This document shows, in pieces, positions 1 through 64,000 of a stretch of 64,000 nucleotides of DNA (the first letter of the stretch is position 1; every line of letters starts with the position of its first letter). The stretch lies in assembly GCF_008807075.1 (NCBI RefSeq), contig NZ_CP035632.1, forward strand, positions 1,736,001-1,800,000. Reading direction: 5' to 3'. The notes under the pieces are model-generated. The model was not told where the DNA came from, did not search any database, and saw only the letters and a list, made by a program, of their open reading frames with translations. A program made the position numbers and the translations under genes. The stretch comes from Synechococcus sp. RSCCF101 (GTDB taxonomy: Bacteria > Cyanobacteriota > Cyanobacteriia > PCC-6307 > Cyanobiaceae).

Positions 1-161
1 GAGAGGCGCAGGTCGTATCCGTAGGAGGAGCAGCCGAAACTCAGCACGCCCAGGCCGGCATCGGGTCCGCCGGAGGGCAGCTGGCGCACCAGGTCCGGCT
101 GAAACGGCTCGAGCATGCCCTCGGCGGCACGGGCAACGATCCAGCGATCGTTCTTCAGCAT
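1..161 (-). CDS. dcd: dCTP deaminase, N-terminal part (cut by window edge)
   Basis: Deaminates dCTP to dUTP, feeding dTMP synthesis in the cytoplasm. Only the first 53 codons are present; the gene runs off the left edge. Reading from the ATG at 161, the protein begins MLKNDRWIVARAAEGMLEPF and reaches the family hallmark SSYGYDLRL, which in dCTP deaminases lies in the nucleotide-binding part of the fold. The start is the only ATG giving this conserved N-terminus. The gene is divergent from rph, with 57 bases between the start codons. Recognition rests on the N-terminal motif only, so the catalytic residues cannot be checked. Confidence 0.85.
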   Translation of the reverse strand, partial: MLKNDRWIVARAAEGMLEPFQPDLVRQLPSGGPDAGLGVLSFGCSSYGYDLRL

Positions 162-218
162 CGCCCGCACCGGCAGCCCTGGCTGGGATCGTAGGAGAGG
201 CGCACCGCTGGACCGCCC

Positions 219-1016
219 ATGCCCCCCTCCGCCGAGTCCCGTCCCGAGGCAGCAGCCGGCAGCGGGCCCCGGGCCGATGGCCGAGCGTTCGATGCCCTGC
301 GCCCCATGCGGGTGCGATGGGATCCGATGGGCTTCGCCCTCAGCTCGCTCACGATTCACAGCGGCCGGACGGTGGTGCTCTGCAGCTGCTGCATGGAGGA
401 GGGCGTGCCCGGCTGGCGCAAGGGCAGCGGGCTGGGCTGGCTCAGCGCTGAGTACCGGCTTCTGCCGGCCTCGACGCCCCAGCGCCAGCGTCGCGAGACC
501 CTGAAACTCTCGGGCCGGACCCAGGAGATCCAGCGCCTGATCGGCCGCAGCCTCAGGGCGGCGATCGACCTGGCCGTGCTCGGTGAACGCACCCTGCTGA
601 TCGACTGCGATGTGATCCAGGCCGATGCCGGAACCCGCACCGCCTCCGTCACGGGAGCCTGGCTCGCCCTGGCCCGGGCGCTGCAGCGCCTGGAGGCCGA
701 CGGTCTGCTCACGGGGCCGGCCCGGCTGCGGCAGATCGCCGCGGTGTCGGTCGGACTGGTGGGGGGAGCGGCCCTGCTGGATCTCGACTACAGCGAGGAC
801 AGCCGGGCCGATGTGGACCTGAATGTGGTCATGACTCAGGACCTCGACCTGGTGGAGCTGCAGGGCACCGGGGAGGGGACCTGTTTCCCCCGCCGCGAGC
901 TCGATGCGCTGCTCAGCCTCGCCGAGGGGGGCATCCGAACGCTGCTGCAGGGCCAAAGGGACGCCCTGGCGACGGCGGATCGGCCTGAGGGCGTTCGCAG
1001 TGAACATCGTTCGTAG
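219..1016 (+). CDS. rph: Ribonuclease PH
   Basis: 3'-to-5' phosphorolytic exoribonuclease that trims the 3' ends of tRNA precursors. The 265 residues match a complete RNase PH, with about 20 extra non-conserved residues at the N-terminus. Family motifs seen are RADGRAFDALRP near residue 18, the segment SCCMEEGVPGW with its long strand after it, and the phosphate/active-site region TLLIDCDVIQADAGTRTAS near residues 125-145. The C-terminal GEGTCFPR/LDALLSLAEGG block is also typical. The stop codon overlaps the NtcA operator that serves ntcA, so the regulator's promoter begins inside this gene. Confidence 0.95.
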   Translation: MPPSAESRPEAAAGSGPRADGRAFDALRPMRVRWDPMGFALSSLTIHSGRTVVLCSCCMEEGVPGWRKGSGLGWLSAEYRLLPASTPQRQRRETLKLSGRTQEIQRLIGRSLRAAIDLAVLGERTLLIDCDVIQADAGTRTASVTGAWLALARALQRLEADGLLTGPARLRQIAAVSVGLVGGAALLDLDYSEDSRADVDLNVVMTQDLDLVELQGTGEGTCFPRRELDALLSLAEGGIRTLLQGQRDALATADRPEGVRSEHRS

Positions 1017-1054
1017 CGATCACTACAGGGGTGGGCCTGTGCGATCCGTAGGGT
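1013..1054 (+). promoter_or_regulatory. NtcA-activated promoter of ntcA (autoregulatory)
   Basis: A perfect NtcA operator, GTA-N8-TAC, lies at 1013-1026 and is followed after exactly 22 bases by TAGGGT at 1049-1054, which fits the TAN3T -10 element. This is the textbook class II NtcA-activated promoter layout (operator centred near -41, no -35 box). It stands about 90 bases upstream of the ntcA start, so NtcA is predicted to activate its own gene. The first bases of the operator overlap the rph stop codon. Confidence 0.85.
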
Positions 1055-1118
1055 CCCCCAACCTGTGGGGTGGGGATGCCCGGCTTACAACGCGGTTTCA
1101 GCCGTACAGCCGGTTCCT

Positions 1119-1134
1119 CCCTGGGAGCCCAGGG
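1119..1134 (+). promoter_or_regulatory. Leader hairpin over the ntcA ribosome binding site
   Basis: CCCTGG (1119-1124) and CCAGGG (1129-1134) form a 6-bp all-Watson-Crick stem with a four-base loop. The 3' arm contains the purine stretch AGGGGA (1131-1136), the only Shine-Dalgarno-like sequence before the ATG at 1142. If formed in the mRNA the stem would hide the ribosome binding site. The pairing is visible; any regulatory role is inference. Confidence 0.4.
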
Positions 1135-1141
1135 GACCCCC

Positions 1142-1813
1142 ATGCTTCTGGACGACAGCAGCCAGCCCAGCCGGACGCTGCTGGACGTGATCCGGACCCT
1201 GAGCGGGGCCACGCCGGAGAGCATCGAACGCGGCAAGACCATCTTCTTCCCGGGTGATCCGGCGGAGCGCGTCTACCTGATCCGGCGCGGAGCGGTGCGG
1301 CTCTCCCGCGTCTATGAATCCGGCGAGGAGATCACCGTGGCCCTGCTGCGGGAGAACAGCCTCTTCGGGGTGCTGTCCCTGCTGACCGGGCAGCGATCCG
1401 ATCGCTTCTATCACGCGGTGGCCTTCACACGCGTGGAGATGGTCACGGCTCCCGCGTCATCGGTGCGCCGAGCGATCGAAGCCGACGCGAGCGTGGGGCT
1501 GCTGCTGCTGCAGGGGCTCTCCTCCCGCATCCTCCAGACCGAGACGATGATCGAGACCCTCACCCACCGCGACATGTCGTCGCGGCTGGTGAGCTTCCTG
1601 CTGGTGCTCTGCCGCGACTTCGGCGTGCCGGACAAGGAGGGCATCACGATCGATCTGCGTCTCTCCCATCAGGCGATCGCCGAGGCGATCGGCTCGACGC
1701 GGGTGACCATCACCCGGCTGCTCGGTGACCTGCGCAACGCCGGTCTGCTGCAGATCGACCGCAAGAAGATCACCGTGTTTGACCCCGTGGCCCTGGCCAA
1801 GCGCTTCAGCTGA
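1142..1813 (+). CDS. ntcA: Global nitrogen regulator NtcA (CRP/FNR family)
   Basis: DNA-binding regulator of nitrogen assimilation, activated by 2-oxoglutarate. The 223 residues are the usual NtcA length when translation starts at the ATG at 1142; an upstream in-frame ATG at 1070 would add unconserved residues lying before the ribosome binding site. Residues 30-130 form the effector-binding beta-roll ([35 protein letters not shown]). A C-terminal winged helix carries the recognition helix [21 protein letters not shown], nearly invariant in NtcA. It follows rph on the same strand but has its own promoter with a perfect NtcA box, so positive autoregulation is expected. Confidence 0.97.
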
Positions 1814-1867
1814 GGGCGGCCGGGCCGCCCCCCCACACGGCGATACTGAGCCCCTCCGCTGCGTGGT

Positions 1868-3049
1868 GTGTCCGGCTGGTTGCTGATCCTGGCGCTGCTG
1901 GTGCTCGGCGGCGTGCTGGCCACCCTCGGGGACCGGCTGGGAAGCCGCATCGGCAAGGCTCGCCTCAGCCTGTTCAACCTCCGGCCGCGGCGCACGGCGG
2001 TGGTGATCACCGTGCTCACGGGCAGCCTGATCAGCGCGGTCTCCCTGGGGCTGATGCTGCTGGTCAGCCAGCGGCTGCGGGTCGGTCTGTTCGAACTCGA
2101 TCAGCTACAGGGACGCCTGGCCAGCACCCGCAGGGAGCTGACGGGTGCCCGACGTGAGCAGGCGGAGGCGGGCAAGGCGCTGGAGCTGGCGCGGCAGGAG
2201 CTCAGCCAGGAGCGCGGCGAACTGAAGCAGGCCCGCCGCGATCGGCGTGAGGCCCTCAGCCAGTCCAGGACGCTGCGGTCCGAGCTGGCCCCCCTGAAGG
2301 CGGAGCGCGCCGGTCTGGAGCGCGACATCGCCGCCAGGGATGCCGACATTCAGCGCCGGGAGAAGGAGCTCGAGCAGCTGCGTGGGCGCATCCAGCGCGG
2401 CGAGCGGGATCTCGAGGCGCTGGAGAGCAACCTGATCGCCCTGCGGCGGGGGGACGTGGTGATCAGCAGCGGTCAGCCCCTGATCACGGCAACCCTGCGG
2501 CTCGACACCCCGGATCAGAGCGGCGACACCATCACCCGCCTGCTTCAGGAAGCCAACCAGGAGGCGTTTCGCCGGGTGCGGCCGGGCGAGGACCCCAGCC
2601 GCCAGATCGTGCTCGTCCCCAGGGCCGACATCAGCAGACTCGAAAGCATCATCCGCGAGCCGGGCACGTGGGTCGTGAGCATTCTCTCGGCCGGCAATGT
2701 GCTGAGGGGGGAAACCACCGTCTATGCCTATCCGGATGTGCGCCCGAACCGCATCATCAGCGAGTCCGGTGAGGTGATGGCCAGCACGAGCGTAGGACCG
2801 GAGGAACGCTCCCTGCAGCAGGTCAGGGACCGGCTGAACCTGCTGCTGGCCTCCACCCTGGCCACCGCCCAGCGGCGCGGGTCCATCGCCAGCGGCGTGC
2901 AGTTCGACGTGGGCCAGGCCAATGCCCTGCTGGAACGCCTGCAGCAGCGGGAGGTGGGCGCACTCCGCCTCGAGGCCGTCTCCCGACGGCAGATCGGCGT
3001 GGCCGATCCGATCAGCGTGGATCTGCGCCTGACGGAGCTGCCCGGATGA
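1868..3049 (+). CDS. DUF3084 membrane-anchored coiled-coil protein
   Basis: Conserved cyanobacterial protein of unknown function, 393 residues, starting at a GTG. A hydrophobic segment (about 3-20) and a second one (about 45-66) anchor it in the membrane. Between them lies the conserved basic stretch KARLSLFNLRPRRTAVV. Residues about 75-195 are a heptad-rich coiled coil full of E, R, Q and L (for example the RRELTGARREQAEAGKALE region). The C-terminal 190 residues are the globular DUF3084 domain. The stop overlaps the start of the next gene by 4 bases, suggesting translational coupling. Function cannot be read from the sequence; a structural or envelope role is a guess. Confidence 0.85.
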   Translation: MSGWLLILALLVLGGVLATLGDRLGSRIGKARLSLFNLRPRRTAVVITVLTGSLISAVSLGLMLLVSQRLRVGLFELDQLQGRLASTRRELTGARREQAEAGKALELARQELSQERGELKQARRDRREALSQSRTLRSELAPLKAERAGLERDIAARDADIQRREKELEQLRGRIQRGERDLEALESNLIALRRGDVVISSGQPLITATLRLDTPDQSGDTITRLLQEANQEAFRRVRPGEDPSRQIVLVPRADISRLESIIREPGTWVVSILSAGNVLRGETTVYAYPDVRPNRIISESGEVMASTSVGPEERSLQQVRDRLNLLLASTLATAQRRGSIASGVQFDVGQANALLERLQQREVGALRLEAVSRRQIGVADPISVDLRLTELPG

Positions 3050-3522
3050 CGTCCACCAGGCGTTCGGGGCCATCCCCGGAGGGTGCACGGTGGCCGTTGT
3101 CCGGTCCACTGGTGGGCATGGATCCCGGCCGCAGCAAGTGCGGGCTGGCCCTGAGCAACGCTGATCGAACGGCCGTGACGGAAGCGCTTGTGCTGCCCTG
3201 CGATGCCGTGATTCCCAGCCTCGAACGCTGGCACCGGCGCGAGCCCATCGCCGGCCTGGTGCTCGGCGACGGCACCGGCTCGAGGCACTGGCAGCGCTCG
3301 CTCGCAGGCCGCTGGCCGATGCGACTGATGGAGGAGGCCGGCAGCACCCTCGCCGCCCGCCGGCGCTATTGGCAGCTGTTCCCGGCGGCGGGACTGCAGC
3401 GTCTGCTGCCCGAGGGCCTGCGCCAGCCGCCGCGGGACTGGGATGACGTGGTGGCCCAGCTCCTGCTGGAGCGGGAGATCGGACGCCCCCTGATCCGGAT
3501 CAGAAGCGGGCCCGGACCGTGA
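3046..3522 (+). CDS. YqgF/RuvX-like RNase H-fold nuclease
   Basis: Small RNase H-fold protein (158 residues) related to YqgF/RuvX, the putative pre-16S rRNA processing nuclease, but a divergent cyanobacterial branch. The first catalytic strand is VGMDPGRSKCGLAL, with the acidic residue at D26. LVLGDGTGS (about residue 68) corresponds to the second strand, MRLMEEAGST to the third, and RDWDDVVAQLLLE near residue 132 supplies the last acidic site. The first 20 residues are a non-conserved basic extension. The ATG overlaps the stop of the DUF3084 gene. A true YqgF may be encoded elsewhere, so I leave the symbol blank. Confidence 0.75.
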   Translation: MTSTRRSGPSPEGARWPLSGPLVGMDPGRSKCGLALSNADRTAVTEALVLPCDAVIPSLERWHRREPIAGLVLGDGTGSRHWQRSLAGRWPMRLMEEAGSTLAARRRYWQLFPAAGLQRLLPEGLRQPPRDWDDVVAQLLLEREIGRPLIRIRSGPGP

Positions 3523-3757
3523 AGGCGTAATCCGCGCCGGGCTCGAGCTGGTAGTCGGCGCGCAGCAGGAAGCGCAGGAGCGCGTCCTCGATCAGGGCGC
3601 GGCCGAGTGAGGGCTGCACCGCCAGCTCACCCCGGCCGAAGGACCAGCAGAAGCGCCACTCGTAGCCGCCGGCGGACACCTCACCCTCGAGCCGCTGGCT
3701 GGCCATGCTGTGGCGGAGCACCCGCACGGTGGCGGTGGTGGAGGGGAGCGGAGTCAC
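3500..3757 (-). CDS. DUF3146 family protein
   Basis: Small (85 residues) conserved cyanobacterial protein of unknown function. Typical features are the N-terminal TTATVRVLRHS, the aromatic-rich centre GGYEWRFCWSFGRGELAV, and the C-terminal LEPGADYAFTVRARF. It has no signal peptide or membrane segment and looks like a small beta-rich cytoplasmic protein. It lies directly downstream of pth with a 4-base overlap, so the two are probably co-transcribed. Its last 23 bases run antisense to the end of the YqgF-like gene. The family assignment is from memory of DUF3146 members. Confidence 0.75.
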   Translation of the reverse strand: MTPLPSTTATVRVLRHSMASQRLEGEVSAGGYEWRFCWSFGRGELAVQPSLGRALIEDALLRFLLRADYQLEPGADYAFTVRARF

Positions 3758-4389
3758 GGCGCAGTCACCGGATCGGCCGGAGCCCTGGTGCTGCGGAAGC
3801 TGTTGAGCCGGGTGCCGGCACGTTCGATGCCGGTCCGGCGGATCAGATCCGGCGCCCGGGTCGCCTCCGCCAGCACGTCCTCGAGGAGCTCCGCTTCCGA
3901 GGCGGCGAAGCGCCCCAGCACATGGCCCACGGTGCGTTGCCGCCGCTCTTCAGGACAGGCACCGGGGGCGCCGATGCCGATGCGCAGGCGCAGGAAGGAC
4001 TGGCTGCCGAGATGCTGGATCAGGCTCCTGAGGCCGTTGTGGCCGCCCGCGCCTCCTTCGCGGCGCAGGCGCAGACGTCCGAGAGGCAGATCCATGTCGT
4101 CCACGACGACAAGCAGGGTGCCGATCGGCAGAGCGAACCAGTCGAGGGTGGCCCGCACCGACTGGCCGCTGTTGTTCATGAAGGTCTCCGGCTTCAGCAG
4201 GCGCAGCCGCGAGGAACCCGTTCCGCAATCGGCCAGCAGGCCGTGAAGACGACTCTGGCTGCGAAAGGTGGCTCCGCCGGCCTCAGCGAGACGGTCGAGA
4301 ACCATGAAGCCGATGTTGTGACGGGTGGCCCGGTAGCGCTCTCCGGGATTGCCGAGGCCCACCACCAGGTCGATGGGGGTGGCTGTCAT
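3754..4389 (-). CDS. pth: Peptidyl-tRNA hydrolase
   Basis: Releases tRNA from peptidyl-tRNAs that drop off ribosomes; cytoplasmic and essential in most bacteria. The 211 residues span a full Pth domain. The N-terminal signature GLGNPGERYRATRHNIGF includes the catalytic His (about residue 24) and conserved Asn (about 14). Downstream come LLKPETFMNNSG, VVDDMDLPLG with the conserved Asp, GGAGGHNGLRSL, and the substrate-binding R/IG region LRIGIGAPG. It sits between tatA (16 bases upstream) and DUF3146 (4-base overlap) in a minus-strand run that also contains psbH, the usual order in Synechococcus-type genomes. Confidence 0.95.
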   Translation of the reverse strand: MTATPIDLVVGLGNPGERYRATRHNIGFMVLDRLAEAGGATFRSQSRLHGLLADCGTGSSRLRLLKPETFMNNSGQSVRATLDWFALPIGTLLVVVDDMDLPLGRLRLRREGGAGGHNGLRSLIQHLGSQSFLRLRIGIGAPGACPEERRQRTVGHVLGRFAASEAELLEDVLAEATRAPDLIRRTGIERAGTRLNSFRSTRAPADPVTAP

Positions 4390-4404
4390 GCCTGCCTGGC
4401 CACC

Positions 4405-4743
4405 TCAAATTCGGGATGCGTCACCGGGTGAGTCTCCAGCGGTTCCGCCGCCGCCGGAGGGCTCGGATGAGGCCGGCACCGGCTCGGGGGGTTCAGCGGA
4501 GGAAAGCGAAGGAGGCGAGGCCTGACGATCGGCGCTGGTCGTCTCGGACGCAGACGACACGGGGGCGTTGTCCTCCATCGCCCTGGAGAATTCCTGCTCG
4601 AACTCCCTGGAGGCCGACTGGAATCCCCTGAGGGTTTTCCCGAGGGTTCGCCCCAGTTCGGGCAGCTTGCGGGGACCGAAGACCAGCAGGCCGATGCCCG
4701 CGATCACCGCCATTTCGGGAACGCCGACACCGAAGACGCTCAT
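4405..4743 (-). CDS. tatA: Twin-arginine translocase TatA/E family subunit
   Basis: Pore-forming component of the Tat export system, which moves folded proteins across the thylakoid and plasma membranes. The 112 residues begin with the single membrane helix (about 8-25). It is followed by the hinge and amphipathic helix [20 protein letters not shown], the defining TatA/B signature, with the FGP motif intact. The tail after residue 60 is low-complexity (S, P, E, G rich), as usual. The ATG overlaps the psbH stop by 4 bases, so the two genes are probably translated from one message. TatA and TatE cannot be told apart from sequence. Confidence 0.92.
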
Positions 4744-4940
4744 CCGACGCCGTTCCAGCCCACGTTGATGCCCTCCAGCAGCAGGGAGCGGTTGTACAGC
4801 TGAAGAATGATCAGCAGGAAGACAAAGAAGAGCAGCATGAACACGCCCATCACCGGCGTGGTGCCCCAGCCGGGAACCACCTTGCCGTACTCGGAGTTGA
4901 GTGGACGCAGCAGATCTCCCAGACGGGTGCGTTGAGCCAT
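4740..4940 (-). CDS. psbH: Photosystem II reaction-centre protein H
   Basis: Small PSII subunit (66 residues) needed for PSII assembly and the Q_B site on the acceptor side. The sequence [20 protein letters not shown] followed by [15 protein letters not shown] is diagnostic. One transmembrane helix spans about residues 27-48, ending in the conserved [14 protein letters not shown]. As in other cyanobacteria it is divergent from psbN, with 95 bases between the starts, and it precedes tatA and pth on the same strand. A short dyad in the intergenic region carries the likely -10. Confidence 0.98.
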
Positions 4941-4966
4941 GGCGGGGTGCTCTCGGGCGCGTTTCG

Positions 4967-4984
4967 GCTCGTTAGTCTACGAGC
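4967..4984 (-). promoter_or_regulatory. Dyad and likely -10 element between psbH and psbN
   Basis: GCTCGT (4967-4972) and ACGAGC (4979-4984) are a perfect 6-bp inverted repeat around a six-base centre. On the minus strand the centre reads TAGACT (4979-4974), a good -10 for psbH 34 bases before its ATG. On the plus strand it reads TAGTCT, a weaker -10 for psbN. The HIP1 octamer GCGATCGC follows at 4983-4990. The repeat is visible; promoter function is inferred. Confidence 0.4.
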
Positions 4985-5035
4985 GATCGCCGCCGCAGGG
5001 TTGCGCGCGTCGAGAGTTGTGATGCTTGCCTTCTG

Positions 5036-5176
5036 ATGGAGACCACCTCACCGGCCCTGTCGGTGGCCATGACCGTGCTGGCCGTGCTTCTGGGGCTGAC
5101 CGGCTTCGGCCTGTACACCGCCTTCGGGCCCCCGTCCCGTCGGCTCGCCGACCCCTTCGACGATCACGACGACTGA
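5036..5176 (+). CDS. psbN: PsbN, photosystem II assembly protein
   Basis: Short one-helix membrane protein (46 residues) required for assembly and repair of PSII, although not a permanent subunit. It begins METTSPALSVAMTVLAVLLG, with a single transmembrane segment at about residues 6-27. The family's conserved FGLYTAFGPPSRRLADPFDD follows. The length and divergent placement next to psbH match other cyanobacteria. In related genomes psbI commonly follows; here a large mannosidase gene on the opposite strand lies between them, and its 3' end overlaps the psbN end by 13 bases. Confidence 0.96.
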   Translation: METTSPALSVAMTVLAVLLGLTGFGLYTAFGPPSRRLADPFDDHDD

Positions 5177-8100
5177 AGACTCGCGGCGATGCGCCAATGG
5201 CCGAGCTGCCAGGGCGTCAGCATCAGATCGTCGGTCTGTGCAGTGGAACCATCCTCGGGCATCGCTGCTCCAAGGCCATCCACCCGTCCGACCACTGACC
5301 ATCCGGCTCCAAGCCGGATGCGCCGGCGCTCCGGCGTGAGGTTCTGCAGGCTCAGAAGGCAGTGGCCGGCATGATCGGGCCATGGACGCAGGGCCACCAG
5401 CACCACACCGTCGGGCAGCGCCGGCAAGGCCGGCATGGTCAGCGTTTGCCCGTTCATGCCAGGCCTTGCCGGTGCACACCAGATCGGATTGCGGAACTCC
5501 TGGGCGGCCTCCACGACGCCGTCGTGATGCCAGCCGGTGCTCAGGGGCATCAGCCCCAGCCTGAGGCGATGCACACCGGCATCCGCACCCGGATCTGGCC
5601 AGGTGGGGCCGCGGAGCAGGGAGACACCCAGACGGTCGGTCTGACCGCTCACCCCCTGGGGGCCGTCCAGGAGCAGGGCCAGACCTCCGCCGCCGGAGGC
5701 GCTCGCGTTCTGGGACGCCAGCCAGCTGGTGGCGGTCACCTCCCAGCGACTGCGCTCCCGCGCTGACCTGGGGCTGGACGGTCGCTCGAGGACCCCGGCC
5801 GCCACATCGCTCACCCAGCGGACCGATGGCTGGGCCAGTGGGCACTCCAGCCGCAGGAGTTCGTGCCGCTGGCGCCAGGCCACCGACAGGATCAGCTCGA
5901 GCACGGGGCTGGCCGCCCGCAGCCGCACGTCGAGGCGCCAGGAGCTGAGGCCGCAGCGGCCCCGCCAGACCAGCTGAGTGCAGAGGGGGCCAGCCTCCAC
6001 CACCTCGCCTGGGCTGTCCCAGGCGAGCGGCAGGTCGGTGCGCTGCTCCTGCGGGGGATGTCCCACGCATCCCAGAACGCACCGCGATCGGTCCAGCGGC
6101 AGAGCTGCACCGGTGCGGCGAGCCGCTCGATCCGGCCGGCATCCATCAGGCCCTCCACGCCAGCGGACCCCAGCCGGGCGGTGAGCCGCCCATTACCGAG
6201 AGTCCAGCCGCCGCCGGCAACCGGCTCCAGCGTCACCGGCTCCAACGGCCCGGGCGGCGCGGCGCCGTCCCCGACAACCTGCCGAAGCCGCTCCAGACGG
6301 AGGGGGCGCACGCCGGGCGGACGACGGACCTGAACCCAGCGCCCGCCTGAGCTGCAGGCCTGCTGGGGCAGAGGTGTGCCCGTATGTCGCCAGAGCCCGG
6401 GTGGCAGGCGCACCGTCGTGAGCCGGGCCGACTGCGGCAGCAGCGGAACGAGCCACCAGACCTGGGAGGGGGCAGGGCGCTCAGGTCCGCTGCCACGGGC
6501 CTCCGGCGGATCCGATCCGGCCTCCAGCCAGCGCGCCAGCGCCCGGTCCCGCTGGCGGCGCGCCACGCGGCGGGCGTTCCGCCAGGCCGGCTCCGCCTGG
6601 TCGAACACCTCCGGAATCGATGTGCCGGGAAGGATGTCGTGGAACTGATGCAGCATCAGGGTGCGCCACGCGGGCTGCAGTGCATCGACGGAGGTGCCGG
6701 AGAGGGCCGCTGCCAGCTCCGCTTCCCGCAGCAGCCGTTCCAGCGTGCGGTTGTGGCGTTTCTGATCCGGGCGCGTGGTGGCGCAGCCCCGGTGCAGCTC
6801 CAGGTAGAGCTCATCGCGCCAGACCGGCAATCGCGGGGCCAGCGGCTCGAGGGTCGCCAGGTGATCGCGCAGGCTGCCGTGCTGCCGTGGGGTCAGGCCG
6901 GGCACCTCCGACCAGAGCCTCAGCTGTTCGAGCATCTCGGCGGTGGGGCCGCCGCCGTGATCGCCCAGGCCGGGCAGCCACAGGCTCCGGGCCACATCGG
7001 TCGCCTGCAGCCACGCCTGCTGCTCCCGGGCGATGGCAACGGGATCGGCATCGGTGCCGATCGGGGGCAGCATCAGCGCCAGGCACTCGCTGCCGCAACG
7101 GCCGCGCCAGCGGAAGAGCCGGTGGGGGAAGGGATGGGTCTCGTTCCAGGCCAGCTTGTGGGTGCAGAACCAGCGGATGGTGGTGGCCGACAGCAGCGAG
7201 GGCAGGCCAACGGAGAAGCCGAAGCTGTCCGGCAGCCAGGCCAGCTCATGGGTCCATTCAGGGAACAGACGCCGGCTCAGCAGCTGGCCGTCCTGGCACT
7301 GCCTGAGCAGTGAGCCGGTCCCCGGCAGCACGGCATCGGTCTCCACCCAGGGGCCGTTGAGCGGTTCCCAGCGTCCGGACCGGGAGGCCGCCCGGATCCG
7401 CTCGAGCAGGGCCGGGTGGTGCTGCTCGAGCCAGGCGTAAAGGGCCGGGGTGGAATGTCCGAAATGGAGCTCGGGGAAGCGCTCCATCAGACCGAGCACG
7501 GACCGGAAGGTCCGCAGGGCGGCCTGGCCGGTGTCGGCCACCGGCCAGAGCCAGGCCAGATCCAGGTGGGCATGCCCCAGCAGATGGACCGGCCCGGCCG
7601 ATCCGGCGGGCGCGGCGGTCAGCAGGTCGCGGACGGCATGCAGCGCCGGTTCCGAGGAAGGATTCGTTGCCAGGAGGGGGTCCGGCAGTGTCCGCTCCGC
7701 CGGCAGCGACCAGAGTGCGAGGCGATCGGCCAGCAACCACCCCTGAGGGTCGCCGCTGCCGCTCGTCGGTTCGATCACCAGGGCGCTCCGCACCAGGGCG
7801 CCGTCGTCATGGGCGGGGCTGGTGAGGACCAGCTCGATGGTCAGAGGAGCGCCGTGCCGCCAGGCCTCCGGCACGAGCCAGCGGCAGCGGCTGTCGAAGA
7901 GGTCGCCGCTGTGCACCGGGCTCCCGTTGACACGGAGGAGAGCCTCCTCGGCCCACCAGCAGAGATCCAGGCGGACCCTGGCGTCGGGGCTGCCGCGCCA
8001 CTGGTGCGGGCAGACCGGGGTGGCCAGCAACCGGATCGAACGACGCCCCCGAGGCCAGGCGATGAGTCCACGCGCCTGCCAGTCGGGCCGGTTCCGGGCG

Positions 8101-8237
8101 GCCCAGCCATCGCTCAGGGCGTTGGTACCGGCCGCCAGATCATCCGTTCGCCGCCAGAGGGGCTTCAGATCCAGCTGGGATCGCTGGCGAAACGTGTCAA
8201 TCCAGGAGCGTTCTGCCGAGGAACAGCCCTCCTGCAT
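5164..8237 (-). pseudogene. Alpha-mannosidase, glycoside hydrolase family 38 (one apparent frameshift)
   Basis: Zinc-dependent exo-acting alpha-mannosidase; substrate unknown, perhaps mannose-containing envelope glycans. The first 725 or so codons read from the ATG at 8237. They carry the GH38 hallmarks GHAHLDLAWLWP (zinc ligands), NGPWVETDAVLPG, WLPDSFGF (nucleophile Asp) and GLGDHGGGPT. At FWDAWDIP the frame breaks in a C5 run (plus-strand G5 at 6053-6057). Adding one C joins it to QEQRTDLPLAW and the rest of the beta-sandwich domain in another frame, ending at 5164. The restored protein would be about 1020 residues, normal for bacterial GH38. The single homopolymer break and otherwise clean reading suggest a base-calling error rather than decay. 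Confidence 0.82.
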
Positions 8238-8259
8238 CGGTGCCGCCTGCGGGGACCCA

Positions 8260-8265
8260 TAGGAT
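8260..8265 (+). promoter_or_regulatory. Possible -10 element of psbI
   Basis: TAGGAT stands 35 bases upstream of the psbI start, in the 62-base gap between the mannosidase start and psbI. No convincing -35 is seen. Confidence 0.3.
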
Positions 8266-8299
8266 GATGCCCCAGCAGCCAGCGCCGTCCCGGACCTCC

Positions 8300-8419
8300 A
8301 TGCTCGCCCTCAAAATCTCGGTTTACTCCGTCGTTTTCTTCTTCATCGGGATTTTCGTGTTCGGCTTCCTGGCCAGTGACCCCAGCCGCACGCCGAGCCG
8401 CAAGGATCTCGAGGACTGA
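8300..8419 (+). CDS. psbI: Photosystem II reaction-centre protein I
   Basis: One-helix PSII subunit (39 residues) beside the D1 protein and CP43, important for PSII stability and assembly. The sequence [20 protein letters not shown] is the conserved helix, followed by [19 protein letters not shown]; the DPxRxPxRKD end is diagnostic. It is too short for ordinary gene-length cutoffs. It is divergent from the mannosidase gene and lies upstream of the DUF3769 outer-membrane protein, the position it has in related genomes apart from the inserted mannosidase. Confidence 0.96.
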
Positions 8420-8472
8420 CTCCGAGCGGCCGGCGGGTCACCTGGCCCACGCCGGCAACCGGCCGCGGTTCC

Positions 8473-8489
8473 CACCGGCTCAGCCGGTG
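8473..8489. repeat. Perfect 7-bp inverted repeat downstream of psbI
   Basis: CACCGGC (8473-8479) and GCCGGTG (8483-8489) are separated by three bases. The structure lies between the psbI stop and the DUF3769 start. No T-tract follows, so it is not a standard intrinsic terminator; it could stabilise the psbI 3' end. Confidence 0.35.
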
Positions 8490-8524
8490 CCGTGGCAGTA
8501 TCTGGCGCGTTCTTGAGTTGAGCG

Positions 8525-11524
8525 TTGCCTGAACGCCGTCGTCATCAGCGCGCGCTCAGGTTGCTTGCAGCCTGCGGTTGGCTGGCCGCTCTGCATCCTT
8601 GTCCTGCATGGGCCAGCGAGAGTCCCGAACAGGAGTCGGTTCCCGCCTCTGTCGAGCCGTCGCTTCAGGAGCCCCCGGTCGAGCTTCGTCTCAGGGCCGA
8701 CCAGCAGCGCCTCGACCAGGCCCGCAACCGCTATCTGGCCATCGGACGCGCCAGCGCGGTCATCGCGGGGGGCCGCCTGGAGGCGGACCGCATCGAGTTC
8801 GATCTCACCACCCGCACCCTGTGGGCGAGAGGCAGCGTGCGCTTCCGCCGCGGTGATCAGTACCTGCAGGCAAGCAGTCTGCGCTTCAACACCCTGCAGA
8901 ACGAGGGAGAACTGCGGGATGTCTACGGGGTGCTCGATCTGGAGACGGCTCCGGCCGACCTGCAGCTGAACAGCAGCCAACCTGAGGCCGCTGAACCTGC
9001 CGATGCAGCAGCACAGCCAGGAGTCAACGGCCCGCGGAGGCCCGCTGAGCCCTCGGCCGAGGTCGACTCGGTCCCTGAGCCGGAGCCGCCCCCCCTGGGG
9101 CCGGTCGCCTGTCCACCCGATCTACCGCCGGTTCCCGACTGGCATCCCCATCCCTGGGCCGCCACCGTCTGGGGCGGCCAGATGACCGATTCCAATTTCG
9201 GTGACACCTTCATCTTCAACGGACGGCTCCGCCCCGAGACGCTCCTGGGGGTGGGGTTGCAGCGACGGCTGCTGCGGGCGGGCCCGTTCGCCCTGGAGCT
9301 GGACACCAACCTGATGAGCCACGTCGCCGCCTCCCAGGAGGGCGGCTTCAACCAGAGCGACCCCTTCGCGGACACCCCCGCCCAGAGCTTCGCGGAAGTC
9401 ACCGGTGGGCTCGGACTGCGGGTCTGGGCGCGGCCCTGGCTGAGCCTGGCCGTGGTGGAAGGGGTGAGCTGGAACAGCTCGCTCAGCAACTACGAACGCA
9501 CCTTCCGGGAGAACTCCGCTCAGCTGCTCAACTACCTCGGCTTCGAAGTGGAGGCCAAGGTCAATCAGCGCTTGTCAGCGGTGGGCCGCATCCACCACCG
9601 CTCCGGCGCCTTCGGCACCTACAGCGGCGTGCGCGAGGGCAGCAACGCCTACCTGCTGGGTGTGCGCTACCGCTGGGGGGAACAGAGACCTCCGATCGCT
9701 CAGGCCCCCGTTCCGCCTCCGCTCGGCTGCCCCGATCCCTACCGGGACAGCCGGCCGGACCCCTCCTCCCTCCAGGAGCGCCTGGAGACGGTGGCGATGG
9801 GGGCCGATCCGATCGAGAGCACCCGACCGGAGCCGCCCGCGCCGAGGCCCGCGCCGGAACGAACCCTGCGGCAGCAGGAGGAGGCCCGGGAGCAGGCCAT
9901 CGCCGCGATCGACCAACGCATCGACAGCATCCAGCTCCGCCAGAGGCTGAAGGTGGAGCGTCGGATCGGCCTCTCCGACGACGACTCACGCAACGCCGCC
10001 GAGTTCAACGACTTCGGAGGCATCCGCCCGACCCAGCTGCGGAACCTGGAGCGCGAGGAGCTGGTGAAGGGCTCCATCAGCCGCTGGCGCATCCAGGCCA
10101 GCCGGGTGCGCATCACGCCGGAGGGGTGGCGCGCGGAGCGCATGGCCTTCAGCAACGACCCCTACACCCCGGCCCAGACCTGGGTGGATTCAGAGAATGT
10201 GGTGGCGGTGCAGGACGAGAACGGCGACACCCTGATCACGGCGGATCGCAACCGGCTGATCGTCGAGAACCGGCTGCCGATTCCGGTGTCCCGGCAGCAG
10301 CGCATCCGTCAGGAGGAGGAGGTCGAGAACCGCTGGGTCTTCGGGATCGACAACGAGGACCGGGACGGGTTCTTCATCGGACGGCGGATGGAGCCGATCG
10401 AACTCGGCGAGGCCCTGGAGCTGCAGCTGGAACCCCAGGTGATGGTGCAGCGGGCCATCGACGGTGAGACCGACAGCTACATCGCACCGGGGTCCGCCAT
10501 CGGCAGCAGCAAGGTGACCCAGCCCACCGACGGCAGCGATCTGTTCGGCCTCGAGGCCCGTCTGCGGGGCGAACTTCTGGGATTGAACACGGACGCCCGG
10601 CTTGAGCTGACCACCCTGAACCCCGACAACCTCCCCAACGGCACCCGGGCCCAGCTCGACCTGGACCGCAGCGTCCGGCTGCCGCTGCTCGGCCCGACCA
10701 CGGCCCGACTCTTCGGTGCCTACCGCCTCCGCGTCTGGAACGGATCCCTCGGCGAGCAGGACGTGTACTCCGCCTACGGCTTCTCGCTGGAGCAACGCCG
10801 CGAGTGGCGCTGGGGCAAGCTCGCCAATTCCGCCTTCTGGCGGACAGGCATCAGCAACGTCAACAGCGAGGGATTCGACAGCGACAACCTGCTCGATCTC
10901 TGGCGCTTCAACGCCATCGGCTCGATCAACAGCAGCTATCCCCTCTGGCGGGGGAAGCCGGCTGAACGGACACCACAGGCCGCCTATCGCTACTCGCCGG
11001 TGCCGATCGTGCCGGGGCTGGATCTGCGCAGCAACCTGCGCGTGCGCGTCTCCGCCTTCAGCGACGGCCGCTCCCAGAACACCCTGTCCCTCACCGGTGG
11101 TCCGACCCTCACCCTCGGCACCTTCAGCAAGCCGGTGCTGGACTTCACCCAGCTGACCCTCACCGGCGGCGGCACGTTGCGGCAGGGGGCCAGCCCCTTC
11201 AGCTTCGATCGGGCCGTCGATCTGGGAACGGTGGGCATCGGTCTCAAGCAGCAGATCGCCGGCCCGCTGCTGCTGAACGCGGGTGTGGGCCTCAACGTGG
11301 ACCCCAACTCCGAGTTCTACGGCGATGTGACCGATTCCTTGGTGGAGGTGCGCTGGCAGCGTCGCTCCTATGACTTCGGCTTCTACTACAACCCCTATCG
11401 CGGCATCGGCGGATTCCGCTTCCGCCTGAATGACTTCACCTTCAAGGGCACAGGCGTTCCCTTCGTCCCCTACACACCCGGTGCACCCGAGCTCGATCCG
11501 GGCCTCCGGCCAAGCCTCTTCTAG
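8525..11524 (+). CDS. DUF3769 protein, LptD/OstA-like outer-membrane beta-barrel
   Basis: Large (999 residues) protein probably inserting lipopolysaccharide into, or otherwise building, the outer membrane. Starting at TTG 8525 gives a signal peptide (LRLLAACGWLAALHPCPAWA) cleaved near residue 30. An OstA/LptA-like beta-jellyroll lies at about residues 55-145 (IAGGRLEADRIEFDLTTRTL, ARGSVRFRRGDQYLQAS). A Pro/Glu-rich linker follows, then a long barrel-like region rich in alternating strands and ending GGFRFRLNDFTFKGTGVPF, the DUF3769 C-terminus. An internal cyanobacterial insert (about 415-520) is charged and helical. It corresponds to the gene following psbI in Synechococcus-type genomes. The assignment to LPS assembly is by family resemblance, not proven. 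Confidence 0.82.
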   Translation: MPERRRHQRALRLLAACGWLAALHPCPAWASESPEQESVPASVEPSLQEPPVELRLRADQQRLDQARNRYLAIGRASAVIAGGRLEADRIEFDLTTRTLWARGSVRFRRGDQYLQASSLRFNTLQNEGELRDVYGVLDLETAPADLQLNSSQPEAAEPADAAAQPGVNGPRRPAEPSAEVDSVPEPEPPPLGPVACPPDLPPVPDWHPHPWAATVWGGQMTDSNFGDTFIFNGRLRPETLLGVGLQRRLLRAGPFALELDTNLMSHVAASQEGGFNQSDPFADTPAQSFAEVTGGLGLRVWARPWLSLAVVEGVSWNSSLSNYERTFRENSAQLLNYLGFEVEAKVNQRLSAVGRIHHRSGAFGTYSGVREGSNAYLLGVRYRWGEQRPPIAQAPVPPPLGCPDPYRDSRPDPSSLQERLETVAMGADPIESTRPEPPAPRPAPERTLRQQEEAREQAIAAIDQRIDSIQLRQRLKVERRIGLSDDDSRNAAEFNDFGGIRPTQLRNLEREELVKGSISRWRIQASRVRITPEGWRAERMAFSNDPYTPAQTWVDSENVVAVQDENGDTLITADRNRLIVENRLPIPVSRQQRIRQEEEVENRWVFGIDNEDRDGFFIGRRMEPIELGEALELQLEPQVMVQRAIDGETDSYIAPGSAIGSSKVTQPTDGSDLFGLEARLRGELLGLNTDARLELTTLNPDNLPNGTRAQLDLDRSVRLPLLGPTTARLFGAYRLRVWNGSLGEQDVYSAYGFSLEQRREWRWGKLANSAFWRTGISNVNSEGFDSDNLLDLWRFNAIGSINSSYPLWRGKPAERTPQAAYRYSPVPIVPGLDLRSNLRVRVSAFSDGRSQNTLSLTGGPTLTLGTFSKPVLDFTQLTLTGGGTLRQGASPFSFDRAVDLGTVGIGLKQQIAGPLLLNAGVGLNVDPNSEFYGDVTDSLVEVRWQRRSYDFGFYYNPYRGIGGFRFRLNDFTFKGTGVPFVPYTPGAPELDPGLRPSLF

Positions 11525-11554
11525 CCCAGCCCACGGCAGGGCCGCTCAGGCTGC

Positions 11555-12151
11555 TCAGGGGAGCGGAGGGAGCGGTGGCGGGCCATCGACATCCTCACCG
11601 CCGATGATCAGATGGCTGCCGGTGAGATCGGCGCCGGCGATGCGCAGCCCCTCCACCTGCACGCCCGGGGCGTAGGCGTGGATCACCACCGCGTCGCTGA
11701 GATCGGCGTGTCGCAGATCCGTCGCGGCGAGGGTGGCGTTGGTGAGGGTCGCTCCCCGGAGCCGGGCGCCTTCCAGCCGGGCCGCACTGAGATCAGCCCC
11801 CTCCAGGTTGGCGGCGCTGAGATCCGCTCCACGCAGATCGGCCTCTCTGAGATCCACTCCGATCAGATGGGCCCCCCTCAGATCGGCCCCGCGCAGATCG
11901 CACGCCCGGCAGGCGCCATCACGGAGCAGTCGCTCGCGCGGTGGGCCGTAGGGCAGCACCTCCAGAGCCAGCACCCGGGGGGGCGAGGCGGGGGCGCTGG
12001 CCCCGGACTCCCCGGCCGCCACACGGGGCTCCGTGGCCAGCACTCCGAGCGCGAGCCCGGCCACCAGGAGCACACCCATGGGCCGGCGGGTCAGCCAGCC
12101 GGGAACCCATGGACGTCCCTCTCTGGACCACTTCCGGCAACCCCAATCCAT
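11555..12151 (-). CDS. Exported pentapeptide-repeat protein
   Basis: Residues about 85-165 are tandem A(D/N)LxG pentapeptides (ADLRGAHLIG, ADLSAANLEG and so on), which fold into a right-handed quadrilateral beta-helix. The N-terminus contains a basic stretch then MGVLLVAGLALGVLATEPRV, a signal peptide, so the protein is probably lumenal or periplasmic. Translation may start at the ATG at 12151 or, more like a normal signal peptide, at the internal ATG at 12079. A CRAC cysteine pair opens the repeat domain, a feature seen in other exported cyanobacterial pentapeptide proteins. Function unknown. It is convergent with the DUF3769 gene. Confidence 0.8.
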   Translation of the reverse strand: MDWGCRKWSREGRPWVPGWLTRRPMGVLLVAGLALGVLATEPRVAAGESGASAPASPPRVLALEVLPYGPPRERLLRDGACRACDLRGADLRGAHLIGVDLREADLRGADLSAANLEGADLSAARLEGARLRGATLTNATLAATDLRHADLSDAVVIHAYAPGVQVEGLRIAGADLTGSHLIIGGEDVDGPPPLPPLP

Positions 12152-12206
12152 GCCACTTCTCCAACCGCCTACCCACGGTCTAGTGCAAACGGGCCGTGGC
12201 CGCAGA

Positions 12207-12842
12207 TCAGGAGCGGAAGCCGTTCAGGTACGGCAGCGCCGCCTGGGTGGCCGCCAGGCTCGACCCGTTGGCCAGCAACTGGGACGTGCCATCCCAGCGG
12301 CCGGAGAGCAGCATCTGCCGGGGACCGGCGGGAAGACTGAGCGACAGGGTCAGCTCACCGGTGGCTGCCGAGAGCGTCTCATCAGCCACCGACAGGTGCC
12401 AGGCCCAGTCGGGATGGGCCTCCACCGCATCCTGAAGAGCGTGAATCCGCTGGCTGGTGCCGCAGAGGCAGGGGATGCCCAGGGCCAGGCCGTTGCCGAA
12501 GAAGATCTCGGCGAAGCTCTCGGCGACGATCGCGCGGATGCCCCAGCGGAGCAGCGCCTGCGGAGCGTGTTCACGGCTGGAACCGCAGCCGAAATTGCCG
12601 TTCACCACGAGGATCGAGGCGCCCTGGTTCACCGGCCGATCAAAGGGATGAGCGCCCTGGAGCTCCTGACGGTCATCGGCGAAGACCTGAGCGCCCAGGC
12701 CCTGGAAACTCACGCATTTGAGGAACCGGGCCGGAATGATCCGGTCGGTGTCGATGTCGTTGCCGCGCAGGACCATGGCGCGCCCGCTGACCTCGGAAAC
12801 CGGGCCCTTGGGCAGGACGGGAGCAGGCGGGGAGAGGGTCAC
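12207..12842 (-). CDS. leuD: 3-isopropylmalate dehydratase, small subunit
   Basis: Forms with LeuC the isomerase converting 2-isopropylmalate to 3-isopropylmalate in leucine synthesis. The 211 residues show the swivel-domain signatures GNDIDTDRIIPARFLK near residue 28 and the loop GCGSSREHAPQAL, which contacts the substrate. It ends in the conserved hydrophobic helix region. It lies 64 bases downstream of leuC on the same strand, evidently the same operon. The N-terminal first 15 residues are variable. Confidence 0.96.
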   Translation of the reverse strand: MTLSPPAPVLPKGPVSEVSGRAMVLRGNDIDTDRIIPARFLKCVSFQGLGAQVFADDRQELQGAHPFDRPVNQGASILVVNGNFGCGSSREHAPQALLRWGIRAIVAESFAEIFFGNGLALGIPCLCGTSQRIHALQDAVEAHPDWAWHLSVADETLSAATGELTLSLSLPAGPRQMLLSGRWDGTSQLLANGSSLAATQAALPYLNGFRS

Positions 12843-12906
12843 GATGAAGGAGAGGATGGAACGGAACGCGGTCCGGGGCGGCAGTGGAGTGCTGCAGGCC
12901 GGACGG

Positions 12907-14310
<1,404 letters not shown>

Positions 14311-14337
14311 CGGTTCTCCAGACGTCGATTGTGAAGG

Positions 14338-15666
14338 CTAGGACCCGGGGGGAGGCGGATCGCCCGGCTCCAGCAGCGCCAGGCGCAGCCGATCGAGGGC
14401 CGCGGCCACGCTCAGCTGCTGAATGCCCTGACGGCCGCGCCGCGCGCTGAAGCGGAGCTCCTGCGCGTGGGTGCCGCCCGGGCCGGCGAGGGCCAGGTGA
14501 ACAAGGCCGACGGGCTTGTCCAGCGTGCCGCCGCCCGGACCCGCCACACCGCTGAGCGCCAGGGCCCAGTCGCTGCGGAAGCGACGCCTCACGCCCTCCG
14601 CCATGGCCGCGGCCACCGGATCGGAGACGGCCCCGTGACGCTCGAGCAGGGCCGGATCCACATCGAGCAGCTGCTGCTTGATGGGATTGGCGTAGGCGAT
14701 CACACCTCCGAGGAAGACATCGGAGGCGCCGGGAACCGCCGTGAGGGCCACGCCGAGGCCGCCACCGCTGCAGGATTCCGCCACGGCAAGGGTCTGGCGG
14801 CGGCGGCGCAGCAGCTCCAGCACCACGGAGGCCAGGCTGTCGCCGTCCACCCCGTAGCAGCAGGAACCGGTCCGTTTGCGGATCTCCATCTCCAGGGGCT
14901 CGAGGGCTGCAGCGGCCTCGGCGCTGCCCGGGGCCCGGGCGGACAGGCGCAGCACAACCTCTCCCAGGCCGGCATAGGGCGCCACGGTCGGGTTCTCCAG
15001 GGCCATCAGATCACGCACCCGGTCCGTCAGGGCGGATTCCGAGAGCCCCGAGAAGCGCAGCGTCCGATGCCGGATCACACCATCGACCCCGGCCCGGCTG
15101 GCCAGCCAGCCCGCGGCGGTGGCCTCCCACATCGCCCGCATCTCGGCGGGGACCCCAGGGAACGTGAGCACGGTGAATCCGTCCACCACCGGGAAGTCGA
15201 CGCGGCGGGGATCGGGCGTCCAGATCATGCCGGGGGCCGAACCCACCGGATTGGGCAGCAGCGTCGCGCTGGGAGGGAGCAGGGCCTGTCGGCGCAGAGC
15301 GGGATCGGGCCGACGGCCCAGCTGGAGAGCCCGGTCCTGCAGCTCCTGCCAGAGGGCCGGCCGCTCCTCCAGCGGCTCGCCGAAGGTGTCCGCCAGCGTC
15401 GCCGCGGTGAGATCGTCCGGCGTGGGGCCCAGTCCGCCGGTGGTGATCAGGAAGCGGCAGCGACCGGCCGCCTCACGCACCATGGCGGCGAGGCGCTCCG
15501 GGTTGTCGCCCACCACACCCTGGCGGTAGTGGGGCAGGGCCAGGGCGGAGAGTCGCTCAGCGAGCCAGCGGGCGTTGCCGTTGAGGATCGAGCCGACCAG
15601 CAGCTCGGTTCCCACGCAGAGCACCTCGGCCGCATGGGCGGGCCACGGCGAACGGTCGGGGCTCAT
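14338..15666 (-). CDS. cinA: CinA family protein (nicotinamide-nucleotide amidase)
   Basis: Two-domain protein linked to competence/damage induction in some bacteria and to pyridine-nucleotide salvage. Residues about 12-180 are the MoCF-type domain ([33 protein letters not shown]). Residues about 275-430 are the CinA amidase domain ([45 protein letters not shown]) with the catalytic Ser in AESCSGG. The 442-residue length is normal for the long form, so both ADP-ribose pyrophosphatase-like and NMN deamidase activities are expected. The ATG overlaps the stop of the upstream transferase gene by 4 bases. Confidence 0.94.
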
Positions 15667-16823
15667 GCTCCGGAACCCGGGCCGCGCACCGCATCCTCCC
15701 TGGCCACTCCGGGCTCATCGGGCATCGGCGAGGCGCCGGCCACGTTGCGCTCCGACGCCAGGGCCAGCCGACGACGGCAGTAGACCACCACGCCCACGAG
15801 GATGGCCGTGGCCAGGGCAAGCCAGAGAAAGCGCATCTCGGCATTGGCCACCACCAGAGCGAGAGCCGCCAGCCACTGAGTGAACACGTAGATCAGCAGC
15901 ACCGTGAGGCGGTGGCTGAAGCCGGCCCGGAGCAGCCGATGGTGCAGGTGGCGGCGATCGGGGTGAAAGGGGGAGTGGCCCTCGCTGAGCCGGCCCATGA
16001 TCACCGCGGACATGTCGGCCAGAGGCAGCGACAGGATCAGAAGCGGCAGCAGCAGGCTGACGCTGGTGAGACCCTTGGCGGGGCCGACGATGCTGATCGC
16101 CGCCAGAGTGAATCCGAGGAAATAGGACCCTCCGTCCCCCATGAAGATGCGGGCCGGGTTGAAGTTGTAGCGGAGGAATCCGAGGCAGGCCCCGGAGAGC
16201 GCTGCCGCCAGCAGACCTGCGGCCGGCTGATGCAGGCTGAAGCTCACCGAGAGCAGGCCGATGGCGGCGATCCCCGCCACGCCCGCCGCCAGGCCGTCCA
16301 GCCCGTCGAGCCAGTTGATGGCGTTGGTGATGCCGACCAGCCAGAGCACCGTGGCCAGCAGGCTGAGCTGGTCGGGCAGAGCCAGGGCCGTGCTGCCTTC
16401 GTGCCAGGGAAGGGCGATGGCCCCGATCCGCACCCCCTGGCTCCAGACCACCATGGCCACGGCCACCTGCCCGGCGAGACGGGGCATGGGGGGCAGGGCG
16501 AAGAGATCGTCCGCCAGACCGATCAGGAAGAAGCAGAGTCCACCGGCCAGGGTGGTCCAGATCAGCTGATCGCGGGCCGGCGGCAGAGCCCCGAACCCAC
16601 CGATGGACCAGGTGATGGCGAGGGCCAGAGCGAACCCGGCCACGATGCCGACACCACCCAGACGCACCATCGGCGTGGAGTGCTGCTTGCGGGAATCGGG
16701 CTGGTCGGTGACGCCGAACCGGAGGCCGAAGGAGCGGACCACCGGCACGACGGCGGCTGTGAGAACGGCTGCACTGGCGAAGGCGACGACCGCGGTCAGC
16801 AGGGGGCTGCTCGGTGGCGTCAC
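15663..16823 (-). CDS. WecA/MraY-family glycosyl-1-phosphate transferase
   Basis: Polytopic membrane enzyme that transfers a sugar-1-phosphate (probably GlcNAc-1-P) to undecaprenyl phosphate, starting O-antigen or other envelope glycans. The 386 residues contain about eleven hydrophobic segments. The WecA/MraY motifs are [13 protein letters not shown], the catalytic loop [43 protein letters not shown] (Mg-binding), and the cytoplasmic [11 protein letters not shown]. The last one is typical of WecA rather than MraY. It is co-oriented and overlapping with cinA. A WecG-type transferase sits separately at 32.5-33.2 kb. Confidence 0.9.
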
Positions 16824-16931
16824 GGAAGAGGCAAGGGAGGGGAGCCCGGCCGGTGAGAGCGCGATCTCACGAAGGACAGAGATGTGATCCTAGGGAGCGC
16901 CACCGGAGAACCCGGTGAGCGGGGGGCAGCT

Positions 16932-18221
16932 TCAGACGGTGGCCAGTCTGCGCTCGGGCTCGTAGAGAGGGTGGGAGCGGCAGAGCTCGGCCACGCGCTC
17001 ACGGCACGAGAGCTCGATGGCGGCGTCCTCCGAATGGAGCAGCCGATCAGCGAGCACGTCGGCGACGACGCGGAAGTCCTGCTCATCGAAGCCCCGACTG
17101 GTCATGGCGGCGGTGCCGAGCCGGAGACCGCTGGTGACGAAGGGGGACTCGGGGTCGAAGGGAACGGTGTTCTTGTTGGCCGTCACGTTGACGCCGCTGA
17201 CCAGGGCATCGGCGACCTTGCCGGTCATGCCGATCGAGCGCAGATCCAGAAGCACGATGTGGTTGTCGGTGCCGCCGCTGACCACATCGATGCCCCGCTC
17301 CTGCAGGCGCGCCGCCAGCGCTCTGGCATTGGCCACCACCTGACGGGAGTACTCGCGGAATTCGGGGCGCAGAGCCTCCCCGAAGGCCACCGCCTTGGCG
17401 GCGATCACGTGCTCGAGCGGCCCGCCCTGGGTGCCCGGGAAGACCGCCTTGTCGAAGCGGCGGGCGAACTCGGCATGGCGGCAGAGCACCAGCCCACCAC
17501 GGGGGCCCCGCAGGGTCTTGTGGGTGGTGGTGGTGACCACGTCGCAGTGGGGGATCGGGCTGGGGTGGACGCCGGCGGCCACCAGCCCGGCGATGTGGGC
17601 CATGTCCGCCAGCAGATAGGCCCCGACCTCGTCGGCGATCGAGCGGAAGGCGGCGAAGTCGATCGTGCGGGGGTAGGCGGAGTAGCCGCAGATGATCAGC
17701 CGGGGACGGTGCTGCAGGGCGAGGGCACGGATGGACTCGGGGTTGAGCTGCTGCGTCTCAGGGTCCACGCCGTAGTGCACCGCCTTGAACCACTTGCCCG
17801 AGACGTTCACGGGCGAGCCATGGGTGAGGTGGCCGCCATGGGAGAGATCCATCCCGAGGATGGTGTCTCCCGGATTCAGCAGGGACAGGAAGACGGCGAA
17901 GTTGGCCTGGGCACCGCTGTGGGGCTGGACATTCGCCCAGGCGGCGCCGAAGAGTTCCCTGGCCCGCGAGATGGCGAGCTCCTCGACGGCATCGACGTGT
18001 TCGCAACCGCCGTAATAGCGCTTGTGCGGCAGGCCCTCCGCGTATTTGTTGGTCAGCACGGAACCCTGGGCCTCCATCACGGCGCGTGAGGCGAAGTTCT
18101 CGCTGGCGATCAGCTCGAGATGCTCCTGCTGCCTGCGGGTCTCGAGCCCGATCAGGGCGGCCAGCTCAGGGTCAGACGCCTGCAGCGGTGAGTTGAGCGC
18201 GATGCCGGCGCGATCCACCAT
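16932..18221 (-). CDS. glyA: Serine hydroxymethyltransferase
   Basis: PLP enzyme interconverting serine and glycine and supplying methylene-tetrahydrofolate. The 429 residues are complete. Visible are [35 protein letters not shown], and the PLP-lysine site [16 protein letters not shown]. The [10 protein letters not shown] and SGTDNH-like blocks also appear. The start ATG fits the conserved N-terminus after a short variable lead ([17 protein letters not shown]). It is transcribed alone between the transferase gene and tRNA-Arg. Confidence 0.97.
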
Positions 18222-18248
18222 GGCGGTCGGTCATAGGAGTGTGAACCG

Positions 18249-18254
18249 ATCGTA
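18249..18254 (-). promoter_or_regulatory. Possible -10 element of glyA
   Basis: TACGAT on the minus strand lies 28 bases before the glyA ATG, in the short gap after tRNA-Arg. No clear -35 is seen. Confidence 0.25.
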
Positions 18255-18308
18255 GACAGAGCCCGGTGGAGGCTTCGGCCACGAATGGACCCGACAAATG
18301 GCTGGGGA

Positions 18309-18382
18309 CGCGCCTGGAGAGATTCGAACTCCCGACCCTCTGATCCGTAGTCAGATGCTCTAATCCGCTGAGCTACAGGCGC
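18309..18382 (-). tRNA. tRNA-Arg (anticodon ACG)
   Basis: A complete 74-base cloverleaf on the minus strand. The 7-bp acceptor stem is GCGCCTG/CAGGCGC with discriminator G. The D-arm contains AGCTCAGCGGATTAGAGC. The anticodon stem TCTGA/TCAGA encloses loop CTACGGA with anticodon ACG. The T-arm is the canonical GGTTCGAATC type (here GGGAGTTCGAATCTCTC). CCA is not encoded. The anticodon's A34 is expected to be deaminated to inosine for CGN decoding. Confidence 0.97.
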
Positions 18383-18503
18383 ATGGATTCATCACACCCC
18401 ATGCCCTGCCCCTCCGTCAACACCGGTGCCTGCCCCCGTTGCGCCGGGGAAGGCGTGGGCCACGGCAAGAATGGGGCCTGCACCCATCGACACGGCCCAG
18501 AGC

Positions 18504-18782
18504 ATGCCGATCCGCTGGTACGGCACCGGAGACCGGACCGACCCCACCTACCGACACTTCGAGCGGGTGGTGAACCTCTGCCTGCACGCCACCCTCTTCG
18601 CCGCGGTGAACAGCGGGCTCTGGTTCGTGCAGGAGCTGCGCCACGGCTGGAGCCATCTCGACTGGCTCACCCTGAGCTGGGGAGCCGGTCTGGTCGCCCA
18701 CGCTGTGACAGTGGTGCTGATGCGACCGGCCCCCCGGGCCGCCGGCTCCGGCGGGGACGCGCTGCCTCCCGAGACGCCATGA
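18504..18782 (+). CDS. Small 2TM-domain membrane protein
   Basis: Unknown-function protein of about 92 residues with two predicted transmembrane helices, matching the bacterial 2TM domain. It has the polar lead YRHFERVVNLCLHATLFAAV, then NSGLWFVQELRHGWSHLDWL, then the second helix LSWGAGLVAHAVTVVLM. I chose the ATG at 18504 because conservation begins there; an upstream ATG at 18426 would add a non-conserved, Ala/Pro-rich lead. Its stop overlaps the start of the DUF3181 gene (ATGA), so the pair is translationally coupled. Confidence 0.72.
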   Translation: MPIRWYGTGDRTDPTYRHFERVVNLCLHATLFAAVNSGLWFVQELRHGWSHLDWLTLSWGAGLVAHAVTVVLMRPAPRAAGSGGDALPPETP

Positions 18783-19069
18783 GCCTGAACAGCGACAGTC
18801 TGCGCGAGCTGGAACTGGCCATCGCCGACCGCCTCTACCTGCAGGTGGCCAGCTGGCACCTGTATCTGGGCGATGCGGGCCTGGCGAAGACCCTGGCGAT
18901 CGAATGCGCCGCGCGGATTGATCAGGGCAGCGTCATCGCCGCACGCCAGAGCCTGGAGGCCGTGCAGGTGCCTCTGGGCGGGGGCAGTTCGAAACTGCCC
19001 CTGGCCCGGCTTCTGCCCAGCGGCCAGCTGCGGGATCTCGAGGAGATCCTGGATGAGCTCGGCCGATAA
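18779..19069 (+). CDS. DUF3181 family protein
   Basis: Small (96 residues), soluble, helical cyanobacterial protein of unknown function. The pattern LELAIADRLYLQVASWHLYLGDAGLAKTLA, with the invariant-looking W-H-L-Y-L-G-D core, identifies the family. The C-terminal half contains LPLARLLPSGQLRDLEEIL. It is co-translated with the 2TM protein (4-base overlap), which hints at a shared process, probably at the membrane. Confidence 0.75.
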   Translation: MSLNSDSLRELELAIADRLYLQVASWHLYLGDAGLAKTLAIECAARIDQGSVIAARQSLEAVQVPLGGGSSKLPLARLLPSGQLRDLEEILDELGR

Positions 19070-19094
19070 GGTTGCCCTGCCTCCCTGAAGCGTC

Positions 19095-19358
19095 GTGCTC
19101 GTCATCGAGATCAGCAACGCCCGCGAGGTGATGCGCCGGCGGGTCGGCCGACTGGGTGAGCGGCTGATCGGCACGGTGATGGACGCTGAGGCTCAGGTGG
19201 AGAAGGCCCTGATCCAGGAGCTTGAGTCGGCCTTCCGGGAGTTCGGCATCGAGGCCCGCATCCTCTCGGTGGGCGGCGCGGCACTGGTCGGGCGGCAGCA
19301 GCTGGAACTTCCCCTGCAGGTGCGGGACGAGCGGCAGGTGCGGGCCGAGGAGGCCTGA
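19095..19358 (+). CDS. Conserved small cyanobacterial protein, function unknown
   Basis: 87 residues from a GTG start, 25 bases after the DUF3181 gene and on the same strand. The sequence VIEISNAREVMRRRVGRLGE, then LIGTVMDAEAQVEKALIQEL, reads like an alpha/beta protein with a charged amphipathic helix. There is no signal peptide, membrane segment or catalytic motif. I recall homologues only from cyanobacteria but no function. It probably forms a three-gene unit with the two genes before it. The convergent murJ gene ends 30 bases downstream. Confidence 0.65.
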   Translation: MLVIEISNAREVMRRRVGRLGERLIGTVMDAEAQVEKALIQELESAFREFGIEARILSVGGAALVGRQQLELPLQVRDERQVRAEEA

Positions 19359-19388
19359 CCCCCGGCCGGAGGGCTCCGGTCGGCGCTC

Positions 19389-21002
19389 TCAGGAGCGCCC
19401 GGGCAGGCGGCTGGCCAGGCTCCGCATCATCAGGCGCGCCTCCGGGATCCCCGCCGCCCCGGCGACGCCGCCATAGACCAGGAGCGCCACGGCGCCGCTG
19501 AGGGCGCACTGCCAGAGCAGGCCAGCCAGGCCGGCTGGCCAGAGGACCAGGCTGGAGAGGCCCCAGCCAGTGAGACCGGCTAGAGCGGCAGCCGCCGCGA
19601 GCACCAGCGTGTCCCGTCCCCAGGCCCGAAGCGGCAGCACCTGCAGCCGCTGCTGCAGCGCCGCCAGCAGGGCCCCGCAGGTGATCAGGTTCACCGCCAC
19701 GGTGGCCAGCACCAGGCCGGGGGCACCGAAGTTCAGCCATGGGAGCTGGAGTCCCATCGGCGTGGGCCCTCCGACGAACAGCCAGTCGAAGACCACGTTC
19801 AGTCCGATGCCCAGCAGCGAGAGCCGGAAGGGCGTGGTGCCATCACCGAGGGCGTAGAACACCCGCACCAGCACATCCCGGGCTAGATAGGCCGGCATGC
19901 CCAGGCCGTAGGCCATCAGGAGGCCGGCCACCAGGGAGGCGGCCTGGCCGGCGAAGGCGCCTCGCTCGTAGACGAGGGCCACGATCGGGCCGGCCAGAGC
20001 CACCATCAGCGCGCCGAGCGGCAGCATGCTCGAGCTGGAGAGCATCAGTCCCTGACGGATGCGCTGCACCAGTTCAGCCCGATCCTCCGGAGCCGTGAGG
20101 CGCGCGAACGCCGGCAGAAGCGGCACCAGCAGCATGTTGGAGAGCAGGCCGAGCGGCGTCTGCACCAGAAGGTTGGCGTAGCCGAGACCCGCGGCCGCGC
20201 CCGGGATGCCGGAGGCGAAGAACAGATCGGTGAAGACATTGATCTGCAGCATTCCCGAGGAGAGCGTGGCCGGGGTCATCACGCGCAGCACCTCGCGCAC
20301 CCCGGGATGGCGCCAGTCCCACACCAGCCGGAAGCTGTTCATCCCCTGCCGCATCAGAGCCGGCAGCTGGGCCAGCCACTGCAGGGCGGCCCCGGCGAGG
20401 GTGGCGGCCGCCAGCACCACACCGCCGCGGAGAGCCTGGGCGGGAAGGGAGATTGCATCGCCGAGGCTCCACCAGAGCCAGCCGATGCCCACGATCACGG
20501 CGGCGCTCGAGAGCAGGGGGCTGACGGACGGGAGCCAGAACTCATCGGCCGCATTGAGCGCACCGAACCCCAGACCGATCAGGCCGGCGAACAGCGCCAT
20601 CGGGGCCATCACCTGCAGCTGCACCACGGCGATGCGGTGCAGCTCCGGATCGAGGCCCGGCCCGAGCAGCCGGATCAGGGGATCGGCCGCCAGCAGCAGC
20701 AGCAGCGTGACCAGCAGCAGCGCCACACCCACCAGCGAGTTGATCGCCGCCAGCACATGGGCTCCGTCGGAGCGCGGCCTGCGGGCGAGCACACTAACCA
20801 TGGCGCTGTGAAAGGGGCCGTTGATGCCCCCGAGCAGGATCAGCAGGAAGCCGGGGAGCACATAGGCGTAGTTGTAGGCGTCGTAGGCGGCGCCCACCCC
20901 GAAGGCGGCCGCGATCACCTGCTGGCGCACCAGGCCGGCCACCTTGCTGATCGCGGTGGCGATGGCCACGATCAGAGCGATGCGTCGAAGAGATCTGGCC
21001 AT
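19389..21002 (-). CDS. murJ: Lipid II flippase MurJ
   Basis: Integral membrane protein of the MVF/MATE-like superfamily that moves lipid II across the plasma membrane for peptidoglycan synthesis. With the ATG at 21002 it is 537 residues with about 14 hydrophobic segments. N-terminal hallmarks are TAISKVAGLVRQQVIAAAFG and AYDAYNYAYVLP. Later, the GLGYANLLVQTPLGLLSNML region and RDVLVRVFYALGDGTTPFR are strongly MurJ-like. A longer reading from far upstream exists but is only the antisense of sfsA. It is divergent from sfsA and convergent with the small gene at 19.1-19.4 kb. Confidence 0.94.
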   Translation of the reverse strand: MARSLRRIALIVAIATAISKVAGLVRQQVIAAAFGVGAAYDAYNYAYVLPGFLLILLGGINGPFHSAMVSVLARRPRSDGAHVLAAINSLVGVALLLVTLLLLLAADPLIRLLGPGLDPELHRIAVVQLQVMAPMALFAGLIGLGFGALNAADEFWLPSVSPLLSSAAVIVGIGWLWWSLGDAISLPAQALRGGVVLAAATLAGAALQWLAQLPALMRQGMNSFRLVWDWRHPGVREVLRVMTPATLSSGMLQINVFTDLFFASGIPGAAAGLGYANLLVQTPLGLLSNMLLVPLLPAFARLTAPEDRAELVQRIRQGLMLSSSSMLPLGALMVALAGPIVALVYERGAFAGQAASLVAGLLMAYGLGMPAYLARDVLVRVFYALGDGTTPFRLSLLGIGLNVVFDWLFVGGPTPMGLQLPWLNFGAPGLVLATVAVNLITCGALLAALQQRLQVLPLRAWGRDTLVLAAAAALAGLTGWGLSSLVLWPAGLAGLLWQCALSGAVALLVYGGVAGAAGIPEARLMMRSLASRLPGRS

Positions 21003-21164
21003 GGAGGGGTGTCGGGCGGGGCCCGGCCCCTGAACACTGGGCGGGATTCTCCCCGGTCCGCCGCCGCATCCATGCCTGAGCCAACCGTTCCCTCCGCCTG
21101 CGGCCTCAGGCAGCAGCCCGCAAGCACCCCTGAGGCCGGAGGGCTGCCGCTGGGGACGGAGCTG

Positions 21165-21896
21165 ATGACCTTCCCGCCCCTGGTGGAGGGAACCCTGCTG
21201 CGCCGCTACAAGCGATTCCTGGCCGATGTCGCCCTGGCGGACGGAAGCACCGTCACGGCCCATTGCCCCAACACCGGCCCGATGAGCGGCGTGCTCCACC
21301 CCGGTGGCCGGGTCCGGCTGCGGCATGCGCCATCCCCCAGCCGCAAGCTGGCCTGGAGCTGGGAGCAGGCCGAGGTGATGGGCGCAGCCGGCGAGCCGGT
21401 CTGGGTCGGGGTGAACACCGCGCTGGCGAACCGGCTCGTGCGGGCCGCCATCGAGGCCGGTGCCCTCGCCCCATGGCTGGGGCCGATTGATCGCATCCGC
21501 GGGGAGGTTCCTTACGGCCCCAACCGGCGCAGCCGCATCGACCTGCTGGTGGAGGGGCCAGCCGGTGCGGTGCATCTGGAGGTGAAGAACACCACCTGGT
21601 GCGACGGGGATCTGGCCCTGTTCCCCGACACGGTGACCGAACGGGGTCAGAAGCATCTGCTGGACCTGAAGACCGTGGCCCAGACCGGCTCCGCTCTGCT
21701 GGTGCCCTGCCTCAGCCGTCCGGACGTGACGCGCTTCGCCCCGGGCGACGCGGCCGATCCGCGCTACGGGGCCCTGTTCCGCGATGCAGTGCTGGGTGGA
21801 GTGCGGGTGCTTCCCTGCCGCTTCGCCTTCGAGGCGGCCGCCATCCACTGGCACGGCGTGTGTCCGGTGCGACTCAGTCAGTTGGACATTGTGTAG
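21165..21896 (+). CDS. sfsA: SfsA family DNA/RNA nuclease-like protein
   Basis: Sugar-fermentation stimulation protein homologue, a nuclease-like (PD-(D/E)XK-type) protein with nucleic-acid binding reported in E. coli. From the ATG at 21165 it is 243 residues, aligned with the E. coli start by [20 protein letters not shown]. Further motifs are [18 protein letters not shown] preceding the acidic residues, [10 protein letters not shown] and [16 protein letters not shown]. An earlier ATG at 21072 is possible but adds a non-conserved lead. The stop codon lies just upstream of the ammonium transporter and overlaps a GTA-N8-GAC sequence. Confidence 0.93.
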
Positions 21897-22002
21897 CGGT
21901 TGCGACGAGCCAAAGGTTCAGGGGCGGTCAGTTTTGCCTGGCAAGCAACGATTGCCCTTCGATCGTCTGCTCTCCCGTGCAGCCTCTGCAACCCAACCAC
22001 TC

Positions 22003-23448
<1,446 letters not shown>

Positions 23449-23491
23449 CCCGCCCCTCCATCCAGTCTCGAGGCCTGGCCTCGACCCCACG

Positions 23492-23516
23492 CCCGGGCCC
23501 TGCGGCCCGGGTTTTT
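23492..23516 (+). terminator. Intrinsic terminator after the ammonium transporter
   Basis: CCCGGGCC (23492-23499) pairs perfectly with GGCCCGGG (23504-23511) around a four-base loop and is followed at once by five T. It is the clearest intrinsic terminator in the window and separates amt from ispH. Confidence 0.9.
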
Positions 23517-23553
23517 CATTCGGCCGTCACGCCGCCACGCGACCCATCCCCCA

Positions 23554-23559
23554 TAGAGT
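23554..23559 (+). promoter_or_regulatory. Possible -10 element of ispH
   Basis: TAGAGT lies 57 bases upstream of the ispH ATG, after the amt terminator, where a new promoter is required. No -35 is evident. Confidence 0.3.
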
Positions 23560-23616
23560 CGGCTGGACGGTGAGCGGCCCGACGCCTTCCCCGCCTCGTC
23601 CACTGCCTGATCTCCC

Positions 23617-24825
23617 ATGGACACCCACGCCTTCAAGCGCTCTCTGCACAAATCGGAGCGTTACAACAGGCGCGGATTCGGACGCGCCAGTGAAGTGGCC
23701 ACGAGTCTCGAGCAGGCCTATCAGAGCTCACTGATCGGCTCGATCCGCGACAACGGCCATCAACTGCGCCAGGGCCGGCTCAGCGTCAGGCTGGCTGAGG
23801 CCTTCGGCTTCTGCTGGGGCGTGGAGCGGGCCGTGGCGATGGCCTACGAAACGCGGCGCCATTACCCGAGCGAGCGGATCTGGATCACCAACGAGATCAT
23901 CCACAACCCCTCGGTGAATGACCATCTCCGCAGCATGGATGTGTTGTTCATCCCCGTCGACGGGGGCGTGAAGGATTTCTCCGGTGTGCGCAGCGGTGAT
24001 GTGGTGATCCTGCCGGCCTTCGGCGCCACGGTGCAGGAGATGCAGCTGCTGAATGAGCGCGGCTGCCACATCGTCGACACCACCTGCCCATGGGTCTCCA
24101 AGGTCTGGAACACCGTTGAGAAGCACAAGAAGCACGCCTTCACCTCGATCATTCACGGCAAGGTCAAGCACGAGGAGACCCTGGCCACCAGCTCCTTCGC
24201 TGGCACCTATCTGGTGGTGCTCGACCTCAAGGAAGCCCAGATGGTGTGCGACTACATCCTCGCCAGTGCCAGCGGTCAGGGGGATCGGGCCGGCTTCATG
24301 CAGCATTTCGCCAGGGCCTGCTCGCCGGGGTTCGACCCGGACCGGGATCTGCTGCGACTGGGCGTCGCCAACCAGACCACGATGCTCAAGAGCGAAACCG
24401 AGGAGATCGGCAAGCTGTTCGAGCGCACCATGCTGCGCCGTTTCGGCCCCCAGGAGCTCAACGACCATTTCCTGGCCTTCAACACCATCTGCGATGCCAC
24501 CCAGGAGCGGCAGGACGCGATGTTCGCCCTGGTGGATGAGCCGCTCGACCTGCTGGTGGTCATCGGGGGCTACAACTCCTCCAACACGACCCATCTCCAG
24601 GAGATCGCCGTCAGCCGGGGCATCCGCTCCTTCCACATCGACACTCCGGAACGGATCGGCCCCGGCAACCGCATCACCCACAAGCCCCTCGGCGCCGATC
24701 TGGCCATGGAGGAGCCCTTCCTGCCTGAGGGCCCACTGACGGTGGGCATCACGTCGGGAGCGTCGACGCCCGACCGGGTCGTGGAAGACGTGATCCGGCG
24801 GCTGATGGACCTCAGCGAGGCCTGA
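23617..24825 (+). CDS. ispH: 4-hydroxy-3-methylbut-2-enyl diphosphate reductase
   Basis: Last enzyme of the MEP isoprenoid pathway, producing IPP and DMAPP with electrons from ferredoxin; needed for carotenoids, chlorophyll tails and quinones. The 402 residues are the long cyanobacterial/plastid form with an N-terminal extension before the catalytic core. The three cluster cysteines are in [24 protein letters not shown] and [12 protein letters not shown]. The last also carries the TQ pair of the active site, and a further [11 protein letters not shown] motif is present. It is transcribed alone between a terminator and the DUF1997 gene. Confidence 0.97.
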
Positions 24826-24911
24826 GCGCTGTCACAGCGGCAACGGAAGAGTCCGGGCAAGGGCGTTACATTCATTCACAGCGGGCGATCGCGTCCTTCT
24901 CCCGACTCCCC

Positions 24912-25532
24912 TTGACCACCACCTTGCCCCTGCCCCGTCCAGCGCTCCAGCCGCGCCTGCAGGACGGTCAGTCTGACAACGTGCGTCTCTACTCCAGCCG
25001 CTTCTCCGATGTCATGGAGATGGCTGCAGGCACTGAACAGGTAGGGGCCTATCTGGACTGCCATCAGGGCTGGTTCCGCCGCTGCGCCCATCCGATGGGC
25101 ACCGAGCCGATCGGGGCCAACGGCTATCGCCTCACCCTGGCCCGGTTCAGCAACCTTGGGTTCGAGGTGCAGCCGACCCTGGCCCTCGAGCTGCTGCCCC
25201 AGCACTCCGGCACCTACAGGATCGTCACTCTGGATTCAGAGCCGGAACACGACGGTGACTCGCTCTACGACATCGATTTTCAGGCCAGTCTGAGCCTGGA
25301 TGAGGAGTCCTCCCGGATGACCCTCGTCCGCTGGACGCTGGACCTGCGGGTCTGGATCCGGTTGCCGGCCGTGCTCAACCTGCTGCCGGATCGTCTGGTG
25401 CAGAGCAGCGGCGATCACCTGCTGCGGCATATCGTCCGCTCGGTGTCGCGCTCCCTGACCTGGAAGGTTCAGGAGGATTTCCACCAGACCACAGGACAGC
25501 CGACACCACCCCGGCTCAACGCCCGGTTCTGA
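24912..25532 (+). CDS. DUF1997 domain protein
   Basis: Cyanobacterial/plastid family protein of unknown biochemical function (206 residues from the TTG at 24912; no ATG before residue 35). The conserved centre is RFSDVMEMAAGTEQVGAYLD, GWFRRCAHPMGTEPIGANGY and LTLARFSNLGFEV. The end is PDRLVQSSGDHLLRHIVRSV, typical of DUF1997. No signal peptide or membrane span is seen. It is separated from ispH by 86 bases containing a HIP1 octamer (GCGATCGC, 24885-24892) and the possible -10 TACATT. It is convergent with the DUF4079 gene. Confidence 0.82.
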   Translation: MTTTLPLPRPALQPRLQDGQSDNVRLYSSRFSDVMEMAAGTEQVGAYLDCHQGWFRRCAHPMGTEPIGANGYRLTLARFSNLGFEVQPTLALELLPQHSGTYRIVTLDSEPEHDGDSLYDIDFQASLSLDEESSRMTLVRWTLDLRVWIRLPAVLNLLPDRLVQSSGDHLLRHIVRSVSRSLTWKVQEDFHQTTGQPTPPRLNARF

Positions 25533-25538
25533 TCCGAC

Positions 25539-26027
25539 TCAACGGCTGGACCAGATCCGGTTGACGATGTCCATGCCGGTGACGGCCTGCCAGAGGAAGA
25601 GGGTCATCAACCCCATGTTCAGGCCGACATGGGCCTTGCGAGCCAGCACGTTGCCCTGCTGCATCAGCGGCGAGAGGGCCGCGGCCAGGGCGATCAGCCC
25701 GGACATGCCGAGTCCCACCAGCAGATGGGGACCGACGAACAGCTTGCCGTTGTTCAGATAGGTGACGGCCATCCCGCCGAGCGTGCCGAACACCATCAGA
25801 GCGAGAACGGCACTGCCCATGAGGTAGTGGCGCTGGGGGAAGCGGCCCTTGATCAGTTCCTTGCGCTCCTCCGGCGTACCGGTGCGGATCTTCTTGGCCT
25901 TGAGGCCCAGAACCAGGGCGTAACCACTGAGAGCCAGCAGGCTCCACATGGCCAGCGGATGCACGAAGTTGAGACCGAAGGCCAGGGACTCAGGCATCGA
26001 AGCGTCGGCTGCGACAGAACGGTTCAA
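25539..26027 (-). CDS. DUF4079 membrane protein
   Basis: Four-helix membrane protein (162 residues, or 152 from the internal ATG at 25997) found in cyanobacteria and plants. Conserved segments are LNFVHPLAMWSLLALSGYAL, then GLKAKKIRTG with a cytosolic basic loop, and KGRFPQRHYLMGSAVLALMV. Histidines in the first helix, the RHY element and the last helix region (KAHVGLNMGLM) could bind haem, as in cytochrome b561-like ferric reductases; this is my inference. It follows purH on the same strand after 50 bases. Confidence 0.75.
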   Translation of the reverse strand: MNRSVAADASMPESLAFGLNFVHPLAMWSLLALSGYALVLGLKAKKIRTGTPEERKELIKGRFPQRHYLMGSAVLALMVFGTLGGMAVTYLNNGKLFVGPHLLVGLGMSGLIALAAALSPLMQQGNVLARKAHVGLNMGLMTLFLWQAVTGMDIVNRIWSSR

Positions 26028-26077
26028 AAGCTACAGCCGCCCTTCCCACCGATGCGTCCGGGCCGCCGGCCCCCGGA

Positions 26078-27652
26078 TCAATGGAGGAAATGGCGCCGCC
26101 CGGTCACGAGCATGGTCAGGCCGAGTTCATCGCAGGCCCGGATCGAGTCGGCGTCCCGGCGGCTGCCTCCGGGCTGCACCACCGCCGTGATGCCTGCTGC
26201 GGCCGCCAGCCGGACCGTGTCGTCGAAGGGGAAGAACCCATCGCTCGCCAGGGCGGCTCCGTGGGCCCGTTCGCCGGCCTGCTCGAGAGCGATGCGGGCG
26301 GAGCCGACACGGTTCATCTGACCGGCGCCGATGCCGAGACTCTGCTGGCCGGCGGCCACGACGATGGCATTCGAGCGCACGTGGCGCACGAGGCGCCAGG
26401 CGAAGGCCAGATCCAGGCGCTCGGCCTCGCTGGGAGGGCGTTGGGTCACCACCTGCCACTGCGATGGATCGCACGGCTCCGCGTCCCTGTCCTGGCGGAG
26501 CACACCGCCCAGGATGCTGCGCAGCTGGCTGGTCTCAGAGCGCTCCAGGCAGCCGGTCGACATCTCCAGCAGCCTCAGGTTGGGCTTCCCGGCCAGTTCC
26601 GCCAGAGCCCCGCTGCTGTAGGCCGGTGCCACGACGCATTCCAGGAACAGGCCGGTGAGCAGCCCGGCCGTGGCGGGATCCACCTCACGGTTGAGGGCCA
26701 CGATGCCCCCGAAGGCGGAGGTCCGATCCGCGTCGAGAGCCCGTTCCAGAGCCTGTGGAAGGGAGGCGGCCTCAGCCACGCCGCAGGGGTTGGTGTGCTT
26801 GACCACAACGGCGGCAGGAGAGGCATCGCCGCCGTAACCGAACTCACAGACGGTGGCCAGCGCGGCATCGAGATCGAGCAGGTTGTTGGCGCTGAGCGCC
26901 TTGCCCTGCAGCTGCCTGGAGCCGCTCCAGCCCTGATCGGGGTGACCGAACCAGGTGGCGGCCTGGTGGGGGTTCTCGCCGTAGCGGAGGGACTGGCGCA
27001 CGGGGACCTCCAGCACGAGTGGCGCCGGCGCCGGGCCGTCAACGGAGCTCTCCTGATCCGGCGCCTGCCCGATCCGCCCGGCCAGCCAGCCGCTGATGGC
27101 CCGGTCATAGGCCGCGGTGTGCTGGAAGGCCGCCAGGGCGAGGCTCCTCCTCAGGGCAAGGTCACAACGGTCCTGATCCAGGGCCTCCAGCACCGGGGCG
27201 TACTGGTCGGGACGGGTGAGCACGACCACATCATCGTGATTCTTGGCCGCGGCACGCACCATGGCGGGTCCGCCGATGTCGATTGTCTCGATCGCCTGCT
27301 CCAGGCTGACGGCCGGATCCCGCACCGTCTCGATGAAGGGATAGAGGTTCACCACCACCATGTCGATGGGGTCGATCGCCTGGTCCGCGAGATCGCTCTG
27401 GTGGGCCGGGTCGGACCGGCGCGCCAGGATGCCGCCGTGAACGCGGGGGTGGAGCGTCTTCACCCGTCCGGAGAGAATCTCCGGCGCACCCGTGTGCTCC
27501 GAGACCCGTCGCACCGCCAGCCCGGCGGCCTCCAGCACCGATGCGGTGCCGCCGCTGGAGAGCAGGGTGTAGCCATGCCTCTCGCTCAGGGCACGGGCGA
27601 AATCGACGATGCCCCGCTTGTCGGAGACACTCAGCAGGGCGGTGGGAGCCAT
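26078..27652 (-). CDS. purH: Bifunctional AICAR formyltransferase / IMP cyclohydrolase
   Basis: Catalyses the last two steps of purine synthesis, AICAR to FAICAR to IMP. The 524 residues are full length. Residues 1-145 are the MGS-like cyclohydrolase domain (LLSVSDKRGIVDFARALSER, SGGTASVLEAAGL, GRVKTLHPRVHGGILA, IDMVVVNLYPF). The rest is the transformylase (RYGENPHQAATWF, KHTNPCGVAEA, TSAFGGIVALNREVD, DGFFPFDDTVRLAA). It is divergent from the esterase gene, with 49 bases between starts. Confidence 0.97.
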   Translation of the reverse strand: MAPTALLSVSDKRGIVDFARALSERHGYTLLSSGGTASVLEAAGLAVRRVSEHTGAPEILSGRVKTLHPRVHGGILARRSDPAHQSDLADQAIDPIDMVVVNLYPFIETVRDPAVSLEQAIETIDIGGPAMVRAAAKNHDDVVVLTRPDQYAPVLEALDQDRCDLALRRSLALAAFQHTAAYDRAISGWLAGRIGQAPDQESSVDGPAPAPLVLEVPVRQSLRYGENPHQAATWFGHPDQGWSGSRQLQGKALSANNLLDLDAALATVCEFGYGGDASPAAVVVKHTNPCGVAEAASLPQALERALDADRTSAFGGIVALNREVDPATAGLLTGLFLECVVAPAYSSGALAELAGKPNLRLLEMSTGCLERSETSQLRSILGGVLRQDRDAEPCDPSQWQVVTQRPPSEAERLDLAFAWRLVRHVRSNAIVVAAGQQSLGIGAGQMNRVGSARIALEQAGERAHGAALASDGFFPFDDTVRLAAAAGITAVVQPGGSRRDADSIRACDELGLTMLVTGRRHFLH

Positions 27653-27701
27653 GGCGGGCGGGGGGCTTCCATCAAGCTAGACAGTGCCCCACCCAGCACC
27701 C

Positions 27702-28337
27702 ATGGAGCTCAGCTGCATCCGCCGCGGTGCCCGCCCGGCTCAGGCCCGGCTGGTGCTGCTGCACGGCTGGGGAGCCGATGCGGACAATCTGATGCCCCTG
27801 GCGGAAGAGCTGCTTCCCGACGCCGGAGCGGCCGGCGTGGAACTGCTGGCGCTGCGCGCCCCCGGCCGTCATCCGGACGGGGTGGGCCGGGCCTGGTACG
27901 ACCTCAGCAGCCCCGTTTGGGATGGCCTGACCGCCTCACGCGACCTGCTCAGGCAGACGCTGCTGGACCTGGGGGCGGAGATTCCGCTGTCCCGCACCGC
28001 GATCCTCGGCTTTTCGCAGGGGGCGGCGATGGCCGTGGACGTGGCCTGCCGGTTGCCGGTGGCCCTGATCCTGGCCTGCAGCGCCTATCCCCATCCCGAG
28101 TGGAGCCCGCCGGAACGGATCCCTCCGATCTGGTTCAGCCATGGCCGGCAGGACCCGGTCGTGCCGGAGGCGGCGGGTCGCTCGCTGGCCGAGCAGCTGA
28201 GGGGCCGCGGCGGGGCTGTGAGCTGGACGGACTTTTCCGGGGGCCACGCCATCGACCCGTCGCTGCTGCAGCCGATGCGGGAGACCCTGATCAGCCACGG
28301 GATCGGAACGAGAGGTGGAACCGGGCCCGCAGGCTGA
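27702..28337 (+). CDS. Alpha/beta-hydrolase, carboxylesterase/phospholipase type
   Basis: Serine esterase of the YpfH/phospholipase-carboxylesterase family, 211 residues from the ATG at 27702. The oxyanion region is LVLLHGWGADADNLMPL, the nucleophile elbow is GFSQGAAM (Ser in G-F-S-Q-G), and the acid is in FSHGRQDPVVP. The histidine is in FSGGHAIDPSLL. Substrate unknown; small acyl esters are likely. No signal peptide. It is convergent with the DUF3155 gene across a strong hairpin. Confidence 0.88.
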   Translation: MELSCIRRGARPAQARLVLLHGWGADADNLMPLAEELLPDAGAAGVELLALRAPGRHPDGVGRAWYDLSSPVWDGLTASRDLLRQTLLDLGAEIPLSRTAILGFSQGAAMAVDVACRLPVALILACSAYPHPEWSPPERIPPIWFSHGRQDPVVPEAAGRSLAEQLRGRGGAVSWTDFSGGHAIDPSLLQPMRETLISHGIGTRGGTGPAG

Positions 28338-28360
28338 TCAGGCCCACCTGGAATCACCCA

Positions 28361-28392
28361 CCCGCCGGCCTGTCCGGGCAGAGGCCGGCGGG
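28361..28392. terminator. Strong hairpin between convergent genes
   Basis: An 11-bp perfect stem: CCCGCCGGCCT (28361-28371) pairs with AGGCCGGCGGG (28382-28392) around a ten-base loop. It lies in the 95-base gap between the converging esterase and DUF3155 genes and would form on both transcripts. No T-tract follows on either side, so it may act as a factor-dependent or pausing structure. Confidence 0.5.
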
Positions 28393-28432
28393 AATCAAGG
28401 CGCCGGACGGTCGCGCCTGCGACAGGCAACTG

Positions 28433-28804
28433 TCAGACGAAGGCGTATTCGTACTCCTCCATTTCCTCCCAGTCGTCGTGGGCCAAGGCCTCCAGACCTT
28501 CGAAGAGCCGCTCCTCACCGACGTGGTCGACGATGGCGCGCAGGGAGGGGAAGAGAAAATAATTTTCCTCGGCGTACTGGGCACTGAACAGGCCCTTCTC
28601 GCCCCAGAAGAAGCGGTCGGTGGTGTGTTCGTTGCGGCGAACGTTCAGCAGAGCCGGCGGCACGAGACCGCCTTCGGCGATGAAGCGTCGCGCCGCGGTG
28701 ACGGGCTTGAACGCACCGGTTTCCAGGTGATGGGTGGAGACATGGGCGAGAACCCTCTGGCCCGCCAGGCGGCGACGGCTGATGCGCTTGCGCTTCTTGG
28801 ACAT
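28433..28804 (-). CDS. DUF3155 family protein
   Basis: Cyanobacterial protein of unknown function, 123 residues. The N-terminus is strikingly basic (MSKKRKRISRRRLAGQRVL), as in nucleic-acid- or ribosome-binding proteins, and the C-terminus is acidic (DDWEEMEEYEYAFV). The centre has TGAFKPVTAARRFIAEGG and FPSLRAIVDHVGEERLFEGL. The charge asymmetry is the main visible clue; RNA binding is only a possibility. It is divergent from the histidine kinase across a 348-base gap. Confidence 0.8.
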   Translation of the reverse strand: MSKKRKRISRRRLAGQRVLAHVSTHHLETGAFKPVTAARRFIAEGGLVPPALLNVRRNEHTTDRFFWGEKGLFSAQYAEENYFLFPSLRAIVDHVGEERLFEGLEALAHDDWEEMEEYEYAFV

Positions 28805-29152
28805 GAACGGAGCTCCGGATCAGGAGCGGAATGGGGAACCAGGGTCGGAGTCGTGGTTCAGAACCAACCCCGAAGGACCCGCTGTCGTGCTCTGGAGGAT
28901 CAGCAGCGGATCGGTGCACGGCAGGATGACGAGCACCCGGATCGGTGATGCGCTGCGGCGAACGCGTCTCCGAACAGGCAGGCCTCCCTGCTGTAGCTTT
29001 GGCGCCGGGAAAAGGGCAACCACGGCTGTTCAAATGATGACCTGCCCTCCCGAAACGGGGTGCATGGCTCAAGCCGTTCAACGGATCTTAAAGCTGTTTT
29101 CCCGATTTCCACAATCGCTCGCGGCAAATCCACCGCATCGCCGCTCGTGGCG
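28805..29152. other. 348-base intergenic region with no recognised gene
   Basis: The largest gene-free stretch in the window, between the divergent DUF3155 and histidine-kinase genes. It is visibly richer in A and T than its neighbours, especially 28980-29130. Short open frames on either strand lack family resemblance or ribosome sites. It should hold both promoters, possibly a small RNA or long leader. I could not fix a convincing -10/-35 pair or any known RNA motif. Confidence 0.6.
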
Positions 29153-30358
29153 ATGAGCGAGCCCTCGCCGGAGTTTCGTCGACTGGTGTCGCACCAGCTG
29201 CGTCAGTTCGCGGACTGTTCCGAGCTCAACCACCTGATTGTCTATGCCGCGGGCCGTGGCGAGGACGGCAAGCTGCATCTGGCCACCATCGGCAGCTGGC
29301 CGGACGGCACCCATCAGCTGCCGCCGGCGGTTGAGGACGGCCACCTGCCGATGCCCGGCCGCGATCGGCGCTGGTGGGCCCTGCGGAGAGACACCGTGCT
29401 CCTGGGCGCGCTGCGAGCCGAGATCCGCGCCCATCCCTGGCGTGAGACGCTGCTGGCCCGTCTTCAGGCCTGCGCCGACACGCTCACTGAAGCCCTGCTG
29501 CTGGAGCATGAGCGCGTCCGGCTCGAGCAGGACCTGGACCGCCAGCAGGACCAGATCGCCGCTCTGGTGCACCAGCTGCGCAACCCCCTCGCCGCCCTGC
29601 GCACCTTCGCGCAGCTGCTGCTGCGGCGCATGGATGCCGGCGATCGCCAACGCCCCCTGGTGGAGAGCCTGCTCTCGGAGCAGCGACAGCTCGGGCGCTA
29701 TGTGGATGCCATCGGCGTGCTTGGGGCAACCGCCGGACCGGAGCGCCGGGACGGCGGGATGACGGAGGCCGGTTCCCCTCTGTTGCCGCCGCCAGCGGAC
29801 AGCGGCGACGGGAGCAGGGACCGACTGGCTGGGCGCCTGGCCGGGCTGTGCGATCGTGCGGCCGCCCGGGCGGCATTGCAGGGGCGATCCTGGCTGGCGC
29901 CCGATCGATGGCCCCGCTGGGAGGGCGATGCGGACAGCGTGGCCGAGATCGTGGCCAACCTGATCGACAACGCCTTCCACTACGCGCCGAGCGACCGGGC
30001 GATTGGAATGGCCTGGATCGAAGGGGAGCCGGAGGACGGCCTCCGGCTCTGCGTGTGGGATGGAGGGGAGGCCATCGCTGCCGGCGAACGGGAACGGATC
30101 TTCCGGCCGGGCGAACGGGGTGCCCGGTCAGCCGGCCGGAGCGGCACCGGCCGCGGCCTCGCCCTCGCCCGGGATCTGGCCCACGGGCTGGGGGGAACGC
30201 TGACGCTCCACTGCCCCCCGCGGCGGCTGGATCCCCGACTGCCGGAACAGGGCAACGTCTTCTGCCTCAAGCTGCCGGCTGCGATTCAGACCCCGCAGGC
30301 CAGCAGTCCCATCAGCAGCAGCGCCAGCGACTCCGACCATTCGACGCAGGCCCCGTAG
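29153..30358 (+). CDS. Sensor histidine kinase with N-terminal GAF-like sensor region
   Basis: Cytoplasmic two-component kinase, 401 residues from the ATG at 29153. Residues 1-115 form a GAF-like sensor region without membrane helices. The H-box IAALVHQLRNPLAALRTFAQ holds the phospho-acceptor His140. The N-box is VAEIVANLIDNAFHYAPSD and the G-boxes are CVWDGGEAI and GTGRGLALARDLAHGLGG. No response-regulator gene is adjacent. The soluble GAF-kinase layout is like Hik2/chloroplast sensor kinase, a kinase universal in cyanobacteria, but I cannot confirm this. The last 73 bases are antisense to the cobS end, giving a Ser-rich tail of doubtful meaning. Confidence 0.85.
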   Translation: MSEPSPEFRRLVSHQLRQFADCSELNHLIVYAAGRGEDGKLHLATIGSWPDGTHQLPPAVEDGHLPMPGRDRRWWALRRDTVLLGALRAEIRAHPWRETLLARLQACADTLTEALLLEHERVRLEQDLDRQQDQIAALVHQLRNPLAALRTFAQLLLRRMDAGDRQRPLVESLLSEQRQLGRYVDAIGVLGATAGPERRDGGMTEAGSPLLPPPADSGDGSRDRLAGRLAGLCDRAAARAALQGRSWLAPDRWPRWEGDADSVAEIVANLIDNAFHYAPSDRAIGMAWIEGEPEDGLRLCVWDGGEAIAAGERERIFRPGERGARSAGRSGTGRGLALARDLAHGLGGTLTLHCPPRRLDPRLPEQGNVFCLKLPAAIQTPQASSPISSSASDSDHSTQAP

Positions 30359-31065
30359 CTGTCGCCGCTGTGGCCCTCCAGCCGCCTGCCCAGGATCAGG
30401 GGGACCGCACTGGCCGGCAGCGCGCCCACCAGCAGCCACCACGGCCAGCCCCGGGCGCCGATCCCCACGGCACAGACGACCAGCAGGGCCAGCATCGGCC
30501 GACTCTCCCGCCGCAGGCCGCGCCAGTGATCCCGGTGGAAGCCGGCGGTTCCGTCCTCCCGCAGGTAGGGGAAGCGGTCGATCGCCAGCAGCGGTGACCA
30601 GCGCCCCCAGACGGCGGCGGCCAGCAGGGCCGCCGGAGCCGCCGCGTCGAGCATCCACAACCCGGCAGCCCGCAGCAGCAGAACCTGAATCATGGCGATG
30701 ACGCCGGCCGCTCCCACCCGGCTGTCGTCCATCGCCGCCAGCCGCGACGCCTTCGGGGCGGCCAGGCCATCAGCCGTGTCCATCAGACCATCGGCATGGA
30801 TCCCGCCGCTGATCCAGAGACCCAGGGTCAGCACCAGAGCCACCCTGGCGGCCAGCGGCCAGGTGGGCGTCAGGGCCCACCAGAGCAGCGCCTGGGCCCC
30901 GCCGGTGACGAGGCCCAGTAGCGGCGCGAAGCGAGCGATCCTCCTGAATCGTGGAGCCGGCCAGGGCCAGGCGGGGAGAACGGTGTAAAAGATCCAGGCG
31001 CCGGCCAGATCCGAGCACCAGTCGGGCGGGGAAAGGAGCCGCCGACGCCGCCGGTGAACCGTCAC
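30286..31065 (-). CDS. cobS: Adenosylcobinamide-GDP ribazoletransferase
   Basis: Membrane enzyme joining adenosylcobinamide-GDP and alpha-ribazole in the last steps of cobalamin (here pseudocobalamin) assembly. A GTG start at 31065 gives 259 residues, the usual size. An ATG at 31143 would run into tgt and add an Ala/Pro-rich lead. Signatures are SGGIHADGLMDTADGLAA, SRVGAAGVIAMIQVLLLRA and the end GHSGDSYGACVEWSESLALL. About six hydrophobic segments are seen. It is divergent from tgt; its 3' end overlaps the kinase gene on the other strand. Confidence 0.9.
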   Translation of the reverse strand: MTVHRRRRRLLSPPDWCSDLAGAWIFYTVLPAWPWPAPRFRRIARFAPLLGLVTGGAQALLWWALTPTWPLAARVALVLTLGLWISGGIHADGLMDTADGLAAPKASRLAAMDDSRVGAAGVIAMIQVLLLRAAGLWMLDAAAPAALLAAAVWGRWSPLLAIDRFPYLREDGTAGFHRDHWRGLRRESRPMLALLVVCAVGIGARGWPWWLLVGALPASAVPLILGRRLEGHSGDSYGACVEWSESLALLLMGLLACGV

Positions 31066-31103
31066 CGTAGGGTCGGCACTGAACCCGATCCCAGGGCCGC
31101 GCG

Positions 31104-32261
31104 ATGCCCCCACTGCGGGCCGGGCCGGCGGAGCCCCCGGCATCCTTCCGCTTCGAGATCGAAGCCCACTGCCCGCGGACCCGCGCCCGCCGGGCCCGCT
31201 TCCACACCCCGCACGGGATCGTGCAGACGCCCCGCTTCATGCCCGTGGGCACCCTGGCCACGGTGAAGGGGGTGAGCAGCGATCAGCTGCAGGCCACGGG
31301 GGCCCAGATGGTGCTGGCCAACACCTACCACCTGCATCTGCAGCCGGGCGAGGCCGTGGTGGAGGCCGCCGGCGGCCTGCATCGCTTCATGAACTGGTCC
31401 GGGCCGCTGCTCACCGATTCCGGTGGGTTCCAGGTGTTCAGCCTGGCCGACCTCAACCGCATCAGCGACAGCGGCGTGAGCTTCCGGTCGCCGCGCGACG
31501 GAGCCCGCATCGACCTGTCGCCGGAGAGTTCCATGGCGATCCAGATGGCCCTCGGGGCGGACGTGGCAATGGCCTTCGACCAGTGCCCTCCCTACCCGGC
31601 GAGCGAAGCCGACGTGGCCGAGGCCTGCCGCCGGACCCACCTCTGGCTGGAACGCTGCATCACGGCCCACACGCGGGGCGATCAGGCCCTGTTCGGCATC
31701 GTTCAGGGGGGCTGCCATCCCGCTCTGCGGGAGGAGTCCGCACGGGTGGTGGCATCGATGGGGCTCCCCGGTACGGCGATCGGGGGCGTGAGCGTGGGCG
31801 AGCCGGTGGTGGAGATGCACCGCATCGTGCGCCAGGTGGCTCCCCTGCTGCCGGAGGACCGGCCCCGCTACCTGATGGGCATCGGCAGCCTGCCGGAGAT
31901 GGCGGTGGCGGTGGCCCAGGGTGTGGACCTGTTCGACTGCGTGCTCCCAACCCGCCTGGGCCGGCACGGCACGGCGCTGGTGGCGGGAGAGCGCTGGAAC
32001 CTGCGCAACGCCCGCTTCCGCCATGACCACCGCCCGCTCGATCCCACCTGCCCCTGCCCGGCCTGCCGCCAGCACAGCCGCGCCTACCTGCACCACCTGA
32101 TCCGCAGCGAGGAACTGCTGGGGCTGACGCTGCTCAGCCTCCACAACCTCACCCACCTGATCCGCTTCACCCAGGCGATGGCCACAGCGATCAGCGAAGG
32201 CTGCTTTTCGGAGGATTTCACTCCCTGGCAGCCCGACTCCCCGGCGGCCCACACGTGGTAG
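31104..32261 (+). CDS. tgt: tRNA-guanine transglycosylase
   Basis: Exchanges guanine-34 of GUN-anticodon tRNAs for the queuosine precursor preQ1. The 385 residues show [29 protein letters not shown] (catalytic Asp), [11 protein letters not shown], and [18 protein letters not shown]. Also seen are [17 protein letters not shown] and [19 protein letters not shown], with the second catalytic Asp. The zinc site [20 protein letters not shown] is complete (three Cys and one His). The first 15 residues are variable. psbK follows 31 bases downstream, an arrangement conserved in Synechococcus-type genomes. Confidence 0.96.
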
Positions 32262-32292
32262 CTTCCAGCCACCGCCAACGTACGGACCACGG

Positions 32293-32436
32293 ATGGTCGT
32301 TGCTTCCCTCAGCCTGCTGGCCCAGCTCCCGGAGGCGTACCGCGCCTTCGCGCCGATGGTGGACATCCTGCCCGTGATCCCCCTGTTCTTCCTCCTGCTC
32401 GCCTTCGTCTGGCAGGCCTCGGTCGGCTTCCGCTGA
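32293..32436 (+). CDS. psbK: Photosystem II reaction-centre protein K
   Basis: One-helix PSII subunit (47 residues) next to CP43. It starts [20 protein letters not shown], a presequence that is removed. The mature part begins near P-E-A-Y-R and carries the conserved [20 protein letters not shown] helix and the ending QASVGFR. It is too short for most gene-length cutoffs. The close spacing to tgt suggests partial read-through from that gene. Confidence 0.96.
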
Positions 32437-32457
32437 TCACCCTCACTCATCCGGGGC

Positions 32458-33198
32458 TCAGCGGGCTCCACGGCGAAGCACCGCCCAGGCGAACCGCGGC
32501 AGCACCAGCATGCGGCGCCAGCGGGCCGGCTCCTGCACCAGCCTGTAGAGCCACTCCAGGTTGACCCGAGCCATCCAGGCCGGAGCCCGGCGCTTGCTGC
32601 CCGACCACACGTCGAAGCTTCCTCCGACGCCCATCCAGAGGCCGGTGCACCCACGGCGGGCCTCGGCGATCCAGAGCTCCTGTCGGGGCACGCCCAGGGC
32701 CACCAGCACCAGATCCGGCCGAATGCCCTGCAGCTGACGCTGCAGGGCGGACCAGGTCTCCGGCTCCTGGTAGCCGTGCACCGCCAGAACGAGATCCATC
32801 CCGGGCATGGAGGTCTGCAGGGTCTGGCGCAGGCGATCCATCACCTCCGGCGAGGCCCCGATGAGGGCCACACGCCAGTGATGACCGGCGGCATAGCGGA
32901 GCAGGGCATCCGCCAGCTCGATGCCGGGTGTGCGCCGCACCCGCACGCCCTGCCGGGCCAGAGCCCAGACGACGCCGGCACCATCGGGAATCACCAGGTC
33001 GGCGTGGGCGATCACGGCGCCAAGCGCCCTCTGGGAACAGGCGGACATGGTCATCTCCGCATTCAGGGTGACGATCTGGCCGCCGCCCCGGTCGTGCAGC
33101 TCCAGCGCCACCGCCAGCGGATTGCGGCAGGCATGCACCGGAACGCCCAGCACCGTGCAGCGCCGGCCGTCGGAGCAATCGGTGCGGATCAAGTCCAT
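32458..33198 (-). CDS. WecG/TagA/CpsF-family glycosyltransferase
   Basis: Membrane-associated transferase that adds a second sugar (often N-acetylmannosamine or ManNAcA) to undecaprenyl-linked GlcNAc in surface-polysaccharide synthesis. The 246 residues from the ATG at 33198 contain IVTLNAEMTMSACSQRALG, DLVIPDGAGVVWALARQG, ALIGASPEVMDRLRQTL and LVLVALGVPRQELWI. GLWMGVGGSFDVWSGSKRRA is the family's strongest motif. It probably works downstream of the WecA-type enzyme at 15.7-16.8 kb. It is divergent from the GH15-like gene with 43 bases between starts, and convergent with psbK. Confidence 0.9.
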   Translation of the reverse strand: MDLIRTDCSDGRRCTVLGVPVHACRNPLAVALELHDRGGGQIVTLNAEMTMSACSQRALGAVIAHADLVIPDGAGVVWALARQGVRVRRTPGIELADALLRYAAGHHWRVALIGASPEVMDRLRQTLQTSMPGMDLVLAVHGYQEPETWSALQRQLQGIRPDLVLVALGVPRQELWIAEARRGCTGLWMGVGGSFDVWSGSKRRAPAWMARVNLEWLYRLVQEPARWRRMLVLPRFAWAVLRRGAR

Positions 33199-33241
33199 CG
33201 CGGGCGGGCCTGCGCGCGAGACTCTATGCCGCAGATGGGAG

Positions 33242-36200
33242 ATGATCATGGCGCTCCACCCCGTGCCCATCGCCCTTGAGGAGCCCGCGTCGCGTGACGC
33301 ACCCCTGCCGCTGGACCGCGAGGGCACAGACGCCTTCCTGAGCGACATGGAGCAGGCCATGGAACGGGTCCTGCTGAACAGGCAGCACCCCGTCAGCGGC
33401 CTGATCCCCGCCAGCACCGCCCGCACGGTGCATGGCGACTACTGCGACGCCTGGGTCCGCGATGGCGTCTACACGATCCAGTGCGTGTGGGGACTGCTGC
33501 TGGCGCGGCGGGAGCTGGGGGGCGATCCCTCTCGCCTCTGGGAGCTGGAACGACGGGTGGAGCAGCTGATGCGGGGCCTGCTCCGCTCGATGATGGGCCA
33601 GGCCGAGAGGGTCGAGCGGTTCAAGAGCAGCCTCGACCGGCTCGATGCGGTGCACGCCAAGTTCGACACGGCGAGCGGACGGGCCGTGGTGGCCGATGAC
33701 GCCTGGGGCCACCTGCAGCTCGATGCCACATCCCTGTTCCTGCTGCAGCTGGCCCAGTTCACCCGCTCGGGTCTGGTGCTGGTCCAGGCTCCGGCCGAAC
33801 GGGATTTCATCCAGAACCTGATCTATTACGTCTCCCGGGCCTACCGGGTCGCCGACTACGGCATCTGGGAGCGGGGCGACAAGGGCAACCATGGCCTGCC
33901 CGAACGCAATGCCAGCTCGATCGGCATGGCCAAGGCGGCGCTGGAGGCCCTCGATGGCCTCGACCTGTACGGACCCCACGGCGACGGGCGCAGCCGCCTG
34001 GTGATTCCCCAGGGAGCCCTGGTGCGGTTGCGGCGTGCCCTCCATCACCTCCTGCCCCGGGAATCGGCCAGCAAGGAGGCCGACAGCGCCTGCCTGTCGG
34101 TGATCGGCTACCCGGCCTGGGCCGTGGACGACCGGCCGCTGCTGGAGCGGACCCGCCAGAAGATCCGCCGCGAGCTGGGGGGCAGCTACGGCTACCGGCG
34201 CTTCCGCCGCGATGGCCACCAGACCCTGATCGAGGACCACACCCGCCTCCACTACGAACGCGAGGAACTGGCCCAGTTCGAGGCGATCGAATGCCAGTGG
34301 CCGCTCTTCTTCGCCTTCGAGCTGGTCACGGCCTGCTGCGAATCGCGCTGGCAGGAGGCCTGGCTCTGGCACCGGCGCCTGAGCCAGGTGAGCGTGGAGG
34401 TGGACGGGATGGCCCTGCTGCCGGAGCTGTACCGGGTGCCCCTGGCGTCGATCGACGCGGAGCGCCTCCATCCCGGCAGTCAGCCGCGCGAGGCCAATGA
34501 GAACGTCCCCCTGCTCTGGGCCCAGAGCCTGTGGTGGCTGGGGCAGCTGATGCTGCACGGGCTGCTCAGGGCCGACCAGCTGGACCCCTGCGGCCGGCGA
34601 CTGGAGCGCCCCCTCGGTGCCGATCGCGTTCTCGTGGCCCTGGTGCCCGAGAGTGAACGGATTGCCTCGGCACTGGGCGACGCGGGCTGCCCCGTCAGCC
34701 CACGCGACGGCGCGGCCGTACAGGTCCGGCCATCGGCCGAGCTGGCCGAGCGACTGGCGAGGGTGGGCAGCAATGCGGCGCTGGGGCTGAGCGGCCACCC
34801 CCGTCACCGGGTGGGAACGAGTTCCGCCGGCCGCCTCTACCGGAGCGAGGAGGGATGCCTGGCCTTCCCGCCGGCGGTGCTCGATGACCGCACCTTCTAT
34901 CTGGTGGATGATCCGGAACTGCTGGTGGACGTGGTGACGGCCGAACTCCACCTGCTGCGGCGCCACTGGCGCGGGGATGGCCTGCCCCTGCTGGTCATCC
35001 CCGTCGCGGAGGGCACGTTTCAGGTCGGTCGGGACAGCGTGCTGGATCTGGCCGCCGCCCTGGCCTCCGGCGCGGTGGGAGGGGTGCCGGTGACCCTCGC
35101 TGCGCTCGACACGCACAGGGAGCGGGCCGGTCTGATCGAGCTGCCGCCGGCGGGGCCCGCTTCGGCCCCGAGCGCCCCGGAGGGCGGGACGGGTGCACCG
35201 CTGCGGGCCAGCCTCAGCGGAGCACCCCTCACCGCCGCCCAGGAGCAGGAGATTGAGGAGATCCCGATCAGCGCCCTGGCGGAACGGCTCTGGGAGAGCA
35301 CCTCCCTGGCGGAACAGGCCGAGCTGCTGGAACAGCTGGTGCAGCGGCTGGGACCAGAGGCCCTGCTGCAGGGCCCCGGACCGGGCAGCCCGATCCGCCT
35401 CAGACAGCTGCTGGAGGAGGTGTACCAGCGAGCCCTCCGCAGCGAGGACTGGAACCTGGTACGCCGCTGCGGCGGTGCGCTGCAGCTGGTGCATCCCCAG
35501 CTGGAGGATGCCCTCACCGATCTGCTCGGACGCCAGAAGCAGGTGGTGGTGGGTCGGAACTACACCGCCGAGTCACGCCTGCGCGAGCCATCCGGCAGCC
35601 TGAGCATCGCGGCGATGATGCGGCGCTTCGGGGGGGAGGATGGACGCGAGTGCATGCTCCAGCAGGAGCTGCTGCTGGCGCTCGACGGGCTGGCGCGTCA
35701 GCAGCCCGATCTTCTCGACGGAACGCTGACCCTGCAGCTGGGTCAGCTGCTGCTGCTGCTGACCGGGGAGCTGGCCGGGGAGCGGGATCTCAGTGCGGAC
35801 GCCGCCTTCGAGGCGCTCTGCGATGAACCACCCCACCGAATCCGCCGGCGCCTGCGTGCGGTGCTGATGGATCTCGAGCACGCCAGAGCCGCGCTGCAGC
35901 GCAAGGAGCAGCTGCATGTGAGCGGGCGGGTGCGCTGGCAGGTGCCCGATCCGATGGACGATGCGGCCCCGGGTGGCTGGCTGCAGCAGCGGCAGCGTCT
36001 CGGCGCCCTGCAGCAGGTGCCACGCCACTTCTATGCGGGCATCTGGGAGCTGCTTCACCACTGCCGTGGTCTGGTGATCGGCGACAAGCTCGAGCGACGC
36101 AACCGCCTCGAGAGCCGGCCACTGATCCTCGAGACCACCGCCGGGGAACGAAACTTCGCCTCCCAGGTGGATCACCTGCTCAGCAAGATCGAGGCTCCGG

Positions 36201-36490
36201 AGTACCGGCAGCTCTGCACCGAAGCGCTGCTGACGCTGATCGCCTTCGTCGCCGCCAACCCGGACGTTCAGCTCGACGACGATCTGGCCCTGGATGTGAT
36301 CATCGGCCACGCCGTGCGCGTGGGCTGGCTGGAGGACCACCCCGAGTGCAGCTCCGAGGCCTACGCCGCCCGCAAGGCCGAGGCCTGGGATCGCTTCTAC
36401 GCCGCCTCACCGGCCCGGTGCCGGCGCTGGCAGGTGCAGGCGCTGCGCGTGCTCTCCGGACAGGAGCCCGAGCTGCCGCTGACGGCCTGA
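33242..36490 (+). CDS. GH15 / phosphorylase-kinase alpha-beta-like protein
   Basis: A 1082-residue soluble protein built like the regulatory alpha/beta subunits of eukaryotic phosphorylase kinase. Residues about 20-480 form an (alpha/alpha)6 GH15-like barrel (ARTVHGDYCDAWVRDGVYTI, RVADYGIWERGDKGNHG, NASSIGMAKAALEALDGL, FEAIECQWPLFFAFE, ANENVPLLWAQSLWWL). A Pro/Ala-rich linker lies near 640-665. The C-terminal region ends in GERNFASQVDHLLSKIEAPE and YRQLCTEALLTLIAFVAANP, which correspond to the conserved end of PhK alpha/beta. ATGs at 33242 and 33248 are both usable. No kinase subunit is nearby; a role in glycogen or glucan metabolism is plausible but unproven. Confidence 0.85.
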   Translation: MIMALHPVPIALEEPASRDAPLPLDREGTDAFLSDMEQAMERVLLNRQHPVSGLIPASTARTVHGDYCDAWVRDGVYTIQCVWGLLLARRELGGDPSRLWELERRVEQLMRGLLRSMMGQAERVERFKSSLDRLDAVHAKFDTASGRAVVADDAWGHLQLDATSLFLLQLAQFTRSGLVLVQAPAERDFIQNLIYYVSRAYRVADYGIWERGDKGNHGLPERNASSIGMAKAALEALDGLDLYGPHGDGRSRLVIPQGALVRLRRALHHLLPRESASKEADSACLSVIGYPAWAVDDRPLLERTRQKIRRELGGSYGYRRFRRDGHQTLIEDHTRLHYEREELAQFEAIECQWPLFFAFELVTACCESRWQEAWLWHRRLSQVSVEVDGMALLPELYRVPLASIDAERLHPGSQPREANENVPLLWAQSLWWLGQLMLHGLLRADQLDPCGRRLERPLGADRVLVALVPESERIASALGDAGCPVSPRDGAAVQVRPSAELAERLARVGSNAALGLSGHPRHRVGTSSAGRLYRSEEGCLAFPPAVLDDRTFYLVDDPELLVDVVTAELHLLRRHWRGDGLPLLVIPVAEGTFQVGRDSVLDLAAALASGAVGGVPVTLAALDTHRERAGLIELPPAGPASAPSAPEGGTGAPLRASLSGAPLTAAQEQEIEEIPISALAERLWESTSLAEQAELLEQLVQRLGPEALLQGPGPGSPIRLRQLLEEVYQRALRSEDWNLVRRCGGALQLVHPQLEDALTDLLGRQKQVVVGRNYTAESRLREPSGSLSIAAMMRRFGGEDGRECMLQQELLLALDGLARQQPDLLDGTLTLQLGQLLLLLTGELAGERDLSADAAFEALCDEPPHRIRRRLRAVLMDLEHARAALQRKEQLHVSGRVRWQVPDPMDDAAPGGWLQQRQRLGALQQVPRHFYAGIWELLHHCRGLVIGDKLERRNRLESRPLILETTAGERNFASQVDHLLSKIEAPEYRQLCTEALLTLIAFVAANPDVQLDDDLALDVIIGHAVRVGWLEDHPECSSEAYAARKAEAWDRFYAASPARCRRWQVQALRVLSGQEPELPLTA

Positions 36491-36491
36491 G

Positions 36492-37496
36492 TCAGACCGG
36501 CTCGCTCAGGGTCATGCAGAGGGAGGGTTCCTCCACCGCCTGCTCGATCAGATCCGCCAGCACCAGGGCGCGGGAGGCCTGCAGACCATCCACGGCGGGG
36601 GTTTCACGCCCGCGCACACACTGGAGAAAGTGCTCCAGTTCGGCGTAGAGGGGCTCGATCGAGGTGGTGCTGACCTCCTCGATGAATCCATCGTTGCGGT
36701 ACAGCAGTTCACCGTGATCGGCGGAATACCACTGATGGGCCCGGCGGTGCACGTGCAGGGTGTGGTTGAGGAAATCCGTCTCCACCAGGCTGGAACGGCA
36801 GTGGGCACTCAGACCGCGCAGCTTGCGATGGCTGACCTTGCTGGCCGACAGGCTGGCCACCACGCCGTTGGTGAAGGTGAGCGTGGCGGTGACGTAATCG
36901 ATCGGGCCGCCCGAGGCACGGCCGCCGGCGGCGGCGAGGCGGCCGACGGGGGCCCGGGCCAGCTCCAGCACCAGGTCGATGTCATGGATCATCAGATCCA
37001 GCACGACCGATACATCGTTGGCCCGGTCGGCATGGGGGCTGTGCCGGCGCGCCTCCAGCACCAGCACCTCCTCGCTGGCCACCACCTTGAGCAACTCGCG
37101 AAAGGCCGGGTTGAAGCGCTCGATGTGGCCCACCTGCAGCAACCGGCCGGCCTGCTCGGCGGCCCGGATCAGCTCGGAGGCCTCGTCCTTGCTGGCGGCG
37201 ATGGGTTTCTCCATCAGCACGTGCAGACCGGCCTGCAGGCAGGTCAGCCCGACGCTGTGGTGCAGCAGGGTCGGCACGGCGATGCACACCGCCTCCACGT
37301 TGTCGAGCAGTTCGGCGTAGTCGGCGTACCAGCGGCAGCCGAACTGCTCGGTGGCCAGCCGGCCCCGCTCGGCATCCGGGTCGGCCACACCCACCAGCTC
37401 GGCATCCCGCAGCAGGCTCAGCACCCTGGCGTGGTGCCATCCCATGTTGCCGATACCGATCACGCCGACCTTCACGGGAGCCATCGCGTCGGTCAT
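36492..37496 (-). CDS. Gfo/Idh/MocA-family oxidoreductase
   Basis: NAD(P)-dependent sugar or sugar-acid dehydrogenase-like protein, 334 residues. The Rossmann start is VKVGVIGIGNMGWHHARVL, the EKP motif is LHVLMEKPIAASKDEA, and substrate-domain histidines sit in GHIERFNPAFREL and DLMIHDIDLVLEL. The FNPAFRELL and DLMIHDIDL motifs are typical of members acting on UDP-N-acetyl sugars or on inositol-like substrates; the real substrate is unknown. The gene ends back to back with the GH15-like gene, with a single base between the stops. Confidence 0.88.
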   Translation of the reverse strand: MTDAMAPVKVGVIGIGNMGWHHARVLSLLRDAELVGVADPDAERGRLATEQFGCRWYADYAELLDNVEAVCIAVPTLLHHSVGLTCLQAGLHVLMEKPIAASKDEASELIRAAEQAGRLLQVGHIERFNPAFRELLKVVASEEVLVLEARRHSPHADRANDVSVVLDLMIHDIDLVLELARAPVGRLAAAGGRASGGPIDYVTATLTFTNGVVASLSASKVSHRKLRGLSAHCRSSLVETDFLNHTLHVHRRAHQWYSADHGELLYRNDGFIEEVSTTSIEPLYAELEHFLQCVRGRETPAVDGLQASRALVLADLIEQAVEEPSLCMTLSEPV

Positions 37497-37532
37497 GGGC
37501 GGCTCAGCCGTTCTGCAGACGAGATCGCATTA

Positions 37533-38825
37533 TCAATGATCCGGGTCAGCGGCCACGGGGCCTCCGGCGGACGCAAGCCGCAGGATGCGCACCCGGGCAA
37601 TGCGGGGGCCGTCCATCGCCTCGATCGAGAACCGCAGACCCTGGAAGCGAAGGCCTTCCCCGGGGGCGGGGATGTGCTGCAGACGCTCCAGCAGAAAGCC
37701 GGCGAGGGTGTGGTGGCCCTCCGCCTCCGGCAGATCGAGCAGCAGCTGGCGGTTGAGTTCCGCAATTTCGTAGTCCCCGGGAGCGAGCCAGGTGTCGGGC
37801 TCGGGTGAATGCAGAGCCCATTCACCGGCTTCGGGCTCCTCCTCCTCCCCCACGATCTCGCTGGTCAGATCCGCCACGGTCACGAGACCCTCGGTGCCGC
37901 CGTGCTCGTCCACCACCACCAGCATGGGCTGGCCGCTGCGGATGACCGGCAGCAGCTCGGCCAGGGAGGCGGTCTCCTGAATGCGCGCGACCGGCATCAG
38001 GTAGTCGATGAGGGGGGTGCCGGGCTGGAGCTGGCCCCGGGCGATCGGCTGGGCCAGATGCCTCAGATCGAGGATGCCGCGCACATCATCCAGGGAGTCG
38101 CCGATCACGGGGAAGCGGGCATGACGGGTGGCGTGCACGGCCTCCATCAGGGAAGCGAAGGTGGTGTCGACCGGCAGCGTCACCATGCCGGCCCTGGGCA
38201 CCATTACCTCCCGCACGGCGGTATCCCGCAGTGAGAACACCCCCTCGAGGATGTTGCGCTCATCCGGCATCAGGCCCGTGACGCCACCGGATTCGATCAG
38301 GGATTCCAGCTCCCCGGCCGAGAGCGCCGGCACGAGAGCATCCCACTGGGAGGGGAGCCCCGCCAGGCGCAGCAGAGCCGCACCGAGCTTCTCGATGGCG
38401 GCCACCAGCGGCAGCAGGCTGCGGCTGACGGACTCCAACAGCGGGGCCAGACGCAGGGCCGCCGTCTCGGGGCGATGCAGCACCCAGGCCTTGGGCAGCA
38501 GTCCCCCGAGCAGGGTCACCAGCACCACCAGGAAGAGGAACACCGCCAGGTCCCAGGCCGGGAGCAGACCGCGGCCGTCGTCCAGGCGGGCGGCCAGGCC
38601 CGGACCCATCCAGCCGCAGGCGAGCACCGCGAGCATGGTCCCCAGCTGGCTGGCCACGAGACCGCGGCGGAGGCGGCGCTGCAGGCGACGGACCGCGCCG
38701 GCACCGGGCCGGCCCTCCTCCTCCAGAACCAGGACGCGGCTGGGACGGAGCGCGATCAGGGCGAACTCGCTGGCCGCAAAGAAGGCCACCAGCATCACCA
38801 GGGGCAGCAGAAGGACGAACCGCAT
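37533..38825 (-). CDS. CNNM/CorC-family membrane protein with CBS domains
   Basis: Hemolysin-C/CNNM type protein (430 residues) linked to magnesium or cobalt transport. Residues about 1-180 are the DUF21/CNNM membrane domain, starting FAASEFALIALRPSRVLVLE. A CBS pair follows at about 205-325 (VREVMVPRAGMVTLPVDTTF, ARFPVIGDSLDDVRGILDLR, QPMLVVVDEHGGTEGLVTVA). The CorC/HlyC accessory domain forms the end (DTWLAPGDYEIAELNRQL, HTLAGFLLERLQHIPAPGEG). All parts are intact. It sits between the oxidoreductase and the iron-sulfur/CNMP fusion gene on the same strand. Confidence 0.93.
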   Translation of the reverse strand: MRFVLLLPLVMLVAFFAASEFALIALRPSRVLVLEEEGRPGAGAVRRLQRRLRRGLVASQLGTMLAVLACGWMGPGLAARLDDGRGLLPAWDLAVFLFLVVLVTLLGGLLPKAWVLHRPETAALRLAPLLESVSRSLLPLVAAIEKLGAALLRLAGLPSQWDALVPALSAGELESLIESGGVTGLMPDERNILEGVFSLRDTAVREVMVPRAGMVTLPVDTTFASLMEAVHATRHARFPVIGDSLDDVRGILDLRHLAQPIARGQLQPGTPLIDYLMPVARIQETASLAELLPVIRSGQPMLVVVDEHGGTEGLVTVADLTSEIVGEEEEPEAGEWALHSPEPDTWLAPGDYEIAELNRQLLLDLPEAEGHHTLAGFLLERLQHIPAPGEGLRFQGLRFSIEAMDGPRIARVRILRLASAGGPVAADPDH

Positions 38826-38881
38826 CCGAGGTCATGCCGAAGCTCAGGCTAGGTCAGCTCCGGCTGCCGGCAGAGCGCGCC

Positions 38882-41431
38882 TCAGGCCCTCAGGCGGCGG
38901 GCCATCAGGCGCAGCAGCGAGTCGGAGAACCGGCGCGACTGCAGCAGCAGGGACTCGAAGGCCCGGCGACTGATCACGAACCCCCGCAGTCCCTCCGGAC
39001 CGGCGATCACATCACGCGACCGGCGATCCTGCAGGATCAGCCCCATCTCGCCGACGGTCTCGGCAACCCCGAGACGCACGGGAGCCGCACCCGGTCGCTG
39101 CACCAGGGCTTCGCCCTCCAGCGTGATGATCAACGACTCACTCGGGTCGCCGCGGCGCAGGACCGTCTCGTGCGGCTCCCACGAGCACAGCTCACCCTCC
39201 TCGGCCACGTGCAGCAGGGCTGCCGGCGTGAGGTCCCGCATCCACTCGCAGCGGGCCAGAACGGGGAACTCCGGGCCATCGGGGTGGGGCTCACCCCGCC
39301 GCTGCAGCTCGAGAAACGGCGAGCTGCCCAGGCCGATGCGTGCATCGACCAGCCGCTGGGCGACCCGCTCCGGCCGATGCTGCCGCTCCACCATCAGCAC
39401 CCAGCCGGCGGTGTCCGGATCGGGATCGTGCCAGAGCCGATCGAGCGCCTCATCCAGGGTTCCCTCCGCCGGCATCAGCTCGGGCAGGGGCGGCAGTCCG
39501 GCCGCCCTCAGCTCGGGCCCCAGCAGCTCAGCGGTGCCCAGGCAGCGCTGGTCCATCACAACGGCCAGCGGGCGCAGCAGCGGCAGCGAGCCGCACTCCC
39601 GCAGCAGCAGCGCCCGCAGCGCCAGATCGCGGCGGGCCGTGTCCGCACGGGCCAGCAGCAGATGCCGCTGGCGCTCGCCGGCGGGGCCGAACTCCTCGAG
39701 CAGGCCCGTCCAGGCCGCATCATCGAGCCCGCTGCCGGTGCGGATCCGCTCGAACCGCTCCCGCTGGGCTCCCTGCAGGCTGGAGGGGTCCAGGCTGCCG
39801 AGCCCGGTCAGGGCCACGAACTCCTGCAGGTTCTCCCGGGCGGCCTCCAGGCGCAGGTCGTCGATCTGACGCTGGCGGTCGTCGCGCTCGAGCAGCTCGG
39901 GTGACTCCTCGGCCAGCTGGCGCACCACCTCATGGTGATCGTCGTCCTCCAGTCCGAGCGAGCGGCGCAGATCCTCCAGCTGCAGCAGGGCGGCGGCGCG
40001 CTGCAGGCGACCGCTGCTCAGCTGCTCGCGCATCACCTCCCGGTAGGCCGCGCGGGCCTGACGCTGTCCGAGGGCGGGCAGGGTCTTCACCAGGGTGAAC
40101 ACCTCGTCGGGCCCCATGTCCTCCAGGCGGCGGCCGCCCGTGGCCGTCGCCAGCTCGGTGGCATCCACCATGCGGGCCAGCTGGCGGCGCAGGCTGGTGA
40201 GCTGGCTCTCCCGCCGGTAGGTGGCCTCATCCCGCCGCCAGTTGCGCATCAGCCACATGCCGCTGACAACGGCGACGAGGGTGCGGATCAGCCCGGGGGC
40301 CAGCGGGCCGAACTGGCCCTGGGTGGGGTCGGCGAACCAGAAGAAGGCGTTGATGGCCAGGGCGGTGGCCAGCAACCGCACCCGGCCGCGGGCCGCGCTG
40401 CCGGCCTCGGGATGGCCGTGGGCCTCGAGGCGGCGGCGGATGCCGCGCTCGAGGCGCCGCAGGATCAGGACAGACACCCCGCCGGCCGCGCTCAGCAGCA
40501 GGCTGATCTCCAGCAGGCGCGGCAGCCCGAGCCGGCCGGCCTGCAGCGACCGCTCCGGCAGCCCGACATCAAAGGCCCATTGGCCGCCGGCGAGCGAGGC
40601 GAACCCGCCGGGGCTCTGATAGCCCATCAGCAGAAAGAAACCGATCACCAGCCCCGGATAGGAAAGCCAGGCCCAGTCGAGCCCGGCCTTGCCCGAGAGG
40701 CCCTGCCAGAAGGTCTTCTCCGAGTCGATGTCGATGCAGGGTGCCTGGCAGCCCACGCAGGCCAGCTTCTCGCCGCCGCCAGCTCCCGTCGTCCGGCAGA
40801 TCGACTGGGTGAGGCGGGAGTCGGTGCCCACGTGGGCCGTGCCTCCCAGCAGGCTGCGGGGCCCCACCAGGATCTGCTGCACCGGGCCCATCGGGCAGAC
40901 GTACTGGCACCAGGCCTTGCCCCCGTAGGCCCAGCCCACGGCCAGGGCCGCCAACAGAGTGAGCAGCAGCAGCACGCCGAGGGCCAGGGGCTGGCTGTTG
41001 ACCAGCACCAGGCGCAGCACCAGCCCTGCCATCAGCAGGCTCCACTGCAGCTGGACATGGCGGCGACCCAGCCAGGAGCCGCGCTCCACCGACACCACAT
41101 CCATGCGGCCGCCACGCCCCGGCCGGCGACGCTGCAGACCGAGGGCGCGGAAGGTCTGGGAGACGAAGGCGAGCGGGCAGATGCGGCGCCAGAGCTCGTG
41201 GCTGCCCGCCACGATCAGCAGCACCCCGGACGGGACCACCACGCCCCAGAAGAGCCGGTTGCCGGGGTGGGCGTGGAGCGTGCAGGGGACCTCGCCGGGA
41301 CAGACCGCCGGCAACGGGGAGGCGAAGGGGAGGCCGGTGAAGAGTGACGCGATCAGAACGAGCCAGCCGGCCAGCAGCAGCCAGCGGACCAGGTGGGCCT
41401 GCCGCTCAGGCCAGCGACTGAACACCTGCAT
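38882..41431 (-). CDS. NapH/CcoG-like iron-sulfur membrane protein fused to a cyclic-nucleotide-binding domain
   Basis: 849 residues from the ATG at 41431; a longer reading would start inside tRNA-Met. Residues 1-420 hold several hydrophobic helices and a NapH/NosR-like set of cysteines: C85 (RRICPLAFV), C175 and C179 (WCQYVCPMGPVQ), C212, and C225/C228/C232 (ACVGCQAPC). These could bind one or two [4Fe-4S] clusters. A soluble, helix-rich Arg/Leu/Glu region follows. The last 110 residues are a CRP-like cNMP-binding domain (LCSWEPHETVLRRGDPSESL, GEMGLILQDRRSRDV). The probable role is a membrane redox protein gated by a ligand or interacting partner; electron donor and acceptor are unknown. Confidence 0.82.
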   Translation of the reverse strand: MQVFSRWPERQAHLVRWLLLAGWLVLIASLFTGLPFASPLPAVCPGEVPCTLHAHPGNRLFWGVVVPSGVLLIVAGSHELWRRICPLAFVSQTFRALGLQRRRPGRGGRMDVVSVERGSWLGRRHVQLQWSLLMAGLVLRLVLVNSQPLALGVLLLLTLLAALAVGWAYGGKAWCQYVCPMGPVQQILVGPRSLLGGTAHVGTDSRLTQSICRTTGAGGGEKLACVGCQAPCIDIDSEKTFWQGLSGKAGLDWAWLSYPGLVIGFFLLMGYQSPGGFASLAGGQWAFDVGLPERSLQAGRLGLPRLLEISLLLSAAGGVSVLILRRLERGIRRRLEAHGHPEAGSAARGRVRLLATALAINAFFWFADPTQGQFGPLAPGLIRTLVAVVSGMWLMRNWRRDEATYRRESQLTSLRRQLARMVDATELATATGGRRLEDMGPDEVFTLVKTLPALGQRQARAAYREVMREQLSSGRLQRAAALLQLEDLRRSLGLEDDDHHEVVRQLAEESPELLERDDRQRQIDDLRLEAARENLQEFVALTGLGSLDPSSLQGAQRERFERIRTGSGLDDAAWTGLLEEFGPAGERQRHLLLARADTARRDLALRALLLRECGSLPLLRPLAVVMDQRCLGTAELLGPELRAAGLPPLPELMPAEGTLDEALDRLWHDPDPDTAGWVLMVERQHRPERVAQRLVDARIGLGSSPFLELQRRGEPHPDGPEFPVLARCEWMRDLTPAALLHVAEEGELCSWEPHETVLRRGDPSESLIITLEGEALVQRPGAAPVRLGVAETVGEMGLILQDRRSRDVIAGPEGLRGFVISRRAFESLLLQSRRFSDSLLRLMARRLRA

Positions 41432-41448
41432 CGGCGGGGGTAGGGAGA

Positions 41449-41521
41449 TGGGGGTCGCGGGGATCGAACCCGCCTTCGGCGAATTATGAGTTCGCTGCAT
41501 TCACCAGATTGCTAGACCCCC
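41449..41521 (-). tRNA. tRNA-Met (anticodon CAT, elongator type)
   Basis: A 73-base cloverleaf on the minus strand. The acceptor stem GGGGGTC/GACCCCC has discriminator A. The anticodon stem GCGAA/TTCGC encloses loop CTCATAA with CAT. The T-arm is GCGGGTTCGATCCCCGC. It lacks the initiator features (unpaired first base, GGG/CCC anticodon stem), so it is elongator Met. A lysidine-modified tRNA-Ile(CAU) cannot be fully excluded from anticodon alone. Confidence 0.92.
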
Positions 41522-41549
41522 TGGCGGGAGGGGCGACCCTGGGCCGAGC

Positions 41550-42098
41550 TCACCAGAGACCGCGGACGGGCAGATCGGCGGGTTCGGGCTCCAGGAAGGC
41601 CGGCTGGGGCTGGGGCTGGGCCGGGAAGGGCTGCTCGGTGGCCACACTCGCACCGAATCCGTTGGGGATGTCGGCGGTGCGGCGGGGAACCAGGGGGCTC
41701 TGCTGCTCCAGCAGGGCTTCGTAGGTGTTCACCATGGCTGAGCCGTCCCAGATGATCGTCTGGTCGGGGAAGCCGAAGCCAACGAGGCGGTTGCCCTGGG
41801 GACCCGCCAGTGCGATGCCGAGGACATCGGTGATCTGGTGGAGCACATCCACCCCGGCGGAGAAGGGGGCGGTCCAGGTGAAGAAGCGACGATCCATCAG
41901 CTCGGCGCTGGATTCGACCGGCCCGCAGGTGGTGACCTCCACCGGAGCCATGCCGGGGTCCGGCGAGGGAGGAGCCTCCAGGCTGGTGGTGCAGACCACG
42001 GGGCCGGCCTGAAGTGGGAGGGCCGAAAGAGCCACGGACAGCCCGGCGATCACGACGGCGGGGCCGGCGCCCGGGCCGCGTGTGCAGAGAAGCCTCAT
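41550..42098 (-). CDS. Secreted conserved picocyanobacterial protein
   Basis: 182 residues with an N-terminal signal peptide (about residues 14-32, [18 protein letters not shown]) and a probable cleavage before [10 protein letters not shown]. The mature core [40 protein letters not shown] and [19 protein letters not shown] matches a short exported family I remember from marine Synechococcus/Prochlorococcus, sometimes named 'Occludin/ELL family'. Two cysteines could form a disulfide. The C-terminus is Pro/Gln-rich. Function unknown. It lies between tRNA-Met and pyrE. Confidence 0.7.
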
Positions 42099-42188
42099 CG
42101 CGTGCTGGGGGCGTGGAGGTTCAAGCTAAGGCGTTCCGCGGCCATGGGCCATCCCCCCTGCCGCCGCTGCGCGCACCGTCTCCCGCCC

Positions 42189-42761
42189 ATGTCCTCCGCT
42201 TCCAGCGACCGCGACACCCTCGTGGACCTGCTCGCACGGCGGGCCTACCGCCTCGGCGACTTCACGCTCGCCTCCGGCCGCCGCAGCCCCCACTACGTGA
42301 ACTGCAAACCGGTCACCCTGAGCGGACGGGGGCTGCTGCTGAGTTCCCGCCTGCTGCTGCATGCGGTGCAGCCGGACAGCCGGGCCGTGGCCGGCCTGAC
42401 CCTCGGGGCCGATCCGCTGGTGAGCGGCGTGGCCATGGCCGCCGCCCTGGAGGGCCGGGAGCTCGATGCCCTGATCGTTCGCAAGCAGGCGAAGGGCCAT
42501 GGCACCGGGGCCTGGCTGGAAGGGCCACTGCCGCAGCCGGGCAGCGTCATCACCGTGCTCGAGGATGTGGTGACCACGGGCGGCTCCTCCCTCAAGGCGG
42601 TTCATCAGCTGCGCCAGGCCGGATTCACGGTGGACCGGGTGGTCACAATCGTCGATCGCCAGGAGGGAGGCAGCGACGCCATGGCCGCCGAGGGGGTGGC
42701 GCTGCAGGCCCTTGTGCTTCTCGAAGAGATCGCGCAGCAGGCGAGCGGGCTTGCAGGCTGA
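42189..42761 (+). CDS. pyrE: Orotate phosphoribosyltransferase
   Basis: Makes orotidine monophosphate from orotate and PRPP in pyrimidine synthesis. With the ATG at 42189 it is 190 residues. Family motifs are [20 protein letters not shown], the flexible-loop [15 protein letters not shown], and the PRPP-binding site [17 protein letters not shown] longer upstream frame exists but starts inside the antisense of the secreted protein gene. ygfZ follows after 30 bases on the same strand. Confidence 0.95.
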
Positions 42762-42791
42762 CCCCGTCCGTCACCCTTCCGGATCGGCAGG

Positions 42792-43763
42792 ATGTGGGGC
42801 AGCGACGCAACGGCCGTGCCCCCTTCATCGCTGCGAGACCCGTGGCAGTGGCGGCCCGGCCCGGGCCGCTGCCTCGAGCGGACCGTTTCCCTGATCGATC
42901 TGCGCGGCCCGGACGCCCGCCGCTTTCTGCACGGCCAGTCCAGCGCCGACCTGATGGCGGCCGGCACCGGTTGCTGGATTCCGGCCTGCAGCATCACGCC
43001 CACCGGCCGGATGCTGGGCCGGCTCCGGATCCGGCTGAGCGGTGAGGCCGGCGAGAGCGCCACCGTGCTGGTGGAGAGCGGTGACGCGGACGCCATCCAC
43101 ACCGCGCTCGATCGGGTGCTCTTCCCGGCGGACCGGGTCGACCTGGACGGTGTGCGCCCCGCCCGGCAGCGGCTGGAGCTCGCCGAGAACGGACAACCGG
43201 GGGCAATGGCGGTGATGGCGGCAGAGGAGCCGCTGCCGGACTCCGGCCTGCGGCCTCTGAACCCGGTGGAGCAGGAGCGCTGGCGAATCCAGTGGGGCCA
43301 GCCGGCCTGGCCGGCCGAGATCAACGACGCCCACAACCCCTTCGAACTGGGCCTGGCCGACGCCGTCAGTCTCAGCAAGGGTTGCTACGTGGGCCAGGAG
43401 ACCCTGGCCAAGCTCGCCACCTACGACGGCGTCCGCCAGCAGCTGAGGCGCTGGTGGTGCCCCGTTCCCGATGAGGGAAGCGACAGCATCACGGCCGGAA
43501 CGGTGCTGCAGACACCGGCGGGCGATCGGGCCGGCACGATCACGTCCGTCCTGACCCTGCCGCCGGGCGCCGACGGGCCAGCGGTTGGGGAGGCCGGGGT
43601 CCTGATCGGACTGGCCATGGTGCGGCGTGCCGCCCTGGGCGAGCCCGCGCTCCGCCTCTCGGGAGCTCAGGGGGCGGGCTCCGGCCCTGCGGTGGAGCTG
43701 CAGCTCTCCAGGACGGCGGGATTCGTGGAACCACCGGTGGGCGCGGGGTCCGGCGCCCGCTGA
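42792..43763 (+). CDS. ygfZ: Folate-binding YgfZ/GcvT-like protein
   Basis: Tetrahydrofolate-dependent protein that helps assembly or repair of certain iron-sulfur enzymes. The 323 residues show SLIDLRGPDARRFLHGQSSA near the N-terminus, INDAHNPFELGLADAVSLSK, and the hallmark KGCYVGQETLAKLATYDGVR, whose Cys defines the YgfZ family. The C-terminal beta-barrel is present. It lies directly after pyrE. Its last 97 bases are antisense to the end of the RecB-like nuclease gene. Confidence 0.92.
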   Translation: MWGSDATAVPPSSLRDPWQWRPGPGRCLERTVSLIDLRGPDARRFLHGQSSADLMAAGTGCWIPACSITPTGRMLGRLRIRLSGEAGESATVLVESGDADAIHTALDRVLFPADRVDLDGVRPARQRLELAENGQPGAMAVMAAEEPLPDSGLRPLNPVEQERWRIQWGQPAWPAEINDAHNPFELGLADAVSLSKGCYVGQETLAKLATYDGVRQQLRRWWCPVPDEGSDSITAGTVLQTPAGDRAGTITSVLTLPPGADGPAVGEAGVLIGLAMVRRAALGEPALRLSGAQGAGSGPAVELQLSRTAGFVEPPVGAGSGAR

Positions 43764-45207
43764 GCGGCACCCTGCAGCAGCCAGGCGGCCACCGCCCAGG
43801 TGGCCCGGCAGTCGTCCTGGTTGTAGGTGAGGATCCGCCGCAGCAGCAGTCGGCGTCCGGCCGCGGGCGCGCGGGCGTCGTTCCACAGCCTCCACCACAG
43901 CAGCGCCCGGGCCCCCTCCACCCCCGCCTGCCGCCAGCGGAAATCCAGCCATCCGGCCACGGACTTGAGCCCATAGCTGGGCACGGGCAGCAGCCAGTGC
44001 GTCCGCAGGCGCGCATGCACATCGATCATCCGCGCCCGCAGCGCCTGTTCGGCGGCCGGGGGCACCCCCTGACGGCGGGCCAGCCGCTGCAGGGCGATGG
44101 CCTCGGTCTCCCCGTAGTGAAGGATCGGCCAGGTGCCGTAGCGATCCAGGAACCCCTCCAGGCGTCGCCAGTGACGGTCCTCCCCCAGATCGGCCCGCAG
44201 CAGCAGCGGGTGATATGAGGCCGCTTCCGGACACCAGCGGCCATCCGGGGAGCGTGGCAGCCGCAGAAAGCCGTGCAGGAAGTCCTCCCGCCGGTCCGGG
44301 TCCGATTCGATGTCGTAGAGCAGCACGCCCGCCGCGTCCTCCAGCTCCGGCAGCGCCGGCCCATCGGCCAGGCGTCGGGGCTGCCCCCGGCGCTGCACCC
44401 GTGCCTGCTGCACCAGCATCGGGGCCACATCGCGATGCTGGTCGCCGTGTTCGCCGAGCTGGCGGGCCAGGTCTTCCGGGTCCTGCTCGGCAAGCTGCTC
44501 GAGCCGGTCAATCCCCAGGTCCTGCAGCATCTGCCGGCGTTTCCCCCCGATGCCGCTCACGTCCCCCAGGTGGCCGGCCCTGGCCGCCTCCTCGCCGCAG
44601 AGGCCGTGCCAGCTGCAGAGCGTGCATTTGCGACGGTCATCCACGATCGCCGCCGGCTGATCCCGCTCCAGAGCGGCCGCCAGGTTCTCCAGGGCACCAT
44701 CGAGCTGACGCTGCCAGCCGCTCCCCAGGCGCACCCGCTCCTCCACCGGCCGCTGGCCCGCGCGGGCCAGCACGGCGCCGAAGGGGACTGCTCCGCCCTG
44801 CCAGGGTTCCAGCAGACGGGCCCAGAGCGCCAGCAGCAGGCGATGCTCGCGGGTCAGGCGCCGGCCCTGGCGGGCGAGCACCGGGCGGTAGGCGAAGGCC
44901 CCCAGCGACTGGTGCCCTCGCCCCGCAGCAGCAGCGGGGGATGCGCCTCCAGGCGGAGTCCCGCCGGGCCCTCACCCCGCAGGCGGACACCCACCACAGC
45001 GGAGGCACCGGCGGCGCAGGCCGCGGCTCCGCGGGCCGGCGGGGCCGGATGCAGGCTCTCGATGAGCTGCTGCCGCTCCAGCAGCAGCAGTCCGCGGTGG
45101 GCGGTCCAGCGGCGCCGGTCGGGCGCACCATGCCGATCCAGCCAGGGACGACGCCTGCAGCGGATCCAGCTGCGCAGCAGCCGGTCGGTCAGCACGGTGC
45201 CGGCCAT
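43667..45207 (-). pseudogene. TM0106-family RecB-like nuclease (one apparent frameshift)
   Basis: Putative nuclease combining a RecB-type iron-sulfur domain with a C-terminal exonuclease-like fold. The first part reads from the ATG at 45207 (MAGTVLTDRLLRSWIRCRRR). The frame breaks in a five-base G run (plus-strand C5 at 44899-44903); one extra G there gives TSRWGAFAYRPVLARQGRRL and joins the long C-terminal frame. That part has the zinc/cluster motif CTLCSWHGLCGEEA, a helix-hairpin-helix GDVSGIGGKRRQMLQDLGI, and the nuclease motifs VLLYDIESDPDRREDF and YNQDDCRATWAVAAWL. The repaired length is about 513 residues. The 3' end overlaps the ygfZ end by 97 bases on the other strand. Confidence 0.78.
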
Positions 45208-45339
45208 TCCCGTCACCGTAGGAGCAGTGGTCTGAGGAGCGTCCGTCACCCGGAGGCCGGACGGCCCTGCGGCACCCTGCTACGAAGCAGGTCCGCGGTG
45301 GCCGCACACGGGCACCATGACCAGGACGCACCTCCCGCC

Positions 45340-46806
45340 ATGGCCTCAGCGCCCCTTCCACTGGACGCCGCACCGATCCGTTTCGGCACGGATGGCTGGC
45401 GGGGGATTCTCGGGGTCGACATCACTCTGGAGCGGCTGCTGAGCGTTGCGGCGGCGTCTGCGCGGGAGCTCGAGGCCAGTGCCCCCTCGGATCGGAAGAG
45501 CCGTGAGGTGATCGTGGGCTCCGACCGCCGTTTTCTGGCGCCGGAACTGGCCGAGGCGATCACGGCGGCCGTGCGGGGGGCCGGCCTGGAGCCGGTGCTG
45601 TGCGACACGCCCGTGCCCACACCGGCCTGCAGCTGGGCCGTGCTGGAGCGGGAAGCGCTCGGAGCCCTGGTCATCACCGCCAGCCACAACCCGCCCGAGT
45701 GGCTGGGCCTGAAGATCAAGGGCCATTTCGGGGGCTCCGTCGAGGGCGACTTCACCACCCGTGTGGAGCGGCGCCTGCAGGCCGGTGGCATCAGCGTGCC
45801 CCGTCCCGGCGACCCGGTCCGCTTTCCCGCCATGAGCGCCTACCTGAGCGGTCTGGCGGGTCGTGTCGACACCGCGGCCCTGCGCCGCGGGCTGAAGCAG
45901 ACCGGCCTGCGGCTGATCGTGGATCCGATGCACGGCTCGGCGGCCGGTGGCCTCAGCCGCCTCCTGGGAGGTGATGAGGCGGACGGCATGGTGCGGGAGA
46001 TCCGCTCCGAGCGGGATCCCCTCTTCGGCGGCAACCCACCCGAGCCTCTGGCGGTGTACCTGGACGCACTGCGGAGCGAGGTGACCGCCAGCACGGCCGC
46101 GGGCACACCGGCTCTGGGGATCGTCTTCGATGGTGACGGGGATCGCATCGCCGCCGTGGACGAGCGGGGCCGGTTCTGCAGCACCCAGCTGCTCATGCCC
46201 CTGCTGATCGACCACCTGGCCCGGGTGCGCGGCCTGCCGGGCACGGTGGTGAAGACGGTCAGCGGCTCGGACCTGATGCGCCAGGTGGCCGAGGACCTGG
46301 GCCGCACCGTGCTGGAGACGCCGGTGGGTTTCAAGTACATCGCTTCCCACATGCTCAACGGGGAGGTGCTCGTGGGCGGCGAGGAATCGGGTGGGGTGGG
46401 CTTCGGCATGCACACGCCGGAACGGGACGCCCTGTTCGCCGCCCTGCTGGTCATCGAGGCCGTGGTGGCCGGAGGCTGCCCCCTGGGTGAACGGCTCGAG
46501 GCCCTGCAGGCCGCCCACGGCGGCGGCGGCGCCTACGACCGGCTCGACCTGCGCCTGCCCGACATGGAGGCCCGCCGCCGGCTGGAGGGACTCCTGGCGG
46601 AGACACCGCCGGAGGAGGTGGCGGGAGCGGCCGTGGGCGAGGTGATCCGCACCGATGGCGTCAAGCTGCGGATGGGACCGGGCCACTGGCTCATGCTGCG
46701 CTTCTCGGGCACCGAGCCCCTGCTGCGGCTCTACTGCGAGGCGCCCGATCCGGAGCGGGTCGCCGAGGTGCTGGCCTGGGCCCGCTCCTTCGCCGCCTCG
46801 GTATGA
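45340..46806 (+). CDS. Phosphoglucomutase/phosphomannomutase family protein
   Basis: Alpha-D-phosphohexomutase interconverting sugar-6- and sugar-1-phosphates for glycogen, envelope glycan or nucleotide-sugar synthesis. With the ATG at 45340 it has 488 residues and all four active-site loops. These are RFGTDGWRGILG, the phospho-serine loop GALVITASHNPPEW, the Mg loop GIVFDGDGDRIAAVDE, the sugar-binding GGEESGGVGFG, and the phosphate-binding RFSGTEPLLRLY. Specificity (glucose, mannose or glucosamine) cannot be decided. rdgB overlaps its stop by 4 bases. Confidence 0.93.
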   Translation: MASAPLPLDAAPIRFGTDGWRGILGVDITLERLLSVAAASARELEASAPSDRKSREVIVGSDRRFLAPELAEAITAAVRGAGLEPVLCDTPVPTPACSWAVLEREALGALVITASHNPPEWLGLKIKGHFGGSVEGDFTTRVERRLQAGGISVPRPGDPVRFPAMSAYLSGLAGRVDTAALRRGLKQTGLRLIVDPMHGSAAGGLSRLLGGDEADGMVREIRSERDPLFGGNPPEPLAVYLDALRSEVTASTAAGTPALGIVFDGDGDRIAAVDERGRFCSTQLLMPLLIDHLARVRGLPGTVVKTVSGSDLMRQVAEDLGRTVLETPVGFKYIASHMLNGEVLVGGEESGGVGFGMHTPERDALFAALLVIEAVVAGGCPLGERLEALQAAHGGGGAYDRLDLRLPDMEARRRLEGLLAETPPEEVAGAAVGEVIRTDGVKLRMGPGHWLMLRFSGTEPLLRLYCEAPDPERVAEVLAWARSFAASV

Positions 46807-47461
46807 GCCGCACCCTCGTGATCGCCAGCGGCAACGCCGGCAAGCTCAGGGAGTTCCGGCGCCTTCTCCGGGACTGGCCGCTGACCGTGGTGGCCCAGCC
46901 CGAAGGTCTGGAGGTGGAGGAGACGGGCAGCAGCTTCGGCGAGAACGCGCGCCTGAAGGCGCGGGCGGTGGCCCGGATCTGCAGCACATGGGCCCTGGCG
47001 GACGACTCCGGGCTCTGTGTGGAGGCCCTCGGGGGGCACCGGGGGTGCGTTCGGCCCGTTACGCCGACACGGATGCGGCCCGGATCGAGCGGCTGCTGCG
47101 GGAACTGGCCGCGGCCGGCGAACAGGACCCGGGACCTGCGAACCGGGCGGCCCACTTCACCGCGGCCCTGGCGGTGGCGGACCCGGAGGGTCGCATCCTG
47201 GTGGAGGTGGAGGGGCGCTGCGACGGTTCGATCGCCACGGCTCCGCGGGGAGACGGCGGCTTCGGATACGACCCGGTGTTCCTGGTGCCGGAACTGGGCC
47301 TCACCTTCGCCGAGATGACGGCAGAGCAGAAGCGCTCGCACTCTCATCGGGGCCGGGCGGTGGCCGCGTTGCTGCCGGGGCTCAGAGACTGCCTGGAACC
47401 CAGCTGCCGTGAAGGCCATGGGGGATGGCCAGGGGCAGGGGCAGAACCGCCTGCTCGCTGA
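46803..47461 (+). pseudogene. rdgB: Non-canonical purine NTP pyrophosphatase RdgB/HAM1 (one apparent frameshift)
   Basis: Removes ITP, dITP and XTP from the nucleotide pool. The frame from the ATG at 46803 begins SRTLVIASGNAGKLREFRRL and contains EETGSSFGENARLKARAVAR and ADDSGLCVEALGG. It then goes astray in a run of six G (47031-47036). With seven G the text becomes LGGAPGVRSARYADTDAAR, the exact family motif, and continues to GGFGYDPVFLVPELGLTFAE and AEQKRSHSHRGRA. A housekeeping gene restored perfectly by one base strongly suggests a sequencing error. The restored protein is about 219 residues with a tail overlapping the carotenoid oxygenase gene. Confidence 0.88.
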
Positions 47462-48884
47462 GGTCACCCGCCCGGAGGATCACCAGGTCACTGGCGCTGC
47501 GGGCCGCATTCCAGATCAGCACCAGCACCCAGCCGTCATCCTCAGCGGCCGCATCCGCGGCCGGCACCATCACCGGCTCACTGACGAAGCCGCGCGGTGC
47601 GGCACTCCAGAGACGGCGCTCGCCACTGACCAGATCGAGCTTCTCGATCGCCTGGAGCGGGTCGTTGCCCCGCTCCCGCTCGGCCACGGCCATCCAGGCG
47701 TGGCGGGCCTGGAGCCCGACGCGGGAGGGAGCCACGGTGGCGAATTCACAGCAGCGCAGTTCCAGATCCTCCGCACACACCTCGCCGCTGGCCAGATCGA
47801 GCCGGAAGCGCCGCAGCTGGCCCTCCGGCAGGCTGTCGAAGTCGACCTGACGGAAGTCGGTGCCGGGGCCCACGGAGGGGAAATCGGCGTAGACGATCGA
47901 ATCGAGCACCAGCGTGCCGGCCTCACCGGCATCAGGCTCCTCGAACGCGTTGAGGTGGTGGAAGACGAAGCCCTCGGGGGCCTGCAGGCGACGGGGGGCC
48001 TGATCGGCCAGTGGTGAGCCGGGCCGGGGGATGAGCCAGAACTGGCCGGGCTGGCCCGGCTTGGAGGCCAGGCACTGGGCCGCCCCCTTGAGACCGAGGG
48101 CGTAGGGGAGGGGGTTGAAGGCCACCGCGTTCTGCATGAACACGGCCCAGTTGGGTGTGATCGCGAAGTCGTGCAGGAAGGCGAAGCCGGGGAAGCTGTC
48201 GCTGCGCTCGGCCAGGAGGCGGCCGGCATCGGGACCATCAACGGCGAATTCCATCAGCCGCACCCGGCTGCGGGGACCGGCCTGCACGCCGAAGGTGACC
48301 ATCCGGCGCGCACCGTGGTGGCCCGGGTCGAAGCGGGGATGAGCACTGAAGGCCTCACCCGGCTGCAGCACACCATCGAGGAGGGTGACGCCGCGGGTTT
48401 CAAGGCTGCCGGGATCCAGGGCATGGGGCGAGCTGGCCTCCCAGAGGGCGAGGAGGTCATCGCCGAGGCGCACCACATGGGTGTTGGCGATGTTCTTCAT
48501 GCGCAGGTCGAACGCATTGGCCAGCCAGCCGCCGGGCTTCTGGGTGCCGAACACGCCGCGGTAGAGGAAGCGCCCCTCCTGCTCCTCCTGCTGCCAGCCC
48601 TCGGTGCGCACGAAGCGGTTGCTGAACCGCGCCTTGCCGTCCGCGAAGCGCACCGCGGCGATCATACCGTCGCCATCGAAGGGGTGGTGCACCCACTGGC
48701 CGGCGCGCTCCAGCCGACCCGGGCCGTTGCGGTACAGGCAGCCCTCGATCTCCGGGGGGATCGAACCGCTGCTGGGCTCAAGCCTCTCGCCGTCCAGCTC
48801 CCGCAGCACATTGCGGAAGGCGCCGGACCAGTCGGCCCTGGAGTAATCCAGCGGCCTGGGGGAGGGCGGGGCGAGGCGCGTCAT
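47382..48884 (-). CDS. Carotenoid cleavage oxygenase
   Basis: RPE65-family non-haem iron dioxygenase cleaving carotenoids or apocarotenals, perhaps to retinal-type products. The 500 residues form a seven-bladed propeller with the four iron histidines in NTHVVRLGDDL, FLHDFAITPNW, VFHHLNAFEEP and IPHGLHGSWVP. The N-terminal IEGCLYRNGPGRLERAG and HPFDGDGMIAAVRF are also diagnostic. Substrate preference cannot be read. A possible -10 (TACAGT) lies 24 bases before the start. The gene converges with rdgB, overlapping about 80 bases. Confidence 0.94.
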   Translation of the reverse strand: MTRLAPPSPRPLDYSRADWSGAFRNVLRELDGERLEPSSGSIPPEIEGCLYRNGPGRLERAGQWVHHPFDGDGMIAAVRFADGKARFSNRFVRTEGWQQEEQEGRFLYRGVFGTQKPGGWLANAFDLRMKNIANTHVVRLGDDLLALWEASSPHALDPGSLETRGVTLLDGVLQPGEAFSAHPRFDPGHHGARRMVTFGVQAGPRSRVRLMEFAVDGPDAGRLLAERSDSFPGFAFLHDFAITPNWAVFMQNAVAFNPLPYALGLKGAAQCLASKPGQPGQFWLIPRPGSPLADQAPRRLQAPEGFVFHHLNAFEEPDAGEAGTLVLDSIVYADFPSVGPGTDFRQVDFDSLPEGQLRRFRLDLASGEVCAEDLELRCCEFATVAPSRVGLQARHAWMAVAERERGNDPLQAIEKLDLVSGERRLWSAAPRGFVSEPVMVPAADAAAEDDGWVLVLIWNAARSASDLVILRAGDLSEQAVLPLPLAIPHGLHGSWVPGSL

Positions 48885-48907
48885 GACCGATCTCCGGGTG
48901 TTTAAGA

Positions 48908-48913
48908 ACTGTA
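48908..48913 (-). promoter_or_regulatory. Possible -10 element of the carotenoid oxygenase gene
   Basis: TACAGT on the minus strand, 24 bases before the ATG, in an A/T-richer patch between hisB and this gene. No -35 found. Confidence 0.3.
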
Positions 48914-48943
48914 ACGAGGAGGCCTTGGCGAAGCGGTGGCGCC

Positions 48944-49558
48944 TCAGGCGCGCGAGCCGGCCACCTCCAGGACCCCCTTGCTGCTGGGGATCGAGCCGGC
49001 GCGCCGGGGGTCGACCTCCACCGCCTGACGCAGGGCCCGGGCGAAGGCCTTGAAGCAGGCCTCCACGATGTGATGGGAATTGACACCGGCCAGCTGGCGG
49101 ATGTGCAGGGTCAGGCCGCTGTTGTTGACGACGGCCACGAAGAACTCCCGCACGAGCTCGGTGTCGTAGCGGCCGATCCGCTGGGCGGGGATCGCCAGGT
49201 CGTAGCTCAGATGCGGCCGGCCGGAACAGTCCAGCGCCACCTGCACCAGGGCCTCATCGAGGGGCGCCAGAAAGTGACCGAAGCGGTGGATGCCGCTCCG
49301 GTCGGACAGGGCGGAGGCCAGCGCCTGACCGAGGGCGATGCCCACGTCCTCATTGGTGTGGTGGTCGTCGATGTGGGTGTCGCCCCGGGCCTTGATCGTC
49401 AGATCGAGAAGGCCATGGCTGGCGAGCTGATGGAGCATGTGATCGAGGAAGGGCACCCCGGTGGCCACCGAACAGGTGCCGCGTCCATCGAGGTTGAGCT
49501 CCACCCTCACCTCCGTCTCACCGGTGACGCGATGGATCGTGCCGATGCGGGCGCTCAT
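48944..49558 (-). CDS. hisB: Imidazoleglycerol-phosphate dehydratase
   Basis: Mn-dependent dehydratase of histidine synthesis. The 204 residues are the monofunctional bacterial form. Metal-binding motifs are [48 protein letters not shown], and [20 protein letters not shown]. The start ATG directly precedes [18 protein letters not shown], typical for the family. It lies immediately upstream of the carotenoid oxygenase gene on the same strand, with a 59-base gap. Confidence 0.97.
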
Positions 49559-49673
49559 GGTCGGGGAGGGAGGGGGCTGCCGTCATGATGCCCCCTGCGA
49601 CAGGCTCAGACCGGGCCTCCTTCCCGGACCGGGCCTCCCGTTCGATGCCGCACCGGTGGGAGACCTGCAGCTG

Positions 49674-50404
49674 ATGGGGCCGAACGACCCGGACGGGCAG
49701 AGCGTCCGGCCGCTGACCTGGAGGATCGGCCGGTCGCCCGGGCCCCTGCTGCAGCGCTGGGCCGCCCAGGTCGGGCGCGACGCCACGCCGCTGGTGGTGC
49801 TGCTCGATCGCCGGCAGCACGAGGGTGCCGCCCTGGCGCGGTTCCTGCCCCCCTGCTCAACCCGGAGGAACGGGGGCGCCTGCAGCGGCTGCTCAGGCCC
49901 GACGATCGGGAGCGCTATCTGCTGGCCAGGGGCGCCCTCCGTCTGCTGCTGGCGGCGATCACAGGCCAGGCCCCGCAGGATCTGGGCATCACGGTGCGGC
50001 CGGGGGGCAAGCCCTACCTGCCGCGAGGACCCCGGTTCAACCTCTCCCACTCCGGTGGGCTGGTGCTGCTGGCGCTGCACCCCTGCCTGGAGACGGGCGT
50101 CGATGTGGAGCGGGCGCGCCCGGAGCTGGCCTGGCAACGGATCGCCGGGACCGTGCTGCCGGCTGCGGTTCAGGAGCGCCTGGCCGGTCTGCCGGTTGTG
50201 GATCAGAGGCAGGCCTTCCTGCGGGAATGGTGCCGGCTGGAGGCGCGGCTCAAGGCCCGCGGCTGGGGGCTGGCCGGCCAGAGGCACCTGCCGTCGGAAC
50301 CGGAGGCAGGCATCCGGGAACGCGTCTGGGATCTGGAGCTGCCCGAAGGGTCCACCGGTGCCCTGGCCGTGGTCGCCACATCTCAGGTGCCGACGATGCC
50401 GTAG
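49674..50404 (+). pseudogene. Sfp/HetI-type 4'-phosphopantetheinyl transferase (one apparent frameshift)
   Basis: Loads the phosphopantetheine arm onto acyl-carrier proteins. The 5' part (MGPNDPDGQSVRPLTWRIGR) reads from the ATG at 49674; a GTG at 49656 is an alternative. The frame then breaks in a run of six C at 49848-49853. Seven C would give RFLPLLNPEERGRLQRLLRP and continue through GKPYLPRGPRFNLSHSGGL, GVDVERARPELAW and FLREWCRLEARLKARGWGL, the Sfp Mg/CoA motifs. The repaired protein is about 243 residues, normal for cyanobacterial HetI-like enzymes. Its location opposite fabI fits a fatty-acid synthesis role. The 3' ends of the two genes overlap by 22 bases. Confidence 0.8.
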
Positions 50405-51165
50405 CCGGAGTCGACATAGAGGGTCTGGCCGGTGATGCCGGAGGCGAGATCGCTGAGGAGGAAGGCGGCCGTCTGGCCCACCTCGGCCTGGGTGACCGTG
50501 CGGCGCAGGGGAGCCCTCTCCTCCACGGTGCGGATCATGTCGAGAATGCCGCCGATGGCGGAGCTGGCCAGGGTGCGGATCGGACCGGCGCTGATGGCGT
50601 TCACCCGCACCTGACGGTCGGGACCCAGTTCAGCGGCCAGATAACGGACGGAGGCCTCAAGGGCGGCCTTGGCCACACCCATGACGTTGTAGTTGGGGAT
50701 CGCCCGCTCGGCGCCGAGGTAGCTGAGGGTGATCACACCCGCCCCCTCACTGAAGAGCGGCTTGGCCAGGCGGCAGAGGGGGGCCAGGGAATAGGCGCTG
50801 ATCTCCAGGGCCCGGGCGAAGCCCTCGGCCGTGGTGGCGCTGTAGTCGCCCACCAGCTCCTCCTTACCGGCGAAGGCCAGGCAGTGCACCAGACCGTCCA
50901 GGCGGCCCCACTTGGCGGAGATCGCCTCGAACACGGCGCTCATCTGGGCGGGATCCTGAACGTTCAGCGGCAGGAACAGGCTGGGCTCGAGGGGGGCGGT
51001 CAGCTCGCGCACCTTGGCTTCGAACCGCCCCCGCTCATCGGGCAGGTAGGTGATGGCCAGCTCGGCGCCGGCGGCATGGAGCTGCTGGGCGATTCCCCAG
51101 GCGATCGAGCGGTTGTTGGCGATCCCGGTCACCAGGATGGTCTTGCCGCTGAGGTCGAGGAGCAT
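50383..51165 (-). CDS. fabI: Enoyl-[acyl-carrier-protein] reductase (NADH)
   Basis: Last step of each fatty-acid elongation cycle. From the ATG at 51165 it has 260 residues. It shows the FabI-type NADH site VTGIANNRSIAWGIAQQLHA, the YLPDERGRFEAKVREL loop, and VHCLAFAGKEELVGDY. The catalytic Tyr/Lys spacing falls in LSYLGAERAIPNYNVMGVAK, which is Y-x6-Y-x6-K as in FabI. The end is GQTLYVDSGYGIVG. Readings starting further upstream run into the opposite gene. Its start codon is almost superposed on that of the photolyase-like gene on the other strand. Confidence 0.97.
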   Translation of the reverse strand: MLLDLSGKTILVTGIANNRSIAWGIAQQLHAAGAELAITYLPDERGRFEAKVRELTAPLEPSLFLPLNVQDPAQMSAVFEAISAKWGRLDGLVHCLAFAGKEELVGDYSATTAEGFARALEISAYSLAPLCRLAKPLFSEGAGVITLSYLGAERAIPNYNVMGVAKAALEASVRYLAAELGPDRQVRVNAISAGPIRTLASSAIGGILDMIRTVEERAPLRRTVTQAEVGQTAAFLLSDLASGITGQTLYVDSGYGIVGT

Positions 51166-51181
51166 GGAGACGAGGGAGCCC

Positions 51182-52537
51182 GTGAGTGATGGATCCTCTC
51201 GCACCCCCGATCCCGCGCTGCCGCATCGGATCGCCGGTCGCAGCGAGCTGGCCGCCCTGCTGCGGGAGCGCTTCGGGGTCACCGGTGAGCTGAGCCCGAT
51301 CCGGGGCGGCCGCGCCGCGGCCGAAGCCCTTCTGGCGGCCATGCATCCCGGACGCTACGGACGCAGCCGCAACCACCTGGACGGGGCGGTCACGGGGCTG
51401 TCGCCCTATCTCCGCCACGGCGTGCTGAGCCTGAACGAAGTGCGAGATGCGGTGTTCGCCTGGCTGAAGCGCCACGGTCAGCCCAGGCGCAGCGGCGAGA
51501 AGCTGATCGCCGAACTGGGCTGGCGCGACTTCTTCCAGCGGGTGTGGCGGGACCGGGGCGATGCCATCTGGCAGGACATGGAGCCGGGGCCCGTCCCCGC
51601 CTCCGGCAGCGCCCGCAGCGAGGAGCTGCCGGAGGACATCCGCAGCGGCCGCACCGGCCTGGCCTGCATCGACGCCTTCAGCACCGATCTGAGGCGTCTC
51701 GGCTGGCTGCACAACCACGCCCGCATGTGGATGGCGGCCTACGTGGTGCACTGGCGGCAGGTGCGCTGGCAGGCGGGGGCGCACTGGTTTCTGGAGCACC
51801 TGATCGACGGCGATCCCGCCAGCAACAACCTCAGCTGGCAGTGGGTGGCGGGCACCTTCAGCCACAAGCCCTACATCTTCAACCGCGACAACCTGGAGCG
51901 CTTCAGCGCTGGTCGCCACTGCCGCGGTTGCCCGGCCGCTGCGGCCTGCCCCTTCGATGCCCGCTATGAGGCGCTGCAGCAACGGCTGTTCAAGGAGCAG
52001 CCCGGGTCCGGCGGAACCTCGGCCAGTCCCGGGCGGTCGGTGGCGGCTCGACCCGCGCCGCAACCGCTCGCCCCGATGGGAACCGGGCCCGCTCCCGCGG
52101 CCTCCGGTGGGGAAGCCTGTGTGCTCTGGATTCACGGCGAGGCGCTCGGCCCGGACAATCCCGCCCTGCGGGCCCATCCCGGCAGCCCGGCCGTCTTCGT
52201 GTTCGATGAGCCCCTGATCCGGGAACGGGCCCTGAGCCTCAAGCGCCTGGGCTTTCTCTACGAATGCCTGCTAGAGCTGCCGCTGGAGATCCGCCGAGGC
52301 GAGGTGGCCGCCGAGGTGGTGCGCTTCTCCCGGCGCCACGGCGCCGGGCGGGTGGTGACCAGCCAGGCGAACGATCCCCGCTTCCGGCGGATCGCCGCGG
52401 CCATCGCGCGGGAGCTGCCGCTGGAGGTGCTGGCGGCTCCACCCTTCGTGGAAGGGCTGGAGGGACCGGCTCCGCTGCGCTTCAGCCGCTACTGGCGCCG
52501 GGCGGAGCCGAAGCTGTGGCAGAGCTTTCAGGTCTGA
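51182..52537 (+). CDS. Photolyase-fold FAD protein with inverted domain order and a cysteine quartet
   Basis: 451 residues from the GTG at 51182, which has AGGG five bases upstream; an in-frame ATG at 51164 would add six residues. Residues about 45-270 form a photolyase FAD-binding domain (GLSPYLRHGVLSLNEVRDAV, ELGWRDFFQRVW, WLHNHARMWMAAYVVHWRQV, IDGDPASNNLSWQWVAGTF, HKPYIFNRDNLERFS). C162, C247, C250 and C256 follow the C-x84-C-x2-C-x5-C pattern; the last three sit in HCRGCPAAAACPF, resembling [4Fe-4S] bacterial cryptochrome/photolyases. After a Pro/Ala linker, residues 312-451 resemble the antenna-type alpha/beta domain (GPDNPALRAH, VFVFD), normally N-terminal. DNA-repair or photoreceptor activity is unknown. 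Confidence 0.8.
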   Translation: MSDGSSRTPDPALPHRIAGRSELAALLRERFGVTGELSPIRGGRAAAEALLAAMHPGRYGRSRNHLDGAVTGLSPYLRHGVLSLNEVRDAVFAWLKRHGQPRRSGEKLIAELGWRDFFQRVWRDRGDAIWQDMEPGPVPASGSARSEELPEDIRSGRTGLACIDAFSTDLRRLGWLHNHARMWMAAYVVHWRQVRWQAGAHWFLEHLIDGDPASNNLSWQWVAGTFSHKPYIFNRDNLERFSAGRHCRGCPAAAACPFDARYEALQQRLFKEQPGSGGTSASPGRSVAARPAPQPLAPMGTGPAPAASGGEACVLWIHGEALGPDNPALRAHPGSPAVFVFDEPLIRERALSLKRLGFLYECLLELPLEIRRGEVAAEVVRFSRRHGAGRVVTSQANDPRFRRIAAAIARELPLEVLAAPPFVEGLEGPAPLRFSRYWRRAEPKLWQSFQV

Positions 52538-52588
52538 TCCGGGGGCAGGCGTCAACGCCAGTGGCCAGGACGGCGTAGCCGCAATCGT

Positions 52589-53145
52589 TCACGGCAGCGG
52601 CGACGGGTCCTGACCCTGCAGCAGGGCCTCCTGGCGCCGCTGCTCCTGCTCGGGGTCGGTCAGCAGATCCTCCTCCTCCAGGGGGGCAGGGGCTCGATCA
52701 CCACCTCCTCGGCGGAGCGCGGCGGTTCGCGCCACTGCCAGCGCCGGCCGGGCGCCCTGGCCGCGCAGAGGGCCTCCAGCTCGCCCTCGAGGGCCTGGCG
52801 CACGTCATCGCGAGCCACCGCCTCGAAGAACTCGGGCCGGCTCGCCAGACCCGAGCTGAAGGGCGCGGTGCCGTTGCCGTTGAACAACCGGGCCGCATCG
52901 GGAATCCAGCGGGGACGGCAGACCCCCGGGCGGCTGGTGTCGGTCTCCAGCCAGATGTGGAGGCCATAGCCGTCGGGCTGACTCACCACCGCCAGTCCGT
53001 CGTGGGGACTGTGGCGCGGCAGGGGGTAGATGGCCCAGCTGATGGGCGATCCGCGCTGGCAGCCGATCAGGGCGGGCAGGAGCAGCAGGGCCAGCAGCGG
53101 TGCCAGGCGCTCAGACTGGGCCACTCGACCCGCAACCGCTCTCAT
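52589..53145 (-). pseudogene. Conserved lipoprotein (one apparent frameshift near the C-terminus)
   Basis: Secreted lipoprotein of unknown function. A signal peptide ends in the lipobox LPALIGC, with Cys at about residue 29. The body contains RHSPHDGLAVVSQPDGYGLH and IWLETDTSRPGVCRPRWIPD. The frame leaves the expected path in a G6 run (52681-52686, read as C6 on the minus strand) and stops soon after at 52660. One more C gives PLPPLEEEDLLTDPEQEQRR and a stop at 52589-52591, about 185 residues in all. The acidic tail shows normal coding bias. It is divergent from the thioredoxin-like gene, with two bases between the start codons. Confidence 0.62.
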
Positions 53146-53147
53146 CC

Positions 53148-53720
53148 ATGGTGCTCACCCACTCCACCATGCTGCCCCTCGGCTCGCCGCTGCCGGAGCT
53201 GGATCTCGAGCGCATCGACGGCGGCCGCCTCAGGGGCGGCGATCTGGCCGGGCGGCCGCTGCTGGTGCTGTTTCTCTGCGCCCACTGCCCCTACGTGCGC
53301 CACGTCGAGCCCGAGCTCAGCCGCCTGGAGCGCGAGTACGGCTCCAGGGTGCAGCTGCTGGCCATCGCCAGCAACAGCCTGATCACCCACCCCCAGGACG
53401 GTCCTGACCAGCTGCGGGAGCAGGCACGCAGCAATGGCTGGCGCTTCCCCTACCTGCTCGATCCGGACCAGACGGCGGCCCGGGCCTTCCGGGCGGCCTG
53501 CACCCCCGACCCGTTCCTGTTCGACGCCGACCATCGCCTCGTCTACCGGGGTCAGCTCGATGGCAGTCGCCCGGGCAGCGATGTGCCTCTGGACGGGCGC
53601 GATCTGCGCGCCGCCCTGGAGGCCCTGCTGGCGGGGTCGCCGCCCCTGGAGCCTCAGATCGCGGCCATGGGCTGCAACATCAAATGGCATCCCGGCCAGG
53701 AACCCGACTGGTTCGGCTGA
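53148..53720 (+). CDS. Thioredoxin-family (AhpC/TSA-like) protein
   Basis: Soluble thioredoxin-fold protein, 190 residues. The CxxC active site is in VLFLCAHCPYVRHVEPELSR. Other blocks are GSRVQLLAIASNSLITHPQD, ACTPDPFLFDADHRLVYRGQ and the conserved ending AAMGCNIKWHPGQEP, which places a third Cys near the C-terminus. The family is usually described as redoxins of unknown partner in bacteria and algae. No signal peptide, so it is cytoplasmic. It shares its start region with the divergent lipoprotein gene. Confidence 0.9.
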   Translation: MVLTHSTMLPLGSPLPELDLERIDGGRLRGGDLAGRPLLVLFLCAHCPYVRHVEPELSRLEREYGSRVQLLAIASNSLITHPQDGPDQLREQARSNGWRFPYLLDPDQTAARAFRAACTPDPFLFDADHRLVYRGQLDGSRPGSDVPLDGRDLRAALEALLAGSPPLEPQIAAMGCNIKWHPGQEPDWFG

Positions 53721-53759
53721 GCCTCGGCTGCACAGGCCGGGTCGCCTATGGTCTCCGCC

Positions 53760-54950
53760 ATGCAGGTCCCGCCCTTCAGCCTGAGCGCCCAGATCGAGAC
53801 GCTCGGCTCCGAACTCGATGCGGCGGTTCTCGAGGTGGTCCGCAGCGGTCAGTACATCGGCGGCCCGGCGATCGGACGCTTCGAATCAGCCTTCGCCGCC
53901 AGCCTCGATGTGGCCCACGCCGTGGGCTGCAACAGCGGCACCGACGCCCTGATCCTGGGCCTGCGTGCGCTGGGCATCGGTCCCGGCGACGAGGTGATCA
54001 CCAGCTCGTTCAGCTTTTTCGCGACGGCCGAAGCCATCAGCGCGGTGGGCGCCAGGCCCGTGTTCGTGGACGTGGACCCCACCACGTACCTGATGGACCT
54101 TGAGCGGGTGGAGGCGGCGATCACGCCAGCCACCCGGGCACTGATGCCGGTGCATCTGTTCGGCCGGGCCGTTCCCATGGATCGGCTCTGCAGCCTGGCG
54201 CGCCGCCGGGGTCTGCGGGTGATCGAGGACTGCGCCCAGGCCAGCGGCGCCCGCTGGGACGGCCGGGCGGTGGGCACCTGGGGTGATGTGGGCTGCTTCA
54301 GCTTCTTCCCCACCAAGAACCTCGGAGCGGCGGGTGATGGCGGTGCCGTCACCTGCTCCGATCCGGAGCTGGCCCGCAGCGTGCGAGAGCTCGCCGTGCA
54401 CGGCATGCCGCGCCGCTACCTGCACACCCGCCTCGGCTACAACAGCCGGCTGGACACCGTCCAGGCCGCCGTGCTCAACGTGAAGCTGCCGCGGTTGCGG
54501 CAGTGGCTGCAACAGCGACGGGCCGTGGCCCTCCGCTATCTGGATGCGCTGCGGGACATCCCCAACCTCACCCTGCCGGACCCCGGGGACTCGGGCCATT
54601 CCTGGAATCAGTTCGTGGTGCGGGTGCGGGCCACACCCGATCTGATCGACCGTCTTCCCTCCGCCGGCGACGCTGCGGGGTCGATCGCCGCCCGCTGCCG
54701 CGACTGGCTGCAGCAGCAGCTGCGGGACGCCGGCATCAACACGATCATCTATTACCCGATCCCGATCCATCTGCAGCCGGCCTACAGCGGTCTGGGTCTT
54801 GAACGCGGCTGCCTGCCGGTCACCGAGCTGCTCACCGATGAGGTGCTGAGCCTTCCGATGTTCCCGGAGCTCACCGCCGAGCAGCAGCAGGCAGTGTGCG
54901 ACAGCCTGCGCCGCATCCTCAGCGACGCGATGGCCGGGGTGCGGAGCTAG
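53760..54950 (+). CDS. DegT/DnrJ/EryC1/StrS aminotransferase
   Basis: PLP-dependent aminotransferase acting on nucleotide-linked keto-sugars for amino-sugar synthesis, or a related sensor-type member. The 396 residues (ATG 53760; 400 from ATG 53748) contain GCNSGTDALILGLRALGIGP, VITSSFSFFATAEAISAVGA, RVIEDCAQASGARWDG and the PLP lysine in FSFFPTKNLGAAGDGGAVTC. The RLGYNSRLDTVQAAVLNVKL and SWNQFVVRV stretches also fit. The substrate is unknown; no other nucleotide-sugar genes are close. The 3' end overlaps the photolyase stop by 4 bases on the opposite strand. Confidence 0.9.
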   Translation: MQVPPFSLSAQIETLGSELDAAVLEVVRSGQYIGGPAIGRFESAFAASLDVAHAVGCNSGTDALILGLRALGIGPGDEVITSSFSFFATAEAISAVGARPVFVDVDPTTYLMDLERVEAAITPATRALMPVHLFGRAVPMDRLCSLARRRGLRVIEDCAQASGARWDGRAVGTWGDVGCFSFFPTKNLGAAGDGGAVTCSDPELARSVRELAVHGMPRRYLHTRLGYNSRLDTVQAAVLNVKLPRLRQWLQQRRAVALRYLDALRDIPNLTLPDPGDSGHSWNQFVVRVRATPDLIDRLPSAGDAAGSIAARCRDWLQQQLRDAGINTIIYYPIPIHLQPAYSGLGLERGCLPVTELLTDEVLSLPMFPELTAEQQQAVCDSLRRILSDAMAGVRS

Positions 54951-56464
54951 CGCAGACCGGCGTGCAGCGCCTTGAAGCGGCGCTGCTGCACGGCGTGGTC
55001 CACCACCGGCTCCGGATAGCCGCGGCGTTCCAGCGGCGCGATGGTGCCCCGAACCAGATCGGAGCTGGCCACATGGGCCAGCTCCGGCAGCCAGGTGCGG
55101 ATGTAGTCGCCATCGGGATCGAAGCGGGCCGCCTGGGTGTACGGGTTGAAGATCCGCAGGGGCTTGGGGTCCATGCCGCTGCTGGCACTCCACTGCCAGC
55201 CGCCGTTGTTGGCGGCCAGATCACCATCCACCAGGTGCTCCATGAAGGTGCGCTCGCCCCAGCGCCAGTCGCAGATCAGATCCTTGACCAGGAATGAGGC
55301 CACGATCATGCGGCAGCGGTTGTGCATCCAGCCGCTGGCCCGCAGCTGACGCATGGCGGCATCCACGATCGGCACACCGGTGAGCCCGTCGCGCCAGGCC
55401 TGGAAGTGTCCGGGGTCGTTGTCCCAGGGGAAGGCCCGCCACTGGCTCCGGTAGGGGCCCTCCGCCAGCTCCGGGAAGTGGAACAGGGCCTGCTGATAGA
55501 ACTCGCGCCAGGCCAGCTCCTGCCGCCAGACCTCGATCGACTGGCGGCCCTCCTCGCTGCGCACCTCGGTCAGGGCCTCGGCGGAGGCCTGCCAGGCCTG
55601 GCGGGGACTGAGGGTGCCGAACTTCAGGGCCGCGCTGAGGCCGGAGGTTCCCGCGGCGCCGGGGAGGTTCCGGCCGGGCTCGTAGTCGAGCAGCGGCGCC
55701 GCGGGCCCCGAAGCGCCGCAGAACCGCTGCAGCTGATCGATCGCCGCCGCTTCCCCCGGGCGGCACGGGCAGAGGGCATGGCCGGCGAAGCCGGACGCCA
55801 TGGCGGCCAGCTCCGCGCTGGCCTGCGGCAGCATCGGATCCGCCTTGCCGGCCTCGGAGCCGCTGAGGGACGGGCCGGCGTCCACCAGTCCGGAGGGGGC
55901 GGCAACGGGGACCGGGACACCGTCCGGGCGCTCGAGCTGGGCAAACCAGCGCCGCCGGTAGGGGCCGTAGACCCGGTAGGGATCGCCGGAACCGGTGAGC
56001 AGCCGCTCGGGTGGCACCAGCAGCTGGTCCCAGTCCGCCATGACGCGGCGACCGCCCGCCTGGAGGGCCGCCGCCACCCTCCGGTCCCGCTCGCGGCCGG
56101 CCGGCTCCACATCCCGGTTCCAGACCACCGCCTCGGCGTTGAGCCGCTCGGCCAGCGCCGGCAGCAGCTGCGCCGGATCACCCCGCAGGATCAGCAGCCG
56201 GCTGCCGGCTGCGCTCCAGCTCCGCTGCAGCTCCCGCAGGCTCTCGGCCAGAAACCAGAGGCGGGCCGGTGCCATCGGTGGATGGCCTGGTGCCGAGGCG
56301 CCGGCATCCGCCGGCTGCAGGATCGCCGGATCGAGCACGAACACCCCGGTGAGGGCGGGCGTGGCCTCGGCGGCGGCCCGCAGGCCCAGATTGTCGGCCA
56401 GGCGCAGGTCGCGCCGGTGCCAGAAGATCCAGCGGGGCGGCCCTTCGGTGCCCCGCATCACCAC
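54947..56464 (-). CDS. phr: Class I cyclobutane-pyrimidine-dimer photolyase
   Basis: Light-driven repair of UV-induced pyrimidine dimers using FADH- and an antenna cofactor, probably 8-HDF by similarity to the Synechococcus elongatus enzyme. The 505 residues have the classical order. First comes the alpha/beta antenna domain (IFWHRRDLRLADNLGLRAA, LTGVFVLDPAILQ), then the FAD domain (GTSGLSAALKFGTLSPRQAW, ELAWREFYQQALFHFP, WMHNRCRMIVASFLVKDLI, HLVDGDLAANNGGWQWSASS, DPKPLRIFNPYTQAARFD). It lies 2.4 kb from the domain-swapped homologue. The nudix gene upstream overlaps its start. Confidence 0.95.
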   Translation of the reverse strand: MVMRGTEGPPRWIFWHRRDLRLADNLGLRAAAEATPALTGVFVLDPAILQPADAGASAPGHPPMAPARLWFLAESLRELQRSWSAAGSRLLILRGDPAQLLPALAERLNAEAVVWNRDVEPAGRERDRRVAAALQAGGRRVMADWDQLLVPPERLLTGSGDPYRVYGPYRRRWFAQLERPDGVPVPVAAPSGLVDAGPSLSGSEAGKADPMLPQASAELAAMASGFAGHALCPCRPGEAAAIDQLQRFCGASGPAAPLLDYEPGRNLPGAAGTSGLSAALKFGTLSPRQAWQASAEALTEVRSEEGRQSIEVWRQELAWREFYQQALFHFPELAEGPYRSQWRAFPWDNDPGHFQAWRDGLTGVPIVDAAMRQLRASGWMHNRCRMIVASFLVKDLICDWRWGERTFMEHLVDGDLAANNGGWQWSASSGMDPKPLRIFNPYTQAARFDPDGDYIRTWLPELAHVASSDLVRGTIAPLERRGYPEPVVDHAVQQRRFKALHAGLR

Positions 56465-57018
56465 CCCAGCACCTGCCGGGCCCGATACCAGGCGGTGACG
56501 GTCTTGCCATCGAGGGCTTCGGACCCGTCGGCCAGACGCCGGTCGAGCTCGTCGGCGGGCATGTGCAGCACCTCCAGATCCTCATCCTCATCACCGGCGG
56601 GACGCTCCTGCAGGGGCGTGAGCTGCCGGGCCAGGAAGAGATGGATCACCTCGTCGGAATAGCCGGGGCAGGGCAGCATCAGGCCGAGGTCGTCCCAGCG
56701 GGCGGCGCTGTAGCCGGCCTCCTCCCCCAGCTCCCGCTGCATCGAGCCGAGGGGATCCTCCCCCTCCTCCAGCGTGCCGGCGGGGAATTCCAGCAGCCTG
56801 CGGGCCACCGCGAAGCGGTACTGGCGCAGGATCACCACCCGACCGTCATCGGTGACGGGCACCGCCAGGGCGGCTCCCGGGTGGCGGATCAGCCCGTAGC
56901 TGCCCTCGTGGCCCATGGGCAGGCGGAGCCGGTTGATCTCGAAGCGGATCCGGCGCGCCTGGAGGGCTCCCTCCTCGGCGATGAAACGTGAGGGCTCCGG
57001 CTCCGGCAGCGGTGGCAT
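56458..57018 (-). CDS. Nudix hydrolase (ADP-ribose pyrophosphatase type)
   Basis: Hydrolyses nucleoside diphosphate derivatives such as ADP-ribose. The 186 residues from the ATG at 57018 contain the complete Nudix box, [20 protein letters not shown] followed by AGY, preceded by [20 protein letters not shown] as in ADPR pyrophosphatases. A longer reading to 57078 adds non-conserved residues. It overlaps the start of the photolyase gene by 7 bases and follows folK, so these minus-strand genes form one unit. Confidence 0.92.
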
Positions 57019-57074
57019 GCAACGAGGGGGGCGAACGCCATCAGCATGGCCTCTCGGCCTCGGCGGCGGCGGGC

Positions 57075-57611
57075 TCACTCGGGCCAGCCGCGACTGCCGG
57101 GCAGGCGTTGCGGGGGCGACGGTTCCCGGGGAAGGGCCGCCAGGGCGAGTGCGGCCGAACGGCCGTCAGGGAGGCTCAGCCCGGGATCGATGGCGGCCAG
57201 GGGAGCCAGCACGAAGCTGCGCCGGGCCAGGCGCGGATGGGGCAACTGCAGCGCCGGTTCCGAGCTGGTGCAGGCCCCGAACCAGAGCAGGTCGAGATCG
57301 AGGCTGCGCGGGCCCCAGCGCACCCCGCGCTCCCGGCCGAAGGCCGTCTCGAGGGCCTGGAGCCCCGCCAGCAGGTCCCGGGCCCGGGCGAGCCCCGCCG
57401 GCGGCTCCGGCCAGCGGATCAGCAGCGCCGCGTTCAGGTAGTCCGGCTGGGCGGGCCCTCCCACCGGCGCGGTGCGGAACTGGGGCGACCAGAGCAGAGC
57501 CTCGGGCCTCCAGGCGGCGATGAGCGCCTCCAGGCGCGGCCGGACGGCCGCCAGCGTGTCCGCGGGCCGGCCGAGGTTGGCGCCGAGGGCGATGGCGGCG
57601 GTCGCCGCCAC
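57075..57611 (-). CDS. folK: 2-amino-4-hydroxy-6-hydroxymethyldihydropteridine pyrophosphokinase
   Basis: Pyrophosphorylates the pterin precursor of folate. Using the GTG at 57611 the protein has 178 residues beginning [20 protein letters not shown]. The signature strand/loop set includes [40 protein letters not shown] (R-W-G-P-R and the D-L-D-L metal site), and [20 protein letters not shown]. It is divergent from chlD; the start codons are 57 bases apart. Other ATGs in neighbouring frames are not FolK-like. Confidence 0.94.
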
Positions 57612-57668
57612 GGCGGGCGGGCATGGGGGCGGAGGCAAGATTGGGAGCCCTCGGACGACGCGGCGGAG

Positions 57669-59777
57669 ATGGTGGTGAGCGGCGACCCCGGCATGCGCCG
57701 GAGCGGCCCGGAAGCCTCGCGGGCCTTTCCCCTGGCCGCGATCACCGGCCACGGCACCCTGAAGCTGGCCCTGATGCTGGCGGCCGTGGATCCCGCCCTG
57801 GGCGGAGTGATCCTGGCCGGGGGACGCGGCACGGGGAAGAGTGTGCTGGCGCGCGGCCTGCACGCCCTGCTGCCGCCGATCGATGAACTCGATCTCGGCC
57901 CGGCCTTCGCCGCCTTCCACATCGATCCCCAGCGCCCCCAGGACTGGGATGAGACGGTGCGGCAGCGCATCCGCGCGCTGGAGGGGGATGCGGGCGAGGC
58001 GACCACCACGACCGCGCCGCCCACACGGGTCGTGCCGGCGCCGTTCGTGCAGGTGCCGCTCGGAGTGAGCGAGGACCGGCTGGTGGGCTCGGTGGACGTG
58101 GCGGCCTCCCTGGAGCGGGGCGAGGCGGTGTTCCAGCCGGGACTGCTGGCGGAAGCGCACCGGGGCGTGCTCTTCCTCGATGAGATCAATCTGCTCGACG
58201 ACGGGATCGTGAATCTGATCCTCGCCGCCACGGGCAGCGGCGTGAACCGGCTGGAACGGGAGGGCCTCAGCCAGAGCCATCCCTGCCGCCCGCTCCTGAT
58301 CGCCACCTTCAACCCGGAGGAGGGGGCCGTGCGGGATCACCTGCTCGATCGCTTCGCCATCGCCCTCTCGGCCGACCAGGTGCTGACCGCCGAGCAGCGG
58401 GTGCAGGTGACCGAGTCGGTGCTCGATCACGGTGAGGCCTGGGACGGCTTCCAGCAGCGCTGGGCGGAGGAGAGCGACGCCCTCGCGACCCAGCTGCTCC
58501 TGGCCCGGCAGTGGCTGCCGGATGTGCGCATCAGCTCCGAGCAGCTGCGCTACCTGGTGGGCGAGGCCCTGCGGGGCGGCGTCGAGGGCCACCGGGCGGA
58601 GCTGTTCGCCGCCCGGGTGGCCCGCGCCCATGCGGCCCTCAGCGGCCGTGACCGGGTGGAGGCCGATGACCTTGAGGTGGCGGTGCGGCTGGTGATCGCC
58701 CCCCGGGCCCGTCAGCAACCACCGCAGGACCCCGAGCAGCCGATGGAGCCCCCGCCGCCCCCGCCGGCTGACGAGAGTCCGGAACCGCCCCAGGGAAGCG
58801 AGGCGGAGTCCGAGCCGGACAGCGGCGAGTCCGAGGAGCAGGAGAGCGACAGCGAGGACGACCAGGACCAGGCCCCGCCCTCGGTGCCGGAGGAGTTTCT
58901 GCTGGATCCCGAGGCGGTGGCCGTGGATCCGGATCTGCTCCTGTTCGCCTCGGCCCGCTCGCGGGCCGGCAGCAGCGGCAGCCGTTCGGTCGTGCTGAGC
59001 GACAGCCGCGGGCGCTACGTCCGGCCGGTGCTGCCGCGGGGGCCGGTCCGGCGCATCGCGGTGGATGCCACCCTGCGCGCCGCCGCCCCGCACCAGAAGT
59101 CCCGGCGGGCGCGGCAGCCCGGCCGGCCCGTGATCGTGGAGGAGAGCGACCTCAGGGCCAAGCAGCTGCAGCGCCGCACCGGTGCCCTGGTGATCTTCCT
59201 GGTGGATGCCAGTGGCTCGATGGCCCTGAACCGCATGCAGAGCGCCAAGGGGGCCGTGATCCGGCTGCTGAGCGAGGCCTATGAAAACCGCGACGAAGTG
59301 GCCCTGATCCCCTTCCGGGGCGACCGGGCCGAGGTGCTGCTGCCTCCCACCCGCTCGATCACGGCTGCACGGCGGCGGCTGGAGACCATGCCCTGCGGCG
59401 GCGGCTCACCTCTGGCCCATGGCCTCAGCCAGGCCGCACGCGTCGGCGCCAACGCCATGGCGACGGGGGACCTGGGCCAGGTGGTGGTGGTGGCGATCAC
59501 CGACGGCCGGGGCAACGTGCCCCTGAGCACCTCCCTCGGCCAGCCGCAGCTCGAGGGCGAGGCGGCGGTGGACCTCAAGCAGGAGGTGCTGGACGTCGCG
59601 GCGCGCTACCGCTCCCTCGGGCTGCGGCTACTGGTGATCGACACCGAGCGGCGCTTCATCGGCAGCGGCATGGGGCCGGATCTGGCCCAGGCGGCCGGCG
59701 GCCGCTACGTGGCCCTGCCCAAGGCGAGCGATCAGGCGATCGCCGCCATCGCCCTGGATGCGATTCAGGGGGTCTGA
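57669..59777 (+). CDS. chlD: Magnesium chelatase, subunit D
   Basis: AAA+ subunit that, with ChlI and ChlH, inserts Mg2+ into protoporphyrin IX, the first committed step of chlorophyll synthesis. From the ATG at 57669 it is 702 residues. The N-terminal AAA+ domain has a P-loop-like [20 protein letters not shown], the Walker-B-like [19 protein letters not shown], and [20 protein letters not shown]. The middle (about 355-415) is a Pro/Glu/Ser-rich acidic linker. The C-terminal von Willebrand A domain carries the MIDAS motif [20 protein letters not shown] and [15 protein letters not shown]. It is convergent with the MCE gene (13-base overlap). Confidence 0.97.
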
Positions 59778-60709
59778 GCCGGCTCTTCGGGAGCGGTCCG
59801 GGCCGGGTAGAGCTCCTCGAAGAAGGCACCGAGGCCGATCGTGACGCTGCGCACGGCGGAGACGAACTGCGGATCGGCGGTGAGCTGCTCCACCTGACCT
59901 CCCACGGCATCGATCTTTGCGGTCAGTTCCCGGGCATTGACCAGGGTGCGCCGCAGGTCGCTGATGGTCTCGGGGGAGTCAAACGCTGCCGTGATGTTGT
60001 CCACATGGGCGGCGGCACTGGCGGCCCGTTCGGTGGCGGTCTGGAGATTGGCGAGCACGGGCTCCGCCCTCGACACCGTGGCGCGCAGATCGGTGATCAG
60101 TCGGCCCACGTCCTGGGTCACGGCGTCGGCCTGCTCCATGAACAGCTCGGCCTCCGCCGCCGTCTCGGTGAACTGCTGCGTGGAGCGCACCAGCTCATCG
60201 ACCAGGTTCTGTCGCTCGGCCTCGCTCAGCAGCCGCTGCATGGTCTCGGTCACCGTCTCCAGGCTCGGCGCCCGCACACCCGGCACGGCATCGCCGTTGC
60301 AGAGGATCAGCTCGGCGGGGCAATCCTCGGCCAGGGGCCCGGGCACCGGCTCGCGCGGGATCGTCCCCTGGCTCACCAGAGCCACCTGGGCATCGCCACC
60401 GAGAAGGGATCCCGCGGCCACCGTCGCCGTCACCGGCAGGGGCAGGGTCAGGGTGTCGTCGTGGAGGTCGAGCAGCGCATGAACGGCGTCGGGACGCACC
60501 GACACCGAGCGCACACTGCCCACCACCACCCCGCGGAAGGTGACCGGTGAGCGGGCCGCCAGACCACCGGCATCGGCGAAGCTCGCATCGAGCGTCCAGG
60601 TGCGGGACGCCAGATTCACACCCCGCAGCCACAGCCAGAACAGGCCGGCTCCCACGACCGCCCCGACCAGGGAGAAGCCCACGATCGCTTCCCGGACGCT
60701 GCGGCGCAT
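59765..60709 (-). CDS. MlaD/MCE-domain lipid-transport protein
   Basis: Substrate-binding component of an Mla/TGD2-type ABC lipid transporter between outer and inner (or thylakoid) membranes. The 314 residues start with a signal-anchor helix ([19 protein letters not shown] region). An MCE domain follows at about 36-120 ([40 protein letters not shown]) with a helical coiled C-terminal tail ([20 protein letters not shown]). It lies 3 bases downstream of the ATPase gene on the same strand; the permease (MlaE) is not in this window. Confidence 0.93.
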
Positions 60710-60712
60710 TGA

Positions 60713-61549
60713 TCAGAGCTCCGCGGGCTGCATCGGTCCGTCGAGGCTACCGCTGCGGAACTGGCGCACGTAGGCGTTGTCGCTGCAGCGAAAGTCCTCC
60801 ACGCTGCCGGTCCAGCGGAAGCGACCGTCGTAGAGCAGCACCACCCGTTCGGCCGCCCGCTCGATCGTGCTGATCACATGGCTGACCACCACCGAACAGC
60901 CGCAGGCCACCTGGGTGGTGGTGACGATCAGATCCTCGATCCGGGTGCTGGCGACGGGGTCGAGACCAGCGGTGGGTTCATCGAAGAGCAGCAGCGGCTG
61001 CTGACCATCCGGCCGGGCGGGATCGTCGATCAGGGCGCGGGCGAAGCTGACCCGCTTCTGCATGCCACCGCTCAGCTCGGAGGGAAGCAGCGATTCGATG
61101 CCCGAAAGCCCCACCGCGGCCAGGGCCCGGGCCACCCGCTCGCGGATCTCGCTCGCCGGAATCCGGCCCTGGCGATAGAGGAGAAAGCCCACGTTCTCCT
61201 GCACCGTGAGCGAGGCGAGCAGAGCGGGACTCTGGAACACGAGCCGCACATCGGGCGGGTGGCGCTGGTCCAGACGCAGATAGCGCTGCGGCGCCCCGAA
61301 CAGCTCGAGCTCGCCGCTACTGGGCAGGATGAGGCCCGCGAGGATGCGAAGGATGGTGGACTTGCCGGCGCCGGATGGTCCCACCACCGCCAGACGCTCG
61401 CCGGGATGGAGGGTGAGGTCGATGTCATCGAGCACCAGGCGGGACCCCCAGCGCATGCCCAGGGAGCGCATCGCCACCACCGGCGGTGAGGCCCCGCTGC
61501 CGACCCCGTCCGTGGAGTCGCAGGGACGCGCAGCGGAAGGCCGGGCCAT
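60713..61549 (-). CDS. ABC-transporter ATPase, MlaF type
   Basis: Nucleotide-binding subunit of the same lipid transporter. The 278 residues contain the Walker A VVGPSGAGKSTILRILAGLI, Q-loop VRLVFQSPALLASLTVQENV, signature LPSELSGGMQKRVSFARALI and Walker B LLLFDEPTAGLDPVASTRIE. The H-loop is in VVVSHVISTIERAAERVVLL. The segment SGGMQKRV is typical of MlaF-type proteins. The N-terminal 25 residues are variable. It is divergent from the yvcK-like gene and followed by the MCE gene after 3 bases. Confidence 0.94.
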   Translation of the reverse strand: MARPSAARPCDSTDGVGSGASPPVVAMRSLGMRWGSRLVLDDIDLTLHPGERLAVVGPSGAGKSTILRILAGLILPSSGELELFGAPQRYLRLDQRHPPDVRLVFQSPALLASLTVQENVGFLLYRQGRIPASEIRERVARALAAVGLSGIESLLPSELSGGMQKRVSFARALIDDPARPDGQQPLLLFDEPTAGLDPVASTRIEDLIVTTTQVACGCSVVVSHVISTIERAAERVVLLYDGRFRWTGSVEDFRCSDNAYVRQFRSGSLDGPMQPAEL

Positions 61550-61624
61550 CGCGGAGTCGGGCGTCGCCTCAGCTTGCCATCAACGAGCGGGACGCAGGGG
61601 GCAGCAGGGGCTGTCCGCCCTTCG

Positions 61625-61630
61625 TACAGT
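61625..61630 (+). promoter_or_regulatory. Possible -10 element of the yvcK-like gene
   Basis: TACAGT in the 170-base gap between the divergent ATPase and yvcK-like genes, 95 bases before the chosen GTG. No -35 is seen. Confidence 0.25.
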
Positions 61631-61719
61631 CCCAGCATCCTGAGGGGGCCTCGAAGATCTTGCGCGCCAGGCCGCCCACGCTCCCGCCCCATGGTGAGCC
61701 GGCCCACGACGCGGGGCTG

Positions 61720-63075
61720 GTGAGCCGCTCCTGGCGCGCCGTGCGCTGGCTGCAGCCGGGGCTGGTGGTGAAGCGCTGGCTGGTGACCTCCGGCCTGGGC
61801 CTGGTGGTGGCGCTGCTGGGTGCGGCCATCTGGGCGGACTTCAAGCCCGTCTACTGGACCCTGGAGACGGTGGAGTGGCTGCTCCAGACCCTCACCTCCG
61901 CCATGCCGAGGCAGGTGACCGGTCCGGCGATTCTGCTGCTGGGCGTCGGCCTGGTGATCTGGGGCCAGAGCCGCAGCTTCGGGTCGATCCAGCGGGCTCT
62001 GGCGCCGGAGAAGGACACCTCGCTGCTGGACGCCCTGCGGGCCCAGAACCGCCTCGACCGGGGACCGGCCATCGTCGCCATCGGCGGGGGAACCGGTCTC
62101 TCCACCCTCCTCAGCGGCCTGAAGCGCTACAGCAGCCGCATCACGGCCATCGTCACCGTGGCCGATGACGGCGGCAGCAGCGGCGTGCTGCGCAGGGAGC
62201 TCGGCGTGCAGCCCCCCGGCGACATCCGCAACTGCCTGGCCGCCCTCTCCACCGAGGAGCCCCTGCTCACCCGCCTGTTCCAGTACCGCTTCCCCAACCG
62301 CAGCGGCCTGGCGGGCCACAGTTTCGGCAACCTCTTTCTCACGGCCCTCGCCGCCATCACCGGCAGCCTGGAATCGGCGATCACCGCCAGCGGCCGCGTG
62401 CTCGCGGTCCAGGGCCAGGTGGTGCCGGCCACCAGCGCCGATGTGCGGCTCTGGGCCGATCTGGAGGACGGCCGCCGCCTCGAGGGCGAATCAGCGATCG
62501 GGAAGGCCAGTGCACCGATCCGGCGTCTGGGCTGCACGCCCGAAACGCCGGCTGCCCTGCCCAGAGCCCTGGAGGCCATTGCCGGTGCCGATCTGATCGT
62601 GCTGGGTCCCGGCAGCCTCTACACCTCGCTGCTGCCGAATCTGCTGGTGCCCGACCTAGTGCAGGCTCTGCTGCAGAGCCGGGCGCCCAGGCTGTACGTC
62701 TGCAACCTGATGACCCAGCCCGGCGAGACCGATGGGCTGGATGTGGAGGGTCACCTGCGGGCGATCGAATCCCAGCTGAGTCAGCTGGGGGTGGAGGAAC
62801 TGCTCTTCCCCGCGGTGCTCGTTCAGGAACCGATCCGCAATCGCGGCCTGCTGGAGCACTACGCCCGGCACGGCGCCATGCCCGTGGCGTGTCCCACCGC
62901 CCGGCTGCGCCGGCAGGGGTATGAGGTGATGCAGGCGCCACTGCTGAGCAACCGCACCGATGGCGTGCGCCACGATCCCCGCAGCCTGGCGATCGCCGTG
63001 ATGCGCTTCTACCGCAGGCATCGTTCGGGACTGGAACAGTCGCTGCGCCAGCAGATGGCCGACCGGCTGAGCTGA
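61720..63075 (+). CDS. YvcK/CofD-like protein with N-terminal membrane helices
   Basis: Homologue of YvcK, a UDP-sugar-binding protein important for growth on gluconeogenic substrates and for envelope shape in other bacteria. From the GTG at 61720 it has 451 residues; a TTG at 61660 is also in frame. Two hydrophobic segments (TSGLGLVVALLGAAIW and GPAILLLGVGLVIW) precede the core. The YvcK motifs are VAIGGGTGLSTLLSGLKRYS, TVADDGGSSGVLRRELGVQP, GDIRNCLAALS, GLAGHSFGNLFLTALAAITG, and DLIVLGPGSLYTSLLPNLLV. An upstream ATG (61691) gives only ten codons. Confidence 0.9.
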   Translation: MSRSWRAVRWLQPGLVVKRWLVTSGLGLVVALLGAAIWADFKPVYWTLETVEWLLQTLTSAMPRQVTGPAILLLGVGLVIWGQSRSFGSIQRALAPEKDTSLLDALRAQNRLDRGPAIVAIGGGTGLSTLLSGLKRYSSRITAIVTVADDGGSSGVLRRELGVQPPGDIRNCLAALSTEEPLLTRLFQYRFPNRSGLAGHSFGNLFLTALAAITGSLESAITASGRVLAVQGQVVPATSADVRLWADLEDGRRLEGESAIGKASAPIRRLGCTPETPAALPRALEAIAGADLIVLGPGSLYTSLLPNLLVPDLVQALLQSRAPRLYVCNLMTQPGETDGLDVEGHLRAIESQLSQLGVEELLFPAVLVQEPIRNRGLLEHYARHGAMPVACPTARLRRQGYEVMQAPLLSNRTDGVRHDPRSLAIAVMRFYRRHRSGLEQSLRQQMADRLS

Positions 63076-63134
63076 AGACAGCCGGCTGGGCTGAGGACAG
63101 ACGACGAATAGCAGCCGTGCCGTGAGCCCGGGGT

Positions 63135-63686
63135 TCAGTACGCGTCCTGGAGTTCGTAGAAGTCCTGCTGGACGTAGTCCTTGCGGAGGGGGTAGCCCTT
63201 CCAGTCCTCCGGCATCAGCAGACGCTTCGGATGGGGATGGCCCTCGAAGCGGATGCCGAACATGTCGAAGGTCTCACGCTCCTGCCAGTCGGCACCGCGG
63301 AACAGGCCGTAGAGGCTCGGGATGGACAGCTCGCCATCCCGCTCGAGGAACACCTTCAGCCGCACCTCGGCCGGCCGGGCGTCGGGCGCCGGCGAGGGAT
63401 TGGCGGACGCCGCCAGAGCGACGAGGTGATAGAAGCTCACCAGTCGTCCGCCCGGACCTTCGTCGTAGCCGCCCTGGCACTGGAGGTAGTCGAAGCCATG
63501 GCCCTTCAGGGCCGCGGCGATCACCGGCAGGAACAGCGGCTCGACGCCGATCATCTCCACCCCCTTGTGATCGGGGGCGAGCACGGCGTGCTCGAAGCCC
63601 TGTTCGCTCAGCCAGGCGCTGACGGGGCCGGGAGCGGGAGGAGCCGGGGCGGCGGGTGCTGCGGCGGCGGGCTTGGATTCAGGCAT
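63135..63686 (-). CDS. ndhJ: NAD(P)H-quinone oxidoreductase subunit J
   Basis: Peripheral-arm subunit of the cyanobacterial NDH-1 complex, which uses ferredoxin for respiration, cyclic electron flow and CO2 uptake. From the ATG at 63686 it has 183 residues. A Pro/Ala-rich lead is followed by [20 protein letters not shown]. The NuoC-type signature is [20 protein letters not shown] with [20 protein letters not shown]. The ndhK gene upstream overlaps its start by 8 bases, as in the usual ndhC-K-J operon. Confidence 0.97.
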
Positions 63687-64000
63687 CGGAGCTGGGCGGA
63701 GTGGCGGTGGCGGGAACGGCGTCGGTGCTCTCGGGCAGGGGCAGCCCGGCTCCGGGCGCGAGGGCGGCCTGCTGGGTCTCCGCCCGCAGATAGGCACCCG
63801 TGACCTCCGGGGCCACCTCCTTCATGGCGTGCTCCACGGTGAGGTAACGGTGGGTGGGCTTGAGCAGAGCCCGCTCCATCACGGATTCATTGGCCACCTT
63901 CTTGCGCAGCTTGATCACGGCGTCGAAGATCGCCTCCGGCCGGGGCGGGCAGCCCGGCAGGTAGAGGTCCACGGGGATCAGCTTGTCCACACCCCGGACC
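63679..64000 (-). CDS. ndhK: NAD(P)H-quinone oxidoreductase subunit K, C-terminal part (cut by window edge)
   Basis: Subunit of NDH-1 carrying the N2 iron-sulfur cluster. Only the last 106 codons are present; the start and most cysteines lie beyond the right edge. The conserved [20 protein letters not shown] contains the last cluster cysteine and is characteristic, followed by the family segment [20 protein letters not shown]. The remaining tail is variable and Ala/Pro-rich. It overlaps ndhJ and precedes it in transcription. Confidence 0.95.

Follow-up and report, generated by a model that had tools for sequence, protein, structure and literature searches.

The window analysed here is a stretch of 64,000 nucleotides of the Synechococcus sp. 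RSCCF101 genome. Its minus strand carries a gene for a protein in which a membrane core is followed by a long helical region and a cyclic-nucleotide-binding domain (CNBD) (Table 1). The limits that an earlier note had assigned to this gene from the DNA letters proved exact. A longer in-frame ORF begins at ATG 41500 and would give a protein of 872 aa. This reading was ruled out because it overlaps a tRNA-Met gene (41449-41521, minus strand), and the start is therefore ATG 41431. ORFs on the plus strand over the gene were dismissed as antisense artefacts of high GC. No conserved neighbours of the window gene itself were recognised. A membrane protein gene with CBS-like features as judged by eye (CorC/HlyC-like; 37533-38825, minus) starts 56 bp downstream on the same strand; co-transcription is possible, and conservation of this gene in relatives was not seen.

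Table 1. Features of the window gene (positions in the window; residues of the encoded protein)
Feature	Position	Strand	Remarks
Whole CDS	38882..41431	minus	Fer4_5 membrane core, helical transducer, cNMP-binding domain; 849 aa + stop
Membrane core, residues 1-422	40166..41431	minus	AF2 models, pLDDT 87.7 and 86.6
C44-x5-C50 pair, loop between helices 1 and 2	41282..41302	minus	75/76, other row gapped
C85 in H78-E-L-W-R-R-I-C85-P	41177..41179	minus	Remnant of first CX3CP, first Cys replaced by W81; 76/76
Complete CX3CP motif W174-C175-Q-Y-V-C179-P180	40892..40912	minus	Both Cys 76/76; aligns with NapH CX3CP
Putative [4Fe-4S] ligand set C212-x12-C225-x2-C228-x3-C232	40736..40798	minus	Kept in 75-76/76
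Cytosolic helical region, residues 402-745	39197..40228	minus	AF2 model, homologue comparison
Cyclic-nucleotide-binding domain, residues 726-849	38885..39256	minus	PF00027 above gathering; fold match
Phosphate-binding cassette VGEMGLILQDRRSRDVIA, residues 793-810	39002..39055	minus	E795 and R804 present

The membrane core and its cysteines

The whole protein was modelled with AlphaFold2 (AF2) from a 76-sequence alignment (pLDDT 87.7, pTM 0.69), and the core modelled alone was confident, with a pTM of 0.87. The models show eight membrane-length helices (9-32, 56-75, 120-144, 148-169, 251-272, 305-337, 343-366 and 378-398), followed in the whole-protein model by helices over 402-745 and a beta barrel at 747-821, in agreement with the helical linker and C-terminal CRP-like domain read earlier from the sequence. 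Within the helical region, residues ~440-510 are conserved in most homologues and the remainder is HEAT-like in the longer ones. No solved relative of the core was found by sequence profile, nor by fold (best E 0.72). Fer4_5 was detected at residues 155-189 of the window protein (26.4 bits versus a cut-off of 22, Pfam), and this domain (PF12801) was matched by 76/76 members at E <= 0.05, some of them below the gathering score. By these matches, the core is a member of the Fer4_5 superfamily.

The cysteine sets named by the earlier note were found as described: C85-P, C175-x3-C179-P, C212 and C225-x2-C228-x3-C232. C85, C175, C179, C212, C228 and C232 are present in 76/76 aligned sequences and C225 in 75/76, and from this near-invariance the pattern is more than chance would give. 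The list had nevertheless missed a second conserved pair, C44/C50 (75/76), which is predicted to be extracytoplasmic from the charge pattern. An Agrobacterium homologue keeps the seven core cysteines without C44/C50 (replaced by V), and the pair is therefore probably a dispensable disulfide. The only near-invariant histidines of the core are H78 and H200. Both AF2 models, which hold no cofactor, give low confidence to the loop from C212 to C232; it is the ligand sets alone that are seen, and from them Fe-S clusters may be predicted.

The naming of the protein as NapH-type holds as a distant superfamily relation only. NapH, NosR and RdhC (PceC) (PF12801), for which electron transfer at the membrane was proposed (PMC5928378, PMC8238504), share with the core the membrane helices, the CX3CP motif and a cysteine set suited to a cluster. 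In contrast to them, the window core has one complete CX3CP, the first being W81-x3-C85-P, together with eight helices, a large cytosolic sensor tail and no FMN domain, and the partner of the core family is a cytosolic NAD(P)H reductase. The NapH-like flavinylated systems described have extracytosolic FMN domains, and such flavinylation is underrepresented in Cyanobacteria (PMC8238504). Membership of NapH/MauN (TIGR02163) was rejected, the scores being 10.7-13.7 bits versus a cut-off of 213, and of the two CX3CP motifs of NapH, C175-x3-C179-P alone is complete. When profiles were compared with E. coli NapH (39% probability) and YccM (18% probability), only the surroundings of CX3CP aligned. 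CcoG/RdxA/FixG and YccM (cupric reductase family) are likewise Fer4_5 membrane proteins with Fe-S clusters; the core family differs from them by its sensor tail and its gene context. Membership of CcoG (TIGR02745) was rejected as well (best E 2e-4 among the 76 members, far below the cut-off), and the window protein gave no match to it at E <= 1.

Distribution of the family and genes next to the core

Searches of 60 related genomes and of species genomes revealed a widespread family; the second of them gave 329 loci, the best 80 of which were kept, all 80 being cyanobacterial by title. In an even sample of the class, the core was detected in 49/116 genomes (E <= 1e-40), and homologues were also found on rhizobial plasmids. 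The earlier note had considered that the two halves might be unlinked genes elsewhere. In the cNMP clades they are joined: 57/75 aligned homologues carry a cNMP domain as assigned by our own profile, and one of these 57 tails is degenerate. The core-CNBD protein is not a chance fusion. Cores without a cNMP domain exist and bear other regulators. In representatives, Pfam detected after the core either HEAT-like repeats and cNMP_binding, FHA and cNMP_binding, EF-hands, or no sensor. On the core tree the EF-hand form, present in Trichodesmium, Okeania, Crocosphaera and Microcystis, corresponds to one change, and the four tail labels together to 7 changes versus a shuffled mean of 30; a few rows were labelled by Pfam and the others with our own profiles and a pattern for EF loops, while the EF row L082 was assigned from its clade and L047, labelled cNMP, has a degenerate domain. 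No description of the core-sensor family was found in the open-access literature, and the comparison points to an undescribed family of putatively switchable membrane electron carriers.

Two kinds of unusual copies were seen. L047, from Prochlorococcus AG-412-I05, has diverged, and its CNBD-like tail is degenerate. Two Synechococcaceae genomes that were assembled separately (L070:10007-12719 and L077:10001-12728) encode the core in two ORFs of different frame; in both, the break falls at the same site within helix 6, near residue 316-325, and reflects either a shared frameshift or a real split gene.

In 15 of the best 80 of the 329 loci, the gene immediately after a long core encodes a reductase made of FHA, FAD-binding, NAD-binding and plant-type [2Fe-2S] domains. 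A further genome sample yielded 25 strong reductase matches, of which 19 follow a core in the same orientation at a distance of <=1 kb. The reductase was detected in 17/116 genomes, all 17 with the core (Fisher p = 6e-8, kinship ignored); the profile used derives from reductases that neighbour a core, which biases the count towards linkage. Many of the cores with a reductase partner are short (about 580 aa), their C-terminus being a Thr-rich tail, for instance DTETLARTVAKP. Sensor-less cores lie between a Ser/Thr kinase and the FHA-FAD-NAD(P)-[2Fe-2S] reductase. The kinase is found upstream of most short cores (10/16 by reading, Pfam-checked in two); it is WD40-tailed in those checked and annotated as a kinase in Leptolyngbya boryana. 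Most simply read, it would phosphorylate the Thr-rich tail, upon which FHA would dock the reductase on the core.

A core-reductase pair is also found on conjugative plasmids of Agrobacterium and Rhizobium, where it adjoins a di-haem cytochrome c peroxidase gene (PF03150); on each of the two rhizobial plasmids examined, this gene and the core are divergently oriented. The rhizobial plasmid cores bear FHA, and the single reductase scanned (Agrobacterium) gave no FHA match. Short core matches on Rhizobium plasmids (L130 among them), carrying the annotation '4Fe-4S binding protein', resemble decayed copies, and the single one inspected has a group II intron maturase gene nearby. In eight Nostoc-type, heterocystous loci (L051, L062, L072, L074, L075, L081, L083 and L085), a Cu/Zn SOD gene follows the core-reductase pair; that of L074 was Pfam-checked and shows a lipobox. 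The SOD and peroxidase neighbours, each observed in a single clade, hint at an extracytoplasmic link to oxygen or peroxide. RTX-type repeat proteins are encoded within a few kb of the core-reductase genes in L110, L113, L114, L116, L119 and L120; HemolysinCabind was above the cut-off in 2/3 of those tested and below it in the third, the others being recognised by eye.

No reductase lies beside the window gene, and the nearest in the genome is about 1 Mb off and without FHA. An FNR-Fer2 protein of the same genome (2845703-2847067) has homologues in 7/60 genomes, 6/7 with the core (p = 0.001). It was rejected as an obligate partner, since it is absent from 11/17 core genomes, and is therefore an optional donor at most.

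The cyclic-nucleotide-binding domain and neighbouring cyclases

In the window protein, cNMP_binding (PF00027) was matched at residues 750-831 with 28.8 bits versus a cut-off of 27.5 (Pfam). The barrel superposed on the CNBD of the M. loti channel (TM 0.80) and on CNB-A of PKG II (0.79) in Foldseek, and the top Foldseek matches, obtained via the CNBD, were HCN, SthK and SLC9C1-type proteins. Like the window protein, these consist of a membrane core, a helical linker and a C-terminal CNBD; unlike them, the window protein has a redox-type core, neither channel nor exchanger.

The cassette keeps the cAMP-contact residues G794, E795, R804 and S805 with an E-to-R spacing of 9. In the cAMP/cGMP receptor Clr, the contacts are G85, E86, R95 and S96, with an E-to-R spacing of 9 (PMC10127613). 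Deviations concern surrounding residues only (V for F, and R for A after R-S). The contacts being intact, the window loop is therefore canonical where it matters. The earlier description of the loop as non-canonical thus fails for the window protein but is right for the larger part of the family: among 58 CNBDs in which the phosphate cassette was scored, the Arg is kept in 24 and absent in 34.

The presence of the Arg goes along with that of a cyclase. CHASE2 cyclases were detected at <=10 kb from 14 CNBD cores, all among the 24 of Arg type, and from 0/34 of those without Arg (p = 2e-7, in loci that differ in flank length). Of these cores, 10 belong to picocyanobacterial cNMP loci and four to FHA+cNMP loci, and in three of these four the cyclase is divergent from the core at 203-612 bp. 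A CHASE2 cyclase is also found near the split core of L077. The CHASE2 and cyclase domains were Pfam-checked in eight picocyanobacterial genes, and the other cyclases were recognised by our own cyclase profile. When the association was corrected for kinship on the tree, 2-3 concordant independent pairs and none discordant were obtained, too few for significance.

No cyclase was found beside the window gene, and the three class III cyclases of its genome are 0.64 Mb away. These three are clustered with several CNBD matches within about 30 kb (G000:C1:2403982-2435001). Because of its Arg-type loop, as in Clr, of the correlation between Arg and cyclase, and of the three cyclases in the genome, the window CNBD likely binds cAMP or cGMP. 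In a close relative (L031, RCC307), the loop has lost both E and R, and the CNBD may therefore have other roles.

A proposed membrane electron carrier under second-messenger control

The reading that we favour, and hold to be somewhat more probable than not, is that the protein carries electrons in the membrane through Fe-S clusters and that a cyclic nucleotide, bound by its own C-terminal domain, sets how active it is. The earlier note's proposal of electron transfer governed by a cyclic nucleotide or some other small ligand is supported in part: it fits the Fer4_5 core, the reductase neighbours and the cyclases beside loop-intact cores. Where linked, the cytosolic FAD-NAD(P)H-[2Fe-2S] reductase would be the donor; in the window organism it would perhaps be a ferredoxin or an unlinked reductase. 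The donor would reduce the cytosol-facing sites (C212/C225/C228/C232 and C85/C175/C179), from which the core would hand electrons on, within the membrane or to its other side, and a quinone or an extracytoplasmic acceptor would take them up; the acceptor is the weakest step. Class III cyclases would make cAMP or cGMP, and the 300-residue helical arm would relay its binding from the CNBD to the core, opening or closing the electron path. In relatives, the same core would be controlled by calcium through EF-hands, or by phosphothreonine through the kinase and the FHA-bearing reductase. We infer the presence of clusters, the electron direction, the ligand binding and the gating; what was observed in support is the domain architecture, the conserved cysteines, the swapping of sensors, the linked reductase, kinase and cyclase genes, and the correlation of loop Arg with neighbouring cyclases. 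If true, second messengers directly switch cyanobacterial membrane electron flow via one modular protein family, in which the tail shows the messenger used by each lineage. Signalling by cAMP, Ca2+ and Ser/Thr kinases, whose cyanobacterial targets are poorly known, would be tied to a redox output, and a possible tie to extracellular superoxide would bear on its enzymatic source.

Another reading is a regulated transmembrane oxidase. It would export electrons that come from cytosolic NAD(P)H, either to O2, with superoxide or peroxide formed outside the cytoplasm, or to a peroxidase in the periplasm. Such an oxidase would be the functional counterpart of NADPH oxidases with an Fe-S core instead of haem; this reading seems unlikely to us. 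EF-hand regulation is known for NOX5/RBOH, and the EF-hand form recalls it. In NOX5/RBOH too, cytosolic NAD(P)H and FAD feed a membrane core under EF-hand or phosphorylation control, whereas the core family has an Fe-S core, no haem/ferric-reductase domain and its reductase on a separate polypeptide. NOX membership was rejected, PF01794 giving no match and the bis-haem core being absent; the core is not a NOX because it has no haem domain, and by analogy the system may work like a regulated NAD(P)H-fed membrane oxidoreductase. Trichodesmium and Microcystis have been reported to produce extracellular superoxide or related oxidants. The NAD(P)H reductase partner, the SOD genes of the heterocystous loci, one with a visible lipobox, the divergent di-haem peroxidase of the rhizobial plasmids and the production of extracellular superoxide by cyanobacteria (PMC6247811) all speak for an oxidase. 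However, the SOD and peroxidase links are restricted to one clade each, the core lacks a conserved haem-ligand pair or ferric-reductase domain, and no observation places electrons at the outer face. Slightly less probable again is the fuller version, in which cyanobacteria and some rhizobia would possess a non-haem Fe-S equivalent of the regulated NADPH oxidase. Electrons would run from the NAD(P)H-FAD-[2Fe-2S] reductase through the membrane Fe-S core out to oxygen or a periplasmic peroxidase, and each lineage would use cAMP/cGMP, Ca2+ or Ser/Thr phosphorylation as the switch.

We give the same low probability as to the oxidase to a NapH-like quinol/quinone module, in which the core would exchange electrons with plastoquinone. 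The system would then be a plastoquinone reductase that is fed by NAD(P)H or ferredoxin and can be switched, and would amount to a form of cyclic electron flow. Plastoquinone serves both the photosynthetic and the respiratory chains of cyanobacteria, which suits such a module. NapH-type membrane modules were proposed to be quinol-oxidising (PMC5928378; PMC8238504), but the NAD(P)H reductase partner implies that electrons enter from NAD(P)H, the reverse of NapH, and no evidence of a quinone site was obtained. Rather improbable is a metal reductase of the CcoG type. At the membrane surface it would reduce Cu(II) or Fe(III), serving metal uptake or the assembly of cofactors, at a rate set by the sensor tail. 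CcoG is a Cu(II) reductase with two 4Fe-4S clusters (PMC7558416). Among the weak NCBIfam matches it comes up most often (31/76 members), and the cytosolic reductase would fill the role of its unknown donor; yet every match is far below the family cut-off, and no copper-handling genes were noticed beside the cores, without a systematic search. Very doubtful, finally, is a redox receptor whose Fe-S/cysteine core would sense membrane redox and signal inward via the arm, the tails being output partners and not input gates: all tails are signalling domains, EF-hand, FHA and CNBD domains can act as interaction platforms, and the Arg is lost in many CNBDs of the family, but the conserved pairing with the NAD(P)H-FAD-[2Fe-2S] reductase suggests electron flow and not sensing, and the occurrence of cyclases beside CNBDs with an intact loop suggests that a ligand is the input.
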